Below are positions 1 to 64,000 of a DNA stretch of 64,000 nt, in pieces (within the stretch, counting starts at the first letter, position 1; each line of letters begins with the position of its first letter). Origin of the DNA: Crossiella equi (GTDB lineage Bacteria; Actinomycetota; Actinomycetes; Mycobacteriales; Pseudonocardiaceae); assembly GCF_017876755.1 (NCBI RefSeq), contig NZ_JAGIOO010000001.1:3333786-3397785 (forward strand), in the 5' to 3' direction. A program made the translations under genes and the position numbers. The notes beneath the pieces were generated by a model that had not been told where the DNA came from, searched no databases, and worked only from the letters and a program-made list of their open reading frames with translations.

Positions 1-2
1 AG

Positions 3-266
3 GAGATCGGCCTGGTCAACTCGGCCGTCCCCGCCGAGTCCCTGGACGCCGAGGTCGCCCGCTACACCGACATGCTGGCCCTGGGCGGCCCGAAGGCGCT
101 GGCCGCCACCAAGGCCATGCTGCGCCGCTCCCCGGCGTCCAGCCTGGGCGAGGACTTCGCCGACATGCTGGAGCTGTCGGCCGAGCACTTCGCCTCCACG
201 GAGGGCCAGGAGGGCATCCGGGCGTTCGCGGAGAAACGGCCCGCGAACTGGGTGCCGAAGGGCTAG
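3..266 (+). CDS. enoyl-CoA hydratase/isomerase family protein, C-terminal part
   Basis: The frame is open from the window edge, so this is only the last 87 residues. It begins with E-I-G-L-V-N and a V-P-A stretch, the usual crotonase segment that follows the active-site region, and then has the helical C-terminal trimerisation part (G-G-P-K-A-L-A-A-T-K-A-M-L). This pattern is typical of CoA-ester hydratases and isomerases of fatty-acid or aromatic breakdown. The residues forming the oxyanion hole lie outside the window, so the substrate and even the reaction cannot be told. It ends seven bases before the stop of the convergent GNAT gene. Confidence 0.75.
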   Translation, partial: EIGLVNSAVPAESLDAEVARYTDMLALGGPKALAATKAMLRRSPASSLGEDFADMLELSAEHFASTEGQEGIRAFAEKRPANWVPKG

Positions 267-273
267 CCAGCCC

Positions 274-1089
274 TCACCCCGGGGCCACCGCGTGCTCGGT
301 GAACCGCCCGCACACCTGGAACCCCAACCGCCGGTACACCGGCTCGCCCTCGGCGGAGGCCTGGAGCACCGCGATCCGGTGCCCGGCCTCCCGCGCCACG
401 CGCAGGGCGAAGTCGGTGACCGCGCCGCCCAGGCCCCGGCGGCGGTGGGTGGTGGCGGTGCAGATGTTGTAGAGACCGGCCAGACCGGCGTGCAGGGTCA
501 CCTCGGCCGTGCACGCCGGGACGCCGTCCAGGTAGCCGACCAGGAAGCGGGCCGGGCAGTCCGGGGACAGGGCCGCCGGGCGGGCGTAGTACTCGCGCAC
601 GGTGGCCGAGGGCGGGTTCCACAGCGAGGCCAGTACCGAGGAATAGTCCGCGAGCTGGGCCGGGGTGCCCGCCACGACCAGGTCCAGGCCCGGGACCTCG
701 CGGGCCGGGGGCAGGTCCTCCAGTCGGCGCCACATCGCGGTCTCGGTGTCCGAGGCGGGCAGGCCCGCGGCGGCCAGGCGGGCCGAGAGGTCGGCCGGGC
801 GGGAGGCCGGGCCCACCCACCAGGAGAACGGGCGGCCCGTCGCGCGCAGCTCCCGCACGGTCGCACTGATGCGGGCCTCGGCGTTGTCCGGCAGGAACCG
901 GGCGCCCGCCACCAGGTTGAAGGTGTCGTCGGCCAGGCCACTGTCCGCCCAGAACAGGTCCGGCAGCGCCCGGACCCGGTCCTCCTCGTGCAGCAGGCTC
1001 GCGTGCCGGGCCAGGTTGGCCTCCATGCCCTCGAGCAGCTCCGTGGTGTGCACGGGCACGAGTGGACCACGCACCGTCCGGGGCACCAC
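274..1089 (-). CDS. GNAT family N-acetyltransferase
   Basis: This 271-residue protein has a C-terminal acetyltransferase fold: the acetyl-CoA loop reads R-R-R-G-L-G-G-A (about residues 219-226), followed by a helix and the E-P-V-Y-R-R-L-G-F motif near residue 250, the usual GNAT motif B. The N-terminal half is poorly conserved and may be a second, degenerate GNAT domain, as in other actinobacterial proteins of this size. The start used is GTG at 1089; an ATG at 1026 is an in-frame alternative. It is divergent from the gene starting at 1107. The substrate is unknown. Confidence 0.75.
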
Positions 1090-1106
1090 CGATAGGGTCG
1101 GGCACC

Positions 1107-2075
1107 GTGCCGAAGATCTTCCCGTGGCGGCGCCCGACCACGCTGCCGGAGCCCCGGGTCGGCCTCACCTACGGCAGCCCCGAGCTGGAGGCGGTGCGGT
1201 GTGCCGCCCGCACCGGGGACCGGGCCGGGCTGGGCGCGCTGCTCGCCGCCGCGCAGGACTCCGACGACCGCTCGGACGCGGTGCTGGTCGCCGCCACCAC
1301 CGTGGTCGAGCAGCACGGCACGACCGTCCCGCGCTGGCTGCTGGAGTGGGTCACCAGCACCCCCGGGGACGCGCTGGCCTGGACGGTGCGGGGCGCGGTC
1401 GAGGTGCTGCGCGCCTGGGAGCTGCGCGGCTACCACCGCACCCGCGGCGACGGCCTGGGCTTCGGGCAGGTGCTCGCCTCAGCCGAGGTGATGTGCACCC
1501 GCGCCGCCGAGCTCGACCCCCGGGACCCCACGCCCTGGGTGTGGCTGGTGCACATGGCGCGCGGCCAGGGCATCGGCGCGCTGAACACCGCCCGCCGCTG
1601 GGCCGAGGTGGTGCGCCGCGCCCCGCAGCACCTGCGCGGCCACGAGCAGATGCTGACCTCGCTGTCCCCGAAGTGGGGGACGTCGGTGCAGGTGATGTCG
1701 GACTTCGTGCAGGACGCGGTGTCGGTGGCCCCGGCGGGCTCGGCGCTGCACCTGCTCGTGCCGCGCGGCTACGTCGAGCAGTGGGTGGACCTCTCCCCCG
1801 CACAGCAGCGGCGGTTCCTCAACCGGGTGGACGTCTGGGACCACGCGCAGCAGGCCATCGACCGCTGGCTGCACCCGCACGGCACCGACCCGCGTGCCCG
1901 GATCAGCGGCCACAACCTGGTGGCCTTCTGGTACTCGCTGTGGGGCACGCACCACCTGGCCCGCCCGCACTTCGAGGCCACCCGGGGGCACGTGGACCGC
2001 TACCCGTGGTCCTACCTGCGCGCGGACTTCCTGCGCGCCTTCACCAAGCACCGCGACCGGTCAGGGCTGGTCTAG
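1107..2075 (+). CDS. uncharacterised helical protein, possibly TPR-like
   Basis: I do not recognise a named family. The protein has 322 residues from the GTG at 1107, and is soluble, with no signal peptide or membrane segment. It is rich in Ala-Leu-Trp helices with phrases such as A-W-T-V-R-G-A and [10 protein letters not shown] that resemble tetratricopeptide-type helical hairpins. The GTG start is chosen because the upstream frame overlaps the divergent GNAT promoter and is R/G-rich shadow sequence. Its stop overlaps by four bases the stop of the barstar gene on the other strand. Confidence 0.6.
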
Positions 2076-2359
2076 CTGACCGTGTAGGTGAACCTGGGGT
2101 TGACCTCGGCGGCGTCGGCCAGCACCGAGCGGATGCCCGCGTAGGCGCCCGGGTCGTGCCGCTTGAGCTCCGCGCTGTGCGTCCACCGCACGTGCTGGGG
2201 CTCATCCGGCAGCCAGGACAGGTCGGCGAGGCAGTCGTAGAGCGCGTCCAGGTTGCCGCCGAACCAGTCCGGGAAGGACAGTGCCTCGGCGAAGCGCAGC
2301 AGCACCTCGCGCTTGGTGCGGGCGCCGGTGCCGTCGACGAGGTGCTCGGCCGGGGTCAT
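2072..2359 (-). CDS. barstar-family ribonuclease inhibitor
   Basis: This 95-residue protein carries the barstar signature: a helix with F-P-D-W-F-G-G-N-L-D-A-L-Y-D-C-L, in which the Asp/Tyr/Asp face plugs the active site of barnase-type RNases. It is cytoplasmic with no signal. Its ATG overlaps the stop of the upstream RNase gene (ATGA at 2356-2359), so inhibitor and enzyme are translationally coupled, as expected for a toxin and its immunity protein. That it inhibits this particular RNase is inferred from the pairing. Confidence 0.88.
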   Translation of the reverse strand: MTPAEHLVDGTGARTKREVLLRFAEALSFPDWFGGNLDALYDCLADLSWLPDEPQHVRWTHSAELKRHDPGAYAGIRSVLADAAEVNPRFTYTVS

Positions 2360-2832
2360 CGGTCCGGGTCCACCTTCACGAAGCTGTCGTAGTGGTCGGC
2401 GGTGTAGTACAGCTCCTTGCTCTGCCCCGTCACCAGCCTGCGCGCACCGCGCGTGCGTTCCCCGGGCGTGGGCACCGTGTACTCGCGGTAGTAGCCCTTG
2501 CCCTGCTGGGGCAGGCGCCGCTCGTTGTTGCGGAACTCCACGCCGTCGCGGTCCGGGTACGGGAACGGCCCGTTGCTCTTGATCAGCTTCCAGGTCGCGG
2601 CGGCCTCCGGCGGCAGCTTGGACAGCGCCTCGGTGACGTCCCCGCCGGAGCGGGTGGCCTTGGGCGTGGCGGTGCTCCCGCCCGCCTTGGCCGAGCTGGT
2701 GGCCGAGCTGGTCGCACTGGTGCCGGAGGAGGAGCTGGGCAGCCCGCCGAACAGCTCCCGGCCGAGCCAGCCCGCCATGACCAGGGCGATGAGCCCGACC
2801 AGGGCGACCGTGATGCGCTTACGAGAGGTCAC
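2356..2832 (-). CDS. barnase/RNase T1-type guanyl-specific ribonuclease, membrane-anchored
   Basis: This 158-residue protein has a hydrophobic N-terminal segment (about residues 7-25) without a clear cleavage site, a Ser/Thr/Ala-rich linker (about 30-65) and a microbial RNase domain. Catalytic residues can be placed: Glu in Y-R-E-Y-T-V, Arg in R-G-A-R-R-L-V and the C-terminal His in D-H-Y-D-S-F. It probably cleaves RNA at G outside the membrane. The GTG start overlaps the previous gene by 14 bases, and the stop overlaps barstar. Unlike B. amyloliquefaciens barnase it looks anchored rather than freely secreted. Confidence 0.85.
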   Translation of the reverse strand: MTSRKRITVALVGLIALVMAGWLGRELFGGLPSSSSGTSATSSATSSAKAGGSTATPKATRSGGDVTEALSKLPPEAAATWKLIKSNGPFPYPDRDGVEFRNNERRLPQQGKGYYREYTVPTPGERTRGARRLVTGQSKELYYTADHYDSFVKVDPDR

Positions 2833-3013
2833 CGTTGCGCTCCCGAACCTTCGACAGTCCCGCGGACACCTGGTCGACGCCGCGGTCGATGAGCCAGGCC
2901 ACGCCCCAGCACAGTGGCAGCAGCACCGCCATCACCAGGAGGAACTGGAACGGGAACCACAGCTGGGCGAGCCAGAGCCCCAGCGCGTCCCAGGAGTCGA
3001 CCAACCACTGCAC
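2819..3013 (-). CDS. small single-pass membrane protein
   Basis: From the GTG at 3013 this is a 64-residue protein with a long hydrophobic stretch (F-P-F-Q-F-L-L-V-M-A-V-L-L-P-L-C) in the middle and a charged C-terminus. An ATG at 3055 would add 14 Arg/Gly/Pro-rich residues that look like non-coding sequence, so the shorter form is preferred. It is the first gene of a three-gene unit with the RNase and barstar and overlaps the RNase start by 14 bases. I do not recognise the family; a role in membrane placement of the RNase is only a guess. Confidence 0.55.
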   Translation of the reverse strand: MQWLVDSWDALGLWLAQLWFPFQFLLVMAVLLPLCWGVAWLIDRGVDQVSAGLSKVRERNGDLS

Positions 3014-3096
3014 GCGCCCGAGCCTACGCGGCCCCCGTGCCGTGACCGGCATCACGCGCCGGTACCGGTCCGTGTCCGACCGGATAGGTTCCTGTC

Positions 3097-4062
3097 ATGT
3101 TCGCCGTATACGCCGAGAAGCCGAATCCCGAGGATCCCCTGGCCGGCCTGGTGGTCGGCGAACGGCCTGATCCCGAGGTGCCGGACGGCTGGGTCGCGGT
3201 CTCGGTCAAGGCCGCCAGCCTGAACATGCACGACCTGTGGACGCTGCGCGGCGTCGGGATCAAGGCCGAGCAGTTCCCCATGGTCCTGGGCTGCGACGGC
3301 GCGGGCACGCTGCCCGACGGCGGCGAGGTCGTCATCCACGGCGTCATCAACGACGAGGACTGGCGCGGCGACGAGACCATGGACCCGAAGCGCACCCTGC
3401 TGACCGAGAAGCTGCAGGGCTCCTTCGCGGACACGATCGTGCTGCCCAAGCGCAACGTGCTGCCCAAGCCCGCCGGCCTGTCCTTCGCCGACGCGGCCTG
3501 CCTGGGCACCGCCTGGCTGACCGCCTACCGGATGCTGTTCACCAAGGCCGCCGCCCGCCCGGGCCAGACCATCCTGGTGCAGGGCGCCTCCGGCGGCGTG
3601 GCCACCGCGCTGGTGCAGCTGGGCCGCGCGGCCGGGCTGCGGGTGTGGGCCACCGGGCGGTCGGAGAGCAAGCGCGCGCTGGCCGAGAGCCTGGGCGCGC
3701 ACGCGGTGTTCGAGCCCGGCGCCCGCCTGCCCGGCAAGGTGGACGCGGTGTTCGAGACGGTCGGCGAGGCCAGCTGGTCGCACTCGATGCGCGCGCTCAA
3801 GCCGGGTGGCGTGATCGTCTGCTCCGGTGCCACCACCGGCGGCAACCCGCCCGCCGAGCTGCAGCGGCTGTTCTTCTTCCAGCTGCACGTCGTGGGTTCC
3901 ATGATGGGCACCCGCGATGAGCTCGCCGACCTGGTGTCCTTCCTGGACCTCACCGGGGTGCGTCCGCAGATCGGCCTGGAGCTGCCGATGGCGGAGGCCG
4001 CCGAGGGCTTCAAGGCCATGCTCGGCGGCGAGACCGCGGGCAAGATCGTCTTCACTCGCTAG
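3097..4062 (+). CDS. MDR-family zinc-binding dehydrogenase / quinone oxidoreductase-like protein
   Basis: This 321-residue protein has the medium-chain dehydrogenase/reductase layout: an N-terminal GroES-like domain (A-A-S-L-N-M-H-D-L near residue 46) and a Rossmann domain with the NADPH loop G-A-S-G-G-V-A (about 165-171) and a T-G-R-S-E-S-K motif that favours NADPH. The Cys/His/Glu set that binds catalytic zinc in alcohol dehydrogenases is not apparent, so a quinone reductase or enoyl reductase activity is more likely. It converges on the MOSC gene with a four-base overlap of the stops. Confidence 0.85.
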   Translation: MFAVYAEKPNPEDPLAGLVVGERPDPEVPDGWVAVSVKAASLNMHDLWTLRGVGIKAEQFPMVLGCDGAGTLPDGGEVVIHGVINDEDWRGDETMDPKRTLLTEKLQGSFADTIVLPKRNVLPKPAGLSFADAACLGTAWLTAYRMLFTKAAARPGQTILVQGASGGVATALVQLGRAAGLRVWATGRSESKRALAESLGAHAVFEPGARLPGKVDAVFETVGEASWSHSMRALKPGGVIVCSGATTGGNPPAELQRLFFFQLHVVGSMMGTRDELADLVSFLDLTGVRPQIGLELPMAEAAEGFKAMLGGETAGKIVFTR

Positions 4063-4721
4063 GACGCGGGCGCGGCGTGCTCGGACTTCGCGAGCACGTC
4101 GCGCACCCAGTCCCGCACCTTCGGCGGCAGGTCGGCCATGGCCTCCGCCACCCGCGGTGCCTTCTCGCGCTGGTTGCGGCCGATGACGTCGAAGACCTCG
4201 CCGATGGTCACCCCGTGCCCGGGCGTGGACAGCGTCTCGACGGTGTCGCCGTCGCTGATCACGCCCTCCTGCTCCACCGCGAGGTAGGCGCCGACCCGCC
4301 CCACCTGGGTGAACTTCTTCACCAGGCCCCGGACGTCCCAGAACCCGGCGAAGATCTGGCAGGGGTTGCGCGGCCGGGTCACCCGCAGCACGGTGCCGCC
4401 GATCCGCAGCCGCTGCCCGATGACCAAAGCCTGCGGGTCCAGCCCGGACAGCGACAGGTTCTCCCCCGCGTTGCCCGGCAGGAGCTCGCGGCCGAGCTCG
4501 GCCGCCCAGTAGGCCAGGTCCTCCAGTGCGTAGGCGTAGACGGCCTGGTACTCGCCGCCGTGCACCTCGAGGTCGCAGATGTTGTCGCCGTCCAGCCCGA
4601 GCTTGCGCACGTGCGCGGAGCCGACCGGTCGTTTGTCGATGCCGGACTGGCCCTTGCGGCCCGTCCACTCGCCGTAGCTGATCTTGCCGACGTTCACTGA
4701 ACCCACATTCGCGAGAGGCAT
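4059..4721 (-). CDS. MOSC domain-containing protein, YiiM-like
   Basis: This 220-residue protein has the MOSC hallmarks: H-G-G-E-Y-Q-A-V-Y-A-Y (about residues 55-65), G-E-N-L (about 86-89), and the conserved Cys in N-P-C-Q-I-F, which in this superfamily coordinates a molybdopterin or carries a sulfur. The C-terminal helices match the YiiM type, which in E. coli has been linked to detoxification of N-hydroxylated bases. It is a single gene between a convergent oxidoreductase gene and a divergent permease gene. Its exact substrate is unknown. Confidence 0.85.
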   Translation of the reverse strand: MPLANVGSVNVGKISYGEWTGRKGQSGIDKRPVGSAHVRKLGLDGDNICDLEVHGGEYQAVYAYALEDLAYWAAELGRELLPGNAGENLSLSGLDPQALVIGQRLRIGGTVLRVTRPRNPCQIFAGFWDVRGLVKKFTQVGRVGAYLAVEQEGVISDGDTVETLSTPGHGVTIGEVFDVIGRNQREKAPRVAEAMADLPPKVRDWVRDVLAKSEHAAPAS

Positions 4722-4791
4722 GACCTCAACCTAACCGTCGTCTACGGTGTGCCCGGCACAACGCAGTGCCGCTGGGTGGAGGGAGTAGGGA

Positions 4792-6231
4792 ATGACCAGG
4801 GCGCAGAGTCCGTCCGGCGGCCGGAGCGTGTTCCGCCGCAAACCCATCGAGCAGGTGGTGAGCGAGTCCGAAGGCGGCCTCGCGAAGTCCCTCGGGCTGT
4901 GGCAGCTGACCGCCATCGGCGTCGGCGGCATCATCGGCGCGGGCATCTTCTCCCTCGCGGGCGCGGTGGCGAACAAGACCGCCGGGCCCGCGGTGCTGAT
5001 CTCCTTCCTCATCGCGGGCATCGCCAGCGCCGCGGCCGCGTTCTCCTACGCGGAGTTCGCGGGCATGATCCCCAAGGCCGGTTCGGCCTACACCTACGGC
5101 TACGTGGTGCTGGGCGAGATCGCGGGCTGGTTCATCGGCTGGGACCTGCTGCTGGAGTACACCGCGATCGTGGCGGTGGTGGCCATCGGCATCTCGGGCT
5201 ACTTCAACAAGCTCCTGGGCTTCCTGGACGTGCAGCTGCCCACCTGGATGCTGGGTGCGCCCGGTACCGAGCCCGAGGGCGTGGCCGGCGGCAGCTACGT
5301 GGTCAACCTGTTCGCCGCGCTGCTGTGCCTGCTCATCGCGTGGGTGCTCAACCTGGGCATGAAGAGCGCGGCGCGGTTCGAGAGCGCGCTGGTCTGGCTC
5401 AAGGTCGGCGTGGTGCTGCTGGTGATCGTGGTCGGCGTGTTCCACATCAACACCGGCAACTACAGCGACTTCTTCCCCTTCGGCTTCGGCGGCGCGGTGA
5501 CCGGTGCGGCCACGGTGTTCTTCGCGGTGTTCGGCTACGACGCGATGAGCACGGCGGCCGAGGAGTCCAAGGACTCGCAGCGGCACATGCCGAAGGCGAT
5601 CATCTACTCGCTGGCCATCTCGATGGTGTTGTACGTGCTGGCCTGCCTGGTGCTCACCGGCATGGTGAACTACAAGGACATCGACGGTGAGGCCGCCTTC
5701 GCCAGCGCCTTCGCCTCGGTGGGCCTGCCGGTCGTCGGCATGATCATCGCGATCGGCGCGATCCTGGGCATCCTCACCGTGATGTTCACCTTCATGATGG
5801 GCGTCACCCGGGTGGGCTTCGCGATGAGCCGCGACGGCCTGCTGCCGAAGTTCCTGGCCAAGACCAGTACCAAGACCAAGGTGCCGAGCCGGATCACCTG
5901 GATCGTCGGCGTGTGCTCGGCGCTGATCGCGGGTTTCCTGAACATCAACGAGGCGGCCGAGCTCACCAACATCGGCATCCTGCTGGCGTTCGTGGTGGTG
6001 TGCATCGCGGTGATCGTGCTCCGCTACCGGCAGCCGGATCTGCCGCGCAGCTTCCGCACCCCGGGCATGCCGATCGTGCCGATCATCGGCGTGGTGTTCT
6101 CGATCTGGCTGATCACCTTCCTGCAGTGGGAGACCTGGCTGCGCTTCGCGCTCTGGTTCCTGGTCGGCCTGGCCTTCTACTTCGCCTACAGCTACCGCAA
6201 GTCGGCCCTGAACCAGCCGGTGGAGGACTGA
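4792..6231 (+). CDS. APC-family amino acid permease
   Basis: This 479-residue protein has about 12-13 hydrophobic segments and begins, after a short cytoplasmic tail, with the APC signature I-G-V-G-G-I-I-G-A-G-I-F, the broken TM1 helix that binds substrate. The consensus F-F-A-V-F-G-Y-D-A-M-S-T-A-A-E-E is the TM6 region. This resembles the cationic amino acid transporter (CAT) branch. A good ribosome binding site (GGGAGTAGGGA) precedes the ATG. It stands alone, so the transported amino acid cannot be inferred from context. Confidence 0.9.
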   Translation: MTRAQSPSGGRSVFRRKPIEQVVSESEGGLAKSLGLWQLTAIGVGGIIGAGIFSLAGAVANKTAGPAVLISFLIAGIASAAAAFSYAEFAGMIPKAGSAYTYGYVVLGEIAGWFIGWDLLLEYTAIVAVVAIGISGYFNKLLGFLDVQLPTWMLGAPGTEPEGVAGGSYVVNLFAALLCLLIAWVLNLGMKSAARFESALVWLKVGVVLLVIVVGVFHINTGNYSDFFPFGFGGAVTGAATVFFAVFGYDAMSTAAEESKDSQRHMPKAIIYSLAISMVLYVLACLVLTGMVNYKDIDGEAAFASAFASVGLPVVGMIIAIGAILGILTVMFTFMMGVTRVGFAMSRDGLLPKFLAKTSTKTKVPSRITWIVGVCSALIAGFLNINEAAELTNIGILLAFVVVCIAVIVLRYRQPDLPRSFRTPGMPIVPIIGVVFSIWLITFLQWETWLRFALWFLVGLAFYFAYSYRKSALNQPVED

Positions 6232-6277
6232 CCCACCGGGCACCCCGGTCTTGCTCCGGCCCAGGCGGTCTGCTCCG

Positions 6278-6724
6278 ATGACGGGCATGACCGACTTCTC
6301 GCTGGCCCAGGCGGTCGACATCGCCACCAGAGCCCACGAGGGACAGCTGGACAAGGCCGGGGTGCCCTACATCCACCACCCCCTGCGGGTGATGGCCGCG
6401 GTCGACGGCGAGCAGGCCAAGATGGCCGCGGTGCTGCACGACGTCATCGAGGACACCGGCGTCACGGCCGAGGACCTGCGCGCGGCGGGCTGCCCGGAAC
6501 GCGTGGTGACCGCGGTGCTGGCCCTGAGCAAGCGCCCGGGCGAACCGATGGAGGGCTACCTGCGGCGGGCCGCCGAGGACGACATCGCGATCGTGGTCAA
6601 GCACGCCGACATCGCCGACAACAGCGGCCCGGAACGCCTGGACCGCCTGGACCCGGCCACCCAGGACCGCCTGCGCGCCAAGTACGCCAAGGCCTTGGGC
6701 TTGTTGGCCGAGTACCGGGACTGA
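6278..6724 (+). CDS. HD-domain phosphohydrolase, MESH1/SpoT-hydrolase-like
   Basis: This is a 148-residue single-domain HD protein. Motifs: R-A-H-E-G-Q (first His), Y-I-H-H-P-L-R-V, then A-V-L-H-D-V-I-E-D-T-G-V, which is the metal-binding HD plus the E-D pair found in RelA/SpoT hydrolases, and H-A-D-I-A-D-N, where the canonical K-x-A-D-x-x-H-N is modified. It lacks synthetase, TGS and ACT domains, so it resembles small alarmone hydrolases that remove 3'-pyrophosphate from (p)ppGpp. The start could be ATG 6278 or ATG 6287; neither has a strong ribosome binding site. Confidence 0.8.
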   Translation: MTGMTDFSLAQAVDIATRAHEGQLDKAGVPYIHHPLRVMAAVDGEQAKMAAVLHDVIEDTGVTAEDLRAAGCPERVVTAVLALSKRPGEPMEGYLRRAAEDDIAIVVKHADIADNSGPERLDRLDPATQDRLRAKYAKALGLLAEYRD

Positions 6725-6745
6725 CCCAGCCGGATAGGCTGTGTC

Positions 6746-7423
6746 ATGGGGGATTTGCGACTGGTGGCCCCGGCCACCGTCTCACGTGTGATGGCCATCG
6801 TCGGGCTCGTGCTCATGGCGGTCGGGTTGTTCGTCCTGGGCAGCGCCCTCGCCGGTGTGAACCCGGTCGAAGGCTCCACCGTCAGGGTGTTCGGCGTGAC
6901 CCGGCCGATGGGCACACCGGATCTGCTCGTGGCAGGCCTGGGGCTGCTGGCCATCGGCGGCGCGCTCCAGCGCGGCTGGCGCATCGGCATCTACCACGGT
7001 GGGCAGGGCCTGGTGTCCCGCACCGTGTTCCGCGAGCGGACGGCGGCCTGGCCGGAGATCACCGGTGTGGTGGAGCGGCCCTTCCGGGGTGAGGCGACCA
7101 CCATCCTGCTGCTGCGCGGCGACCTGTCCCCGGTGAGGGTGCCCCTGGAGTACACCGCCCGGGAGGACAGGCCCGGCAACCCGGAGCTGCGCGACCGCCT
7201 GGAAGCCCTGTGCCGCGAGCACGGTTCACCGCTGGTGTCCGTCCTGCCGCCGACCGGCGGCCCGGTGTCCCTGCACAAGGCCTTCGGGCTGCTGGTCGCC
7301 CTGGAGTCGGGTGAGCTCTGGGACGACCAGCTGTGGCCGCGGTTCGTCCTGGGCGGCCGAGGCTCCGGACCGGAGCCATCCCAGACGCGGAAACCCCACC
7401 CCAACGTGCGCTTCCACGACTGA
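6746..7423 (+). CDS. membrane protein with PH-like domain
   Basis: This 225-residue protein has two N-terminal hydrophobic segments (about residues 15-38 and 58-74) followed by a beta-rich region beginning I-G-I-Y-H-G-G-Q-G-L-V-S-R-T-V-F, the usual pattern of bacterial PH-like (YdbT/PH_6 type) domains behind a membrane hairpin. The last 30 residues are polar. It follows the HD hydrolase gene after 21 bases in the same direction. No function is known. Confidence 0.6.
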   Translation: MGDLRLVAPATVSRVMAIVGLVLMAVGLFVLGSALAGVNPVEGSTVRVFGVTRPMGTPDLLVAGLGLLAIGGALQRGWRIGIYHGGQGLVSRTVFRERTAAWPEITGVVERPFRGEATTILLLRGDLSPVRVPLEYTAREDRPGNPELRDRLEALCREHGSPLVSVLPPTGGPVSLHKAFGLLVALESGELWDDQLWPRFVLGGRGSGPEPSQTRKPHPNVRFHD

Positions 7424-7462
7424 GTGCTCCCAGCTCATCCGTCCCGGCATCACCAGGCCAGT

Positions 7463-7493
7463 CAAGTTGAGCGTGATGGAATCATCATACTTG
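7463..7493. promoter_or_regulatory. possible operator upstream of the MFS gene
   Basis: The local sequence is AT-rich compared with its surroundings and contains TGATG-GAAT-CATCA (7474-7487), flanked by CAAGT (7463-7467) and ACTTG (7489-7493). The arms are inverted but not evenly spaced. It lies 26 bases before the MFS start, where a repressor site would be expected. No regulator gene is adjacent, so this is tentative. Confidence 0.3.
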
Positions 7494-7518
7494 CGCTTGC
7501 CACACTCAATCTGCCACG

Positions 7519-8781
7519 GTGGCTCCCGTGACCGAGGCCACCCGCCGCCAGCGAGGCGGCCTGCTCCGCCACCACGACTTCCGCCACCTCTGGGCCGCCG
7601 ACGCCCTCAGCCAGCTCGGCAACCGCGTCAGCCTCCTGGCCCTGCCGCTGCTGGCCGCCGAGACGCTGGCGGCCAGCACCTTCGAGGTGGGCCTGCTGCG
7701 CGCGGTGCAGACCGCCGCGTTCCTGGTGCTCGGGCTGCTGGTGGGGGCCTGGTGCGACCGGCTGCGCAGCCTGCCGGTGCTGGTGGTCGCCGATGTGGCG
7801 CGGGCGGTGGCGCTCGGTTCGATCCCGGTGGCCGCCGCGCTCGGGGTGCTCATGCTCACCCAGGTCTACGTCGCGGTGCTGGTGGCCGGGGTGCTGTCGG
7901 TGTTCTTCGACATCGCGCACCACACCTACCTGCCCCGGCTGCTGCCCGCCGGGCACCTGCTGGAGGCCAACGCCCGGCTGCGCGGCAACGCCGCGGTCGC
8001 CGCCACCGCCGGGCCCACCGTCAGCGGGGTGCTCGTGCAGCTGTTCGGCCCGCCGGTGGCGGTGCTGGTCAACGCACTGGGCTACCTGTGGTCGGCGCTG
8101 TGGCTGCGTGGCATCACCGCCCGCGAACCGGCACCGCCCCGCCCGGCGCGGCGACACCTGGGGCGGGAGATCGGCGAGGGCCTGCGGCTGGTGTTCGGGC
8201 ACCCGGTGCTGCGCGCGTTCGGCCTGCACGGCGCCACGTTCACGCTGTTCCAGTCCCTGCACGTCACCCTCGGCGTGCTCTACCTGCTGCGCGAGCTGCA
8301 CCTGTCCCCGGGCGGGATCGGCCTGCTCACCAGCCTCGGCCTCACCGGTTCGCTGGCCGGGGCCCTGTGCGCCCGCCGCGTCGCCGACGCGCTGGGCCAG
8401 GACCGCGCCGTGGCGGTGTTCGGGGTGGTCGCCGGGGTGGCCTGCTTCGGGTTCCCGCTCACCACCGGCGGTCCCGGGCTGCTCTGGTACGGGCTGGGCG
8501 GCTTCGGGTCCGCGTTCGGCGTCATCGTGTTCACCGTGGCCATGGCCAGCAGGCAGCAGGCGATCTGCCCGCCGGAGCTGCTGGGCCGCATGAACGCCAC
8601 GATGCTGTTCCTGATCTGGGGCGCCATCCCGCTGGGCAGCGTGGCGGCGGGCCTGCTGGGCGAGGCGATCGGCCTGCGCCCCACGCTCTGGGTCGCGGCC
8701 GCGGGCTCGCTGCTGGCAGCGGCCTGGCTGGTCTGGTCACCGCTGTGGCGCGGCTGGTCACCAGAGCCGGAGCAGCGGTGA
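7519..8781 (+). CDS. MFS transporter (EntS/macrolide-efflux type)
   Basis: This 420-residue protein has about 12 hydrophobic segments. It starts with F-R-H-L-W-A-A-D-A-L-S-Q-L-G-N-R-V, the TM1 pattern of MFS_3 exporters (EntS, MefA-like), and has the motif-A-like loop G-A-W-C-D-R-L-R-S after TM2. This branch mostly exports small hydrophobic molecules or siderophores. GTG at 7519 is used; GTG 7528 is an equal alternative. It is a single gene that ends nine bases before the stop of the convergent PIN toxin gene. Confidence 0.85.
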   Translation: MAPVTEATRRQRGGLLRHHDFRHLWAADALSQLGNRVSLLALPLLAAETLAASTFEVGLLRAVQTAAFLVLGLLVGAWCDRLRSLPVLVVADVARAVALGSIPVAAALGVLMLTQVYVAVLVAGVLSVFFDIAHHTYLPRLLPAGHLLEANARLRGNAAVAATAGPTVSGVLVQLFGPPVAVLVNALGYLWSALWLRGITAREPAPPRPARRHLGREIGEGLRLVFGHPVLRAFGLHGATFTLFQSLHVTLGVLYLLRELHLSPGGIGLLTSLGLTGSLAGALCARRVADALGQDRAVAVFGVVAGVACFGFPLTTGGPGLLWYGLGGFGSAFGVIVFTVAMASRQQAICPPELLGRMNATMLFLIWGAIPLGSVAAGLLGEAIGLRPTLWVAAAGSLLAAAWLVWSPLWRGWSPEPEQR

Positions 8782-8789
8782 CCGGAGGA

Positions 8790-9215
8790 TCAGGCGGACT
8801 GCACCGCGCCCGGGCCCGCGGTGGACGGCCAGCCCGGCGCGCGCACCTCCAGCCCGGCCAGCTCGGCCGCCTGGTTGAGGCGCTTGTCGTAGCTGACGAA
8901 GTGCGTGGTCGGCACCCGCAGCGCGGTGGCCAGGTGCAGCGCGTCCAGGCTGCGCAGGTAGCGGCCGGGCAACACGGCGGCCTGGCGCACCACCGGCGCC
9001 AGCGGCAGCTGGGTGATGCCGTCGAGCACCTGGTCGGCCACCGCCCGCACGTCCTCGGCCACCCCGACGCGGGTGAGCGCCCGGTGCACCTCGACGAAGG
9101 CCAGCTCCGAGCTGACCAGCGGTTCGGCGCGGGTGTCGAGGTAGCCGAGCAGCGCCACGGACAGCGGTTCGGGCACGATCAGCTTGATCAGCGCACAGCT
9201 GTCGAGGTAGATCAC
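8790..9215 (-). CDS. PIN-domain toxin, VapC family
   Basis: This 141-residue protein has the PIN acidic residues in order: D in M-I-Y-L-D-S (residue 5), E in F-V-E-V-H-R (about 42), D in S-L-D-A-L-H-L-A (about 94) and D in S-Y-D-K-R-L (about 111). These bind metal for RNA cleavage. Its ATG overlaps the stop of the upstream antitoxin gene by four bases (9212-9215), the classic type II toxin-antitoxin arrangement. The RNA target is unknown. Confidence 0.88.
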   Translation of the reverse strand: MIYLDSCALIKLIVPEPLSVALLGYLDTRAEPLVSSELAFVEVHRALTRVGVAEDVRAVADQVLDGITQLPLAPVVRQAAVLPGRYLRSLDALHLATALRVPTTHFVSYDKRLNQAAELAGLEVRAPGWPSTAGPGAVQSA

Positions 9216-9565
9216 CGATCGGTGTCCTCGCGGTCGGCCAGCACGGCGGCGCTGGCCGTGTCCTCGCCCGGCTCGGCGGTGCGGGCGGGCAGGGTGCGCA
9301 GCAGGCCGCGCAGCGCGGTCTGGCGCTCGCGCCAGTCGGCGGCCACCTCACCGGCGGCGACCAGCTCGTCGAGGGCCACCTCGTCGGCGTCCGGCGCGGT
9401 GAGCACCGCCACCACCTTGCCGTTGCGCGTGACCTGCACGCGCTCGCCCCCGGTGACCCGGCCCAGCACGGCAGGCCAGTCGTGCAGCAGCGTGCCCACG
9501 GGGACCTGCACGGTCACACCGGCCGCAGGAGCCACCTGCAGACCGTATTCCCTGGACTTCGACAT
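9212..9565 (-). CDS. type II antitoxin, Phd/YefM-like (VapB role)
   Basis: This 117-residue protein has a middle section V-L-G-R-V-T-G-G-E-R-V-Q-V-T-R-N-G-K-V-V-A-V-L that matches the beta-hairpin of Phd/YefM antitoxins (T-R-N-G-K-x-V-A-V). A long acidic, flexible C-terminus follows, the part that normally wraps the toxin. The N-terminus is longer than usual for Phd proteins. It is the first gene of the pair with the PIN toxin and probably represses its own promoter in the 9566-9650 interval. Confidence 0.82.
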   Translation of the reverse strand: MSKSREYGLQVAPAAGVTVQVPVGTLLHDWPAVLGRVTGGERVQVTRNGKVVAVLTAPDADEVALDELVAAGEVAADWRERQTALRGLLRTLPARTAEPGEDTASAAVLADREDTDR

Positions 9566-9646
9566 ACCCCCAGGTTAACCCACAAACCAACCACCCGCAC
9601 CCCTTTGTCCACAGGGATGCCCGAGGTGGTCACCAAGCCCGCGATC

Positions 9647-9678
9647 GTGGTGACCGGGCCGCGAAACCCGGTCACCAC
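9647..9678 (-). terminator. 12-bp perfect hairpin after lepA
   Basis: GTGGTGACCGGG (9647-9658) and CCCGGTCACCAC (9667-9678) form a perfect stem with an 8-base loop, five bases past the lepA stop. There is no T-run, as is common for actinobacterial I-shaped terminators. It also insulates lepA from the antitoxin promoter. Confidence 0.6.
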
Positions 9679-9683
9679 GGCGG

Positions 9684-11525
<1,842 letters not shown>

Positions 11526-11624
11526 TGATTCCCTCGCTAAACGGACTGGTGACGACCCATCGTCCCATGCCGAGGGGAGTGCCTCGCACCAGTCCGGGTG
11601 ATCCGGGTCTCACCAGGCCCCTGA

Positions 11625-12467
11625 TCAGGCCAGCCTGGTGATGTCCACGGTGACCTCCAGCGCCGAGGAGCCGCCCCCGGAGTAGATGCCCTTGAGCGGG
11701 GCGACGTCGGCGTAGTCCCGGCCCAGGGCCACCCGCACGTGCCGGGAGCCGATGGGCACGTCGTTGGTCGGGTCGTAGCCCCACCAGCCGCCGGTCCAGG
11801 CCTCGATCCAGGCGTGGCTCTCCCCGCGCACGGTCTGCCCGAGCTTGGCGTCGGGCTGGGTGTGCAGGTAGCCGGAGACGTAGCGGGCGGGCACGCCGAT
11901 CGCGCGCAGCACCAGCAGCGTGAGGTGGGCGTAGTCCTGGCAGACGCCCTCGCGCGCGTGCCAGGCGTCGATGGCCGAGCTGTGCACGCCGGTGGTGCCC
12001 TGCCGGTAGCTGAGCTGCTCGTGCACCCACTGGCAGACCGCGAGGACGGTGTCGGCCGGGTCCAGGCCCTTCTGCAGCTTGCGGGCCACCGCGGCCAGCT
12101 CACGGTCCCGGGGCACGTAGGAGCTGGCCTCCAGCAGCTCGCCGAAGCGGTCGAGCACGTCCGCGGACCGCAGCCCGCTCCACGGGGTCACCCGCACCGG
12201 CTTGTCCTCGTCGGCGGTCTCCACCACCGAGGAGGCCACGACCTTCAGCTCGGTGTGCGGGGCGTGCAGGTCGAAGGAGGTGACCGCGGTGCCCCAGTAG
12301 TCGGTGTACTTGTAGGCGCGGGTGGCCGGTGTGGTCTCCACCCGGTTGACCACGAGGTTCTGCCGGCCGTCCCCGCGCGGGGTCAGCCGGGCCTCGTTGT
12401 AGGACTGCACCACCGGCTCGTCGTAGCGGTAGCCGGTGGTGTGCACGACACGGAGCCGCCAGCTCAC
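11625..12467 (-). CDS. transglutaminase-like family protein of the permuted ATP-grasp system
   Basis: This 280-residue protein has an N-terminal bacterial transglutaminase-like domain (T-T-G-Y-R-Y-D-E-P-V) and a transglutaminase core with a Cys-His-Asp triad: G-V-C-Q-D-Y-A-H (Cys about residue 177), E-S-H-A-W-I-E-A (His) and G-Y-D-P-T-N (Asp). The GTG start at 12467 overlaps the alpha-E stop (GTGA). Orthologue by position of Rv2409c. In this family the activity is thought to be peptidase or amide transfer, and no substrate is established. It is the last gene of a three-gene operon. Confidence 0.88.
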   Translation of the reverse strand: MSWRLRVVHTTGYRYDEPVVQSYNEARLTPRGDGRQNLVVNRVETTPATRAYKYTDYWGTAVTSFDLHAPHTELKVVASSVVETADEDKPVRVTPWSGLRSADVLDRFGELLEASSYVPRDRELAAVARKLQKGLDPADTVLAVCQWVHEQLSYRQGTTGVHSSAIDAWHAREGVCQDYAHLTLLVLRAIGVPARYVSGYLHTQPDAKLGQTVRGESHAWIEAWTGGWWGYDPTNDVPIGSRHVRVALGRDYADVAPLKGIYSGGGSSALEVTVDITRLA

Positions 12468-13411
12468 GAGGTCACCTCCGCGTTGGTCCAGGCCACCCAG
12501 GGCGCGGCGTGGAAGTACTGCAGCGACACCGCCTCGCCCACCTCCCGGATGGTGGCCTGCAGGGAGCTCAGCCGCTTCGGCAGGTCCTCCAGCAAGTCTG
12601 CCGGGCGGAGGAACTCCAGCTCGCTGCGGGCCCGGCCGAGCAGGCGCAGCGCCTCGGCCTTGGCGCCGATGCGCACGCTGGGCCGGTGGTCCAGCTGTTC
12701 CAGGCAGGCCTCGGCGTTGCGCAGGGCGTGGAAGACCGAGCGCGGGAACAGCCGGTCCAGCAGCAGGAACTGCACGACCCGGCCCGCGTCCATGGCGCCG
12801 CGGTAGGTGCGCAGGTAGGTGTCGTGCGCGCCCGCCGAGCGCAGCACGGTCACCCAGCCCGGCGAGGAGGCCTTGTCCCCGACGCGGGAGAGCAGCAGCC
12901 GCACGACCATGTCCACGCGCTCGACCGAGCGGCCGAGCAGCAGGAAGCGCCAGCCGTCGTCGCGGCTCATGGTCGAGTCGGCGAGGCCGGCGAACATCGC
13001 GGCGCGCTCCTCGACGAAGGAGAAGAACGCGTGCGGCCCCATCTGCCGGGCGTAGCGCTGCCGTTCGGGAAGCGCGTTCCAGGTCGCGTTGAGGCATTCC
13101 CACATCTCGGTGGAGACCACCTCCCGGGCGCCGCGGGTGTTCTCCCGCGCGCTGGTCAGGGAGGCCACGATCGAACCGGAGTTGGCGGGGGCATAGGCGA
13201 CCAGCTCGGTCAGCGACCAGGCGTCCAGCTCACGGCCTTCCGGCGCCTGGATGCCCAGCACGTGCAGCAGCGCGCGGCTGGCCGAGTCCGGGTCGACGGT
13301 GGCGTCCTCCAGCAGCTGGTGCACCGACACGTCGAGGATGCGCGCCGTGTCGTCGGCCCGTTCCACGTAGCGCCCGATCCAGTACAGCGACTCCGCGTTG
13401 CGCGCCAGCAT
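12464..13411 (-). CDS. alpha-E domain protein (DUF403)
   Basis: This 315-residue all-helical protein starts M-L-A-R-N-A-E-S-L-Y-W-I-G-R-Y-V-E-R-A-D-D, which is the alpha-E family opening. The family always travels with a permuted ATP-grasp enzyme and often with a transglutaminase-like protein, and is thought to act as a scaffold or helper in making or modifying a peptide or amide. It sits between these two genes here (36-base gap upstream, 4-base overlap downstream). Rv2410c is the M. tuberculosis counterpart. Confidence 0.9.
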   Translation of the reverse strand: MLARNAESLYWIGRYVERADDTARILDVSVHQLLEDATVDPDSASRALLHVLGIQAPEGRELDAWSLTELVAYAPANSGSIVASLTSARENTRGAREVVSTEMWECLNATWNALPERQRYARQMGPHAFFSFVEERAAMFAGLADSTMSRDDGWRFLLLGRSVERVDMVVRLLLSRVGDKASSPGWVTVLRSAGAHDTYLRTYRGAMDAGRVVQFLLLDRLFPRSVFHALRNAEACLEQLDHRPSVRIGAKAEALRLLGRARSELEFLRPADLLEDLPKRLSSLQATIREVGEAVSLQYFHAAPWVAWTNAEVTS

Positions 13412-13447
13412 GACACCACCCTCTGCCGTCCGTGTTACCGCCGAATG

Positions 13448-15058
<1,611 letters not shown>

Positions 15059-15164
15059 GCGGTCATCCTCACCCGAGGGGTGATCTTTTGGCACTACCCC
15101 CATGCGAAGGAATTTCAGGGGAGTCCCTGATGAAATCGACGCCAACTCCCGCTGTCCTGGAGAC

Positions 15165-15617
15165 ATGGCTGCTTCGCTCCCCCGCATCGTCGAGACCGCC
15201 TTCGGCCACCCCCGTGGCCTGACCGGCCGCATCGGCGCCGCGCTGCTGGCTCGGGCCACCACCGCCACCGAGCGCGAGCTGGTGGCCGAGACCCGTCCGG
15301 GCCCCACCGACGAGGTGCTCGTCCTGGGCCCCGACCTGTCCCTGCCCGACCGCCCGGTGGACCTGCTGGTCACCGCCAACACCCTGCACCTGTGGCCGGA
15401 CCGCGACGAGGCCCTGGCCCACCTGTACCGGGCCCTGCGGCCGGGCGGGCGGCTGGTGTTGTCCACGCACCGGATGCTGGTGCCGGACAGCCCGGCCAAG
15501 CTGCGCCTGGACGTGGAGTGCGCGGGCTTCGTCCGGGTGCTGCTGCGTCTGAAGGACCGCAGGCCGTTCCTGGGCCCGAGCTACGAGCTCACCGCGGCGC
15601 GCCCGGAGGACCGGTAA
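15165..15617 (+). CDS. shrunken class I SAM-dependent methyltransferase-like protein
   Basis: This 150-residue protein has the start and end of a class I methyltransferase but lacks the middle. The opening F-G-H-P-R-G-L-T-G-R-I-G-A matches small actinobacterial methyltransferases, and N-T-L-H-L-W-P-D then L-R-P-G-G-R-L-V-L-S-T match motifs IV and post-motif III. Where motif I (V-L-E-V-G-x-G-x-G) and the next 30-40 residues should be, there is only V-L-V-L-G-P-D-L. Loss of the SAM loop suggests it no longer methylates. ATG 15165 follows CCTGGAGAC. Confidence 0.6.
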   Translation: MAASLPRIVETAFGHPRGLTGRIGAALLARATTATERELVAETRPGPTDEVLVLGPDLSLPDRPVDLLVTANTLHLWPDRDEALAHLYRALRPGGRLVLSTHRMLVPDSPAKLRLDVECAGFVRVLLRLKDRRPFLGPSYELTAARPEDR

Positions 15618-15648
15618 CGGAAAGTGCCTCCGCGGCGACCCCGAGTGC

Positions 15649-16254
15649 ATGAGCCGCCCAGCCCCGACCGCCGGAATCCGGACCACCCCGACCTCACCCG
15701 CCCGAGCCTCGTTCTCCCCCCTCCCCGCCGTCCTGCTGTTCCTCGCCGTCGCCACCGCACTGCTGTCCGGCTGCGCGCCCTCCCCCAGCACCCCCGAGCC
15801 CACCCCGCCGAGCGGGGCCCCGACCCTGGCCTCCCCGCCGGGCACCTCCGGCCCGGCGGCCCCGGCCCCCAGTGACCCGGTCGCCCCGGAGGTCAGCGGG
15901 CCCCAACCCGGCAGCCAGCTCTCCGGCAGCCAGCTCTCCGGCGGGCCGGGCGGACCGCCCCCGCGCAAGGTGCCGACCACCCTGGACGCCCCCACGGTGC
16001 TCTCGGAGTTCACCGCCGCCGGGCTGGCCGTCAGCAACCCCAAGGACGCGAGCACCCGCTGCCGCACCGAGGGCTGCACCCGCCTGTTCACCAGCGACAC
16101 GGTGACCGTGGCCGCCTTCGCCGACGCCCGCCGCGCGGCCCAGCACACCGGCACCGGGTACCGCCGGGGCAGCATCGTGCTGACCTTCCCCGAGGGCACC
16201 CCGCCGGATCTCCGCGCCCGCTACGAGCGGGAGCTGGCCCGCCTCATCCCCTAG
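15649..16254 (+). CDS. putative lipoprotein of unknown function
   Basis: This 201-residue protein has an unusually long N-region before a hydrophobic stretch (about residues 25-40) ending in the lipobox L-L-S-G-C, so it is probably lipid-anchored outside the membrane. A long Pro/Ser/Gly-rich linker follows, with a repeated S-Q-L-S-G, then a compact domain of about 90 residues with two nearby Cys (T-R-C-R-T-E-G-C) that may form a disulfide. No family is recognised. It ends ten bases before the stop of the convergent transporter gene. Confidence 0.65.
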   Translation: MSRPAPTAGIRTTPTSPARASFSPLPAVLLFLAVATALLSGCAPSPSTPEPTPPSGAPTLASPPGTSGPAAPAPSDPVAPEVSGPQPGSQLSGSQLSGGPGGPPPRKVPTTLDAPTVLSEFTAAGLAVSNPKDASTRCRTEGCTRLFTSDTVTVAAFADARRAAQHTGTGYRRGSIVLTFPEGTPPDLRARYERELARLIP

Positions 16255-16264
16255 TCGGCCATCC

Positions 16265-17152
16265 CTAGGCCGTCGCCAGCAGGACCACGCCGCCGAGCAC
16301 GACCACGGCCCCGAGCAGCCGCCGCACGGGCTGCGCCTCGCCGAGCAGCCGCCAGCCCGCCACGGTGCCCACCACGATGCTGAGCTCCCGGGCGGGCGCG
16401 ACCAGGCTGACCGGGGCCAGGCGCATCGCGAACAGCACCAGGATGTAGCCGAGCGGTGACAACACGGCCACCCACAGCACCTCCCGGCGGTGCGCCCGCC
16501 AGGCCCGCGCGACCGTCTCGCGGTGCCGCACGGCGTACGGCGTGACCAACACCACGCGGGCGAGATTGTTACCCCAGTCCAGCAGCAGCGGGGAGATCGC
16601 CAGCACGGTCACCGCCCGGGCGTCCCAGAGCGTGTACCCGGCGATCACGACCCCCGTGACCAGGCCGTACGCCACCGCGGGCAGGGCCTGGCCGCCCCGC
16701 GCGGAGCCCAGTCCGATGACGAAGACCCCGGCCACCACGGTCAGCGCGCCGAGCAGGCCGAGCAGGCCGGGCCGCTCGCCGAGGAAGATCACACCGGCGA
16801 GTACCGCGACCAAGGGACCAGTCCCCCTGGCCAGGGGATAGACCACGGACAGGTCACCCACCGCGTAACCGCGCTGCAGGAGCAGGAAGTAGACCAGGTG
16901 CAGCACCGCGCTGACCAGGATCGCCACCAGGCCTGACCAGCCCAGATCCACCCCGTCGACGATGACCACGCCCACCGCGAGGGGCAGGTAGAGCACGGTG
17001 CTGCCCACCGCGTACAGGAAGACGAAGGCAACCCCGCCGTCACCTGCGCGTTTGGCGAAGAAGTTCCAGGCGGCGTGCGCGAACGCCGCGGCCAGCACCA
17101 GCGACAGTGCGGCAATACTCAATGTGACCAACCCCAGGGTGGGGCCGCCCAA
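16265..17152 (-). CDS. DMT-superfamily (EamA) transporter
   Basis: This protein of about 295 residues has ten hydrophobic segments arranged as two EamA repeats. The first repeat ends with Y-P-L-A-R-G-T-G-P-L-V-A, a signature of this superfamily, and the second with A-P-V-S-L-V-A-P-A-R-E-L-S-I-V-V-G. The start is uncertain: TTG 17152 is the longest form, and TTG at 17122 directly before the first helix is also plausible. Substrates of this family vary (amino acids, metabolites). Confidence 0.8.
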   Translation of the reverse strand: MGGPTLGLVTLSIAALSLVLAAAFAHAAWNFFAKRAGDGGVAFVFLYAVGSTVLYLPLAVGVVIVDGVDLGWSGLVAILVSAVLHLVYFLLLQRGYAVGDLSVVYPLARGTGPLVAVLAGVIFLGERPGLLGLLGALTVVAGVFVIGLGSARGGQALPAVAYGLVTGVVIAGYTLWDARAVTVLAISPLLLDWGNNLARVVLVTPYAVRHRETVARAWRAHRREVLWVAVLSPLGYILVLFAMRLAPVSLVAPARELSIVVGTVAGWRLLGEAQPVRRLLGAVVVLGGVVLLATA

Positions 17153-17335
17153 AAGTTGCCTGCATTAGTCCTTACGGAGTAACCCTGAGGAGCCCCTAGG
17201 CACTATTTTCGCCAACCTAACGCTCACCACCTACCCACGGCACGTCAATTAGGGTGGACGCGTCTGGCGGACGGCGATGGGCCTTCCCCACTCTGAGATC
17301 AGGACGAGGAGCGATCGGCCATCGACAGGGGCCAG

Positions 17336-18844
17336 GTGATCGCCGGGAACTACCGGCTGGTCGAGCACATCGGCAGCGGCGGCATGGGGGCCGTCTGGCA
17401 GGCCTACGACGAGCGCCTGCAACGACCCGTGGCCATCAAGCAGCTCCTGCTGCAGCCGGGTCAGTCCGAGGATCAGATGATCGACGCACGGCGCAGGGCC
17501 ATGCGGGAGGCCAGGATCGCCGCCCGCCTGTCCCACCCGAACGCGATCACGATCTTCGACGTGGTGCAGCACAACGGGGACCCTTGCCTGGTCATGGAGT
17601 ACCTGCGGTCGCGCAGCCTCGCCGACCTCCTGGAGGAGCGCAAGACGCTGCCCATCCGCGAGGTCGCCGCGATCGGCGGCCAGGTGGCGGGCGCGCTCAC
17701 CGCGGCGCACCAGGCGGGCATCGTGCACCGCGACATCAAGCCGGCCAACATCCTGGTCAGCGACACCGGGGTCGCCAAGATCACCGACTTCGGCATCTCG
17801 CGCGCGGCCGGTGACGTCACGGTCACCCAGACCGGCATGATGGCGGGCACCCCGGCCTACCTGTCCCCGGAGATCGCCAAGGGCCACGACCCGGCACCGC
17901 CGTCGGACGTGTTCTCCCTGGGCGCCACGCTCTACACCGCGATCGAGGGCCAGCCCCCGTTCGGCAACAACCCGAACCCGCTGGCACTGCTGCACTCGGT
18001 GGCCGCGGGCAAGGTCGAGCCACCGCGCCAGGCTGGCCCGATGACCGCCGTGCTGATGAGCCTGCTGCGCGAGCAGCCGGAGGACCGCCCGAGCATGTCC
18101 CAGGCGGCGTCCACGCTGACCGCACTGGCCAACGACCCGAACCTGGCCACCGCGGCACCCCCGCCGCTGCGCCCGGCCCCGGCGACCAAGGTGGTGGGCG
18201 GCACCCCGCCCGCGTACCGCCCGCCGACCCAGCCGCAGCTGCACCGCCCGACCCCGAACCCGGCCCCCGCGGCGGCCCCCACCACCCCGCCGCCACACCG
18301 CCCGGCGGCCTACGTCCGCGACCCCAACCGCCCCCCGGCCAAGAGGTCCCGCCGCGGCGTGATCGTCCTCGTCGCGGTGATGGCGGCTCTCCTGGCAGGC
18401 GTGGGCACGACCTGGTACCTGACCCGGGACATGCCGAAGGTGCCGCCCCAGTCCCAGGGCAGCAGCAAGAACAGCACACCCCCGCCGTCGAGCTCGGCGC
18501 AGGACAAGCCGACCCCGCCGGACGACTCGGCCCCGATCGGCTTCCGCGACGCGGGCCTGCTGGCGATCGACTACTACAGCGCGGCGGGCCGGTCGGGCGA
18601 CCGGGCCAAGGCCTTCGGCATGCTCACCGACAACGCCAAGCAGCTCATCGGCGGCGAACAGGGCTTCAACCAGTACTGGTCGGCCTACAAGCAGGTCTGG
18701 GCCCAGAAGGCCACCGGCGAGAAGAACTCCGACGGCTCCGTCAAGGTCTCGCTGACCGCGGTCATGGACGGCCAGAACAACCCGCGCCAGGTCCGCGTCA
18801 TCCGCCAGGGTGGCGAACTCAAGATCGACAGCGACCCGCGCTGA
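17336..18844 (+). CDS. membrane-bound serine/threonine protein kinase (STPK)
   Basis: This 502-residue protein has a kinase domain in residues 6-265: glycine loop G-S-G-G-M-G (13-18), ATP Lys in V-A-I-K (35), H-R-D-I-K-P-A-N (Asp133), D-F-G (Asp151) and A-P-E replaced by S-P-E. A Pro-rich juxtamembrane linker (about 275-335), one TM helix (about 341-360) and an extracellular domain of about 110 residues follow. That domain is not a PASTA repeat and looks like a small NTF2/lipoprotein-like fold. GTG 17336 has AGGGG eight bases upstream. Confidence 0.9.
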   Translation: MIAGNYRLVEHIGSGGMGAVWQAYDERLQRPVAIKQLLLQPGQSEDQMIDARRRAMREARIAARLSHPNAITIFDVVQHNGDPCLVMEYLRSRSLADLLEERKTLPIREVAAIGGQVAGALTAAHQAGIVHRDIKPANILVSDTGVAKITDFGISRAAGDVTVTQTGMMAGTPAYLSPEIAKGHDPAPPSDVFSLGATLYTAIEGQPPFGNNPNPLALLHSVAAGKVEPPRQAGPMTAVLMSLLREQPEDRPSMSQAASTLTALANDPNLATAAPPPLRPAPATKVVGGTPPAYRPPTQPQLHRPTPNPAPAAAPTTPPPHRPAAYVRDPNRPPAKRSRRGVIVLVAVMAALLAGVGTTWYLTRDMPKVPPQSQGSSKNSTPPPSSSAQDKPTPPDDSAPIGFRDAGLLAIDYYSAAGRSGDRAKAFGMLTDNAKQLIGGEQGFNQYWSAYKQVWAQKATGEKNSDGSVKVSLTAVMDGQNNPRQVRVIRQGGELKIDSDPR

Positions 18845-18847
18845 CCA

Positions 18848-18880
18848 CTGGTGGGCGGGACTGCCATTCCCGCCCACCAG
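18848..18880 (+). terminator. 13-bp perfect hairpin after the kinase gene
   Basis: CTGGTGGGCGGGA (18848-18860) pairs perfectly with TCCCGCCCACCAG (18868-18880) across a 7-base loop, three bases past the kinase stop. No T-run follows. A strong stem at this position is best read as an actinobacterial terminator. Confidence 0.75.
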
Positions 18881-19056
18881 GCACGGAGCCAACCACCGCC
18901 CGCGCGCTTGGACCGAGCCCCACAGCACCCGAGCTGGCACACGGTCCCGAGGACCCACAGCTGAGCCCCAGGCCGGGCAGTTCGCGCCTGGTCGGGCTGG
19001 CCAGGGCGGAGCAGACGTCCCTGCCGAGGAGGCGTGGTCAGGAGGTCTCCTACGAG

Positions 19057-20634
19057 TCAGGCGCGGACCGAGAGCAGCAGCTCAGGGCCCCGATCGGCGA
19101 CCCGGCGGATCGCGAGCAGACCCCACCACCAGGCGCACAGCGCCCCGGAGCCGATCCCGGCGGGCACCGCGAGCCAGGTCAGCGCCACCGACCCGTTGAC
19201 ATACCCGGCCAGCAGCAGCAACCCCGGCGGCAGCGCGGCGACGAACAGCAGCAGCCCGATCCCGAGCTGCAGCAACACCTTCGCGCACCCCGGGTTGCCG
19301 GTGCCGCCGAAGGGGTTGCCGCGCTGCGCGGGCAGCGGGAACGGCGCGAACGCCGACAGCACCACGACCAGCCCGGCCCCGCCGCCGAGCACCGCGGGCA
19401 GCAGCGCCAGCACGTGCGGGTAGGCCTCCGGCAGCCCGGTCGCCGCGGGCAGCACGAGCGCGGCCAGCCCGGCCACCGGTGCCACCAGCACCAGCCAGCC
19501 GAGCTGCCTGCCGCGCACGTCCGCGCGCACCGCGTCCGGCTGCACCAGCAGGTGCCACACCGAGCTGCCGTCGAAGCCGTACAGGTTGCCCGCGTTCAGC
19601 GCGGCGAACCCGGCCACGGCCAGCCCTCCCAGCGGCGCGAGCCAGGTGGCGGCGGGGTTGGCGCCGCCGACCACCAGCGGCACCACCAGCCCGATCAGCA
19701 TCCCGGGCAGCAGCACGGCCCGGCGACGGGGATCGCGCCACCACAGCAGCACTTCCTTGCCCGCGACCGCGCCCACCGGCCCGGCGGGCAGCAGCCGCGC
19801 CAGCAGCCCGCGCCCGGTCCTCGCCCGAGGTCCGCGCAGCCCGGCGGCGGGCCGGGTCATCCTGCGCCGCAACAGGATCGACCACACCAGCGCGAGCAGC
19901 ACGGTCAGCACCGCCAGGCAGGCCAGCCGCAGCACGGCCACGCCCCACTGCCCGTGGCTCGCGGCGAGCGCGGCACCGGGCGCCCAGCCGGAGGGCAGCA
20001 GCCGCAACAACTCCCCCAGTCCGGGCGGGAACCCCTGGAACACCCCGGCCTGCACGGTGTTCACCACGTACTGCAACGGCAGCACGAGCAGTCCGGCCCC
20101 GGCCGCGAGCAGCACCCCCAGGTCCTGCCCGCGCCGGGACCGCAGCACGTCGCCGAGCGCGCCGACCACCACGCGCGAGAGCGTCACCACGAACGCCAGC
20201 TGCACCACCGCGCCCACGCCGGCGACCACCGCGACCCCGGGCCCGTCGGCGGCCCCGCGCACCACCAGCCCGCCGAAGGCCAGCAGGCTCACCACCGGTG
20301 GCACACCGACCAGCGCGGCCACCAGCAGCCCGCCCGCGAGCGTGCGCGGCCCGATGGGCAGCAGCCGGAAGTGCTCGGGCTGCAGGGTCTCGTCGCTGCC
20401 CGCCACGAGCACCGGACCGAGCACCCAGCCGAAGGTCCAGCCGGTGAACAGCGCGGCGGCCAGGTCGTAGCCGGACATCGGCGCGCCGAGCAGGTCCACA
20501 GTGGACAGCAACACGGTCAGCCCGGCCACCACAAGCCCGCCGAGCGCGCCGCCGACGAGCGTGGCCGCCCGCGCCCCGCCGCGCAGTCCGTGCCGCAGCA
20601 GGCGCAGCTTCATGCGGATCAGGACGCCAACCAC
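19057..20634 (-). CDS. ABC transporter permease, large ABC-2-like exporter subunit
   Basis: This 525-residue protein has about twelve hydrophobic helices. The start GTG 20634 precedes the basic M-K-L-R-L-L-R-H-G-L-R and overlaps the ATPase stop by 16 bases, so the subunits are coupled. The phrase G-K-E-V-L-L-W-W-R-D-P-R-R-R in the middle is the cytoplasmic loop seen between the two halves of such permeases. With the adjacent ATPase it makes a complete exporter; the cargo is unknown. Confidence 0.82.
   Translation of the reverse strand: MVGVLIRMKLRLLRHGLRGGARAATLVGGALGGLVVAGLTVLLSTVDLLGAPMSGYDLAAALFTGWTFGWVLGPVLVAGSDETLQPEHFRLLPIGPRTLAGGLLVAALVGVPPVVSLLAFGGLVVRGAADGPGVAVVAGVGAVVQLAFVVTLSRVVVGALGDVLRSRRGQDLGVLLAAGAGLLVLPLQYVVNTVQAGVFQGFPPGLGELLRLLPSGWAPGAALAASHGQWGVAVLRLACLAVLTVLLALVWSILLRRRMTRPAAGLRGPRARTGRGLLARLLPAGPVGAVAGKEVLLWWRDPRRRAVLLPGMLIGLVVPLVVGGANPAATWLAPLGGLAVAGFAALNAGNLYGFDGSSVWHLLVQPDAVRADVRGRQLGWLVLVAPVAGLAALVLPAATGLPEAYPHVLALLPAVLGGGAGLVVVLSAFAPFPLPAQRGNPFGGTGNPGCAKVLLQLGIGLLLFVAALPPGLLLLAGYVNGSVALTWLAVPAGIGSGALCAWWWGLLAIRRVADRGPELLLSVRA
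20494..20506. repeat. 13-bp palindrome, GTCCACTGTGGAC type
   Basis: GTCCACAGTGGAC on the + strand lies inside the ABC permease gene and encodes Ser-Thr-Val-Asp on the - strand with the rare threonine codon ACT. The same 13-mer recurs at 23015 and 29878. Confidence 0.8.
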
Positions 20635-21389
20635 GACAGGCCCTCCCCGCCGCCGGTGCGCCCGCCGACCAGGTGCACGAACCGCTCTTCCAGGCTCTGC
20701 CCGCCGCGCACCTCCGCCAGTGCCCCGGCCGCGACGACCTTGCCGCCCGCGATCACCACGACGTGGTCGCACAGCCGTTCCACCAGGTCCATCACGTGGC
20801 TGGACAGCACCACGGCACCGCCCGCGGCCACGAACCGTTGCAGGATCACGCGGATCGTGCTGGCCGAGACCGGGTCCACCGCCTCGAACGGCTCGTCCAG
20901 CACGAGCAGCTTCGGCGCGTGCAGCAGCGCGGTGGCCAGGGTGATCTTCTTGCGCATGCCCGCGGAGTAGTCCACGACGAGCGTGCGCTCGGCCTCGACG
21001 AGCTCCAGCACACCCAGCAGCTCCTCGGCCCGCGCGGCGACCACGTCCGGAGCCAGCCCGCGCAGCAGGCCCGTGTAGGTCAGCAGCTCGCGGCCGGTGA
21101 GGCGTTCGGGCAGCGCCAGGCCGTCCGGCAGCACGCCCACGAGCGACTTGGCGCGCACCGGGTCCTCCCACACCTCCACGCCGAAGATCCGCGCGGTGCC
21201 CGCGTCCGGGCGCAGCAGCCCGACCGCCATGGACAGCGAGGTGGTCTTGCCCGCCCCGTTCGGCCCGACCAGCCCGAAGAACGAGCCGCGCGGCACCGCC
21301 AGGTCCACGTGGTCGACCGCGACGGTCGCCCCGAACCGCTTGCACAGCCCCGACAACCGCAGTGCCGGGTCTTCTGTCCCCACGTCCAC
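20619..21389 (-). CDS. ABC transporter ATP-binding protein
   Basis: This 256-residue protein has Walker A G-P-N-G-A-G-K-T-T (about residues 43-51), a signature Y-S-A-G-M-R-K-K-I (a variant of LSGGQ with A for the first G), Walker B L-L-V-L-D-E-P-F-E-A and the H-loop in S-S-H-V-M-D-L. It belongs to the CcmA-like exporter ATPases. It is the first gene of a two-gene operon with the permease and divergent from the SPFH gene, with which it shares the palindrome-bearing interval. Confidence 0.9.
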   Translation of the reverse strand: MDVGTEDPALRLSGLCKRFGATVAVDHVDLAVPRGSFFGLVGPNGAGKTTSLSMAVGLLRPDAGTARIFGVEVWEDPVRAKSLVGVLPDGLALPERLTGRELLTYTGLLRGLAPDVVAARAEELLGVLELVEAERTLVVDYSAGMRKKITLATALLHAPKLLVLDEPFEAVDPVSASTIRVILQRFVAAGGAVVLSSHVMDLVERLCDHVVVIAGGKVVAAGALAEVRGGQSLEERFVHLVGGRTGGGEGLSWLAS

Positions 21390-21430
21390 GGACGCTCCCC
21401 TCAGCCACCGGCTGTTGCCGGACTACCGTT

Positions 21431-21446
21431 AAAGTGATATCACTTT
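21431..21446. promoter_or_regulatory. perfect 16-bp palindromic operator (AAAGTGATATCACTTT)
   Basis: The sequence AAAGTGATATCACTTT reads the same on both strands and is an AT-rich island in GC-rich DNA, 45 bases before the SPFH start. It is the right kind of site for a dimer-of-dimers ribbon-helix-helix repressor, and such a protein is encoded by the second gene of this unit (22407). It could also affect the divergent ABC operon. Confidence 0.75.
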
Positions 21447-21490
21447 GCTAGGCGTCGCGGAAGACGGCGCACAGGGGAGAGGGACCGGAC

Positions 21491-22396
21491 ATGACCACGT
21501 CAACGCCTGTGAAGTCGCTGGGAACCGGCGTGCACGAGAAGCCGCCGTTCACCCTGCCAGGTCTCCCGACCGCCGCCGTCGGCATCGTGGTGCTGCTGGC
21601 CAGCGCGGGCGGCATCGCCTACGGCGTGTCCCAGCGCAGCGTGCCGCTGATCGTCACGCCGGCCCTGCTGCTCCTGGCCACCGTCGTGTTCCTGCGCGGC
21701 CTGATCATGGTCTCCCCCGGCGAGACCAAGGTGCTGCAGTTCCTCGGCCGCTACACCGGCACGCTGCGCCAGTCCGGCTTGAGCTGGGTGAACCCGTTCA
21801 CCGAGCGCACCCCGGTGTCCATCCGGATCCGCAACCACGAGTCCTCGGCACTGAAGGTCAACGATGCCGACGGCAACCCGATCGAGATCGCCGCGGTGGT
21901 GGTCTGGCAGGTCGAGGACACCGCCAAGGCGGTCTTCGACGTGGACAACTTCGTGGCCTTCGTCGGTATCCAGACCGAGACCGCGATCCGGCACATCGCC
22001 ACCAGCTACCCCTACGACAACCACGGCGACACCGGCCTGTCCCTGCGGGAGAACGCCGAGGAGATCACCGAGAAGCTGAGCGCGGAGATCTCCGAGCGCA
22101 TCGCCTCGGCGGGTGTGCACGTGATCGAGTCCCGGATCACCCACCTGGCATACGCTCCGGAGATCGCGCACGCGATGCTGCAGCGCCAGCAGGCCAGCGC
22201 GGTGGTCGCGGCGCGGCAGCGCATCGTGGAGGGCGCGGTCGGCATGGTGGAACTGGCCCTGGAGCGGCTCGCCGAGCACGACGTGGTGGAGCTGGACGAG
22301 GAGCGGAAGGCGGCGATGGTGAGCAACCTGCTGGTGGTGCTGTGCGGCGACCGAGCGACCCAGCCCGTGGTCAACGCCGGATCGCTCTACCACTAG
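21491..22396 (+). CDS. SPFH/Band 7 domain membrane protein
   Basis: This 301-residue protein has two adjacent hydrophobic helices (about residues 26-45 and 50-70), then the SPFH domain beginning [15 protein letters not shown] and [11 protein letters not shown], and a helical Ala/Glu/Gln-rich region ([12 protein letters not shown]). These proteins form large membrane-bound rings or microdomains. This subgroup is regularly encoded beside an Arc-like protein, as here (10-base gap). Its job is not settled. Confidence 0.9.
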
Positions 22397-22406
22397 GGCC
22401 CCGGCC

Positions 22407-22646
22407 GTGGCTGACCGCAAGAGCTTCCTGCTCCGCCTGGACCCGGCCGTGCACGACGCGCTGACCAGGTGGGCAGGGGACGAGCTGCGCAGCGTGAACG
22501 CGCAGATCGAGTTCCTGCTGCGCCGGGCGCTGAGCGAGCACGGGCGGATGCCGTCCGAGGCCGGGCGTCCGGCCAAGCGGGGCAGACCCCGCAAGGCGGA
22601 GAGCGACCAGGCGGACGAACCACGGGACGGCCATTCGGCGGAGTGA
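22407..22646 (+). CDS. Arc-like ribbon-helix-helix DNA-binding protein
   Basis: This 79-residue protein has a ribbon-helix-helix fold in residues 4-46: the beta strand K-S-F-L-L-R-L-D, helix P-A-V-H-D-A-L-T-R-W-A and helix S-V-N-A-Q-I-E-F-L-L-R-R-A-L. The tail is basic then acidic. Arc-type proteins often repress their own operon; here the perfect palindrome at 21431-21446 is the obvious target, though this is inference. GTG start, 10 bases after the SPFH stop. Confidence 0.85.
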   Translation: MADRKSFLLRLDPAVHDALTRWAGDELRSVNAQIEFLLRRALSEHGRMPSEAGRPAKRGRPRKAESDQADEPRDGHSAE

Positions 22647-22712
22647 CGTACTCTGTGACCCATCTTACATTGGTGTCTCCCTGCTTACCAACGGGTAATA
22701 TCGGAGGCAACG

Positions 22713-23480
22713 ATGCGCCGAATTACCGCCCTGCTGGGCGCGCTCGTGATCACCCTGCTCGCTCTCCAGTTACCGGCCTCCGCCGCCACCGGACAGTCGG
22801 GCCCCGCCTGCCAGTCCGCGAAACGGCCTGTGATCCTGCTGCACGGCACGTTCAAGAAATCCGGCTGGAGCTGGGGCAACCTGCTGCCCGAGCTCAGCCG
22901 CAACGGCTACTGCGCCTACCCGCTGGACTACGGCAACGGCGGCCTCAACCCGGTGGCGGACTCCGCCGCGGAGCTGGCCCGGTTCGTGGACCAGGTGCGC
23001 GCGAGCACCGGTTCGTCCACTGTGGACATAGTCGGCTACAGCCAGGGCGGCATGCTGCCCCGGCACTACCTGAAGTTCCTCGGCGGCGCGTCGAAGGTCA
23101 ACGCGCTCATCGGGATCGGGCCGTCCAACCACGGCACCACCCAGGACCTGGCGAAGCTGCTCGGGGCCGCCTTCTGCAAGGCCTGCGGCGACCAGCACGC
23201 GAGCTCGGAGTTCATGCGGCGCCTCAACGAGGGCGGCGACCTGGCGGGCTCGGTGAAGTACACGACGATCACCACCCGCTACGACATCGTCGTCACCCCG
23301 CACACCAGCCAGCACCTGGCCGGACCGGCCGACCGCGCGACCAACGTGGTGCTGCAGGACAAGTGCCCGGGCGACCTGAGCGGGCACCTGTTGATCCCGC
23401 AGTCCGGCAACACGGTGAAGTGGGTGCTCAACGCGCTCGACCGCGGCGGCGTGGCCGACCCGGGGTTCAAGCCCTGCTGA
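22713..23480 (+). CDS. secreted class 2 lipase / alpha-beta hydrolase
   Basis: This 255-residue protein has a signal peptide (basic M-R-R, hydrophobic 5-20, cleavage around A-S-A at 22-25). The mature enzyme has the oxyanion motif L-L-H-G-T-F, the nucleophile elbow G-Y-S-Q-G-G (Ser about 108), and a catalytic Asp and His toward the end (R-Y-D-I-V and S-G-H-L). This is the EstA/lipase class 2 family that hydrolyses lipid esters outside the cell. GGAGGC lies before the ATG. Codons 102-105 contain the GTCCACTGTGGAC palindrome. Confidence 0.88.
   Translation: MRRITALLGALVITLLALQLPASAATGQSGPACQSAKRPVILLHGTFKKSGWSWGNLLPELSRNGYCAYPLDYGNGGLNPVADSAAELARFVDQVRASTGSSTVDIVGYSQGGMLPRHYLKFLGGASKVNALIGIGPSNHGTTQDLAKLLGAAFCKACGDQHASSEFMRRLNEGGDLAGSVKYTTITTRYDIVVTPHTSQHLAGPADRATNVVLQDKCPGDLSGHLLIPQSGNTVKWVLNALDRGGVADPGFKPC
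23015..23027. repeat. 13-bp palindrome GTCCACTGTGGAC
   Basis: It lies inside the lipase gene and codes for Ser-Thr-Val-Asp (TCC ACT GTG GAC). It is identical to the 29878 copy and the reverse complement of the 20494 copy. Confidence 0.8.
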
Positions 23481-23488
23481 CTTCACGT

Positions 23489-23508
23489 ATATGAACACTC
23501 GCTCATAT
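23489..23508. promoter_or_regulatory. inverted repeat upstream of the GH3 gene
   Basis: ATATGA (23489-23494) and TCATAT (23503-23508) are separated by 8 bases. The core TGAACACTCGCTCA resembles half-sites of TetR-type repressors. It lies 82 bases before the GH3 start, so it may control that gene. No regulator gene is next to it. Confidence 0.4.
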
Positions 23509-23590
23509 TCCGCCGTTCAGCCGATGGACGTGGGAGCGTTCGGACATCAGGGTCTGATGCTGGAACCGCTCTCACGCCACTGGAGGCTCT

Positions 23591-25879
23591 GTGCTGCGGA
23601 TACGCTCCACCCTCGCTCTGACGGCCACCGCGGCCCTGATGCTGACGACCGCCCACGCCAGCACCGCTGACCAGCAGCCGTCCGAGGACCGCGGCCCGGC
23701 CGTCTACCTGGACGCCTCGGCGTCGGTGGAGCGGCGGGTGAACGACCTGCTCCGCCGGATGACACTGGAGGAGAAGGTCGGGCAGATGACGCAGATCCGC
23801 GTGGGCAAGCTGCGCGGGGACTGCGACAACGAGCCGGGCCCGCTGGTGGCGAGCTGCATGAAGACCGTGCTCGGCGACGCGCACGTCGGCTCGATCCTCT
23901 CCGGCGGCGGGGACAACCCGTCGCCGGACCCGGGCCCCAAGGCGTGGGCGGAGATGACCAACGGGATCCAGAAGTTCGCCCTGGACAACCAGCGGTTGAA
24001 GATCCCGGTGCTCTACGGCGCGGACGGCGTGCACGGGCACAGCAACCTGCCGGACGCGGTGATGTTCCCGCACCAGATCGGCCTCGGCGCGACCTGGGAC
24101 CCGGAGCTGATCCGCCAGGCGGGCGTGGCCACCGGTGAGGCCATGCGCGCCACCGGCGTGTTCTGGAACTTCGCGCCGGTCTCCGACATCGCGCGGGACA
24201 CCCGGTGGGGCCGGTACTACGAGGCCTACAGCGAGGATCCGCACCTGACGGGCGTGCTCGCGGCCGAGGCGGTGCGGGGCATGCAGGCCCCGGCCGAGGA
24301 CACCGCGCGGCTGACCGCCACGGCCAAGCACTTCGCCGGGTACTCCGACCCGCGCAACGGCCACGACCGCAGCGCGGCGTTCATCCCGATCCGGCAGCTG
24401 CAGGACACCGTGCTGCCGCCGTTCCAGGCGCAGTTCGACGCCGGCGTGCAGACCGTGATGATCAACTCCGGGGCGGTCAACGGCATCCCGGTGCACGCCT
24501 CCCGGTACATGCTGGTCGAGCAGCTGCGGGAGCGGATGGGCTTCCGGGGCGTGGCGGTCAGCGACTGGCAGGACATGATGAAGCTGGTGACCAGGCACAA
24601 GGTCGCCGCCGACTACCCGAGCGCGATCGCGATGTCGGTCAACGCCGGGGTGGACATGGCCATGGAGCCGTCCAACGCCGCGGAGTTCACGCAGGCCCTG
24701 CTCGGCGTGGTGCGGGACGGTCGGGTCAGCCAGCGCCGCATCGACGAGGCGGTGCGGCGGATCCTGCGGCTCAAGTTCGAGCTGGGCCTGTTCGAGCGGC
24801 CGTTCGTGGACCCGGCGAAGGCGGACGCGGCGGTGCGCGGCAACGGCACGGAGATCGCCCGCAAGGCGGCGACCGAGTCGATGGTGTTGCTGCGCAACGA
24901 GAAGAACGTGCTGCCGCTGTCCACCTCGGTGGGCAAGCTCGTGGTCACCGGGGACACCGCGGACGACGCGCGCCGCCAGCTGGGCGGCTGGACCGTGGAG
25001 TGGCAGGGCGTGCCCGCCAACGGCCCGTTCCCGGAGGCCATCACCGTGCTGGAGGGACTGAGGGCCGCCGCGCCGAACATCCAGATCGCGCACGCCCAGG
25101 ACCAGGCGGCCGCGGTGGCCGAGGCGAGGTCGGCGGACGCGGTGGTCGTGGTACTGGGTGAGAAGGAGGGCGCGGAGGGCCCCGGGGACACCGAGGACCC
25201 GTCGCTGAGCCCGGCGCAGCAGCAGCTCGTGGACGCCGTCCAGGCCACCGGCAAGCCGGTCGTGGTGGTGCTGCTGACCGGCCGCGGCCGGGTGCTGGGC
25301 TCGGCTGCCGACGCGGACGCGCTGCTCGCGGGCTGGCTGCCCGGTTCCGAGGGCGGGCACGCGGTGGCCGACGTGCTCTTCGGCAAGGCCAACCCGAGCG
25401 GGCGGCTGCCGGTGTCCTGGCCGAAGAGCGTCGGTGACCAGCCGATGTCCTACGACCAGCTGCCCGGCGCCGAGGCGGGCGTGAGCGCGAAGTACGACCC
25501 GGCCTACGCCTTCGGGCACGGCCTGTCCTACACCTCCTTCGAGCTCAGCGTCCCGACCGCGCCGAGCACCGTGAAGGCCCGGGACGAGGTGGCGGTGTCG
25601 GTGACCGTGCGCAACACCGGCGCGCGGGCGGGCACACACGTGGTGCCGGTGTTCGTGCGGCAGCCGGTGAGCGTGGTGCAGGTGCCGGAGCGGCGCCTGG
25701 TCGGCTTCACGCGGGTGAGCCTGAACCCGGGTGAGGAGAAGACCGTGCGGGTGGGCTTCGACACCGACCAGCTGGCGCTGACCGTCGGCGACGTGGACGG
25801 CGCGGGCCGCCGCGAGGTGCCCAGGGGCGGTTACCTGGTCGAGGTCGCGGGCAAGACGACGCCGCTGACCGTGCGCTGA
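23591..25879 (+). CDS. secreted glycoside hydrolase family 3 (beta-glucosidase type)
   Basis: This 762-residue protein has a signal peptide (residues 1-25), then the GH3 N-terminal TIM barrel with Y-G-A-D-G-V-H-G and the nucleophile Asp325 in V-A-V-S-D-W-Q-D, the GH3 C domain carrying the acid/base (around G-E-K-E-G-A-E-G) and a fibronectin III-like end (residues about 660-760, T-V-R-N-T-G-A-R-A-G). It probably removes beta-glucose from oligosaccharides outside the cell. Closest in layout to BglX-type enzymes. GTG start. Confidence 0.92.
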   Translation: MLRIRSTLALTATAALMLTTAHASTADQQPSEDRGPAVYLDASASVERRVNDLLRRMTLEEKVGQMTQIRVGKLRGDCDNEPGPLVASCMKTVLGDAHVGSILSGGGDNPSPDPGPKAWAEMTNGIQKFALDNQRLKIPVLYGADGVHGHSNLPDAVMFPHQIGLGATWDPELIRQAGVATGEAMRATGVFWNFAPVSDIARDTRWGRYYEAYSEDPHLTGVLAAEAVRGMQAPAEDTARLTATAKHFAGYSDPRNGHDRSAAFIPIRQLQDTVLPPFQAQFDAGVQTVMINSGAVNGIPVHASRYMLVEQLRERMGFRGVAVSDWQDMMKLVTRHKVAADYPSAIAMSVNAGVDMAMEPSNAAEFTQALLGVVRDGRVSQRRIDEAVRRILRLKFELGLFERPFVDPAKADAAVRGNGTEIARKAATESMVLLRNEKNVLPLSTSVGKLVVTGDTADDARRQLGGWTVEWQGVPANGPFPEAITVLEGLRAAAPNIQIAHAQDQAAAVAEARSADAVVVVLGEKEGAEGPGDTEDPSLSPAQQQLVDAVQATGKPVVVVLLTGRGRVLGSAADADALLAGWLPGSEGGHAVADVLFGKANPSGRLPVSWPKSVGDQPMSYDQLPGAEAGVSAKYDPAYAFGHGLSYTSFELSVPTAPSTVKARDEVAVSVTVRNTGARAGTHVVPVFVRQPVSVVQVPERRLVGFTRVSLNPGEEKTVRVGFDTDQLALTVGDVDGAGRREVPRGGYLVEVAGKTTPLTVR

Positions 25880-25897
25880 CCTGGCCCGATTGGGAGT

Positions 25898-25939
25898 CCG
25901 CACGGCACGGCTGCTAGAGTCGGCAGCCGTGCCGTGCGG
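25898..25939. terminator. 17-bp perfect hairpin between the GH3 gene and rpsT
   Basis: CCGCACGGCACGGCTGC (25898-25914) pairs fully with 25923-25939 around an 8-base loop TAGAGTCG. It starts 18 bases after the GH3 stop and can serve as its terminator. The loop also contains TAGAGT, a good -10 hexamer for rpsT, with TTGGGA 19 bases upstream. Confidence 0.6.
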
Positions 25940-26027
25940 CATTCCGCCCTGGAGGAAGGCTGCGCGTTCGCGCAGCGCCATCACAAGCGCGGCACGACTT
26001 CCGATCGGATAGGACCGAGGTAGAGCT

Positions 26028-26288
26028 ATGGCCAACATCAAGTCGCAGCAGAAGCGCATCCTGACCAACGAGAAGGCGCGCCAGCGCAACAAGTCCGTCA
26101 AGTCGGAGGTCAAGACCGCTGTCCGCAAGTTCCGCGAGGCCGCTGCGGCCGGGGACAAGGACAAGGCGCTCGAGCTGCTCCGCGCGGCCAACCGCAAGCT
26201 GGACAAGGCCGCGAGCAAGGGCGTGATCCACGCCAACCAGGCCGCCAACAAGAAGTCGGCCCTCGCGCTGCGCGCCAACAAGATCTGA
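26028..26288 (+). CDS. rpsT: 30S ribosomal protein S20
   Basis: This 86-residue basic protein begins [17 protein letters not shown], the S20 signature, and binds the 5' domain of 16S rRNA. The ATG follows a leader of about 100 bases. As in mycobacteria it is a lone gene transcribed opposite to holA. A strong terminator follows at 26346. Confidence 0.97.
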
Positions 26289-26345
26289 GCCGCCCGCTCC
26301 CCTCGCGGGAGCGCGCCGCGCTCGACGCTGGTGCACGGTAGACGA

Positions 26346-26385
26346 ACGGAGGCGCCGCTCCCCCCTGCGGGAGCGGCGCCTCCGT
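26346..26385 (+). terminator. rho-independent terminator of rpsT
   Basis: A perfect 17-bp stem (26346-26362 with 26369-26385), loop CCCTGC, is followed by CGTTTTC. It probably also limits read-through from the convergent sigma gene. Confidence 0.9.
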
Positions 26386-26436
26386 CGTTTTCGGGTCCCT
26401 GGTGCGGTGCCCTGCACACCGCACCAGGGGCCCTAT

Positions 26437-26991
26437 TTAGTAGCCGACTCGCTCCCCTGCTGAGCTGAGCCGACGAGCTATCCAGCGGCGAACCCGGCAC
26501 CGCGCCCTGCTCGCGATGCACTCGGTCGCCCTGCGGGTGGTGCCGAGCAGACGAGAGATCTCCTCGTGCGGAAGTCCCTGGTCAAGCCACAGCAGGACGA
26601 GCCATTCGCGCTGACTCAATTTCCCACACCTGGCCAGCAACCAGCGAGCCTCATGCCGATCCGTCACCACATCGGCGGGATCGATCACCTGCATGGGCAA
26701 CAGCCGCGGGTGCGTGCACACGAGCTGTGCTGACGCCCTACGCCTGAGCTCGTCCACACACAGGCGTTTGACCACCGCGATCAGGAACGGCGTCAGCCGT
26801 CCGGGGTCAAGCCGCGAATACTGTGCGGCACGAAGGTAGGCGTCGTGCACCACGTCCTCGGCCTCCGCCGGGCTCGCACCGTGCTTGCGGGCCACCCGGA
26901 TGAGGGATGGCCGCAGTCTCAGGCACTCCCGCCAGAAGGTCTGCCGCCCAGGGGCGGCCGTCTCACCATCAGAACCACCTTTGTCATTCAC
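26437..26991 (-). CDS. ECF-like sigma-70 family RNA polymerase sigma factor
   Basis: From GTG 26991 (GGGG eight bases upstream) this is a 184-residue protein. Region 2 is F-W-R-E-C-L-R-L-R-P-S-L and A-E-D-V-V-H-D-A-Y-L-R-A, and region 4 is L-S-Q-R-E-W-L-V-L-L-W-L-D-Q-G-L-P-H-E-E-I-S-R-L-L-G. The spacing fits a two-domain ECF sigma factor. The open frame extends to 27138, but the extra part is not sigma-like. No anti-sigma gene is adjacent. It is divergent from the protease inhibitor gene. Confidence 0.8.
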   Translation of the reverse strand: MNDKGGSDGETAAPGRQTFWRECLRLRPSLIRVARKHGASPAEAEDVVHDAYLRAAQYSRLDPGRLTPFLIAVVKRLCVDELRRRASAQLVCTHPRLLPMQVIDPADVVTDRHEARWLLARCGKLSQREWLVLLWLDQGLPHEEISRLLGTTRRATECIASRARCRVRRWIARRLSSAGERVGY

Positions 26992-27331
26992 CAACAGCCC
27001 CTTCGCCCCGACGGAAATCGGCCGGTAGATCCTGGGGTAATCACCGGAAATTCCCTTCGAAGCGCGTCCCGGCTTCCGGAGCGTCAACCCGGGTTCGTTG
27101 TCGGACCCGATGACACCGCACAACCGGCGCGTTGGCAAGCTTGGTTGCTTTCGAGGACAAGCTTCGTATGTTTCCGAGGTGTTGCGTACCGCCGTTCGTG
27201 GGACAGGAAAGGGTGTTACCGGCCGGTCATGTGAGCACGGTCACGGTGCGCGCCAATGGGTGGATTCGTATTCCACATGGAGGGCAGAACAGGCCCTCGG
27301 GAAAGTTTTCGAAATTCACGAAAGGCACACA
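26992..27331. other. divergent intergenic region, sigma factor gene / inhibitor gene
   Basis: About 340 bases with lower G+C than the flanks. It must contain both promoters. A short palindrome AACCCGGGTT lies at 27086-27095. AAAGG at 27320-27324 is the ribosome binding site of the inhibitor gene. No coding sequence is supported. Confidence 0.5.
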
Positions 27332-27751
27332 ATGTCTCGCAAGCGTTTTCCGACGTTGGCACTCGGGTTGGCAGCGATCCTGCTCCCCCTCGGCGCAGGC
27401 GTGGCCCCGGCCGCCAGCGCGGCCACGGCGACCCCGCGAGCAGCCCACACCCTGGCCCTGACGAGCAACCCTGGCGAGAGCCCGACCAGAGACGCCCGGA
27501 CCTCAGTGCTGAACTGCCTCCCCCCTGGCGGCACGCACCCCCAGGCCGCTTGGTCCTGCTACGAGCTGCGCAAGGCGGGCGGCGACCCGGCCAAGGTCAA
27601 CCTGGACCTCGGCGACCCGTGCTACCTGATCTGGGCCCCGGTGACGGTGACCGCCCGAGGCGTGTGGGAAGGCCGCCGGATCGACTACCAGGAAACCTTT
27701 CCCAACGATTGTGTTCTGCACACGGTAAAGGGCCCGCTCTTCCGTTTCTGA
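27332..27751 (+). CDS. subtilisin inhibitor-like secreted protein (SSI family)
   Basis: This 139-residue protein has a signal peptide (about residues 1-31) and an SSI domain with the four disulfide cysteines C62, C76, C97, C127, the family phrase P-P-G-G-T-H-P and the ending P-L-F-R-F. By alignment to Streptomyces SSI (C-P-M-V-Y-D-P-V), the reactive loop is C-Y-L-I-W-A-P-V, making Leu99 the P1 residue. That favours inhibition of subtilisin- or chymotrypsin-like enzymes. Two secreted S8 proteases are encoded 24 kb away in this window. Confidence 0.9.
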   Translation: MSRKRFPTLALGLAAILLPLGAGVAPAASAATATPRAAHTLALTSNPGESPTRDARTSVLNCLPPGGTHPQAAWSCYELRKAGGDPAKVNLDLGDPCYLIWAPVTVTARGVWEGRRIDYQETFPNDCVLHTVKGPLFRF

Positions 27752-28409
27752 CATGCTTGGGGTATCACTCTTCTGTCCTATTGACAGAAATTCCACAGCT
27801 TAGCGTGACTCCCAGCGAGAGCCCTTTCGGCGCGAGCAACCGATTGCCGCCCACAGCCACCCTTATTGCCCTCGCAGCAATACCCACCACCGTTCTCCCA
27901 GTCAGTCACCCGGGAGGAACAACAAAGGCAAACACCACTCGTACTGACGGTGACAAACTCGCACCCCCTCCCGAAGGCGCCATTTCCCCATCCCGGGCGC
28001 CCACCCGATTCTCACCGTCCTAGTTACCTAGATAACTTGGGTCCCCAGGGGGCCTGACGGACAGACCAGCAACCCGAGGCAGGTCTGTCGGAGGTGGGGC
28101 TCCTCGGCACGCCGCTAGCCGAGGAACCCCACCAACCCCTGAAGCCACCCGGACTCCCCCAGCGCCCGCGGCACCCTCCCCTCGGCGAACGCCCGATCGC
28201 CCGCAGACCTCGCACCGCCCGGGCCACCTCACCGACGCCAGGCAGCTCACCAACCCGGGCAGTCCACCGGCCTCGAGCACCAACCGAACCCGGATGCCCG
28301 CCAGTCCCAGACGGTTCCGCTCAGGCCCGAGTGGCCCAGGGGCCCGAGAACCCGGCCAAGCCCAAGCGATCTAGGCAACCCAAACGATCCCGTCGGCCCA
28401 GGCGGGAGC
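27752..28409. other. 658-base gap with a strongly C-rich + strand
   Basis: No gene is supported. The second half is low-complexity and C-rich on the + strand, and open frames through it are Pro/Arg-rich without a family match. It contains an imperfect 16-bp hairpin (28093-28108 with 28118-28133, one mismatch), which could terminate the inhibitor transcript. Confidence 0.5.
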
Positions 28410-29390
28410 TCACCGCCCCCGGCGAGCCAAGATCAACCGCAGGACCGCCCGTTCCAGCGCGTACTCGGCATTGGCCGCCACGCCCTTCACGTCCGCGTTC
28501 AGCCCGGCGACCAGGTTCATGGCCTCGGCCAGCCCAGCGGGCTCCCAGCCCCGCGACTGCGCGAGCGCCTTCTTCACCTTCCACGGCGGCATGCCCAGCT
28601 GCCCGGCCAGCGCGAACGGATCGGCCCGCCCCCCGGCGGTCACCCGCGCGATGGTGCGCACCGCGTCCGCGAGCGCGTCGGCGACCAGTACCGGCGGCAC
28701 CCCCGTCGACAGGGCCCACCGCAACGCCTCCAGCGCCCCGGCCCGATCCCCGGTGACGGCCTTCTCCGCCACCACGAACCCAGTGACCTCGGCCCGCCCG
28801 CGGTGGTAGCGCCGCACGGCCTGCTCATCGACCTGGCCCCCGGTGTCGGCGACCAGCTGGGACGCGGCAGCGGACAGTTCCCGCAGGTCAGACCCGATGG
28901 TCTCGATCAACGCGGCCAAACCTGCCGGGTCGACCCGCCCGCCCGCCCGCCGGAACTCGTCCTTGACGAACGCCTCGCGCTCGGCGGGCTTGGTCAGCTT
29001 GGCGCAGGTGGTGACCTTGGCCCCGGCCTTGCGCATGGCGTCGGGCAGCTCCTTGGCGAGCTTGCCGCGGCCACCGCCGGTGTGCACGACCACCAAGATC
29101 ACCCCGTCGCTGGGCGCCTTGCAGTAGGCGACGACCGCCTCGGCGATCTCCTTGCCCGCCTCCTGGGCGGCCTCCAGGACGATGACCCGGCCCTCGGCGA
29201 ACAGTGACGGGCTCACCAGCTCGATCAGTTCGGGCGGGGTGAGGTCGGTCACCCGGACCTTGCGCAGCTCGGCCTGCGGATCGGCCAGCCGGGCGGCGTC
29301 CAGTGACGCCTTCACGGCCCGCTCGACCAGCAGTTCTTCTTCCCCGATCACCAGGTGCAGCGGCTCGGGGGTGACGGCTGGGGCGCTCAC
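28410..29390 (-). CDS. holA: DNA polymerase III subunit delta
   Basis: This 326-residue protein has the HolA pattern: L-H-L-V-I-G-E-E-E-L-L-V-E-R-A opening, L-F-A-E-G-R-V-I-V-L-E, V-H-T-G-G-G-R-G-K-L and the C-terminal helical A-L-E-R-A-V-L-R-L-I-L-A-R. It is the clamp-loader wrench that opens the beta clamp. GTG 29390 is preceded by AAAGGATTGAGGA; the longer frame to 29594 runs into the thrC riboswitch region and is not coding. In M. tuberculosis it is followed upstream by comEC; here thrC lies between them. Confidence 0.93.
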   Translation of the reverse strand: MSAPAVTPEPLHLVIGEEELLVERAVKASLDAARLADPQAELRKVRVTDLTPPELIELVSPSLFAEGRVIVLEAAQEAGKEIAEAVVAYCKAPSDGVILVVVHTGGGRGKLAKELPDAMRKAGAKVTTCAKLTKPAEREAFVKDEFRRAGGRVDPAGLAALIETIGSDLRELSAAASQLVADTGGQVDEQAVRRYHRGRAEVTGFVVAEKAVTGDRAGALEALRWALSTGVPPVLVADALADAVRTIARVTAGGRADPFALAGQLGMPPWKVKKALAQSRGWEPAGLAEAMNLVAGLNADVKGVAANAEYALERAVLRLILARRGR

Positions 29391-29504
29391 GTCCTCAATC
29401 CTTTCACGCCCCTCCGACAGCCCTGTCGGGTCCCGCATGCTGGACTTGCGGTGGCTCTCAGTGGCGACCGTGCCGTACGGTGGCCCTCGAACAACTGAAT
29501 ACAG

Positions 29505-29631
29505 CTCATCCAGAGGGGTAGAGGGATCGGCCCTACGACACCCCGGCAACCGGCACCGGCTCGACGCGTATTCCGCGAGGGAGCAGGTGACCACGGTGCC
29601 AAATCCGCCCCGCGCCAGCGGGAAAGATGAG
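29505..29631 (+). ncRNA. SAM-I (S-box) riboswitch controlling threonine synthase
   Basis: The core matches the S-box consensus in order: P1 strand CTCATC (29505-29510), AGAGGGGTAGAGGGA, CGGCCC, then CCCGGCAACC (ending 29551), GGTGCCAAATCC (29595-29606), a GC-rich P4 arm, and P1 strand GATGAG (29626-29631). The 3' P1 strand overlaps the Shine-Dalgarno GAGGAG (29629-29634), ten bases before the ATG. When SAM is bound and P1 closes, ribosome access should fall, giving translational repression. Direct binding is inferred from the conserved core. Confidence 0.93.
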
Positions 29632-29644
29632 GAGATACCTCGCG

Positions 29645-30913
29645 ATGACGACCATCGAGGTGCCCAACGGCGCCCAGCAGCAGACCCTTGACCTCGGCCC
29701 GGCGCGTGCGCTGGTCTGCCGGGAGTGCGGCCACCAGGTGCCTCTCGCCGCCGAGTTCGCGTGCGCGGAGTGTTTCGGTCCCCTGGAAGTCGGCTACGAC
29801 TTCGGCAGGGTCCGCCGGGAGGACATCGAGTCCGGCCCGCGCTCGATCTGGCGCTACCGCAACCTCTTGCCCGTCCCGTCCACTGTGGACGCCCACCCGA
29901 ACACCGACCCGGGCTGCACCCGGCTGGTCCGCGCGGACCGCCTGGCGGCCGCGCTCGGCGTCCGCCGGATCTGGGTGAAGGACGACACCGGCAACCCCAC
30001 GCACTCGTTCAAGGACCGCGTGGTCGCGGTCGCCTTGGCCGCCGCCCGTGAACTCGGCTTCACGGTGCTGGCCTGCCCCTCTACCGGCAACCTCGCCAAC
30101 GCCGTCGCGGCCGCCGCGGCCCGCGCGGGCTGGGAGTCGGTCGTGCTGATCCCCTCCTCCCTGGAGCGGGCCAAGATCCTCACCACCGCCGTGTACGACG
30201 GCGCGCTGATCGCCGTCGACGGCAACTACGACGACGTGAACCGTCTGGCCACCGAACTCGCGGCCGAACACGAGGACTGGGCGTTCGTGAACGTCAACGT
30301 CCGCCCGTACTACGCGGAGGGCTCCAAGACCCTGGGCTACGAGGTCGCCGAGCAGCTCGGCTGGCGCCTCCCGGACCAGATCGTGGTGCCGATCGCCTCC
30401 GGCTCCCAGCTCACCAAGGTCGACAAGGGCTTCCGCGAGCTCGGCGAGCTGGGCCTGGTCGAGCAGACCCCCTACCGCGTCTTCGGCGCCCAGGCCACGG
30501 GCTGCTCCCCCGTCGCCGCCGCCTACAAGGCCGGTCACGACGTGATCACCCCGGTCAAGCCGAACACCATCGCCCGTTCCCTGGCGATCGGCGCCCCGGC
30601 CGACGGTCCCTACGTCCTGGACACGGTCCGCCGCACCAACGGCGCCATCGAGAACGTCTCCGACGAAGAGGTCGTCGAGGGCATCCGCCTGCTCGCCCGC
30701 ACCGAGGGCATCTTCGCCGAGACCGCGGGTGGCGTGACCGTCGCGACGGCCAAGAAGCTCATCGAAACCGGCCAGCTGGACCCGGACGCCGAAACCGTCC
30801 TCCTGATCACCGGCGACGGCCTGAAGACCCTGGACGCCGTCCAGGACCACATCGGCCCCCGCGCCACGGTCCCGCCGTCGGCCGCCGCGGTCCACAAGGC
30901 CCTGGGCCTCTGA
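29645..30913 (+). CDS. thrC: threonine synthase
   Basis: This 422-residue PLP enzyme converts O-phosphohomoserine to threonine. An N-terminal zinc-ribbon-like C-R-E-C-G...C-A-E-C (about residues 25-45) is followed by the PLP Lys in N-P-T-H-S-F-K-D-R (Lys123) and the phosphate loop with S-T-G-N-L-A-N-A. The length and layout fit the actinobacterial/plant-like type. It is a single gene behind a SAM riboswitch and a strong terminator follows. It interrupts the usual holA-comEC neighbourhood. Confidence 0.93.
   Translation: MTTIEVPNGAQQQTLDLGPARALVCRECGHQVPLAAEFACAECFGPLEVGYDFGRVRREDIESGPRSIWRYRNLLPVPSTVDAHPNTDPGCTRLVRADRLAAALGVRRIWVKDDTGNPTHSFKDRVVAVALAAARELGFTVLACPSTGNLANAVAAAAARAGWESVVLIPSSLERAKILTTAVYDGALIAVDGNYDDVNRLATELAAEHEDWAFVNVNVRPYYAEGSKTLGYEVAEQLGWRLPDQIVVPIASGSQLTKVDKGFRELGELGLVEQTPYRVFGAQATGCSPVAAAYKAGHDVITPVKPNTIARSLAIGAPADGPYVLDTVRRTNGAIENVSDEEVVEGIRLLARTEGIFAETAGGVTVATAKKLIETGQLDPDAETVLLITGDGLKTLDAVQDHIGPRATVPPSAAAVHKALGL
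29878..29890. repeat. 13-bp palindrome GTCCACTGTGGAC
   Basis: It lies inside thrC and codes Ser-Thr-Val-Asp with the rare threonine codon ACT, the same as the lipase and permease copies. Confidence 0.8.
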
Positions 30914-30928
30914 CGCGAACACCTCACC

Positions 30929-30984
30929 ACCCGAAGGGTGTGCCACCGGGTCACAGCTGTGCCCGCCTGGCACACCCTTCGGGT
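30929..30984 (+). terminator. rho-independent terminator of thrC
   Basis: A 17-bp perfect stem (30929-30945 with 30968-30984), loop of 22 bases, is followed by TTCTTC. It starts 15 bases past the thrC stop. Confidence 0.9.
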
Positions 30985-31419
30985 TTCTTCGTCTCCAGCC
31001 GGCTCCGCCGCTCCAGTCGGCGGCACACCTTTGGGCGGGTGTATCGCTCCGGACGGCTGAGCTGATCTGGGCGGCTGGACCGAGCTGAACAGCTGGGCCG
31101 CTCTGGGCCACGGTGCTGCTTCGGCCAGCTGCACTGATTCGGCAGGGCGCCTTGGTTCGGGCAATCGGAGCTCTTCGGGTGGCGGTGCCTGGCGGCGCTG
31201 GTCCCGACGGCTCACACCAGTGCCGGAGTACCGAGAGGCGGGTGGCGGCTGCGATGGGGATTGGCGCCGGCCGCCGGGTCGAACTGTCCCAGCGCCCGGA
31301 CCTTGGCCAACAGGTCAGCCTGGCCGGAAGGACCCCTGGGCTGAGTACGCGGGCCCGGCCCGAGCGGGCCGGGGAGCCGGTCTTGTCTGTCCTGGTCTGG
31401 TGGGTGCTGTGCCTGGTCG
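30985..31419. other. 435-base gap between thrC and comEC
   Basis: No gene is supported. The sequence is low-complexity, with recurring GGCTG/GCTGGGC words; open frames on either strand are compositionally odd and lack start signals. It lies at the boundary where thrC is inserted in the holA-comEC order. Confidence 0.5.
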
Positions 31420-34137
31420 TCACCGTGGGGCTCCCGTGGTCTGTTTGCCTCGGCGGAAGGCGGTGGGGCCTGGGGCGATCGCCAGGTCACCGTCCTGGTC
31501 GGTGCGGAGGGTCAGGGTGCCTTGGGCGCGGAGGGTGTCCAGGACCAGTGGGCTCGGGTGGCCGTAGTCGTTGTCCTTGCCCGCGCTGATCATCGCGATG
31601 CGGGGTCGGACCGTGGTCAGGAAGGTCGGGAGGCTGTAGCGGGAGCCGTGGTGGGGAACTTTGAGGATGTCCGCGGACAGGTCGGTTCCCTTGGCGTCCA
31701 ACAGGTCTGACTGACCGGCGAGTTCGATGTCGCCGGTGAGCAGCGCCCTGCCCGCGCTGGTGTGGGCTCGGATGACCAGGGAGGCGTCGTTGAGGGCGGT
31801 GCCGTCGGCGCGTTCTTCGGTGGCACCCAGGGCAGCGGGGCTCCGGGGTGCCAGCACGTCCAGGGTGAGGCCGGGCCACGCCGTGCTGGCGCCGGGGTGG
31901 AGTTCGATCAGGGGTACGCCCGCGGTGGCCGTTGTCTCGCGTACTTCTTTCAGGGCCCACTGGGGTTGTTGGACTGGGCTGAGGCCCACGGCGCCGACGT
32001 CGTGGTCGGCCAAGACCTCGCGGAGGCCTGTGATGTGGTCCGCGTGCAGGTGGGTGAGCAGTACCAGCGGAATCCGGGTGATGCCGAGGTCCCGGAGGCA
32101 GCTGGTGATCGCCACGGGGTCGGGGCCGGTGTCGACGAGGACAGCGCGGCCGGGTTCGGCGGTGGCCAGGACGATGGCGTCGCCTTGGCCGACGTCGCAC
32201 GCCACCAAGGCCCAGTTCGGGGGCGGCCAGCCCGGGCGGAGCAGACGGACCGGGATCAGGATGATGATCAGGAGGAGTACCAGGGCGATCAGCAGTGGGC
32301 GGATCCTGTTGTGCCGCAGGAGGACTGCCAGCCCTATGAGAACCGCGGCGAGGAGTAGCGCGCCGCCGAGGCCTGGTGGCCACGGGACGGTGGTCATGGG
32401 CAGGGCAGCGGTGTCGCGGGCGACTGTGACGAGCCACCAGACCTCCGGGGCTGCTAGGTGGACGAGAAGTTCGGCTGTGGGCAGGTGGAGCACGGACAGC
32501 AGGGCGGCGAGCAGGCCCAGGATCGTGGCCAGTGCGACCACCGGGGCGGCGAGCAGGTTGGCGAGGATCGCGGTCAGGCTCACCTCGCCTGTCATGCCCG
32601 CGACGACGGGTGCGGTGGCGAGGTGGGCTGCCGCCGGGACGGCCAGGGCTTCGGCCAGGCCGCGTGGGACGCCTCGGTCGTGGAGGCGGTCGGCCCAGCG
32701 GGGTGCGATGAGGACCAGAGCGGCCGTGGCCAGGACGGAGAGCACGAAGCCGAGGTCGTTCGCGAGCTCCGGGCTGGCCAGCAACAGGATCGTGATCGCC
32801 GCGGCCAGGGTTGGCAGGGCGGTGCGTTCACGGCCCGTGGTCAGGGCGTAGAGCGCGATGGCCGCCATGACAGCGGCACGCAGGACGCTCGGTTGTGGGC
32901 GGGCCAGGACGACGAAGCCGACCAGGGCGAGTGCGGCGGCGAAGGCTGAGGTGCGTGGGCCCGCGCGGAGGAGGCGGAAGAGGAGGAGGACCGCGCCGCA
33001 GACGATGGCGAGGTTCGTGCCGCTGACGGCCAGGAGGTGGGCCATGCCCGCGGCGCGGAAGTCGGCGATGACGCGTGGGGTGAGGGTGCTCGTGTCGCCG
33101 ACGACCAGAGAGGGCAGCAGGCCGCTTTGGTCTGGCGTCAGAACTTCGCTGGCCTGGTGGAGGCCTGCGCGGAGGCTGCTCGCGCCGCGTTGCCAGGGCG
33201 GGGGATCGTCGAGCAGTTCCGGTGGTTTGTGCACGCGCAGGACCGCGGCGGTCAAGTCACCGGGGTGGGGTGGGGCCAGTTTGCCCGTGGCGCGGAGGGT
33301 GTGGCCCGGGGTCGCGGTGGACCAGGAGCCGTGCATCGCGATCAGGAGGAGTCTGCCGCCGATGGTGATCGTGGTGCCGCTGGATGTTGTGGCGGTAATG
33401 AGCTCCAGGTCCAGGAGGGTGGCTGTGGTGGTGCTGGCTCGGCCGCCGTAGGCCGGGCCGCGCAGGGGGCGCGGATCGCCGACGATGGTGCCTGTGACGG
33501 TTGCCGTGGCACCTCGTTCGGACTCCGCACGCAGTGGATGTGTTGCGGCTGCGTGGGTTCGGAGTGCGATGCCGGTGGCGGCGGCTGCTGCCAGGGCGGT
33601 GGCGGTGAGGACGCCCGCGGTGATGCGGCGGCGGAGCGGGGCGGGTGTTCGGGGCCCGGATGCCGGTTGGGGCTCGGGGCTGGGGGCATCGCCGTCAGGT
33701 TGGGCGAGGCTGGGCGGGGTGTCGCCATCGGGCTGAGCGCGGTCCGGAGGCGTTCCGCCGTCAGGCTGGGTGTCGCCTGGTCGGTCGGCGCGAGGTGGGC
33801 GGTGGGTGCGGATCAGCTTGTGGGCGGCGAGCATCGCCGTGGCGGTGCAGAGGGCAGCGGCCAGTGCCGCTGGGAGCCAGCCGCCGTGCAGGCCGAGCAG
33901 GGTGACTGCCCAGGTGCTCAGGGCGGCGGGTACTAGACGCAGGTCCGGACCGGACGGTGGGTTCGGGTGGTCCTGCCGTGGGTGGAGCTCGGCGCGGAGA
34001 ACAAGTCGTTCGCGCGGTGCGCTGCCACTTCCCTCCTCTCCGCGCCTCGTCGCCGTGGGGTCGGGTTCTGCACGTGCTCCCCTCTCTCGTGCTTCGTCCA
34101 CGGCGATCTGCCGCAGCGAACGACGTGCTCTCCGCAT
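31420..34137 (-). CDS. comEC: ComEC/Rec2-type DNA uptake channel protein
   Basis: This 905-residue protein has an N-terminal soluble part, several TM helices with the ComEC core (A-H-L-L-A-V-S-G-T-N-L-A) and a C-terminal metallo-beta-lactamase-like nuclease domain with H-L-H-A-D-H-I-T-G-L. It would form the inner-membrane DNA channel and degrade one strand. ATG 34137 follows GAGGGGGATCC, a strong ribosome binding site. It lies 37 bases after comEA, in one operon. Counterpart of Rv2414c. Confidence 0.92.
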   Translation of the reverse strand: MRRARRSLRQIAVDEARERGARAEPDPTATRRGEEGSGSAPRERLVLRAELHPRQDHPNPPSGPDLRLVPAALSTWAVTLLGLHGGWLPAALAAALCTATAMLAAHKLIRTHRPPRADRPGDTQPDGGTPPDRAQPDGDTPPSLAQPDGDAPSPEPQPASGPRTPAPLRRRITAGVLTATALAAAAATGIALRTHAAATHPLRAESERGATATVTGTIVGDPRPLRGPAYGGRASTTTATLLDLELITATTSSGTTITIGGRLLLIAMHGSWSTATPGHTLRATGKLAPPHPGDLTAAVLRVHKPPELLDDPPPWQRGASSLRAGLHQASEVLTPDQSGLLPSLVVGDTSTLTPRVIADFRAAGMAHLLAVSGTNLAIVCGAVLLLFRLLRAGPRTSAFAAALALVGFVVLARPQPSVLRAAVMAAIALYALTTGRERTALPTLAAAITILLLASPELANDLGFVLSVLATAALVLIAPRWADRLHDRGVPRGLAEALAVPAAAHLATAPVVAGMTGEVSLTAILANLLAAPVVALATILGLLAALLSVLHLPTAELLVHLAAPEVWWLVTVARDTAALPMTTVPWPPGLGGALLLAAVLIGLAVLLRHNRIRPLLIALVLLLIIILIPVRLLRPGWPPPNWALVACDVGQGDAIVLATAEPGRAVLVDTGPDPVAITSCLRDLGITRIPLVLLTHLHADHITGLREVLADHDVGAVGLSPVQQPQWALKEVRETTATAGVPLIELHPGASTAWPGLTLDVLAPRSPAALGATEERADGTALNDASLVIRAHTSAGRALLTGDIELAGQSDLLDAKGTDLSADILKVPHHGSRYSLPTFLTTVRPRIAMISAGKDNDYGHPSPLVLDTLRAQGTLTLRTDQDGDLAIAPGPTAFRRGKQTTGAPR

Positions 34138-34174
34138 GGATCCCCCTCGTGGCCCGTGGGTCCGGCGCCTCAGG

Positions 34175-35011
34175 TCAGAGGCTGACCAGCTCACGGAGCC
34201 GGGCGAGGCGGGACGCTCCGATGCCCTCGATCTCGCGCAGCTGGTCGATCGAGGTGAAACGGCCGTGCTTGGTCCGCCACTGAACGATGCGTTGCGCCGT
34301 CACTGGACCTACTCCTGGCAGGGCGTCGAGGGCGGCGGGTGTTGCGGTGTTCAGGCTGACTCTGGCGGCGCCACCGGGGAACACGCCCTGGCTGTGTGCG
34401 GGCGGTTCCGCCGGTGGCGGTACTCCGACGTGCACTTGCTCTCCGTCGGCCAGCCTGCGGGCCAGGTTCAGCCCGCTGAGGTCGGCGTCGGGGTGTGCGC
34501 CGCCTGCCGCGTGCACGGCGTCGGCGACGCGGGCCCCTTCGGTGAGGGTGACCAGCCCGGGTCTGGTCACCCTCCCGACCACGCTGACCACCAGGGTGGC
34601 GCCGGGGCCGGTGGTGGTGGCGGACGTGATCGGAGGGGCGGCCGGGCCAGCCGCTGTCGCCAGTGCGGGAGCGTCCTCCCGCGTTGGCTGATCCGACCAC
34701 ACCAGCAGCGCGGTCGTCGCCACAGCCAGGAGTGCGACGACCGCGACTGCCAGTGCCGCCGGGCGACCGGGATCCCACCTGATGCCTCGGGCTCCACTCG
34801 GGAAGAGCCGTCGGAACCAGTTCGGGGGTCGGGACAACGGCCGGGCCGGCAGTCGGTGCCCTGACTCGTCCAGCTCGATGATCTCGATGTTCGCGAGCTC
34901 GGGCGGCGGGTCGGGGCCGGTTCTCTTGCGTGCGGCGGCTGCCAGTTCGGACAACCGGGCTTGCGCGGTGTCGCGTCGTTGTCGGGTTGCCGCGGAGAGG
35001 TAGCGCCACAT
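34175..35011 (-). CDS. comEA: ComEA-type DNA receptor with SLBB and helix-hairpin-helix domains
   Basis: This 278-residue protein has a cytoplasmic basic N-terminus (about residues 1-80), one TM helix (about 88-106), an SLBB-like domain (V-V-G-R-V-T-R-P-G-L-V) and a C-terminal double helix-hairpin-helix (S-L-N-T-A-T-P-A-A-L-D-A-L-P-G-V-G and G-I-G-A-S-R-L-A). It binds incoming double-stranded DNA and hands it to ComEC. The ATG at 35011 has a weak ribosome binding site. Two DnaA-type boxes lie 53 bases upstream. Confidence 0.92.
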   Translation of the reverse strand: MWRYLSAATRQRRDTAQARLSELAAAARKRTGPDPPPELANIEIIELDESGHRLPARPLSRPPNWFRRLFPSGARGIRWDPGRPAALAVAVVALLAVATTALLVWSDQPTREDAPALATAAGPAAPPITSATTTGPGATLVVSVVGRVTRPGLVTLTEGARVADAVHAAGGAHPDADLSGLNLARRLADGEQVHVGVPPPAEPPAHSQGVFPGGAARVSLNTATPAALDALPGVGPVTAQRIVQWRTKHGRFTSIDQLREIEGIGASRLARLRELVSL

Positions 35012-35770
35012 GCCGTCGACGGTAGGGAGGTGGGGAGGGGTGTGGGGTGGGTGCGGGTTGGGCTGTGGACAAGTGGCGCGATGTGGATAGGTCGGGATCT
35101 TGGGCGGGGTTTTCGGGGGTGGTGCCGGGGGGCTGTGGTGGACTGGAAATGGGGGGTCCCCCTCGCGCGCGGGTGGGGTGGGCGAGGGGTTCGCGGGGTG
35201 GGCCGGGGTGAGTCGGCTCGGCCGGCTGGGGCGGCTTCGGCGGGCTGGGCCGGGGCGGCGCACACGGCCGGGTGGCTCGGCCACGGCCGGGTGAATCGGG
35301 GAGAGCCGGGCAGTTGGGACAGGGCCGGGTGGCTCGGGCAAGGCTGGGCGCAACGGGCAGGCCAGACGGGCGTGGCAGGCCAGGCGAAGCAGGGAGGCGG
35401 GACAGGCAGGCTCAGATGAAGTTGGGCAGCGTCGGGTGGCTCGCTCAGGTGGGCAGGGCCCGGCTACTCGCACGGGTGGGCAGGGCCCGGCGAGTCAAGA
35501 CGGCCCCGGGGTGGGTTGGCGGGCCCGGGTGGGTTGGGCGAGTTGAGCGGTTCGGGTGGCTTGGGTGGCCGGAGTGGGTGAGGTGGCTCGGGCAGATGGG
35601 GGTGGCCGGAGCGGGCAGGCGGCTTCGGGCGGGCAGAGGGTGTCCGCTGGGGTATGGCGCGGTGCGAATGCTTTGCGCGGCAGGGCTTTCGCTGGACGGG
35701 GCTGTGGTTGGGCGGGGTGCGGGTGGGCCGGGCCGGGCGAGGTGAGGGCCTGGCCGGGGCGGGGGCGCGT
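35012..35770. other. 760-base G-rich low-complexity gap
   Basis: No gene is supported. From about 35160 to 35760 the + strand is dominated by G with few C-runs and repeats of GGGTGGCTCGG, CGGGTGGGCAGGGCCCGG and GGCCGGGTG in degenerate form. Closely spaced GGG runs could form G-quadruplexes. The gap falls between comEA and degV, where M. tuberculosis carries eis (Rv2416c). Confidence 0.6.
35064..35090 (-). other. pair of DnaA-type boxes upstream of comEA
   Basis: On the - strand TTGTCCACA (35064-35072) and CTATCCACA (35082-35090) lie in the same orientation, 18 bases apart. TTGTCCACA is the preferred DnaA box of Streptomyces; the second fits the looser consensus. Confidence 0.55.
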
Positions 35771-36622
35771 TCAGAAAGGGTTGTGGCGCAACACCACGAC
35801 GCCCAGTACGCCTGGGCCGGTGTGGGCGCCGACGACCGCGCCCACCTCGGAGATGACGCAGCCGTCGCAGCCCGGGAGGCGGTCGTCGAGGCGGCCCGCG
35901 AGTTCGGCCGCCCGTTGAGGGGAGCCCAGGTGGTGGACGGCCACTGAGACCGGGCCTTGGCCCGCCGCGGTGGCGGCCAGGTCGACGAGGCGGGCGACTG
36001 CTCGGCTTGTCGTGCGGACCTTTTCCAGGGGGAGGATGCGGCCGTTGTCCACGTGGAGGAGGGGTTTGACGGCCAGGGCCGTGCCCAGGAGGGCGGCGGT
36101 CGGGGTGATGCGGCCGCCCCGGCGGAGGTGTTCCAGGGTTTCCAGGCAGAAGAAGGTTCTGGTGTGGGTTGCCGTGGTGGTGGCCGTGTCCTCGACCTGT
36201 TTGGGGTGGGCGCCTTCGGTGGCCGCCCGGGCCGCGGCCAGGACCGCGAAGCCCAGGCCCATCGCGGTGGAGCGGGAGTCGACCACGCGGACGCGGTCCG
36301 GGCCGACCTCCAGTGCCGCCAGGCGGGCCGCGTCCCAGGTGCCGGAGAGTTCGCGGGAGAGGTGGATGCTGACCACCGCGTCGGCGCCCGCGGTCAGGGC
36401 CCGGTCGTAGGCCTCGGCGAACTCGGCCGGGGTCGGGCGGGAGGTGGTCACGGTGTGGCGGGCCGCCAGGGCCGCCGCGAGCTCGGCCGGGCCCACGTCC
36501 TTGCCGTCCAGGCCCGTGGTGCCGTCCACCGTCACGTGCAGCGGGACCTCGTGGACGCCGTGGCGGGCGGCGAAACCCTCCGGCAGGTAGGCGGTGGAGT
36601 CGGTGAACACGGCGACGGACAC
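35771..36622 (-). CDS. DegV family fatty-acid-binding protein
   Basis: This 283-residue protein starts V-F-T-D-S-T-A-Y-L-P, the DegV opening whose Asp/Ser face contacts the fatty acid, and has T-S-R-P-T-P-A-E-F and S-I-H-L-S-R-E-L-S-G-T in the usual places. DegV proteins bind fatty acids and in Firmicutes feed fatty acid kinase. GTG 36622 lies 11 bases after the SGNH stop, at the end of a nadD-rsfS-phosphatase-SGNH-degV unit. Rv2417c is the counterpart. Confidence 0.9.
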   Translation of the reverse strand: MSVAVFTDSTAYLPEGFAARHGVHEVPLHVTVDGTTGLDGKDVGPAELAAALAARHTVTTSRPTPAEFAEAYDRALTAGADAVVSIHLSRELSGTWDAARLAALEVGPDRVRVVDSRSTAMGLGFAVLAAARAATEGAHPKQVEDTATTTATHTRTFFCLETLEHLRRGGRITPTAALLGTALAVKPLLHVDNGRILPLEKVRTTSRAVARLVDLAATAAGQGPVSVAVHHLGSPQRAAELAGRLDDRLPGCDGCVISEVGAVVGAHTGPGVLGVVVLRHNPF

Positions 36623-36633
36623 GGGCAGGAAGC

Positions 36634-37350
36634 CTACGGAAGAAGTGGGCGCAGCAGGGCCGCCATGGCCTCGCCGACCGCCGCGTGTGCGGAATATCCC
36701 CAGTGCATGCCGTCCGGGTTGCCCTCGCCGCCGAAGACGTGCGCGCGCACCAAGGCTGGGAGGTCCAGCAGCGGGATGTCCTCCCGGGTGGCCCAGGCCT
36801 GGACGGCTCGGGCGGCCGGGGCGTGGCCGGTGTGCACGCCGCCGTAGTCCGGGGAGGCGTGCACCGACGGCAGCACGCCCACAACCGGCAGGCCCGGGCG
36901 GATGTTGCGGACCGCGCGCAGGCAGCGGTCCAGGTAGGCCACGGTGAGGTGGGGCGGCAGGGCGACCGGGCGGCCGCCGAGCATGCGTGCCAGGTGCGGC
37001 TGGGCGGCCAGGTAGCGGGCCCGGGCGAAGCGGCGAAGGGCCGCCGGGCGCAGGTGCCGCAGGCCCTCGCGGAGATAGGTGGGCAGAGGGCTGGGCAGCG
37101 TGTCCATGCTGCCCAGGCCCAGGACCAGCGCGTCGATGCGGGGCATCAGCGACCACACGCGCGGGTCGCCGGTCAGGGCCCACCAGCCGTGCCGGGCGGT
37201 CCAGCCGAAGCCCGCCACCAGCTCGGCCTCGCGGTCGAGCCGGGTGGCGGTGATGTTGGGCCACAACCGGGGGTCGTCGGCGGGCAGGGCGTACTCGGGA
37301 CCGTGGAAGGCCAGCGAGTCACCGAGGACCAGCAGGCGTCCCCGGCTCAA
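36634..37350 (-). CDS. SGNH/GDSL hydrolase, OctT-like by position
   Basis: This 238-residue protein has block I G-D-S-L-A-F-H-G (catalytic Ser), block III G-L-G-S-M-D and block V D-G-M-H-W-G with the catalytic Asp-x-x-His. It lies between degV and a GpgP-like phosphatase, exactly as Rv2418c, which in mycobacteria acylates the precursor of methylglucose lipopolysaccharides. The acyl transfer role here is inferred from position. Start TTG 37350 overlaps the phosphatase stop (TTGA) and has GGGGG upstream; a longer form from GTG 37386 is possible. Confidence 0.82.
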   Translation of the reverse strand: MSRGRLLVLGDSLAFHGPEYALPADDPRLWPNITATRLDREAELVAGFGWTARHGWWALTGDPRVWSLMPRIDALVLGLGSMDTLPSPLPTYLREGLRHLRPAALRRFARARYLAAQPHLARMLGGRPVALPPHLTVAYLDRCLRAVRNIRPGLPVVGVLPSVHASPDYGGVHTGHAPAARAVQAWATREDIPLLDLPALVRAHVFGGEGNPDGMHWGYSAHAAVGEAMAALLRPLLP

Positions 37351-37958
37351 CCAGTGGCCCCCACGTTGTGGTTGAGCAGGCGCCACCGCCCGGTGTCACC
37401 CCGGCGGGCGAGCACGGTCCAGTGGCAGTTGGACAGACCGCCCAGCTGTGGCCACGTCTCGACCGGCAGCCCGAGCAGGCGGCCGACCAGCCCGGTGATG
37501 AGACCGCCGTGCGCGCACAGCAGCGCGGTGCCGTCGTGCTCCAGGTCGAGGTCGGCGACGACCTCCGCGGCCCGCGCGGCGACCTCGACGCGGCTCTCGC
37601 CGCCGGGCGGGGCGAAGGTCGGGTCGGCCCGCCAGGTGTCCAGGGCACCGGGGAAGTCGCGCTCGACCTCCTCGCCGGACATGCCCATCCACTGGCCGAC
37701 GTCGGTCTCCCGCAGCCGCTTGTCCACGCGCGGCACCCAGCCGGTGAGCTCGGTGAGCGTGGCCGCGGTGTTGGCCGCGCGCTGCAGGTCGGAGACCACG
37801 AACACGTCCGGCTCGAACTTCGCCACGTGCGGGGCCGCGGCCCGCGCCTGCTCACGACCGATGTCGTTGAGGTCGACGTCGAGGTGCCCCTGCAGGCGCC
37901 CGGAGGCGTTGTGGCCGGTCTGCCCGTGGCGCCAGACGACGAGTCGGGACAGCGTCAC
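37347..37958 (-). CDS. histidine phosphatase, GpgP-like
   Basis: This 203-residue protein has the catalytic R-H-G-Q-T-G-H-N, then R-L-R-E-T-D-V-G-Q-W and the second His in A-H-G-G-L-I-T-G-L. The G-G-E-S-R-V-E-V-A-A-R and W-P-Q-L-G-G stretches closely match mycobacterial glucosyl-3-phosphoglycerate phosphatase (Rv2419c), an early enzyme in methylglucose lipopolysaccharide synthesis. GTG 37958 overlaps the rsfS stop (GTGA). Confidence 0.85.
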   Translation of the reverse strand: MTLSRLVVWRHGQTGHNASGRLQGHLDVDLNDIGREQARAAAPHVAKFEPDVFVVSDLQRAANTAATLTELTGWVPRVDKRLRETDVGQWMGMSGEEVERDFPGALDTWRADPTFAPPGGESRVEVAARAAEVVADLDLEHDGTALLCAHGGLITGLVGRLLGLPVETWPQLGGLSNCHWTVLARRGDTGRWRLLNHNVGATG

Positions 37959-38350
37959 GCCTGCTCGTCCTCGTCCTCGGGACGGTGCGCGACGACGTCG
38001 TCGAACTCGATGCGGGGGCAGTCCTTCCACAGCCGCTCCAGGCCGTAGAACGAGCGCTCCTCGGCGTGCTGCACGTGCACCACGAGGTCGACGAAGTCCA
38101 GCAGCACCCAGCGCCCCTCGCGGGCGCCCTCTCGGCGGACCGGCTTGGTACCGGCCTCGCGCATCTTCTCCTCGACGCTGTCGACGATCGCCTGGACCTG
38201 GCGCTCGTTGGGCGCCGACGCGATCACGAACACGTCGGTGATCACCAGCTGGTTCGACACGTCCAGCACCACGATGTCGTGGGCCTTCTTGTCGGCCGCC
38301 GCGAGCGCGGCGACGTGGGCCAGCCGGCGGGACTCCTCAGTCGCTGACAC
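37955..38350 (-). CDS. rsfS: ribosome silencing factor
   Basis: This 131-residue protein carries the RsfS pattern: D-I-V-V-L-D-V-S-N-Q-L-V-I-T-D-V-F-V-I-A-S-A and W-V-L-L-D-F-V-D-L-V-V-H-V. It binds ribosomal protein L14 and blocks subunit joining in starvation. GTG 38350 has GGGGAGGAG. The frame extends upstream to 38386 without support. Adjacent nadD is the usual partner in most bacteria. Confidence 0.94.
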   Translation of the reverse strand: MSATEESRRLAHVAALAAADKKAHDIVVLDVSNQLVITDVFVIASAPNERQVQAIVDSVEEKMREAGTKPVRREGAREGRWVLLDFVDLVVHVQHAEERSFYGLERLWKDCPRIEFDDVVAHRPEDEDEQA

Positions 38351-38418
38351 GTTGCTCCTCCCCGTGCGACTCCTCGGGGTCCGCACAGGTCACCTAGGGT
38401 ACCGGGCGGTACCGACGC

Positions 38419-39006
38419 CTAGTCGCGGTAGAGGTTGCGCTTGGAGATGTACTGCACCACACCGTCGGGCACGAGGTACCAGACCGGCATGCCCTTGGCG
38501 ACGCGCTCGCGGCAGTCGGTGGAGGAGATGGCCATGGCGGGCACGTCGACCAGGCTGACCGCGCCGCGCGGCAGGTGGTCGTCGTCGAGCTGGTAACCCG
38601 GCCGGGTGACGCCGACGAAGTGGGCGAGCTCGAACAGCTCGTCCGCCCGCCACCAGCCGAGGATCTGCTCCAGGGCGTCGGCGCCGGTGATGAAGAACAG
38701 CTGGTCGTCCGGGAACTGCCTGCGCAGGTCGGACAGGGTGTCCACGGTGTAGGTGGGCCCCTTGCGGTCGATGTCGACCCGGCTCACCGAGAACCGCGGG
38801 TTGGACGCGGTGGCGACCACGGTCATCAGGTACCGGTCCTCCGGCGGGCTGACCACGTGGTCTTCCTTCTGCCACGGCTGACCGGTCGGCACGAAGATCA
38901 CTTCGTCCAGGTCGAACCGCGCCTGCACCTCACTGGCGGCCACCAGGTGCCCGTGGTGCACGGGATCGAAGGTGCCGCCCATCACGCCGATCCGACGCCT
39001 GGACAT
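38419..39006 (-). CDS. nadD: nicotinate-nucleotide adenylyltransferase
   Basis: This 195-residue enzyme makes deamido-NAD from nicotinate mononucleotide and ATP. It has the nucleotidyltransferase motif [12 protein letters not shown] (about residues 10-21) and the C-terminal I-S-S-T-D-C-R-E-R, a variant of ISSTxxR. It is followed after 68 bases by rsfS and probably starts the operon down to degV. Confidence 0.95.
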
Positions 39007-39342
39007 GACTAGTCAGCGTAGCCACGGAAACGGGAGAACGGCAGGTCGCGAGAGCGGTGCCACAGGCACAGCTCGGACACGTCGCGGACAAACCGGGCAG
39101 GTGGTGACGCAGCGGGGTCCGCCGGTCGCTCTCCCCGACCGGCGGACCCCTCCCCTGCGGCGCGGCGGCTGGGCTGGGGGTCCGCCACCGCGGCGCGGGC
39201 TGCTCCCCCGCGGGAGCCCGCACGACACAGGGACGCTCGATCAGGTGAGACGTGACGCACTTCCCGGCGAACTTTCGCGGATTTCCGCTGTTCACTCGTT
39301 CGGCGCTAAGCCCGTCCGCAGCACGGGACAATACTGTCCGCC
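39007..39342. other. divergent intergenic region nadD / nitroreductase gene
   Basis: About 340 bases. It must carry both promoters. It contains a perfect 15-bp hairpin (39114-39150). No open frame in it has coding character. Confidence 0.5.
39114..39150. terminator. 15-bp perfect hairpin in a divergent promoter region
   Basis: GGGGTCCGCCGGTCG (39114-39128) pairs with 39136-39150, loop CTCTCCC. A third GGGGTCCGCC occurs at 39178. There is no T-run. It does not follow a gene, so it may end a short unannotated transcript. Confidence 0.45.
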
Positions 39343-40032
39343 ATGAGGACATGGACCCCGTTGCACGGCCAGCCCTACCAACCGGTCCCGTACTCCCCCG
39401 CCCGCATGCCCGTCGAGGAGTCCCTCCGGGTCGCCGCCGAGCTGCGCGAGCGCATGGACCAGCGGCGCACGGTCCGCGCCTTCGCCCCCGACCCGGTGCC
39501 GGAGCAGCTGGTGCTGGACGCGATCGCGGTGGCCAGCACCGCCCCGTCCGGCGCGCACCAGCAGCCGTGGACGTTCGTGCTGGTCGAGGATCCCGAGGTG
39601 CGCGCCCGGATCCGGGAGGCCGCCGAGGCCGAGGAGAAGGTCTCCTACGACGGCAGGCTGGGTGAGGAGTGGCTGTCCGCGCTGCGCCCCCTGGGCACGG
39701 ACATGCACAAGCCGCACCTGACCGACGCGCCTTACCTGATCGTGGTGTTCCAGCAGCGGTACGGGCTGCGCGAGGACGGCACCACGTACAAGCACTACTA
39801 CGGCGACGAGTCCGTGGGCATCGCGGTGGGCATGCTGCTGACCGCGCTGCACCTGAGCGGGCTGTCCGCGCTGACGCACACGCCGAGCCCGATGGGCTTC
39901 CTGGGCGAGGTGCTGGACCGGCCGCGCAACGAGAAGGCCTTCGCGGTCATCCCGGTCGGGTACCCGGCCGAGCGGGCGCGGGTACCCGATCTGGTGCGCA
40001 AGACCCTGGCCCAGGTGCTGGTTCGGGTCTGA
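39343..40032 (+). CDS. nitroreductase-fold flavoprotein, iodotyrosine deiodinase-like
   Basis: This 229-residue FMN protein has R-R-T-V-R-A-F near residue 41 and P-S-G-A-H-Q-Q-P-W (FMN phosphate and isoalloxazine contacts). Unlike ordinary nitroreductases it has the lid region of iodotyrosine deiodinase: E-E-K-V-S-Y...M-H-K, matching the Glu/Tyr/Lys trio that binds the zwitterion of halotyrosine, and the ending V-I-P-V-G-Y-P-A-E-R. It may reductively dehalogenate a halogenated tyrosine. It converges on a ferredoxin gene with a 4-base gap. Confidence 0.85.
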   Translation: MRTWTPLHGQPYQPVPYSPARMPVEESLRVAAELRERMDQRRTVRAFAPDPVPEQLVLDAIAVASTAPSGAHQQPWTFVLVEDPEVRARIREAAEAEEKVSYDGRLGEEWLSALRPLGTDMHKPHLTDAPYLIVVFQQRYGLREDGTTYKHYYGDESVGIAVGMLLTALHLSGLSALTHTPSPMGFLGEVLDRPRNEKAFAVIPVGYPAERARVPDLVRKTLAQVLVRV

Positions 40033-40036
40033 GGCC

Positions 40037-40264
40037 TCAGTACTCGGACGGGGCGAGCTGCTTGCCGGAGGCCACGTCCGCCACCAGGATCGCCTCGGCC
40101 GGGCACTGGTCAGCCGCGTCGGTGACCACCTCGGCCGGGTCGATCTCCTCCGCGACGGGCTCGGCGTAGCCGTCGGTCAGCCGGAAGAACTCCGGGGCGG
40201 CACCGGCGCACATGCCGGAGCCGATGCAGTCGTGGGAAACCGAGACGCGCCAACGTTCACTCAT
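40037..40264 (-). CDS. [3Fe-4S]-type ferredoxin
   Basis: This 75-residue protein has D-C-I-G-S-G-M-C near residue 12 and Q-C-P-A-E-A-I near 56, giving three cluster cysteines, as in the [3Fe-4S] ferredoxins that feed cytochromes P450. No P450 or reductase gene is nearby. The ATG follows AGGAG. It lies downstream of a TetR gene on the same strand and convergent with the flavoprotein gene. Confidence 0.9.
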   Translation of the reverse strand: MSERWRVSVSHDCIGSGMCAGAAPEFFRLTDGYAEPVAEEIDPAEVVTDAADQCPAEAILVADVASGKQLAPSEY

Positions 40265-40338
40265 CGAAGACTCCTGTCGCGACGTGGTGGGCTGCCCAGC
40301 CTCCCACGGTATCGCCTCCCCGCCGTCGCCCGAGGCGG

Positions 40339-40908
40339 TCACTCGGCCCGCTCCAGCAGCGCGGCCACACCCCGGCGCACGTACTCCTCGATGACCTCCG
40401 GCTGGGCCTGGCCGAGCTGCTCCGACTGGAGCACCGAGCGGGCGAAGCCGATGCCGAGCATCCAGGCCAGCACGAGCGCGGCGCGCAGCTCCTCGTCCGG
40501 GCCGTCGGTCAGCCCGGTCAGGGCGTGCACGTACCGCTCGCCGACCTGGTGCCGCAGCAGCCGGTCGGCCTCGGTGTACCCGGCGGACATGAGCAGCGCG
40601 TGCAGCGACCGGGCCTCGGCCGCGGGTTCCTTGGCCAGCAGCTGGCGCACCATGCGGCGCGGCAGCTCGGCCGCCGGACCGTCCGCCAGCTCCTCGCCGC
40701 CGCCCGTGACGACCTCGCGGAACAGCTCCTCCTTGGACCCGCAGTAGCGGAACAGGAGGGCCTGGTTGACCCCGGCGCGGGCGGCGATGTCGCGGACCGT
40801 GGTGCGCTCGAACCCGCGTTCGGCGAACAGCTCGGCGGCCGCCCGCAGCAGCAGTGCGCGGGTGGCCGCCGAGTCGCGGCGACGGGCGGGCTTGGCTGCG
40901 TCGGTCAT
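40339..40908 (-). CDS. TetR-family transcriptional regulator
   Basis: This 189-residue protein has a helix-turn-helix in residues 25-60: E-R-T-T-V-R-D-I-A-A-R-A-G-V-N-Q-A-L-L-F-R-Y-C-G-S-K. The C-terminal ligand domain is variable. It sits 74 bases upstream of the ferredoxin gene in the same direction, which suggests local control. The inducer is unknown. Confidence 0.9.
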   Translation of the reverse strand: MTDAAKPARRRDSAATRALLLRAAAELFAERGFERTTVRDIAARAGVNQALLFRYCGSKEELFREVVTGGGEELADGPAAELPRRMVRQLLAKEPAAEARSLHALLMSAGYTEADRLLRHQVGERYVHALTGLTDGPDEELRAALVLAWMLGIGFARSVLQSEQLGQAQPEVIEEYVRRGVAALLERAE

Positions 40909-40957
40909 CGGGCCATTCTGGGTGACCGGCGCGGGTTCGCCAGCCGTCCTGCCCGGG

Positions 40958-42259
40958 TCAGGACACTCCCCGGACGTGCCCCTCGCCCCAGACCACCCAC
41001 TTGGACGAGGTCAGCTCGGCCAGGCCCATCGGGCCGCGCGCGTGCAGCTTCTGGGTGGAGATGCCGATCTCGGCGCCCATGCCCAGCTCGGCGCCGTCGG
41101 TGAACGCGGTGGAGGCGTTGACCATGACCGCGGCCGCGTCGACCCGGGCGGTGAACAGGCGGGCGGTGCGCACGTCCTCGGTGACGATGGCCTCGGTGTG
41201 CCCGGAGCCGTGCGCGGCGATGTGCGCGATGGCCTCCTCGGCGGAGTCCACGACCTTGGCCGCCAGGTCCAGGGACAGGTACTCGGTGTCCCAGTCCTCG
41301 TCGGTGGCCGGTGTGGTGGCCACCCCGGCGAGCTTGGCGAAGCGCTCGTCGGCGTGCAGCGTGACGCCCGCCGAGGACAGCTCGCGGGCCAGCTGCGGCA
41401 CCAGGGTGTCGGCGACGGCGCTGTGCACGAGCACGGTCTCGGCCGCGTTGCACACGCTGACCCGGCGGGTCTTGGCGTTGAGCACGATGCGGGTGGCCAT
41501 GTCCACGTCGGCGGCGGCGTCCACGTAGACGTGGCAGTTGCCGACGCCGGTCTCCAGGGTGGGCACGGTGGCCTCGTTGACCACGGCCGAGATCAGCCCG
41601 GCGCCGCCGCGCGGGATGACCACGTCGACCAGGCCGCGCGCGGTGATCAGGTGGCGCACGGTGGCGCGGTCGTGGCAGGGCAGCAGCTGCACCGCGTCGG
41701 CAGGCAGGCCCTGCTCGGCGAGCACGTCGCGCAGGATCGCCACCAGCGCGGTGTTGGAGCGCTCGGCGGTGGAGGAACCGCGCAGCAGCACGGCGTTGCC
41801 GGACTTCAGCGCGAGACCGGCGGCGTCGACGGTGACGTTCGGGCGGGCCTCGTAGACCATGCCGAGCACGCCGAGCGGGACGCGCACCTGGCGGGTCTCC
41901 AGGCCGTTGGCGAGCACACCGCCGCGCAGCACCTCGCCCACCGGGTCGGGCAGCCCGGCCACGGTGCGCAGGCCGTCCGCGATGCCGGCCACGCGGTCCG
42001 GGTTGAGGGCCAGGCGGTCCAGCAGCGCCTGGGTGAGGCCCGCGTCGCGCCCGGCGGCCAGGTCGGCCTCGTTCGCGGCGAGAACTTCACCCAGACGGGT
42101 GGAAAGTGCGTCAGCCCAGGCGTGCAGGAGGGTGTCTTTGGCGGCGCGGGTGGCCACGGCCAGCTCCCCCGCGGCGGTTCGGGCGCGGCGCGCGGCGGCC
42201 AGCACCTGCTCGCGCAGCTCGTCGGTGGCGGGGGCGTCGGTCTGCTCCGTGCTGCTCAC
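40958..42259 (-). CDS. proA: gamma-glutamyl phosphate reductase
   Basis: This 433-residue enzyme reduces gamma-glutamyl phosphate to glutamate semialdehyde in proline synthesis. Motifs: [16 protein letters not shown] and the catalytic Cys in [11 protein letters not shown]. The start GTG 42259 matches the family; the upstream frame overlaps the recQ start and is not coding. proB lies 2.2 kb away with recQ in between on the other strand. Confidence 0.95.
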
Positions 42260-42329
42260 CCGTACCAGCCTACGGCTCCGGCTCAACCCAGTTGTCGGGG
42301 CTGTCGGGGGCATGCGGCATGGTGGGGCC

Positions 42330-44438
42330 ATGGACGTAGAGGTCTTGCGGGAAGCTGCCGAGGAACGCCTGCGCGCCCTGGCGGGCCCTGCGGCCAAGCT
42401 GCGGGAGGACCAGTGGGCGGCCATTCGCGCGCTGGTGGTCGACCGCAGGCGCACGCTGGTCGTGCAGCGCACCGGCTGGGGCAAGTCGGCGGTGTACTTC
42501 GTGGCCACGGCGCTGTTGCGCGAGCTGGGCGAGGGCCCCACGGTCATCGTCTCGCCGCTGCTGGCGCTGATGCGCAACCAGGTCGCCGCCGCCGCGCGCG
42601 CCGGGGTCAACGCGGCCACCATCAACTCCGCCAACGCCACCGAGTGGGAGCAGGTGCAGGAGTCGGTCGCCATGGGCGAGGTCGACGTGCTGCTGGTTTC
42701 CCCGGAACGGCTGAACAACCCCGACTTCCGCGACAAGGTGCTGCCGGAGCTGGTGCAGGACACCGGTCTGCTGGTGGTCGACGAGGCGCACTGCATCTCC
42801 GACTGGGGCCACGACTTCCGCCCGGACTACCGGCGGCTGCGCACGCTCATCGGCGAGCTGTCGCAGGAGATCCCGGTGCTGGCCACCACCGCCACCGCCA
42901 ACGACCGCGTGGTGCGCGACGTGGCCGAGCAGCTCGGCCTGGACGACCGGGAAGCGCTCGTGCTACGCGGGCCGCTGGACCGGGAGAGCCTGCGGCTGTC
43001 CGTGGTGCGGCAGCCGACCGCCGCGCAGCGCCTGGCCTGGCTCGCGCGCACGCTGCACGAGCTGCCCGGCTCCGGCATCGTCTACACGCTCACCGTGGCC
43101 GCCGCGGCCGAGGTGTCCTCGTTCCTGCGCGAGGCCGGGCACACCGTGGCCGCCTACTCCGGGCAGACCGAGACCGCCGAGCGGCAGCAGGCCGAGGAGG
43201 ACCTGCTCGGCAACAAGGTCAAGGCGCTGGTCGCCACCTCCGCGCTGGGCATGGGCTTCGACAAGCCGGACCTCGGCTTCGTCGTGCACCTGGGCGCCCC
43301 GCAGTCGCCGATCGCCTACTACCAGCAGATCGGCCGTGCCGGGCGCGGTGTGCAGCGCGCCGAGGTGATCCTGTTGCCCGGCAACGAGGACCGCGAGATC
43401 TGGAACTACTTCGCCTCGCTGGCGTTCCCGCCGGAGGCGGTGGTGCAGCACCTGCTCGACGTGCTGCGCGAGTTCGGCGGTCCGCTGTCCACCGCCTCGC
43501 TGGAGACACGGGTGGAGCTCAGCCGCAGCCGCCTCGAGGTGGTGCTGAAGGTGCTCGACGTCGACGGCGCGGTGCGCCGGGTGCGCGGCGGCTGGGAGGC
43601 CACCGGGGCCGACTGGAGCTACGACGCCGACCGGTACGCACGCGTGGCCAAGGCCCGCGAGTCCGAGCAGCAGGCGATGCTCGACTACCAGTCCACGCGC
43701 GGCTGCCGCATGGAGTTCCTGCTGCGCCAGCTCGACGCCCCGGCGGCCGCGCCGTGCGGGCGGTGTGACAACTGCACCGGGCAGAACTGGTCGGCCGAGG
43801 TGCCCGAGGAGGCGGTCGCCCAGGCCGGGGCGGTGCTGCGCCGCCCGGGGGTGGAGCTGGCGCCGCGCAAGCAGTGGCCCACCGGCCTGGACACCATGGG
43901 CATCGAGCTCAGCGGGCGGCTGAAGAAGGAGGAGCTGGCCGAGACCGGGCGGGTGCTGGGCAGGCTCACCGACATCGGCTGGGGCAACCGGCTGCGCCCC
44001 TTGTTCACTCAGGGCGCACCGGACGCCCCGGTCAGCGACGAGGTGTTCAACGCCTGCGTCGCGGTGCTCGCGGACTGGAAGAACCACTGGTCGGCCCGCC
44101 CGGTCGGCGTGGTGGCCATCGAGTCGGCGAGCCGCCCGCAGCTGGTGGCCAGCCTGGCCACCCGGCTGGCCGAGATCGGCAGGCTGCCGCTGCTGGGCCG
44201 GGTCAAGCTCGACACCGCGGTCCGCCGTTCCGGGGCCAACAGCGCGCACCGGGTGGCCGGGCTGACCGCCGCGATGCGCCTGGGCGCCACCGAGGCGGTC
44301 ATGGGCACGGTCGAGGGTCCGGTGCTGCTGCTCGACGACCTGGTCGACTCCGGCTGGACGATGACCATCGCGGCCCGCCTGCTGCGCCAGGCCGGGGCGC
44401 CCGCGGTGCTGCCGTTCGCGCTGGCGGCCACGGCGTAG
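42330..44438 (+). CDS. RecQ-family DNA helicase with C-terminal phosphoribosyltransferase-like domain
   Basis: This 702-residue protein has the helicase core in residues 20-350: R-T-G-W-G-K-S (motif I), D-E-A-H (motif II), A-T-T-A-T-A-N-D (III), G-M-G-F-D-K-P-D (V) and Q-Q-I-G-R-A-G-R (VI). RecQ zinc ligands appear in C-G-R-C-D-N-C. Residues about 500-700 carry [15 protein letters not shown], the PRPP-binding loop of type I phosphoribosyltransferases. ATG 42330 follows GGTGGGG. The fusion suggests nucleotide sensing or modification. Confidence 0.9.
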
Positions 44439-44482
44439 TCAGACGCCCTGCCGCTGCTGGACAACCAGCGGCGGCGGGGCCG

Positions 44483-45607
44483 TCAGAGCGGCACCAGGTC
44501 GTCGGCGTGCACGACCTCGCGGCGCTGCTCGGCGGGCAGCTCGTGTGAGGAGTGGCCGATCAGGGCGGGCAGCTCGGCGGAGTCGTAGCCGACCACGCCC
44601 CGGGCCACGGTGTGGCCGCGCAGGTCCAGCAGGTCGACCACGTCGCCCGCCTCGAAGTCGCCGTCCACCCCGGTGATGCCCGCGGCCAGCAGGCTGCGGC
44701 GGCGACCGACCACGGCCGCGACCGCGCCGTCGTCCAGGTGCAGCCGCCCGGCCGCACCGGCGGCGTGGCCGAGCCAGAACCGGCGGGCGGACAGGCGCGG
44801 GCCGGTGACCGCGAACGCGGTGCCCACCTCGGCGTTGCCGAGCGCGGCGGCGGCGTCGGCGGCCGAGGTCAGCAGCACCGGGATGCCCGCGGCCGAGGCC
44901 AGGCGGGCGGCGGCGAGCTTGGAGGCCATGCCGCCAGTGCCCAGGCCGGAGCCCGCGGCGGTGACGTCCACACCGTCGGTGTCCGCGGCACCGGTGACCT
45001 CGCGGATGAGCACCGCGCCCGGTTCCTTGGGGTTGCGGTCGTACACACCGTCCACATCGGACAGCAGCACGAGCGCGTCCGCGCCGACCAGGTGGGCCAC
45101 CAGGGCGGCCAGCCGGTCGTTGTCGCCGAAGCGGATCTCGTCGGTGGCCACGGTGTCGTTCTCGTTCACCACAGGCACCGCGCCGAGCGCGAGCAGCCGG
45201 TCGAAGGTGCGCTGGGCGTTGCGGTAGTGCGCGCGCCGCACCACGTCGTCGGCGGTGAGCAGCACCTGCCCGACCACGAGGTCGAAGCGGGCGAAGGAGG
45301 CGGTGTAGGCGTGGGCGAGCTGGAGCTGGCCCACGCTGGCCGCGGCCTGCTGGCTGGGCAGGTCGCGGGGGCGGCGGCGCAGCCGCAGCGGGGCCAGGCC
45401 CGCCGCGATCGCACCGGAGGAGACCAGCACGACCTGGCTGCCCGCGAGGCGCCGCTGGGCGAGCGCCTCGACCAGGGCGTCCAGGCGGGCCGGGTCGAGC
45501 CCTCCCTCGGCGGTGGTGAGCGAGGAGGAGCCCACCTTGACCACGATCCGCCGTGCGGCGGCGAGCTGGCTCCGTGCCTGGGACTGCCCCACCACCGGGA
45601 AGGTCAC
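44483..45607 (-). CDS. proB: glutamate 5-kinase
   Basis: This 374-residue enzyme phosphorylates glutamate as the first step of proline synthesis. The amino acid kinase domain shows [21 protein letters not shown] and F-G-D-N-D-R-L-A; a PUA domain follows (from about residue 280: [11 protein letters not shown]). GTG 45607 overlaps the obgE stop (GTGA), the common obg-proB arrangement. Confidence 0.95.
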
Positions 45608-47079
45608 TCCTCGTTGTCCTCGTCGTCGCCGAAGTCCTCGACCTCGACCAGGCCGCGGCGCACGCGCTTGGCGTGCTTGCGCTCGGCCGCGCCCACGCGG
45701 TCGGTCTGGTCCAGGCGCGCGTCGGTGCCGCGCCCGCTGACCGGGGCGTGTTCCATGGCCGCGATGCCCGCGGGGGTGCTCGGCTCCCAGTCGAAGGTCA
45801 TGTCGCCGATGGTGACCGGGCAGCCGGGCACCGCGCCCATCTTGGCGATGGTGACCTCGACGCCGAGGCGGTTGAGCCGGTCGGCCAGGTAGCCGATGGC
45901 CTCGTTGTTGTCGAAGTTGGTCTGCCGCACCCAGCGCTCGGGCCGCTCGCCGCGCACGATGAAGCCGCCGGGGCGCTCCGGGTCCTCGACCACGGTGAAG
46001 CCCTGGTCGTCGACGGCCTTGGGCCGCAGCACGATGCGGGTGGCCTCCTGCTTCGGCTGCGCCGCGCGGTAGGCCTCGACCTCCTTGGCCAGTGCGAAGG
46101 TGAGCTCGCGCAGGCCTTCCCGGGTGGCGGTGGAGACCTCGAAGACCTTCAGGCCGCGGGCCTCGAACTCCGGGCGGACCATCTCGGCGAGGTCGCGCGC
46201 GTCCGGGACGTCGATCTTGTTGAGCACCACGATGCGCGGGCGGTCCTCGAGCTTGGTGCCCAGGGACGGCGTGTAGCGGGCGAGCTCGTTCTCCAGGGCG
46301 TCCACATCGGAGACCGGGTCGCGGCCGGGCTCGTAGGTGGCGCAGTCCACGACGTGCACGAGCACCGCGCAGCGCTCGATGTGGCGCAGGAAGTCCAGGC
46401 CCAGGCCGCGGCCCTCGCTGGCGCCGGGGATGAGGCCGGGCACGTCGGCCACGGTGTAGACCGTCTCGCCCGCGGTGACCACGCCCAGGTTCGGCACCAG
46501 GGTGGTGAACGGGTAGTCGGCGATCTTGGGCCGGGCCGCGGAGAGCACCGCGATCAGCGAGGACTTGCCCGCCGACGGGAAGCCGACCAGTCCGGCGTCG
46601 GCCACGGACTTGAGCTCCAGCACCAGGCTGCGGCTCTCGCCCGGCTCGCCGAGCAGCGCGAAGCCAGGGGCCTTGCGGGCACGGTTGGCCAGCGCGGCGT
46701 TGCCGAGCCCGCCCCGGCCGCCCTGCGCGGCCACCAGCCGGGTGCCCTCACCGACCAGGTCGGCGACGACCTCGCCGTCCTCGGTGAGCACCACGGTGCC
46801 GTCCGGGACGCGCAGCTCCAGGTCGGTGCCGATGGCGCCGTCCCGGTGCGAGCCCGCGCCCGCCTTGCCGTTGCCCGCCCTGGCGTTCGGGCGGAAGTGG
46901 AAGTCCAGCAGCGTGTGCACGTTGGAGTCGACGACCAGGACGACGTCGCCACCGCGACCGCCGTTGCCGCCGTCCGGTCCGCCGAGCGGCTTGAACTTCT
47001 CCCGGTGCACCGAGGCGCACCCGTTGCCGCCGTCACCGGCCGCCGCGTTGATCACGACGCGGTCGACGAACCGAGACAC
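45604..47079 (-). CDS. obgE: Obg/CgtA GTPase
   Basis: This 491-residue protein has the glycine-rich OBG fold (G-D-G-G-N-G-C-A-S and [10 protein letters not shown]), the GTPase domain with G-F-P-S-A-G-K-S-S and [13 protein letters not shown], and the C-terminal OCT domain. It helps 50S assembly and couples to (p)ppGpp. GTG 47079 has GGAGGAGAAGT; the extra residues up to 47109 are not in the family. Confidence 0.96.
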
Positions 47080-47112
47080 TTCTCCTCCAACGATTTTCCG
47101 GTCAGACACGAC

Positions 47113-47152
47113 GCGAGGGGCGGGCCGGTGTTACACCGGACGCGCCCCTCGC
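47113..47152 (-). terminator. hairpin between rpmA and obgE
   Basis: GCGAGGGGCG (47113-47122) pairs with CGCCCCTCGC (47143-47152), with an inner stem CCGGTGT/ACACCGG. It lies just past the rpmA stop on the - strand, so it can reduce read-through from the ribosomal protein genes into obgE. Confidence 0.6.
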
Positions 47153-47182
47153 CGAGTCGTGCTGTTATCGCGGACGGAGCCC

Positions 47183-47440
47183 TCAGGCCTCGACCGGGAT
47201 GATGTTGATGGTCTTGCGACCACGCTTGACGCCGAACTTCACCGCGCCGGCGGCGAGGGCGAACAGCGTGTCGTCCTTGCCGCGGCCGACGTCGACACCC
47301 GGGTGGAACTTGGTGCCACGCTGGCGGATGAGGATCTCCCCGGCCTTGACGACCTGGCCACCGAAGCGCTTCACACCCAGGTACTGGGGGTTGGAGTCGC
47401 GGCCGTTACGGGAGCTGGATGCACCCTTTTTGTGTGCCAT
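47183..47440 (-). CDS. rpmA: 50S ribosomal protein L27
   Basis: This 85-residue protein begins [16 protein letters not shown], the L27 sequence whose N-terminus reaches the peptidyl transferase centre. It starts without a Firmicutes-style leader to be removed. It follows rplU after 15 bases, the universal rplU-rpmA pair. Confidence 0.98.
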
Positions 47441-47455
47441 GGCTAGTCAGATCCC

Positions 47456-47764
47456 TTACTTGGCGATGCCGGTGACCTCGACCTTGGTCAGCCGCTGGCG
47501 GTGACCCTGGCGCTTGTGGTAGCCGGTCTTGTTCTTGAACTTGTGAATGCGGATCTTGGGGCCCTTGGACTGCTCCACGACCTTGCCAGTCACGGCAATC
47601 TTGCCCAGGGCGTTCGCGTCGGTGATGACGTCGTTGCCGTCCACGACGAGCAGCGCGGGGAACGAGACCTCAGCGCCCGGCTCGCCGGTCAGCTTCTCGA
47701 CCTCGACGACGTCGCCGACAGCGACCTTGTACTGCTTGCCGCCGGTCTTGACAATCGCGTACAT
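47456..47764 (-). CDS. rplU: 50S ribosomal protein L21
   Basis: This 102-residue protein begins [14 protein letters not shown] and ends in the H-R-Q-x-x-T-x-V-x-V signature, L21. It binds 23S rRNA next to L20. It is first in rplU-rpmA, and its leader contains a nested hairpin. Confidence 0.98.
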
Positions 47765-47806
47765 AGGTCCGGAAGTCTCCTGCTACTCGGTGTCGGTATT
47801 TCCTCG

Positions 47807-47845
47807 CAGTCAGCACTTGGACCGTCAAGGTCCCAATCCTGACTG
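47807..47845 (-). promoter_or_regulatory. structured leader upstream of rplU
   Basis: CAGTCAG (47807-47813) and CTGACTG (47839-47845) form an outer stem, and TTGGACC / GGTCC an inner one. In the transcript this lies 43 bases before the L21 ATG, where an autoregulatory ribosomal protein leader would be. No known leader motif was matched. Confidence 0.45.
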
Positions 47846-47918
47846 AGCGGGCGCGCCTTACGCCCTGGGTGGTACTCACCTGGGCGGGCTGCGCTTCATG
47901 ACCCAAGGCCATGATTCA

Positions 47919-47936
47919 GCCCGCCTGACGGCGGGC
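47919..47936 (-). terminator. hairpin after rne
   Basis: GCCCGCC (47919-47925) pairs with GGCGGGC (47930-47936) around the loop TGAC, 70 bases past the rne stop. It separates rne from rplU. Confidence 0.55.
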
Positions 47937-48005
47937 CGTACATCAGGTTACGGCCCCGCCGTCAACTGGGTCAAACCGGGGTGGCGCCCAGCACGTTCTG
48001 CCTTA

Positions 48006-50747
48006 TCAGGAGCCGTTCACCGGCGGGCCCGCGGCCCGTCGGACGGCCCGGCGCGGCTGGCGCCGCTTGGCCGAGGAGGTGAGCACGGGCTCCCGCTCCT
48101 CGTGGTGCCCGTTGAGCGTGACGCCCGCCGGGACCTGCACGACCGGGGCCGGAGCCGCCTCCGGCGCCTTGGCCACCGGCTCGGCGGCCGGAGCCTGCTC
48201 AGCGGCCGCGACGGGCTGCTCAGCGGGCGCCTGGACCGGGGTCTGCGCGACCGGGGCCTCGACGGCCGGGGCTACCTCGGCGGCGGGGGTCTCCGCCACC
48301 GGGGCCTGCGTGTCCGACGTCACAGCCGCGACCTCGGGGGCCGGGGCCTCCTCGGGCGTGTTCTGCTCGACCGGGGCCTCCTGGCCGCCACCGCGGTTGC
48401 GGTTGCGCTGGCGACGGCTCTCCTTGCCCGAGCCGCCCTCCTTGCCGGAGCCGCCCGCGTTGCCCGAACCGCCGTTGCCGCCGTTGTTGCCCTGGCCGTT
48501 GTTGGCGTGCCCGCCGTTGCCGTTCTTGCTGTTGCCGTTGCCGTTGTTCTTCGACCCGCCGCCGTGCGAGTGCGGCTCGGTGGAAACCACCAGGCCGCGG
48601 CCGCGGCAGTGCTCACAGGTCGAGCTGAACGCCTCCAGCAGGCCGGTGCCGACCCGCTTGCGGGTCATCTGCACCAGGCCGAGCGAGGTGACCTCGGCCA
48701 CCTGGTGCCGGGTGCGGTCGCGCCCGAGGCACTCGGTGAGCCGCCGCAGCACCAGGTCGCGGTTGGACTCCAGCACCATGTCGATGAAGTCGACCACGAT
48801 GATGCCGCCCACGTCGCGCAGCCGGAGCTGGCGGACGATCTCCTCGGCCGCCTCCAGGTTGTTGCGGGTGACCGTCTCCTCGAGGTTGCCGCCCGACCCG
48901 GTGAACTTGCCGGTGTTCACGTCGATGACGGTCATCGCCTCGGTGCGGTCGATGACCAGGTAGCCACCCGAGGGCAGCCAGACCTTGCGGTCCAGCGCCT
49001 TGGTGATCTGCTCGGTGATGCGGAACTCGGTGAACACGTCGTTGGTGCCCACGTGCCGCCGCAGCCTGGGCGCCAGGTCGGGCGCCACGTGCTGGACGTA
49101 GTTCTCGATCACCTCGCCCGCCGAGGAGCCCTGCACGATCAGCGCGGAGAAGTCCTCGGTGAACAGGTCGCGGATGACCTTGATGAGCAGGTCCGGCTCC
49201 TCGTAGAGCAGCTGGGGGGCCTGCGCCTTGGGGACGTCCGCCTTCTCCTTGATGACCTCCCACTGCGCGCGCAGGCGGGAGACGTCGCGGCCCAGGGCGT
49301 CCTCGCTGATGCCCTCCGACGCGGTGCGGATGATCACACCCGCGTCCTCGGGCACGATGCGCTTGAGGATGTCCTTGAGGCGCTTGCGCTCGGTGTCGGG
49401 CAGCTTGCGGCTGATGCCGGTGGCCCCGCCGCCCGGCACGTACACCAGGAAGCGGCCGGGCAGGCTGATCTGCGTGGTGAGGCGGGCGCCCTTGTGCCCG
49501 ACCGGGTCCTTGGTGACCTGCACGAGCACGCTGTCGCCGGTGGACAGCGCCTGCTCGATCTTGCGGGCCTTGCCCTCCAGCCCGGCGGCGTCCCAGTCGA
49601 CCTCACCGGCGTAGAGCACGGCGTTGCGCCCCTTGCCGATGTCGACGAAGGCGGCCTCCATGCTGGGCAGCACGTTCTGCACGCGGCCCAGGTAGACGTT
49701 GCCGACCAGCGAGCCGGTGCCCGAGGAGGTCACGAAGTGCTCGACGAGCACCCCGTCCTCCATGACCGCGATCTGGATGCGGTCCTCGCGCTCCCGCACG
49801 ACCATCTTGCGGTCGACGGCCTCGCGGCGGGCCAGGAACTCGGCCTCGGACAGGATCGGCGCGCGGCGGCGACCGGCCTCGCGGCCGTCCCGGCGGCGCT
49901 GGCGCTTGGCCTCCAGGCGGGTCGAGCCCTTGACGCTGCGGACCTCGTCGTCGGAGGACGGCGGGCCGGCGGGGGCGTCCTGGCGGTTGTCCCGCACCTC
50001 ACGGACGTGCACGACCGTGTTCGGCGGGTCGTCGGCGCGCGGCGTGGAGTCGTCGTCCCCGCCACCCTTGCGACGGCGGCGGCGACGGCGGCGCCGGGTG
50101 CCCCCGGTGGCCTCCTCGTCCTCGTCCTCGTCGTCGGCCTCGGGCTCCTCGGCGGGCTCCTCGGCCTCGGGGGTCTCGGTGACCTCGTCGGTCTCCTCGC
50201 CGTCCTCGGCGGCACCGCGGCCACGGCCGCGACCGCGACGGCCCCGGCGGCGACGGCGGCGGTTGCCCGCGTCCCCGTCCTCACCGTCGGCCAGGTCCTC
50301 GGCCTCGGCGTCCTCGGCCTCGGCGGTCTCCTCGACCGGCTCGGCCACGGGCTCCGGACGCTTGCGCGCGGGGGCGGGCGCGGCCTGCGTGGGTGCCATG
50401 AACAGCGGCTGCGGCGCGGCGAAGACCGGGGTCAGCGCGGCGGGCGCGGGCTCCGGCTCCAGGTCGGGCTCGACCTCGGCGTCCTCGACAGCCTCATCGG
50501 CGTCGAGCACGTCCTCCTCGGGCAGCAGCGCCTCGGCGACCCGTTCGGCCACGTCGCGACTGATGCTGGACTGGGCACTGCGCACGGTCTCGCCGAGCTG
50601 CTCGAGCGTCGCCATGACGTCCCGAGAGCTGGCGCCGAGCAGCTTGGCCAGCGCGTGTACCCGCAGCTTGGGTGGCAGGCTCGCCAGCTCCACAGGTGCG
50701 GTGCTATCCCCGCCGGTGTTGCCGGCAGGGCTTTCCGTGTTCGACAT
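48006..50747 (-). CDS. rne: ribonuclease E/G family endoribonuclease
   Basis: This 913-residue protein has a disordered N-terminal arm of about 330 residues with alternating acidic and Arg-rich blocks (R-R-R-R-R-R-G-R-R-G-R), then the S1 domain (G-N-V-Y-L-G-R-V) and the catalytic DNase I-like part with D-V-N-T-G and D-F-I-D-M. The Zn-link is C-E-H-C. A Gly/Asn-rich and Pro/Ala-rich C-terminal arm follows. It starts mRNA decay and rRNA processing. ATG 50747 follows GGAGCTGC. Rv2444c is the counterpart. Confidence 0.95.
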   Translation of the reverse strand: MSNTESPAGNTGGDSTAPVELASLPPKLRVHALAKLLGASSRDVMATLEQLGETVRSAQSSISRDVAERVAEALLPEEDVLDADEAVEDAEVEPDLEPEPAPAALTPVFAAPQPLFMAPTQAAPAPARKRPEPVAEPVEETAEAEDAEAEDLADGEDGDAGNRRRRRRGRRGRGRGRGAAEDGEETDEVTETPEAEEPAEEPEADDEDEDEEATGGTRRRRRRRRRKGGGDDDSTPRADDPPNTVVHVREVRDNRQDAPAGPPSSDDEVRSVKGSTRLEAKRQRRRDGREAGRRRAPILSEAEFLARREAVDRKMVVREREDRIQIAVMEDGVLVEHFVTSSGTGSLVGNVYLGRVQNVLPSMEAAFVDIGKGRNAVLYAGEVDWDAAGLEGKARKIEQALSTGDSVLVQVTKDPVGHKGARLTTQISLPGRFLVYVPGGGATGISRKLPDTERKRLKDILKRIVPEDAGVIIRTASEGISEDALGRDVSRLRAQWEVIKEKADVPKAQAPQLLYEEPDLLIKVIRDLFTEDFSALIVQGSSAGEVIENYVQHVAPDLAPRLRRHVGTNDVFTEFRITEQITKALDRKVWLPSGGYLVIDRTEAMTVIDVNTGKFTGSGGNLEETVTRNNLEAAEEIVRQLRLRDVGGIIVVDFIDMVLESNRDLVLRRLTECLGRDRTRHQVAEVTSLGLVQMTRKRVGTGLLEAFSSTCEHCRGRGLVVSTEPHSHGGGSKNNGNGNSKNGNGGHANNGQGNNGGNGGSGNAGGSGKEGGSGKESRRQRNRNRGGGQEAPVEQNTPEEAPAPEVAAVTSDTQAPVAETPAAEVAPAVEAPVAQTPVQAPAEQPVAAAEQAPAAEPVAKAPEAAPAPVVQVPAGVTLNGHHEEREPVLTSSAKRRQPRRAVRRAAGPPVNGS

Positions 50748-50934
50748 GCAGCTCCATCCGCCCCCGGGCGCGTCCACCTCGGACGCGGCCGCTCAGGGGC
50801 CTTTCAGTTCTCGTCACCGCCGCACCGCATGGGCAGCCCGGCAGGAATCCTCCACAACCCCCTGTGTCCCCGGAACGGGTCCGGGCGCCAGGCGGTCAGG
50901 TCATTTGACGACGTTCTGCGCCGTTTCCACTGAC

Positions 50935-51801
50935 CTACCGCGGCACGTCGGCCGGCGGGGTTGCCTCCCGGTCAGGGGCGAGCGGATCAGTGAGGTCACC
51001 GCGGTCGTCCAGCTTCCCCTGGGCCATCCGGCTCGCTTTCGCGGGTACCGGTGGTACGAGGTCGGCGACGACACGCAATGCGCTCAGCACGTCATCCGGG
51101 CGCACGGTAGGTGTTGTCTGCCGTACGACCGCTGTGAGTATCCCACACCGTTGGCCCGGTTGCGGCCCATCACCCACATGGGTGGTTGTCGTCTCAACTT
51201 CCGAATCCACCCGAAGATCGACCACGGCGGCCCGCGCGTCGATCATCCGGCGGCCGTCCTTGGTCAGCCGCTCGACCTCCACGACCTCTCGGGACATCAG
51301 CTCCTCGGCGGCTTTCCGCAGCTCAGCGGGGTCGATGCCGTCGAGCTCGATGCGCCAGCGGCTGGCCTCGATGCGCTCGGGCAGGCTGCCCGGGCCCGCC
51401 TCGACGACCTCCAGCACGTCCAGGCCGGGTGGCAGCGCCCGGTCCAGAGCCTCCCGCAACACGCCCAGGCCGACCCGGTGGACCACCTGGATCTCGACGT
51501 ATTCCGCCTCGCTGGCCACCCCGGTCGGCGCGGCGCCGATCCAGGAGACCTTCGGGTGCGGGCTGAAGCCCTGGGAGTAGGCCATCGGGACCCCGGCTCG
51601 CCGCAGCGCGCGCTCGAAGGCACGCGCGACGTCGCGGTGTGAGGTGAAACGCAGCCTGCCCCGTTTGGCGTAGCGCAGGCGCAACTTCTGCACCGCGGAC
51701 GCGGACGGGTTCGGCTGGTGCTGAGTGGACAGGTTCTGCTCCTCAAGCGGTGTGCGGGTGTCGCCGGTCAGAGAGGCTACCGGGCGGGGCCCGGTCGACA
51801 C
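50935..51801 (-). CDS. TIGR03936 family radical-SAM-associated protein (DUF2344)
   Basis: This 288-residue protein opens its domain with K-L-R-L-R-Y-A-K-R-G-R-L-R-F-T-S-H-R-D and has Y-S-Q-G-F-S-P-H-P-K, the family signature. It normally sits next to, or fused with, a TIGR03960 radical SAM protein, and the pair is thought to be a tRNA- or rRNA-modifying system of unknown product. Here that partner lies 3.1 kb away (54967), separated by two protease genes. The start is GTG 51801. Confidence 0.85.
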   Translation of the reverse strand: MSTGPRPVASLTGDTRTPLEEQNLSTQHQPNPSASAVQKLRLRYAKRGRLRFTSHRDVARAFERALRRAGVPMAYSQGFSPHPKVSWIGAAPTGVASEAEYVEIQVVHRVGLGVLREALDRALPPGLDVLEVVEAGPGSLPERIEASRWRIELDGIDPAELRKAAEELMSREVVEVERLTKDGRRMIDARAAVVDLRVDSEVETTTTHVGDGPQPGQRCGILTAVVRQTTPTVRPDDVLSALRVVADLVPPVPAKASRMAQGKLDDRGDLTDPLAPDREATPPADVPR

Positions 51802-51933
51802 GCTTGTCAGTGCGGTCCACCATGGCTACCGTCCGGGCGAATCCGGAGCACGGGCAACCCCGAGACGCCCGCGCCCCGGAGGAGGCCACAACCGCAAGAC
51901 CGCGGAACGACACAGATATGACGGAGGTCCCCC

Positions 51934-53406
51934 GTGCCTTCGCCCTTGCGTGTCCGGCTCGGCTCGGTGCTCCTCACCGCGCTGACCGGGGCGGGTCTGC
52001 TCACCGCCACCGCGGGCGCCACCCCCGAAGCGCCCGCGGCCGGTACGGAGCAGGTCCAGCCCTGCCGGACTGGGCTGACGCTGCGCTACCTGGTGCTCTT
52101 CCCTGCGGGCACCGCCGCCGACCAGGCGGAACAGCAGGTCGCCCAACGCTGCGGTGACACGACCGTGTACTACCCCGAGATCGGGGTGGCGGTCGTCACC
52201 GCCACCGACCCGGACTTCCTCGCCCGCATCGGCCCGGACCGCGCGGTGAGCGCGGAGGCGCAGGTCAGGGCGATGCGGAAGAAGTCGGCGGGCCGAGGCG
52301 CGGCGGGTCCGAAGGTCAACGCGGTGCCGGACCGGCGCTCGCCCGGCGTGGACCGCTCCGGCGAGCAGTGGGACATGACCGCCATCCGCGCGGACGAGGC
52401 GAACCGGGTGCTGCCGGGCTCGCGGGACGTGCTGGTCGGCGTGCTGGACTCCGGCGTGGACGCCGACCACCCCGACCTGGCCGCCACGGTCGACCCGTCG
52501 GCCTCCGCGGGCTGCCTCACCGGGCGCCCCGACCAGCGGCGTTCGGCCTGGCTGCCCACCGAGTCCCCGCACGGCACGCACGTGGCGGGCACGATCGCCG
52601 CAGCGCGGGACGGCCGGGGGATCACCGGCGTGGCGCCCGGCGTGCGGCTGGCCTCAGTGAAGGTCGTCGACGACTCCGGCTATGTGCTGCCCGAATACGC
52701 GGTGTGCGGGTTCATGTGGGCCGCCGCGAAGGGCATGCGGGTGGTCAACAACAGCTTCCTGGTCGACCCGTGGGTGCTGACCTGCCGCGATCGCTCCGGG
52801 CAGCGCGTGGTGCACGAGGCGGTCACCCGCGCGGTGCGCTACGCGGTCAGCCGGGGGGTGCTGGCGGTGGCCGCGGTCGGCAACGACGCGGTCGACCTGG
52901 CCAACCCGGCGGGCACGTCAGCCAAGCTCGGCCTGCCCGGGCCGCGTCCGGACAACCGTTGCGAGGCGCTGCCCGCCGAGCTGCGGGGTGTGGTCGCGGT
53001 GTCCTCGGTCGGCGGCGAGGGGGTCAAGGCCAGCTACAGCTCGTACGGGCTCGGGGTCGCGCACGTGACCGCGCCCGGCGGCGACCACCGGCAGGCCGCG
53101 CCCGGGGTGGACAACGGCTGCGTGCTGTCCACGGTGCCGCACGGCGGCTACGGCTACCTGTGCGGCACGTCGATGGCCACCCCGCACGTGACGGGCGTGG
53201 CGGCGCTGCTCGCCTCGCGTTACCGCTCGGCCACGCCGGTGCAGCTGTCCCGGCTGCTGGGCCAGCAGGCGCGGTCGCTGAGCTGTCCGGCCGACTACGA
53301 CCTCAACTCCGACGGGGTCCAGGACGCCACCTGCAACGGCTACGCGGGCTACAACGGCTTCTACGGGCACGGCCTGGTCGACGCGCTGGCGGCGGCGGGC
53401 GGCTGA
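51934..53406 (+). CDS. secreted S8 (subtilisin-like) serine protease, first of a tandem pair
   Basis: This 490-residue protein has a signal peptide (about residues 1-28), an inhibitor-like propeptide region (about 50-130) and an S8 domain with Asp in V-L-D-S-G-V-D, His in H-G-T-H-V-A-G-T, oxyanion Asn in V-V-N-N-S-F and Ser in G-T-S-M-A-T-P-H. Several Cys (C-E-A, V-C-G, T-C-R) suggest disulfides. It is a close relative of the next gene, suggesting tandem duplication. GTG 51934. Confidence 0.9.
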   Translation: MPSPLRVRLGSVLLTALTGAGLLTATAGATPEAPAAGTEQVQPCRTGLTLRYLVLFPAGTAADQAEQQVAQRCGDTTVYYPEIGVAVVTATDPDFLARIGPDRAVSAEAQVRAMRKKSAGRGAAGPKVNAVPDRRSPGVDRSGEQWDMTAIRADEANRVLPGSRDVLVGVLDSGVDADHPDLAATVDPSASAGCLTGRPDQRRSAWLPTESPHGTHVAGTIAAARDGRGITGVAPGVRLASVKVVDDSGYVLPEYAVCGFMWAAAKGMRVVNNSFLVDPWVLTCRDRSGQRVVHEAVTRAVRYAVSRGVLAVAAVGNDAVDLANPAGTSAKLGLPGPRPDNRCEALPAELRGVVAVSSVGGEGVKASYSSYGLGVAHVTAPGGDHRQAAPGVDNGCVLSTVPHGGYGYLCGTSMATPHVTGVAALLASRYRSATPVQLSRLLGQQARSLSCPADYDLNSDGVQDATCNGYAGYNGFYGHGLVDALAAAGG

Positions 53407-53508
53407 GCCCTCCGGCTGCCCGAACGGGTCCCAATTCTCGCGTCGCTCTGGGAAAACGGCCCGCTTCGTGATCGACTGACCTCGTTCTCGCACGAGAGGG
53501 AGGATCGG

Positions 53509-54909
53509 ATGTCCAAGCTCGGCCGCCTGGGGGCGGCGACGCTGGCTGTGACGCTCGGTTCCGCGCTGCTGGGCGCGGTTCCGCCGGCGGGCGCGGCGAC
53601 GACCGGCGCGCCGTGCGCCACTGGTGGGACCGCGTACCAGTACGTGGTGCTGTACGCCCCGCACACTCCACAAAGGACGGTGCAGCGGGGGGTCACGGGC
53701 AACTGCGGCAAGCTCGACAACTACTACGCCGAGATCGGCGTGGCGGTGGCGACCTCCGCGGACCCGTCCTTCGAGACGCGGGTGGGCGTGGACAAGGCCT
53801 ACAGCGCGAAGAAGGCCAAGGACGCCGGGTTCGCCGGGCGTTCGCGCGGCCGGGCGGAGAAGCTGGAGTCGGTGCGCTCGGTCGCCGAGGGCGAGGACCT
53901 GTCCGCGCAGTCCTGGGACATGCGCGCGATCAAGGCGGACAAGGCCAACCAGGTCTACACCGGGTCTCGGGACGTCGTGGTCGGCGTGCTCGACTCCGGT
54001 GTCGACCCCACGCACCCGGACCTGGTCAAGGCGCTGGACCCGAAGCTGTCCGCGGGCTGCGACACCGGCAAGCCGATCAACGAGGTCTCCGCGTGGCAGC
54101 CGCTGGGCTCCGCGCACGGCACGCACGTGGCGGGCACGATCGCCGCGGCCAAGGACGGCAAGGGCATCACCGGCGTCGCGCCGGGTGTGCGCATCGCCTC
54201 CGTGCGCGTGATCAACGACGAGGGCATGATCTACCCGGAGTCCGCGGTGTGCGGGTTCATGTGGGCGGCGGAGAAGAAGTTCGCGGTCACCAACAACAGC
54301 TGGTTCATGGACCCGTTCGCCTTCTGGTGCTCGGACAAGCCGGGTGAGAAGGTCGGCTACGAGGCCATCCGCCGCGCGGTCGCCTACGCGCACCGCAAGG
54401 ACGTGCTGACCGTGGCCGCCTCGGGCAACTACTCGATGGACATCACCAAGCCCGAGTACGACCCGGGCCTCCCGCACCCGGTGAACGAGAAGTGCGACTT
54501 CCTGCCCGCCGCCCTGCCGGGCGTGGTGTCGGTGTCCTCCACCGGCTTCGACGGCAAGCTGTCCAGCTTCAGCGACTTCGGCAAGGACGCGATCACGGTG
54601 AGCGCGCCCGGTGGCGAGTTCGACGACCCGCCCGCCGGCCAGGGCCCCGGCTGCCCGCTGTCCACGCTGCCCGGTGGCGGCTACGGCTCGATGTGCGGCA
54701 CCTCGATGGCCTCGCCGCACGCGGCGGGCGTCGCGGCACTCGTGGCCTCGCGGCTGCACATCCGCTCCGCCGAGCTGCTGCGCTTCCTGCTGACGGCCGA
54801 GGCGGACCCGAAGCCGTGCCCCGCAGATGACAAGCGCTGCACCGGCTCGCGGCTGAACAACTCCTTCTTCGGCCGTGGCCAGGTCAACGCGCTGACCGCG
54901 GTCCGCTGA
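53509..54909 (+). CDS. secreted S8 (subtilisin-like) serine protease, second of a tandem pair
   Basis: This 466-residue protein has a signal peptide (about 1-30), the same propeptide pattern (Y-V-V-L-Y-A-P...Y-Y-A-E-I-G-V-A-V) and the triad V-L-D-S-G-V-D, H-G-T-H-V-A-G-T, G-T-S-M-A-S-P-H, with N-N-S-W. It shares V-C-G-F-M-W-A-A and many other stretches with the gene upstream, so the two are paralogues. ATG 53509 with GAGGGAGGAT. A strong terminator follows. Confidence 0.92.
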   Translation: MSKLGRLGAATLAVTLGSALLGAVPPAGAATTGAPCATGGTAYQYVVLYAPHTPQRTVQRGVTGNCGKLDNYYAEIGVAVATSADPSFETRVGVDKAYSAKKAKDAGFAGRSRGRAEKLESVRSVAEGEDLSAQSWDMRAIKADKANQVYTGSRDVVVGVLDSGVDPTHPDLVKALDPKLSAGCDTGKPINEVSAWQPLGSAHGTHVAGTIAAAKDGKGITGVAPGVRIASVRVINDEGMIYPESAVCGFMWAAEKKFAVTNNSWFMDPFAFWCSDKPGEKVGYEAIRRAVAYAHRKDVLTVAASGNYSMDITKPEYDPGLPHPVNEKCDFLPAALPGVVSVSSTGFDGKLSSFSDFGKDAITVSAPGGEFDDPPAGQGPGCPLSTLPGGGYGSMCGTSMASPHAAGVAALVASRLHIRSAELLRFLLTAEADPKPCPADDKRCTGSRLNNSFFGRGQVNALTAVR

Positions 54910-54915
54910 CACGCG

Positions 54916-54958
54916 AAGGCCCCGGTTCCCCTTGCCGGACAAGGGGGACCGGGGCCTT
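54916..54958. terminator. bidirectional rho-independent terminator
   Basis: A 19-bp stem (54916-54934 with 54940-54958, one G-U) around loop CCGGA, followed on the + strand by TTTC and on the - strand by the complement. It separates the protease gene from the convergent radical SAM gene. Confidence 0.88.
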
Positions 54959-54966
54959 TCGTCAGC

Positions 54967-56931
54967 TCAGCCCTGCGTGAACGCCGGGTTGCTCACCGGG
55001 GTGCCGGTGCCGACGACGGACAGCGGCAGCAGCACCTGGCCGGTCGGGCCGACCTGGATGTCGGTGTTCATGGCCGGGCAGACACCGCAGTCGAAGCACG
55101 GGGTCCAGCGGCAGTCGTCCTGCTCACGCTCGTCGAGCGCGTCCTGCCAGTCCGACCACAGCCACTCCTTGTCCAGCCCGGAGTCGAGGTGGTCCCAGGG
55201 CAGGACCTCCAGCTCCTCGCGCTCGCGGGTGGTGTACCAGGCGAGGTCGACACCCAGCGGCTCGAGCTCGGCCGCCGCGCACTCCACCCAGCGGTCGTAG
55301 GAGAAGTGCTCGCCCCAGCCGTCGAACTGGCCGCCCTCGCGCCACACGCGCTCGATGACCCGGCCGAGCCTGCGGTCGCCACGGGAGAGCAGGCCTTCGA
55401 TCAGCGCGGGCTTGCCGTCGTGGTAGCGCATGCCGATGTTGCGGCCGATGGAGCGGTCGGAGTTGACCTCCTCGCGCAGCTTGCGCAGGCGGTCGTCGAC
55501 CACGTCCGGCTCGCACTGCGCGGCCCACTGGAACGGCGTGTGCGGCTTGGGCACGAACCCGCCGATGGAGATGGTGCAGCGGATGTCCTTGCGCCCGGAG
55601 GCCGCGCGGCCCGCCTTGATGACCTCCTTGGCCATGCGCGCGATCTGCAGCACGTCCTCGTCGGTCTCGGTGGGCAGGCCGCACATGAAGTAGAGCTTGA
55701 CCTGGCGCCAGCCGTTGGCGAAGGCGGTGCTGACGGTGCGGATGAGGTCTTCCTCGGACACCATCTTGTTGATCACGCGGCGCAGGCGCTCGCTGCCGCC
55801 CTCGGGGGCGAAGGTCAGGCCGGAGCGGCGCCCGTTGCGGGAGAGCTCGTTGGCCAGGTCGACGTTGAACGCGTCCACGCGGGTGCTGGGCAGGCTCAGG
55901 CCGGTCTTGGTGCCCTCGTACCGGTCGGCCAGGCCCTTGGTGATGTCGGCGATCTCGCTGTGGTCGGCGCTGGAGAGCGAGAGCAGGCCGACCTCCTCGA
56001 AGCCGGTGGCCTCCAGGCCCTTCTGCACCATGGCGCCGATACCCTCGATGGAGCGCTCGCGCACCGGGCGGGTGATCATGCCCGCCTGGCAGAAGCGGCA
56101 GCCGCGCGTACAACCGCGGAAGATCTCCACGCTCATGCGCTCGTGCACGCTCTCGGCCAGCGGCACCAGCGGCTGCTTCGGGTACGGCCACTCGTCGAGT
56201 TCCATGGTGGTGCGCTTGAACACCCGGTACGGCACGCGGTCGCGGTTGGGCACCACGCGCTGGATGCGGCCGTCGGGCAGGTACTCGACGTCGTAGAAGC
56301 GCGGGATGTAGACGCCACCGGTCTCGGCGAGGCGGGTGAGCACCTCGTCGCGCCCGCCGGGGCAGCCCTCGGCCTTCCACGCGCGGATGATGTCGGTGAC
56401 CTCGAGGACGGCCTCCTCGCCGTCGCCGAGCACCGCGGCGTCGAGGAAGTCCGAGATCGGCTCGGGGTTGAAGGCGGCGTGGCCACCGGCAAGCACGATC
56501 GGGTGATCCTCGGTGCGGTCCTTCGCGTGCAGCGGGATACCGGCCAGGTCGAGCGCGTTGAGCAGGTTGGTGTAGCCCAGCTCGGTGGCGAAGCTGACGC
56601 CGAGCACGTCGAAGGCACCGACCGGGCGGTGGCCGTCGACGGTGAACTGGGGCACGCCGTGCTCGCGCATCAGCTTGGCCAGGTCGGGCCAGATCGCGTA
56701 GGTGCGCTCGGCGAGCACGTCGGGCTGCTCGTTGAGGATCTCGTACAGGATCATGACGCCCTGGTTGGGCAGGCCGACCTCGTAGGCGTCCGGGTACATC
56801 AGGCACCACCGGACGACAGCCTCTTCCCAGGGCTTGACGGTGGCGTTCAGCTCCCCGCCGACGTACTGGACGGGCTTGGACACCTGCGGCAGCAGCGGCT
56901 CAAGCTGGGGGAAGACGGACAGAACACTCAC
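54967..56931 (-). CDS. TIGR03960 family B12-binding/radical SAM protein
   Basis: This 654-residue protein has a cobalamin-binding-like N-terminal domain, the radical SAM core with C-T-R-G-C-R-F-C-Q-A-G (CxxxCxxC about residue 283), and a C-terminal domain ending with P-C-F-D-C-G-V-C-P (a further four-cysteine cluster). Partner of the TIGR03936 gene. The GTG 56931 is chosen because the family begins near S-V-F-P-Q-L; upstream residues are not conserved. Confidence 0.9.
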   Translation of the reverse strand: MSVLSVFPQLEPLLPQVSKPVQYVGGELNATVKPWEEAVVRWCLMYPDAYEVGLPNQGVMILYEILNEQPDVLAERTYAIWPDLAKLMREHGVPQFTVDGHRPVGAFDVLGVSFATELGYTNLLNALDLAGIPLHAKDRTEDHPIVLAGGHAAFNPEPISDFLDAAVLGDGEEAVLEVTDIIRAWKAEGCPGGRDEVLTRLAETGGVYIPRFYDVEYLPDGRIQRVVPNRDRVPYRVFKRTTMELDEWPYPKQPLVPLAESVHERMSVEIFRGCTRGCRFCQAGMITRPVRERSIEGIGAMVQKGLEATGFEEVGLLSLSSADHSEIADITKGLADRYEGTKTGLSLPSTRVDAFNVDLANELSRNGRRSGLTFAPEGGSERLRRVINKMVSEEDLIRTVSTAFANGWRQVKLYFMCGLPTETDEDVLQIARMAKEVIKAGRAASGRKDIRCTISIGGFVPKPHTPFQWAAQCEPDVVDDRLRKLREEVNSDRSIGRNIGMRYHDGKPALIEGLLSRGDRRLGRVIERVWREGGQFDGWGEHFSYDRWVECAAAELEPLGVDLAWYTTREREELEVLPWDHLDSGLDKEWLWSDWQDALDEREQDDCRWTPCFDCGVCPAMNTDIQVGPTGQVLLPLSVVGTGTPVSNPAFTQG

Positions 56932-56962
56932 GCGGACAGGGTAACGCCCCCGGGTGGTGCCC

Positions 56963-57017
56963 TCGTCCACACGAGGCCCAAGATCTCAAGTTGTCCACAA
57001 CCCAGCAGTTGTCCACA
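56963..57017 (+). other. cluster of three DnaA-type boxes
   Basis: TCGTCCACA (56963-56971), TTGTCCACA (56991-56999) and TTGTCCACA (57009-57017) lie in the same orientation within 55 bases, in the divergent promoter region of the radical SAM gene and the AbiEi-like gene. TTGTCCACA is the preferred actinomycete DnaA box. Confidence 0.6.
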
Positions 57018-57070
57018 GCCCCCGCGGCCACCCCTGGCACCCCCTTGACCTCCTGTTACAGGGTGGCCCC

Positions 57071-57970
57071 ATGCCTTCCCCCACCTGGCTCGACCGCACC
57101 TGCTCCCCCGACGGCCTGCTCAGCCGTGAACGCGCCCTCGCCCTGGGCGTGCGCGACGGCGCGCTCGCGCACGCCGTGCGCACGGGTGTCCTGCACCGCC
57201 TGCAGCGGGGCTGCTACCTGCGCGCGGACACCCCGCCCAGCCCCGAGGCCAGGGCCCGGGCGGCGCTGCGGGCGGCGGGCCGCGCGACGGCGGTGGCCAG
57301 CCACCACACGGCGGCGCGCCTGCACGGCCTGGCCCTGCCGCCGGACCCGGGCCCGGAGCACGTCACGGTGCCCAGGGCCTACCGCCACATCCGCCGCCGG
57401 GAGCTGGTCTCGCACTCGGGCGCGCTGCCCGAGGACCACGTCACCCGGGTGCGGGGCGTACCGGTCACCACGGTGCCGCGCACGGTCCTCGACCTGGCCC
57501 GCCTGCTGCCACGCCTGCCCGCGGTCTGGCTGGTCGAACACGCCCTGCACCACGAGCTGACCACTCACCGGGCCCTGTCCACCTGCCTGGACACCCTGCC
57601 CACGGCCCCGGGTGACCGCGAGCTCCGGGCCCGCCTGGACGCGGCCACCGGCGGCGCCTCCAGCTACCTGGCGTGCGCGGCCCGCCTGGCCCTGGCCGAC
57701 GCCCACCTCCCCCTCTTCGCCGACAACCACCACCTGGTCACCGCTGGCCTGTCCCTGGGCCAGGTCGCGGGCGCCTACCCGAGTCACCAGCTGGCCCTGG
57801 TCTTCCTGGAACCGAACACCCCGCGCGGCCGCCGCTGGCTCCCCCTGGGCTGGCGCGTGCTCACCTTCTCCTGGCGCGACATCCTGCACACCCCGTCGAA
57901 GTTCACCACCACCATCGCCGAAGCCCTGGACCGCTCCCACCCAGGCCGCTCGAACCGGACGGACCGATGA
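57071..57970 (+). CDS. AbiEi-like antitoxin-type protein with degenerate DUF559-like end
   Basis: This 299-residue protein starts with a wing-helix-like region (D-G-L-L-S-R-E-R-A-L-A-L-G-V) and R-G-C-Y-L-R, A-S-H-H-T-A-A-R-L-H-G-L and V-P-R-T-V-L-D-L-A-R, which match AbiEi/type IV antitoxin-like proteins common in actinobacteria. The C-terminal part keeps W-R-V-L-T-F-S-W-R-D-I-L of VSR-like DUF559 domains but lacks the D..E.K catalytic core. No AbiEii partner is nearby. ATG 57071. Confidence 0.65.
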   Translation: MPSPTWLDRTCSPDGLLSRERALALGVRDGALAHAVRTGVLHRLQRGCYLRADTPPSPEARARAALRAAGRATAVASHHTAARLHGLALPPDPGPEHVTVPRAYRHIRRRELVSHSGALPEDHVTRVRGVPVTTVPRTVLDLARLLPRLPAVWLVEHALHHELTTHRALSTCLDTLPTAPGDRELRARLDAATGGASSYLACAARLALADAHLPLFADNHHLVTAGLSLGQVAGAYPSHQLALVFLEPNTPRGRRWLPLGWRVLTFSWRDILHTPSKFTTTIAEALDRSHPGRSNRTDR

Positions 57971-59012
57971 CACCGATGCCCATCCTGCGGCTGGCTCGAC
58001 CACAGGCAGGGGGCCGCCCACCGCGGCGTCCCCGGCGTTGCCCGCCAACAACCTGGTCGATGCGTTCGGGGACAGCGGCCGGATGACGCGGGCGGTGTTG
58101 CCGAGGCGGGGCACGATCGCCCGGGACTGCCTGAGCTGGTTGCGGCAGTGCTCGACCGCGTTGCGGCACTTGTGGATCTCGGTTTCGAGTACCAGTGGGC
58201 GACCACTCGCCCGCCCCTCGTCCCGATGGCTGCCCCAGGTGCTGTGTGGGGCGCGACGCCTTGATCTGGCGTTCCGTGCCAGAGGCCACGAGCCGTCCGC
58301 CGACCGAGCGCTCCCGGTTGCGCCGTTGGTCACTTCTTTCCTGGATGACCGCGGAGATCGCCGCCATCGGCAGCACGGTTGGCCCGCGAGGAACAGATCT
58401 TGTCCGCGGCCACCGCCTCCGGCCGGGTTCGAGGGCGACCGGTGACCCCGGGAACACGGATCTTGGCCAGCACGTCCTGAAACTGTGGGCAGCGGTAGCC
58501 CGCCAGCCTCGGGATCACCGCGGTACCGCCGACTGCTTCGGAAGCGGCGTCCCTTCTTCCTGGGTCGGTGCTCGTTCCAGGACGTCCGGGGGCTCCGCGG
58601 TCATGGCCGGTCCAGCCGCCTCCTGGTGGTCACGACTGCCACGGCCGGTCAGCCTGCTGCCACGGGATCGGCGGGTTTCCCTGGGCGCGGCGACTGTTCG
58701 CATTGCCGCGCAATGAGTTTGCCACTGCCGTGCCGTACTGCACCGGCAGAAGTAGTACCCGGCAACAGGAAGGAGAGCCGTGAGGTCTGTTGGCGTAGCA
58801 ACCGATTGCTCGACCAGGCCGCAGGGTGTGGTGGTGGCTCGGCGGGCAAAGGCCTTGGTGGGAAAAGAAAGGGGGCCTGCGCGACAAGTCCAGGGGGGAG
58901 GGGACGTTCGGCGCGCAGACCCAGGGCTGAGCTTAGCCTCGATCGGGTGGGGTTGTCCGCAGCTTCACCCGTACGAGCGGATGGATGTCGGGTACGTGGT
59001 GGTACGTCCGGT
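57971..59012. other. 1-kb region with a decayed insertion element
   Basis: Apart from the transposase remnant (58030-58690) I see no intact gene. A short frame from GTG 58780 has a good GGAAGGAGAG site but runs into the ABC permease gene and has no family likeness. Confidence 0.5.
58030..58690 (-). pseudogene. remnant of an IS5-family DDE transposase
   Basis: On the - strand, fragments in three frames follow the IS5 order: about 58690-58520 (R-G-S-R-D-H-Q-E-A), 58518-58370 (F-Q-D-V-L-A-K-I-R-V-P and A-A-D-K-I-C-S-S-R-A-N-R, matching the A-D-K-A-Y-S-S motif), 58367-58260 (V-I-Q-E-R-S-D-Q-R-R-N-R) and 58190-58030 (H-K-C-R-N-A-V-E-H, the RNxVE motif). Frameshifts separate them. Terminal inverted repeats were not found. 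Confidence 0.72.
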
Positions 59013-59843
59013 TCAGTGGAGCAGGAGCTTGCCCAGGCGGCGGGTGGTGAGCCAGAGGCCCAGGGCGGCGATCACCAGGAAGTAGGCCAGGTGGCCGAAC
59101 ATGGCCGGGCCCACGTGGCCCGTGGTCAGGCCCCGCATCAGTTCGACCGCGCGGTAGAGGGGGAGCCATTCGATGATCCACTGGAGGGGGCGCGGGTAGA
59201 CCGTGAGCGGGTAGAAGGTGCTGCAGAAGAGGAACATCGGCAGGATGGCCAGCTGGATCAGGTCGAAGTCCTGCCAGGAGCGCATGAACGTGGTGCAGGC
59301 CATGCCCGCGGCGGCGAAGGCGAAGGCCACGAACAGGGCGGCGGGCAGGGCCAGCAGCGCCCAGGGCGACTCGATGAGGTCCATGCCCAGCATCACCAGC
59401 AGGAAGCCCGCCGAGTACAGGCCACCCCGGATCACCGCCCAGGTGATCTCGCCGACCGCCACGTCCAGCGGGCCGAGCGAGGTGGCCAGCACCGCGTCGT
59501 AGAGCTTGGCGTACTTGAGCTTGAAGAAGACGTTGTAGGTGGCGTCGTTGATCGCGCCGTTCATCGCCGCCGAGGCGAGGAGGGCGGGAGCCAAGAAGAC
59601 CGCGTAGTCCATGGGGGCGCCGTCCGGGCCCGCGACCTGGCCGACCATGCTGCCGAAGCCGACGCCGAGGGAGAGGAGGAAGAACAGGGGTTCGAGCAGG
59701 CCGGAGAGCAGGGTCAGCCAGGACCGCCGGTTCACCACCAGGGCGCGTTCGACCAGCATGCGGCCCCGGCCCGCGTACAGGCCCGAGGGCAGCACGCGCA
59801 GCAGCGGGCCGCCGGGGCGGGGCGCGGTCGGGGTGGTGGTCAT
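59013..59843 (-). CDS. ABC-2 type transporter permease
   Basis: This 276-residue protein has six hydrophobic helices and the ABC-2 pattern F-L-A-P-A-L-L-A-S-A-A-M-N and S-T-F-Y-P-L-T-V-Y-P, matching the drug-exporter DrrB type. It starts one base after the stop of a second permease, and with it and the upstream ATPase makes a three-gene exporter. Confidence 0.88.
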   Translation of the reverse strand: MTTTPTAPRPGGPLLRVLPSGLYAGRGRMLVERALVVNRRSWLTLLSGLLEPLFFLLSLGVGFGSMVGQVAGPDGAPMDYAVFLAPALLASAAMNGAINDATYNVFFKLKYAKLYDAVLATSLGPLDVAVGEITWAVIRGGLYSAGFLLVMLGMDLIESPWALLALPAALFVAFAFAAAGMACTTFMRSWQDFDLIQLAILPMFLFCSTFYPLTVYPRPLQWIIEWLPLYRAVELMRGLTTGHVGPAMFGHLAYFLVIAALGLWLTTRRLGKLLLH

Positions 59844-59844
59844 G

Positions 59845-60786
59845 TCAGTTCGCCAGCCTTCGCCGGAAGTTGCGGATGGACAGCACCGTGCCCACGGCCA
59901 CGAGCAGGAGCAGGTACGCGGTGTGCCCCACGGCTGGCCACAGCCGCAGGTCGCCCAGCAGCACGCCCCGGGCCAGCTCGGTGCCGTGCCACAGCGGTGT
60001 GACCCAGGCCAGCGGCTGCACGAACTCGGGCAGCCGGTCCAGGGGGAAGAACGTGCCCGCGAACAAGGTCATCGGCATCAGCACGAACCGGAAGATCGTG
60101 CTGAGCTTCTGGCCCTCGTCGTCGACGGTGGCCACGTAGGCGACCAGCGGCGCGGCGAAGGCCAGCCCGGCCAGCGTGGCGAAGACGAGCGAGAACACCA
60201 CCAGCGGACTGCCCACCCCGCCGAACAGCGCGGCCACCACCAGGTAGATGGCCCCGGAGATCACCAACCGGGCCCCGGTCCACAACAGCTGGCCGCCCAC
60301 GATCTGGCCCGCGGTGATGGGCGAGGCGTTGATGCCCCAGAACGTGCGCTGCCACTTGAACGACGACAGCACGGGGAAGGTCGACTCTCCGCACGCGTTC
60401 TGCACCGCCGACACCGCGAGCAGCGCGGGCGCCAGGTACTCGAGGTAGGACACCCCGCCGGGCACGGCCCCGGGCTTCACCTGCGACCCGATGCCCAGGC
60501 CCAGGGCCAGGAGGAAGAGGAGGGGCTGGCCCACGCTGGAGAAGAAGGTGGCGCGCCAGTTGCGCTTGTACCAGGTCCACTTGCCCTCGACGACCAGCAA
60601 CGCGGCCCGGAAGGCACCCACCGGACGGCCGGTGGCCCGACGAGGGGCGGGGGCCGGGGAGAGGGTGGCGGCCGGGCTCGCGGTGGCGGGCGGGACTGCG
60701 GGGGCGGCCGGGGGTGCGGCGGGGCCGCCGGGTTCGGGCGGCTGGTCGGCGGGGCGCTGGGGTAGGCCCGGTTGGTCGGTCGCCAT
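59845..60786 (-). CDS. ABC-2 type transporter permease
   Basis: This 313-residue protein has a Pro/Ala-rich cytoplasmic N-terminus (about 50 residues) and six hydrophobic helices with E-Y-L-A-P-A-L-L-A-V-S-A-V-Q-N and A-G-T-F-F-P-L-D-R-L-P. ATG 60786 overlaps the ATPase stop (ATGA). It is paralogous to the next permease; the two likely form a heterodimer. Confidence 0.88.
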   Translation of the reverse strand: MATDQPGLPQRPADQPPEPGGPAAPPAAPAVPPATASPAATLSPAPAPRRATGRPVGAFRAALLVVEGKWTWYKRNWRATFFSSVGQPLLFLLALGLGIGSQVKPGAVPGGVSYLEYLAPALLAVSAVQNACGESTFPVLSSFKWQRTFWGINASPITAGQIVGGQLLWTGARLVISGAIYLVVAALFGGVGSPLVVFSLVFATLAGLAFAAPLVAYVATVDDEGQKLSTIFRFVLMPMTLFAGTFFPLDRLPEFVQPLAWVTPLWHGTELARGVLLGDLRLWPAVGHTAYLLLLVAVGTVLSIRNFRRRLAN

Positions 60787-61721
60787 CAGTCCACCAGGGT
60801 GCGGCCGGTGAGGCGGAGGAAGACGTCCTCCAGGGAGCTGCGGCGGACCAGGGTGGAGAGGGGGCGCAGGCCTCGGGACTGGGCCGCGGCCAGGGCGGCT
60901 TCGCCGTCGGCGGTGTAGAGGAGCAGGCGGTCCGGGAGGATCTCCACGCGGTCGGCCAGGCCTTCGACCAGGGGGGCCGCTTCGGCTTGGTGGCCTGGGA
61001 GGAAGCGGAGTTCCAGCACCTCGCGGGTGGAGTGGGCCGCGATGAGGTCGGCCGGGGAGCCTTCGGCGACGATGCGGCCCGCGTCCATGACGACCAGGCG
61101 GTCGCAGAGCTGTTCGGCCTCGTCCATGTAGTGCGTGGTGATGATGAGGGTGACGCCCTGCTGCTTGAGGCGGAAAAGGCGGTCCCACAACAGGTGGCGG
61201 GCTTGGGGGTCCAGGCCGGTGGTGGGTTCGTCCAGGAGGAGCAGCTCCGGGTCGTTGACCAGGGAGCGAGCGATGGTCAGGCGGCGTTTCATGCCACCCG
61301 AGAGGGGTTCGACCTCCGCGTCCGCCCGATCGGTGAGCTGGGCGAACTCCATCAGTTCCACGGCCTTGGACCTCACGTGGGCCTTGGACAGGCCGAAGTA
61401 GCGGCCGTAGAGCTGGAGGTTCTGCCGGACGGTGAGCTCGTTGTCGAGGTTGTCCTGCTGCGGGACCACCCCGATGCGCGCCCGGATCCGCGGGCCGTCG
61501 GTGTCCGGGTCCAGGCCCAGCACGCTCAGCTCGCCGCCGCTGCGCGGGGAGACGCAGGAGATCATGCGCATGGTGGAGGACTTGCCCGCACCGTTGGGGC
61601 CCAGGAAGCCGAAGGCCTCACCGGCCCCGACCTTCACGTCGATGCCCCGGACCGCCTCGAAGTCGCCGAAGCGCTTCGTGAGCCCCCGTGCCTCGACCAG
61701 CCAACCATCGCCGCCGTTCAC
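60786..61721 (-). CDS. ABC transporter ATP-binding protein, DrrA-like
   Basis: This 311-residue protein has Walker A G-P-N-G-A-G-K-S-S, signature L-S-G-G-M-K-R-R-L, Walker B L-L-L-L-D-E-P-T-T-G-L-D-P and the H-loop in T-T-H-Y-M-D-E-A-E. The C-terminal extension is as in antibiotic-exporter ATPases. GTG 61721. First gene of a three-gene operon. Confidence 0.93.
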   Translation of the reverse strand: MNGGDGWLVEARGLTKRFGDFEAVRGIDVKVGAGEAFGFLGPNGAGKSSTMRMISCVSPRSGGELSVLGLDPDTDGPRIRARIGVVPQQDNLDNELTVRQNLQLYGRYFGLSKAHVRSKAVELMEFAQLTDRADAEVEPLSGGMKRRLTIARSLVNDPELLLLDEPTTGLDPQARHLLWDRLFRLKQQGVTLIITTHYMDEAEQLCDRLVVMDAGRIVAEGSPADLIAAHSTREVLELRFLPGHQAEAAPLVEGLADRVEILPDRLLLYTADGEAALAAAQSRGLRPLSTLVRRSSLEDVFLRLTGRTLVD

Positions 61722-61792
61722 GGTCTCCGACGGTAACGGAGACCACCGACAGTTCCGAAGCCATTACCGGGCGGAGCTCCGGACGCAGAACC

Positions 61793-61824
61793 GGGGCGCC
61801 TCCGCTGAACAGCGGAGACGCCCC
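61793..61824 (-). terminator. hairpin after ndk
   Basis: GGGGCG and CTCCGCT (61793-61806) pair with AGCGGAG and CGCCCC (61811-61824) with a small internal mismatch and loop GAAC, just past the ndk stop on the - strand. Confidence 0.65.
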
Positions 61825-61843
61825 GGGACGAGCCTGTGCGGCC

Positions 61844-62260
61844 TCAGCCCTCCAGGCTGGGGAACCACAGCTTGATCTCGCGGGCGGCCGACTCCGGGGA
61901 GTCCGAGCCGTGCACGAGGTTGTACTGGGTCTCCAGCGCGAAGTCGCCGCGGATGGTGCCCGGGGTGGCCTTCTCCACCGGGTCGGTGCCACCGGCCAGC
62001 TGGCGGAACGCCGGGATGGCGCGGGTGCCCTCGACCACGGCGGCCACGAGCGGGCCGGAGGTGATGAAGTCCAGCAGGTCACCGAAGAACGGCTTGCCGT
62101 CGTGCTCGGCGTAGTGCTGCTCGGCGACGGAACGCTCGACGTTGCGCAGCTCCAGCGCGACGAGCTTCAGGCCCTTGCGCTCGATGCGGGAGATGACCTC
62201 ACCGACCAGGCCGCGGGCAACGCCGTCGGGCTTGACCAGGACCAGGGTGCGCTCGCTCAC
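61844..62260 (-). CDS. ndk: nucleoside diphosphate kinase
   Basis: This 138-residue protein begins [13 protein letters not shown] and has the phosphorylated His in N-L-V-H-G-S-D-S. It balances nucleoside triphosphates. GTG 62260 is chosen over ATG 62269 because AAGGAG would sit one base from the ATG but ten bases from the GTG. It follows the LapA-like gene on the same strand, 83 bases downstream. Counterpart of Rv2445c, though here 11 kb from rne. Confidence 0.95.
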
Positions 62261-62343
62261 GACGTACATTCTCCTTGGATCAACGCCCGGGATCCGGGCG
62301 GTTCAACGGTCGGGGTGTGGGCGCAGGGTACCCGGCTGGGTGG

Positions 62344-62709
62344 TCAGCCCCGGCCGCTGCCCCGGCGAGCGCTGCGCCGCAGCTGCAGGATGCGCGCGTA
62401 CCCGGGCACCGCGACCAGCAGCACGCCCGCGATCGCGGACAGCAGCAAGGCCACCCCGAGCGGCAGCGAGCCCGCCACGCCGAAGTAGGAGATCTGCACG
62501 TCCTGGCTGTTCTCCAGGATGAACACGAGCAGCAGCAGGAGCACCACCGCGGCCACCACGAACACCGTCCACAGCCCACCGAGCCTGCTGCGGCCGCCCG
62601 GGGACGGGGTGGTGCCGGTACCGCCCGCCGGGCGGCTGGTGGGGCCGTCGGTGTCCGGCCGGGCGTGCGCGCCGGTCGTGCTGCCGTCGGGGCGGTGTGC
62701 GTCGGTCAT
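62344..62709 (-). CDS. LapA/DUF1049 family membrane protein
   Basis: This 121-residue protein has a polar N-terminus (about 40 residues) and two TM helices joined by the family phrase E-N-S-Q-D-V-Q-I-S-Y-F-G, as in the LapA (DUF1049) group. Its function in actinobacteria is unknown. ATG 62709. Confidence 0.75.
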   Translation of the reverse strand: MTDAHRPDGSTTGAHARPDTDGPTSRPAGGTGTTPSPGGRSRLGGLWTVFVVAAVVLLLLLVFILENSQDVQISYFGVAGSLPLGVALLLSAIAGVLLVAVPGYARILQLRRSARRGSGRG

Positions 62710-62845
62710 GGTGGGGCCTGCCTTCCAGCGCGCGGAGTGTTCCCCAGGTACTTCGGGTACCCGGACGGGCGACTCGATTCACCGGTTGGGCGAATCAAGT
62801 CCCCGGCCGGGCCACACCGCACCCGGAACCGGCCCCACCGCGGCC

Positions 62846-64000
<1,155 letters not shown>

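Follow-up and report, generated by a model that had tools for sequence, protein, structure and literature searches.

A SAM-I riboswitch ahead of a probable metM gene without a neighbouring sulfur-carrier gene, between holA and comEC

A SAM-I riboswitch directly ahead of a gene of the annotated 'threonine synthase' type raises the question of why SAM should control an enzyme of threonine formation. The locus lies in a 64-kb stretch of Crossiella equi DNA, here called the window, whose source genome (G000) comprises 9.44 Mb in one contig. In a first-pass annotation of the window the gene was named thrC, and its repression by SAM was regarded as counter-intuitive. Here, we present evidence that the gene is very probably metM, predicted from its sequence to encode an enzyme that makes homocysteine from O-phosphohomoserine. 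If MetM makes homocysteine, repression by SAM becomes ordinary feedback on SAM's own supply, and the apparent regulatory paradox dissolves. In the mechanism that we propose, the riboswitch would lower the translation of metM when SAM is plentiful, and MetM, a paralogue of threonine synthase, would draw O-phosphohomoserine from the threonine branch and yield homocysteine. As metO is missing at the locus, MetM would most likely take its sulfur from a CysO-type carrier encoded beside a cysM-like gene. We regard this reading as a whole, in which SAM-I represses metM, MetM makes homocysteine and the sulfur most likely comes from CysO, as likely to be right.

The riboswitch and the enzyme are both of known kinds. 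As far as the literature was searched, the new elements are a metM that throughout one family lacks a carrier gene and lies between holA and comEC, and the prediction that one carrier serves two amino acids. The search for metM without metO found no published notice, which is no proof of absence, and the accessible part of PMC12172450 is silent on it. The features to which the argument refers are as follows.

28410..29390, - strand: holA neighbour, divergent (TIGR01128 above its cut-off)
29503..29633, + strand: aptamer of the SAM-I (S-box) riboswitch, P3 arm lengthened (RF00162, full length, 75.8 bits)
29505..29510, + strand: 5' strand of P1, CTCATC (six standard pairs with 29626-29631)
29626..29631, + strand: 3' strand of P1, GATGAG (pairs with CTCATC, all six pairs standard)
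29628..29642, + strand: competing hairpin TGAGG(AGATA)CCTCG, which excludes P1 (centroid fold, forced folds)
29629..29634, + strand: Shine-Dalgarno sequence (SD) GAGGAG, 10 nt 5' of the ATG, with 3 nt in common with P1 (from the sequence)
29645..30913, + strand: metM-like gene of 422 aa, annotated type 'threonine synthase', a PLP enzyme with an N-terminal four-cysteine ribbon (profile and structure matches, alignment)
30929..30984, + strand: likely intrinsic terminator, a 16-bp inverted repeat without mismatch, then TTCTT (from the sequence; a scan match at 30965-30984 lies inside)
31420..34194, - strand: comEC neighbour, convergent (TIGR00361 at 189.4 bits, just below the cut-off of 190.05)

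RF00162 (SAM-I) was the sole RNA family above its cut-off when the whole 64-kb window was searched with cmscan. The match on the + strand at 29503-29633 covers the model in full (positions 1-108; E 5.5e-16), and its score stands well clear of the gathering cut-off of 44.4 bits, so that the covariance search bears out the SAM-I identity proposed in the first-pass annotation. The overlap of the 3' strand of P1 with GAGGAG, also pointed out there, amounts to three nucleotides (29629-29631), and the same geometry of P1 and SD is seen in a near relative (L061). The start codon is read here as ATG 29645-29647; the ORF listing opens the frame earlier, at ATG 29627, within P1. A simple riboswitch pattern was read in 151 of 156 orthologue loci, with a wrong 5' strand in at least one (L174), and conservation was counted over 108 loci of the window's family and 43 others. 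The 5' strand CTCATC is present in all 108 family loci and the 3' strand GATGAG in 107, against 39 and 40, respectively, of the 43 loci of other families; the distance from P1 to the start codon is 8-16 nt in the parsed family loci. The aptamer is predicted to sense SAM. A relic, or an aptamer for some other ligand, is highly improbable, because the full-length match is strong and all 37 further orthologue loci scanned (20 + 17, of 156 loci) gave RF00162 above its cut-off. While the window element agrees with SAM-I RF00162 in matching the full-length consensus, it differs in that its target is annotated as a threonine synthase type, P1 lies over the SD, a hairpin competes for the SD, and no terminator was found ahead of the gene. 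This last point had been made earlier and is upheld by a simple terminator scan, which found no site between the aptamer and the gene; transcriptional control by the riboswitch was rejected on that ground. The sole match of the scan, where 0.7 were expected by chance, is 3' of the gene.

The pairing of this RNA with this gene extends far beyond the window. Of 200 genomes of the order, 146 contain an orthologue of the enzyme at E <= 1e-100; in the class, the enzyme is found at E <= 1e-60 in 195 of 296 genomes and SAM-I in 202 of 296. Pairing was counted by setting the best 150 riboswitch matches of the class against the best 150 enzyme matches plus that of G015. Thirty-one of the 150 listed riboswitch matches fell in genomes without a listed enzyme match, leaving 119 that could be compared. 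Among the matches listed, 118 of these 119 riboswitches precede the enzyme match by 14-85 nt on its own strand, and the sole non-adjacent one belongs to a genome with two riboswitches (G269). Because it is found at nearly every comparable locus, the association of SAM-I with the enzyme is a general feature of the clade and no oddity of a single genome.

What does the gene encode? The window protein, whose closest named relative is from Crossiella sp. (96-97% identity), passes the thrC model TIGR00260 (276.9 bits; cut-off 167.1). The canonical ThrC paralogue of the same genome passes as well (287.9 bits), and TIGR00260 therefore cannot tell the two apart. The window protein falls under the cut-off of PRK08197, the best-scoring NCBIfam threonine synthase model (281 versus 303 bits). 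Cysteate synthase was considered and rejected as its identity (76.7 bits against a cut-off of 324.9). A check for a second thrC, suggested in the first-pass annotation, turned up the canonical copy directly after hom, at 6135985, with thrB 3.8 kb further at 6140820. The product of this second thrC matches the solved threonine synthase 2d1f (E 3.9e-149) and is 34-36% identical to the window protein. A third threonine-synthase-like paralogue (L005; contig 1, 8394120-8395160) reaches the cut-off of none of the threonine synthase models listed.

The window protein also departs from canonical ThrC at the active site, having STGNL, NVRPYY and ASGSQ in place of STGNT, the NSVN...R loop and GNAGN, residues that we take to have functional roles in ThrC. 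In the alignment to canonical ThrC, Leu150 stands where ThrC has the last Thr of STGNT, and Tyr223 where it has the Arg of the NSVN...R loop, a loop whose alignment is gapped, each in 156 of 156 orthologue loci; GNAGN has become Ala-Ser-Gly (156/156 each), then Ser (149/156) and Gln (152/156). These changes support an altered reaction. They cannot name it, because a MetM-like cyanobacterial enzyme made threonine in vitro (PMC12172450). That enzyme, together with the TIGR00260 match, would also fit a true second threonine synthase under SAM repression, a reading that we consider quite unlikely: the genome already has a canonical thrC beside hom, the active-site changes are nearly fixed, the best-scoring NCBIfam model is missed, and members of the clade go with SAM-I leaders and, in many cases, with sulfur-carrier genes. 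The earlier suspicion that the gene serves another purpose is thereby supported, and the name thrC should very probably give way to metM. This suggests that in many actinomycete genomes one of the two copies is mislabelled 'threonine synthase', with consequences for pathway models. As a separate observation, 96 of 156 orthologue loci retain the cysteines of the N-terminal ribbon (window 29717-29773) at three positions, and 102 of 156 at the fourth; since other residues stand there in the rest, part of the clade seems able to do without a metal site.

The name metM comes from Streptomyces, in which a metM-metO pair reportedly forms homocysteine from O-phosphohomoserine (Hasebe et al. 2024, AEM). 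PMC12172450 describes Streptomyces MetM as a homocysteine synthase acting on O-phosphohomoserine, places a SAM riboswitch upstream of S. albulus metM, and mentions a sulfur-carrier annotation for a gene resembling S. albulus metO. The same paper describes the cyanobacterial homologue as 51.6% identical to S. albulus MetM and encoded beside a metO-like gene; methionine in cells was not raised. For S. lividans TK24, a table headed as RNA-seq-validated in PMC8079986 gives the transcript (SAM)-SLIV_16930-SLIV_16925, labelled threonine biosynthesis. There, as in the window, this Rfam family stands on a transcript assigned to threonine biosynthesis, the transcript comprising two genes there and a single gene here. 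With Streptomyces metM-metO the window shares a ThrC-like enzyme, distinct from canonical ThrC, under a SAM riboswitch, and its protein shares 66-67% identity with two orthologues from genus g78 of family f33, which is carrier-adjacent and which we take to be Streptomyces. It differs in that the gene has no adjoining metO, sits between holA and comEC, and belongs to a genome that keeps metX-metY.

How the riboswitch would act on metM is a question of which strands pair. In the proposed mechanism SAM would stabilise P1, whose 3' strand holds the first half of the SD, and without SAM the same strand could refold into a weak GAGG...CCTC hairpin that a ribosome could open. A GAGG-N3-9-CCTC helix that uses the same 3' strand as P1 is present in 97 of the 108 parsed family loci and in 11 of the 43 others. 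It occurs in 25 of 31 distinct tails, where base shuffling gives a mean of 0.58 and a maximum of 4; since the helix hardly varies and the shuffle ignores kinship, this provides no covariation support. By itself the hairpin comes to about -5 kcal/mol in most family tails, which is near the limit that ribosomes tolerate.

Computed folds of the window depend on the stretch that is folded. For 29480-29680 the minimum-energy structure contains P1 and the centroid contains the hairpin. For 29495-29700 forced P1 and forced hairpin tie at -79.0 kcal/mol, and the unforced fold, at -79.6 kcal/mol, has hairpin-type pairing. For 29495-29650 the 5' strand of P1 pairs instead with GATGA at the start codon, a motif found there in 93 of 108 family loci (a count without a control). 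When P1 is forced in the window, 29630-29634 are nearly all paired (unpaired probability at most 0.06), and forcing the hairpin instead leaves 29633-29636 open. All three 29495-29700 folds, with P1 or without, pair the start codon within a downstream hairpin. Without SAM, the computed preference for P1 has a median of 3.5 kcal/mol across loci. For SD opening, the energy cost was scored at 145 of the 156 loci (107 family, 38 other), counting only bases outside P1. With P1, opening is costlier in 5 and cheaper in 71 of the 107 family loci; for loci of other families the figures are 10 and 21 of 38. The SD overlaps P1 in 61 of the 107 family loci and in 20 of the 38 others, leaving 46 of the 107 family loci with no overlap. 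Taken alone, computed folding gives no support for repression.

These results bear on the first-pass claim that P1 blocks translation directly. The overlap of P1 with the SD in the window speaks for the claim, whereas by folding energy the SD is not harder to open with P1, and two pairings compete. They also invite the opposite reading of an ON switch, in which P1 formation would release either the SD, held in the GAGG/CCTC hairpin, or the start codon, paired with the 5' strand of P1, and SAM would raise expression. Such a switch would account for the conservation of a hairpin that in the window holds part of the SD, for SD opening that is cheaper with P1 at 71 of 107 family loci, and for the pairing of the 5' strand of P1 with the start codon in the 29495-29650 fold, where GATGA recurs across the family. 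We nevertheless think an ON switch unlikely: it makes poor sense for homocysteine supply, the hairpin alone is weak in most family tails, and in the window forced P1 hides 29630-29634 nearly completely. Known SAM-I switches repress. For the window, the best reading is that SAM-stabilised P1 would directly occlude the SD; this direction of control is preferred because of the metabolic logic and the overlap of P1 with the SD.

The inverted repeat downstream starts 16 bases after the metM stop codon and, with the TTCTT that follows it, makes metM probably a single-gene unit. The gene had been described as an insertion between holA and comEC, and this proves to be a position peculiar to the window's family: holA is beside the gene in 80 of 80 named family loci, 73 of which also have comEC, and neither is beside it at any of 48 loci of other families at E <= 1e-8 (a set that differs by two loci from the 48 used for carrier genes below).

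In several other families the enzyme gene has a sulfur-carrier gene beside it. Carriers were searched for in 62 chosen genomes, all with the enzyme, using the CysO-type carrier of G000 as the query. The genomes chosen from four other families (12 f33, 6 f34, 5 f31 and 4 f41) all, 27 of 27, encode a ThiS/CysO-type carrier no more than 200 nt downstream of the match to the enzyme, and each has at least one further carrier elsewhere; in Nonomuraea gerenzanensis the carrier gene starts 24 nt after the enzyme stop codon. The same search covered 35 genomes of the order and found no carrier within 1 kb of the enzyme in any of them. By tblastn, a carrier lies within 1.2 kb downstream of metM in 0 of 108 loci of the window's family versus 32 of 48 loci of other families. 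The 108 comprise 28 loci of family f1 (L032-L059) and 80 named ones (L061-L140), pooled on the strength of name and identity; the set may contain several loci of one species as well as MAGs and Actinopolyspora, and all have at least 1,488 nt of downstream sequence except one with 58 nt. A hidden metO 3' of the window gene was rejected: none of the ORFs of at least 30 aa on the way to comEC looked like a carrier.

A quick tree of 64 sequences, 14 of them from the family, makes the window's family one clade (SH-aLRT 100) and places it, with moderate support (81 and 87), among carrier-adjacent lineages. The carrier-adjacent state changes five times on this tree, at least two of the changes being forced by well-supported branches; the root is unsure because the outgroup branches are very long. 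A loss of the linked carrier in the window's family is likely on this evidence, and the number of losses is uncertain. Outside the order as well there are metM genes with no carrier within 1.2 kb, among them those of G206, G230, G210 and G237 and others from families f23, f27 and f46 (among loci L142-L159, L168 and L185), so the state is recurrent.

In Mycobacterium tuberculosis, the PLP enzyme CysM takes sulfur from the carrier protein CysO and makes cysteine from phosphoserine. The window protein resembles CysM in its PLP enzyme family, with cysteine synthase B / O-phosphoserine sulfhydrylase among the structure matches; the tuberculosis system differs in making cysteine, and in G000 the carrier and cysM-like genes stand together, away from metM. 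The carrier gene of G000 is of the close CysO type and lies directly ahead of the cysM-like gene, whose product passes TIGR01136 cysKM and falls below the cut-offs of the CysM equivalog models. Every one of the 26 family genomes searched has one such close carrier (74-100% to the query), and 11 of the 26 have a distant second carrier (33-42%). In G000 the second carrier is ThiS/SAMP1-like and 41% identical to CysO (L011 1495-1773; contig 1, 3022908-3023195); in G162 and G192 the distant-carrier match contains a stop codon.

The missing carrier gene thus leads to a sharp and testable prediction, namely that a single sulfur carrier supplies both cysteine and methionine synthesis here, with MetM drawing on CysO. 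A carrier-free MetM that uses free sulfide or another donor, and leaves CysO to CysM alone, strikes us as possible but doubtful. It would fit the 0 of 108 family loci with an adjoining carrier gene, and G000 has in MetY another sulfhydrylase. Against it, the CysO-type carrier is kept in all 26 family genomes searched, which bears on its presence and not on its use, and relatives elsewhere adjoin a carrier gene, which bears on linkage and again not on use. A wider form of the shared-carrier prediction is that in Pseudonocardiaceae and several other actinomycete lineages CysO feeds both CysM and MetM after the loss of MetO, and that the SAM riboswitch sets, through MetM alone, the share of carrier sulfur that goes to methionine; we would expect this to prove right about as often as wrong.

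As G000 also carries metX and metY, MetM is not its only predicted route to methionine, and the genome may have two. MetA was found in 0 of 26 chosen genomes, with 8 of 14 controls positive. Nine carrier-adjacent g78 genomes have no MetX above cut-off and no MetA; at least 6 of 27 g78 genomes have MetX. Two genomes from another family of the order, G015 and G028, have the enzyme, the riboswitch and one CysO-type carrier each, and by profile search they show neither MetA nor MetX above cut-off (weak matches only) as a fallback. Because MetX and MetA were not found there and the CysO-type carrier is single, a shared carrier is the simplest reading for these two genomes, barring a route missed by the models used.

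G000 has one other SAM-I element, at L002 1501-1673 (contig 1, about 5629832-5630004; 52.3 bits). The 3' strand of its P1, GATGGA, seems to cover the SD of a 25-codon ORF that ends in Cys-Arg-Cys. A metN-like ABC gene, at 287 bits below the MetN cut-off of 499.7, follows about 130 nt further on, and the short ORF, which has no NCBIfam match, may encode a leader peptide.
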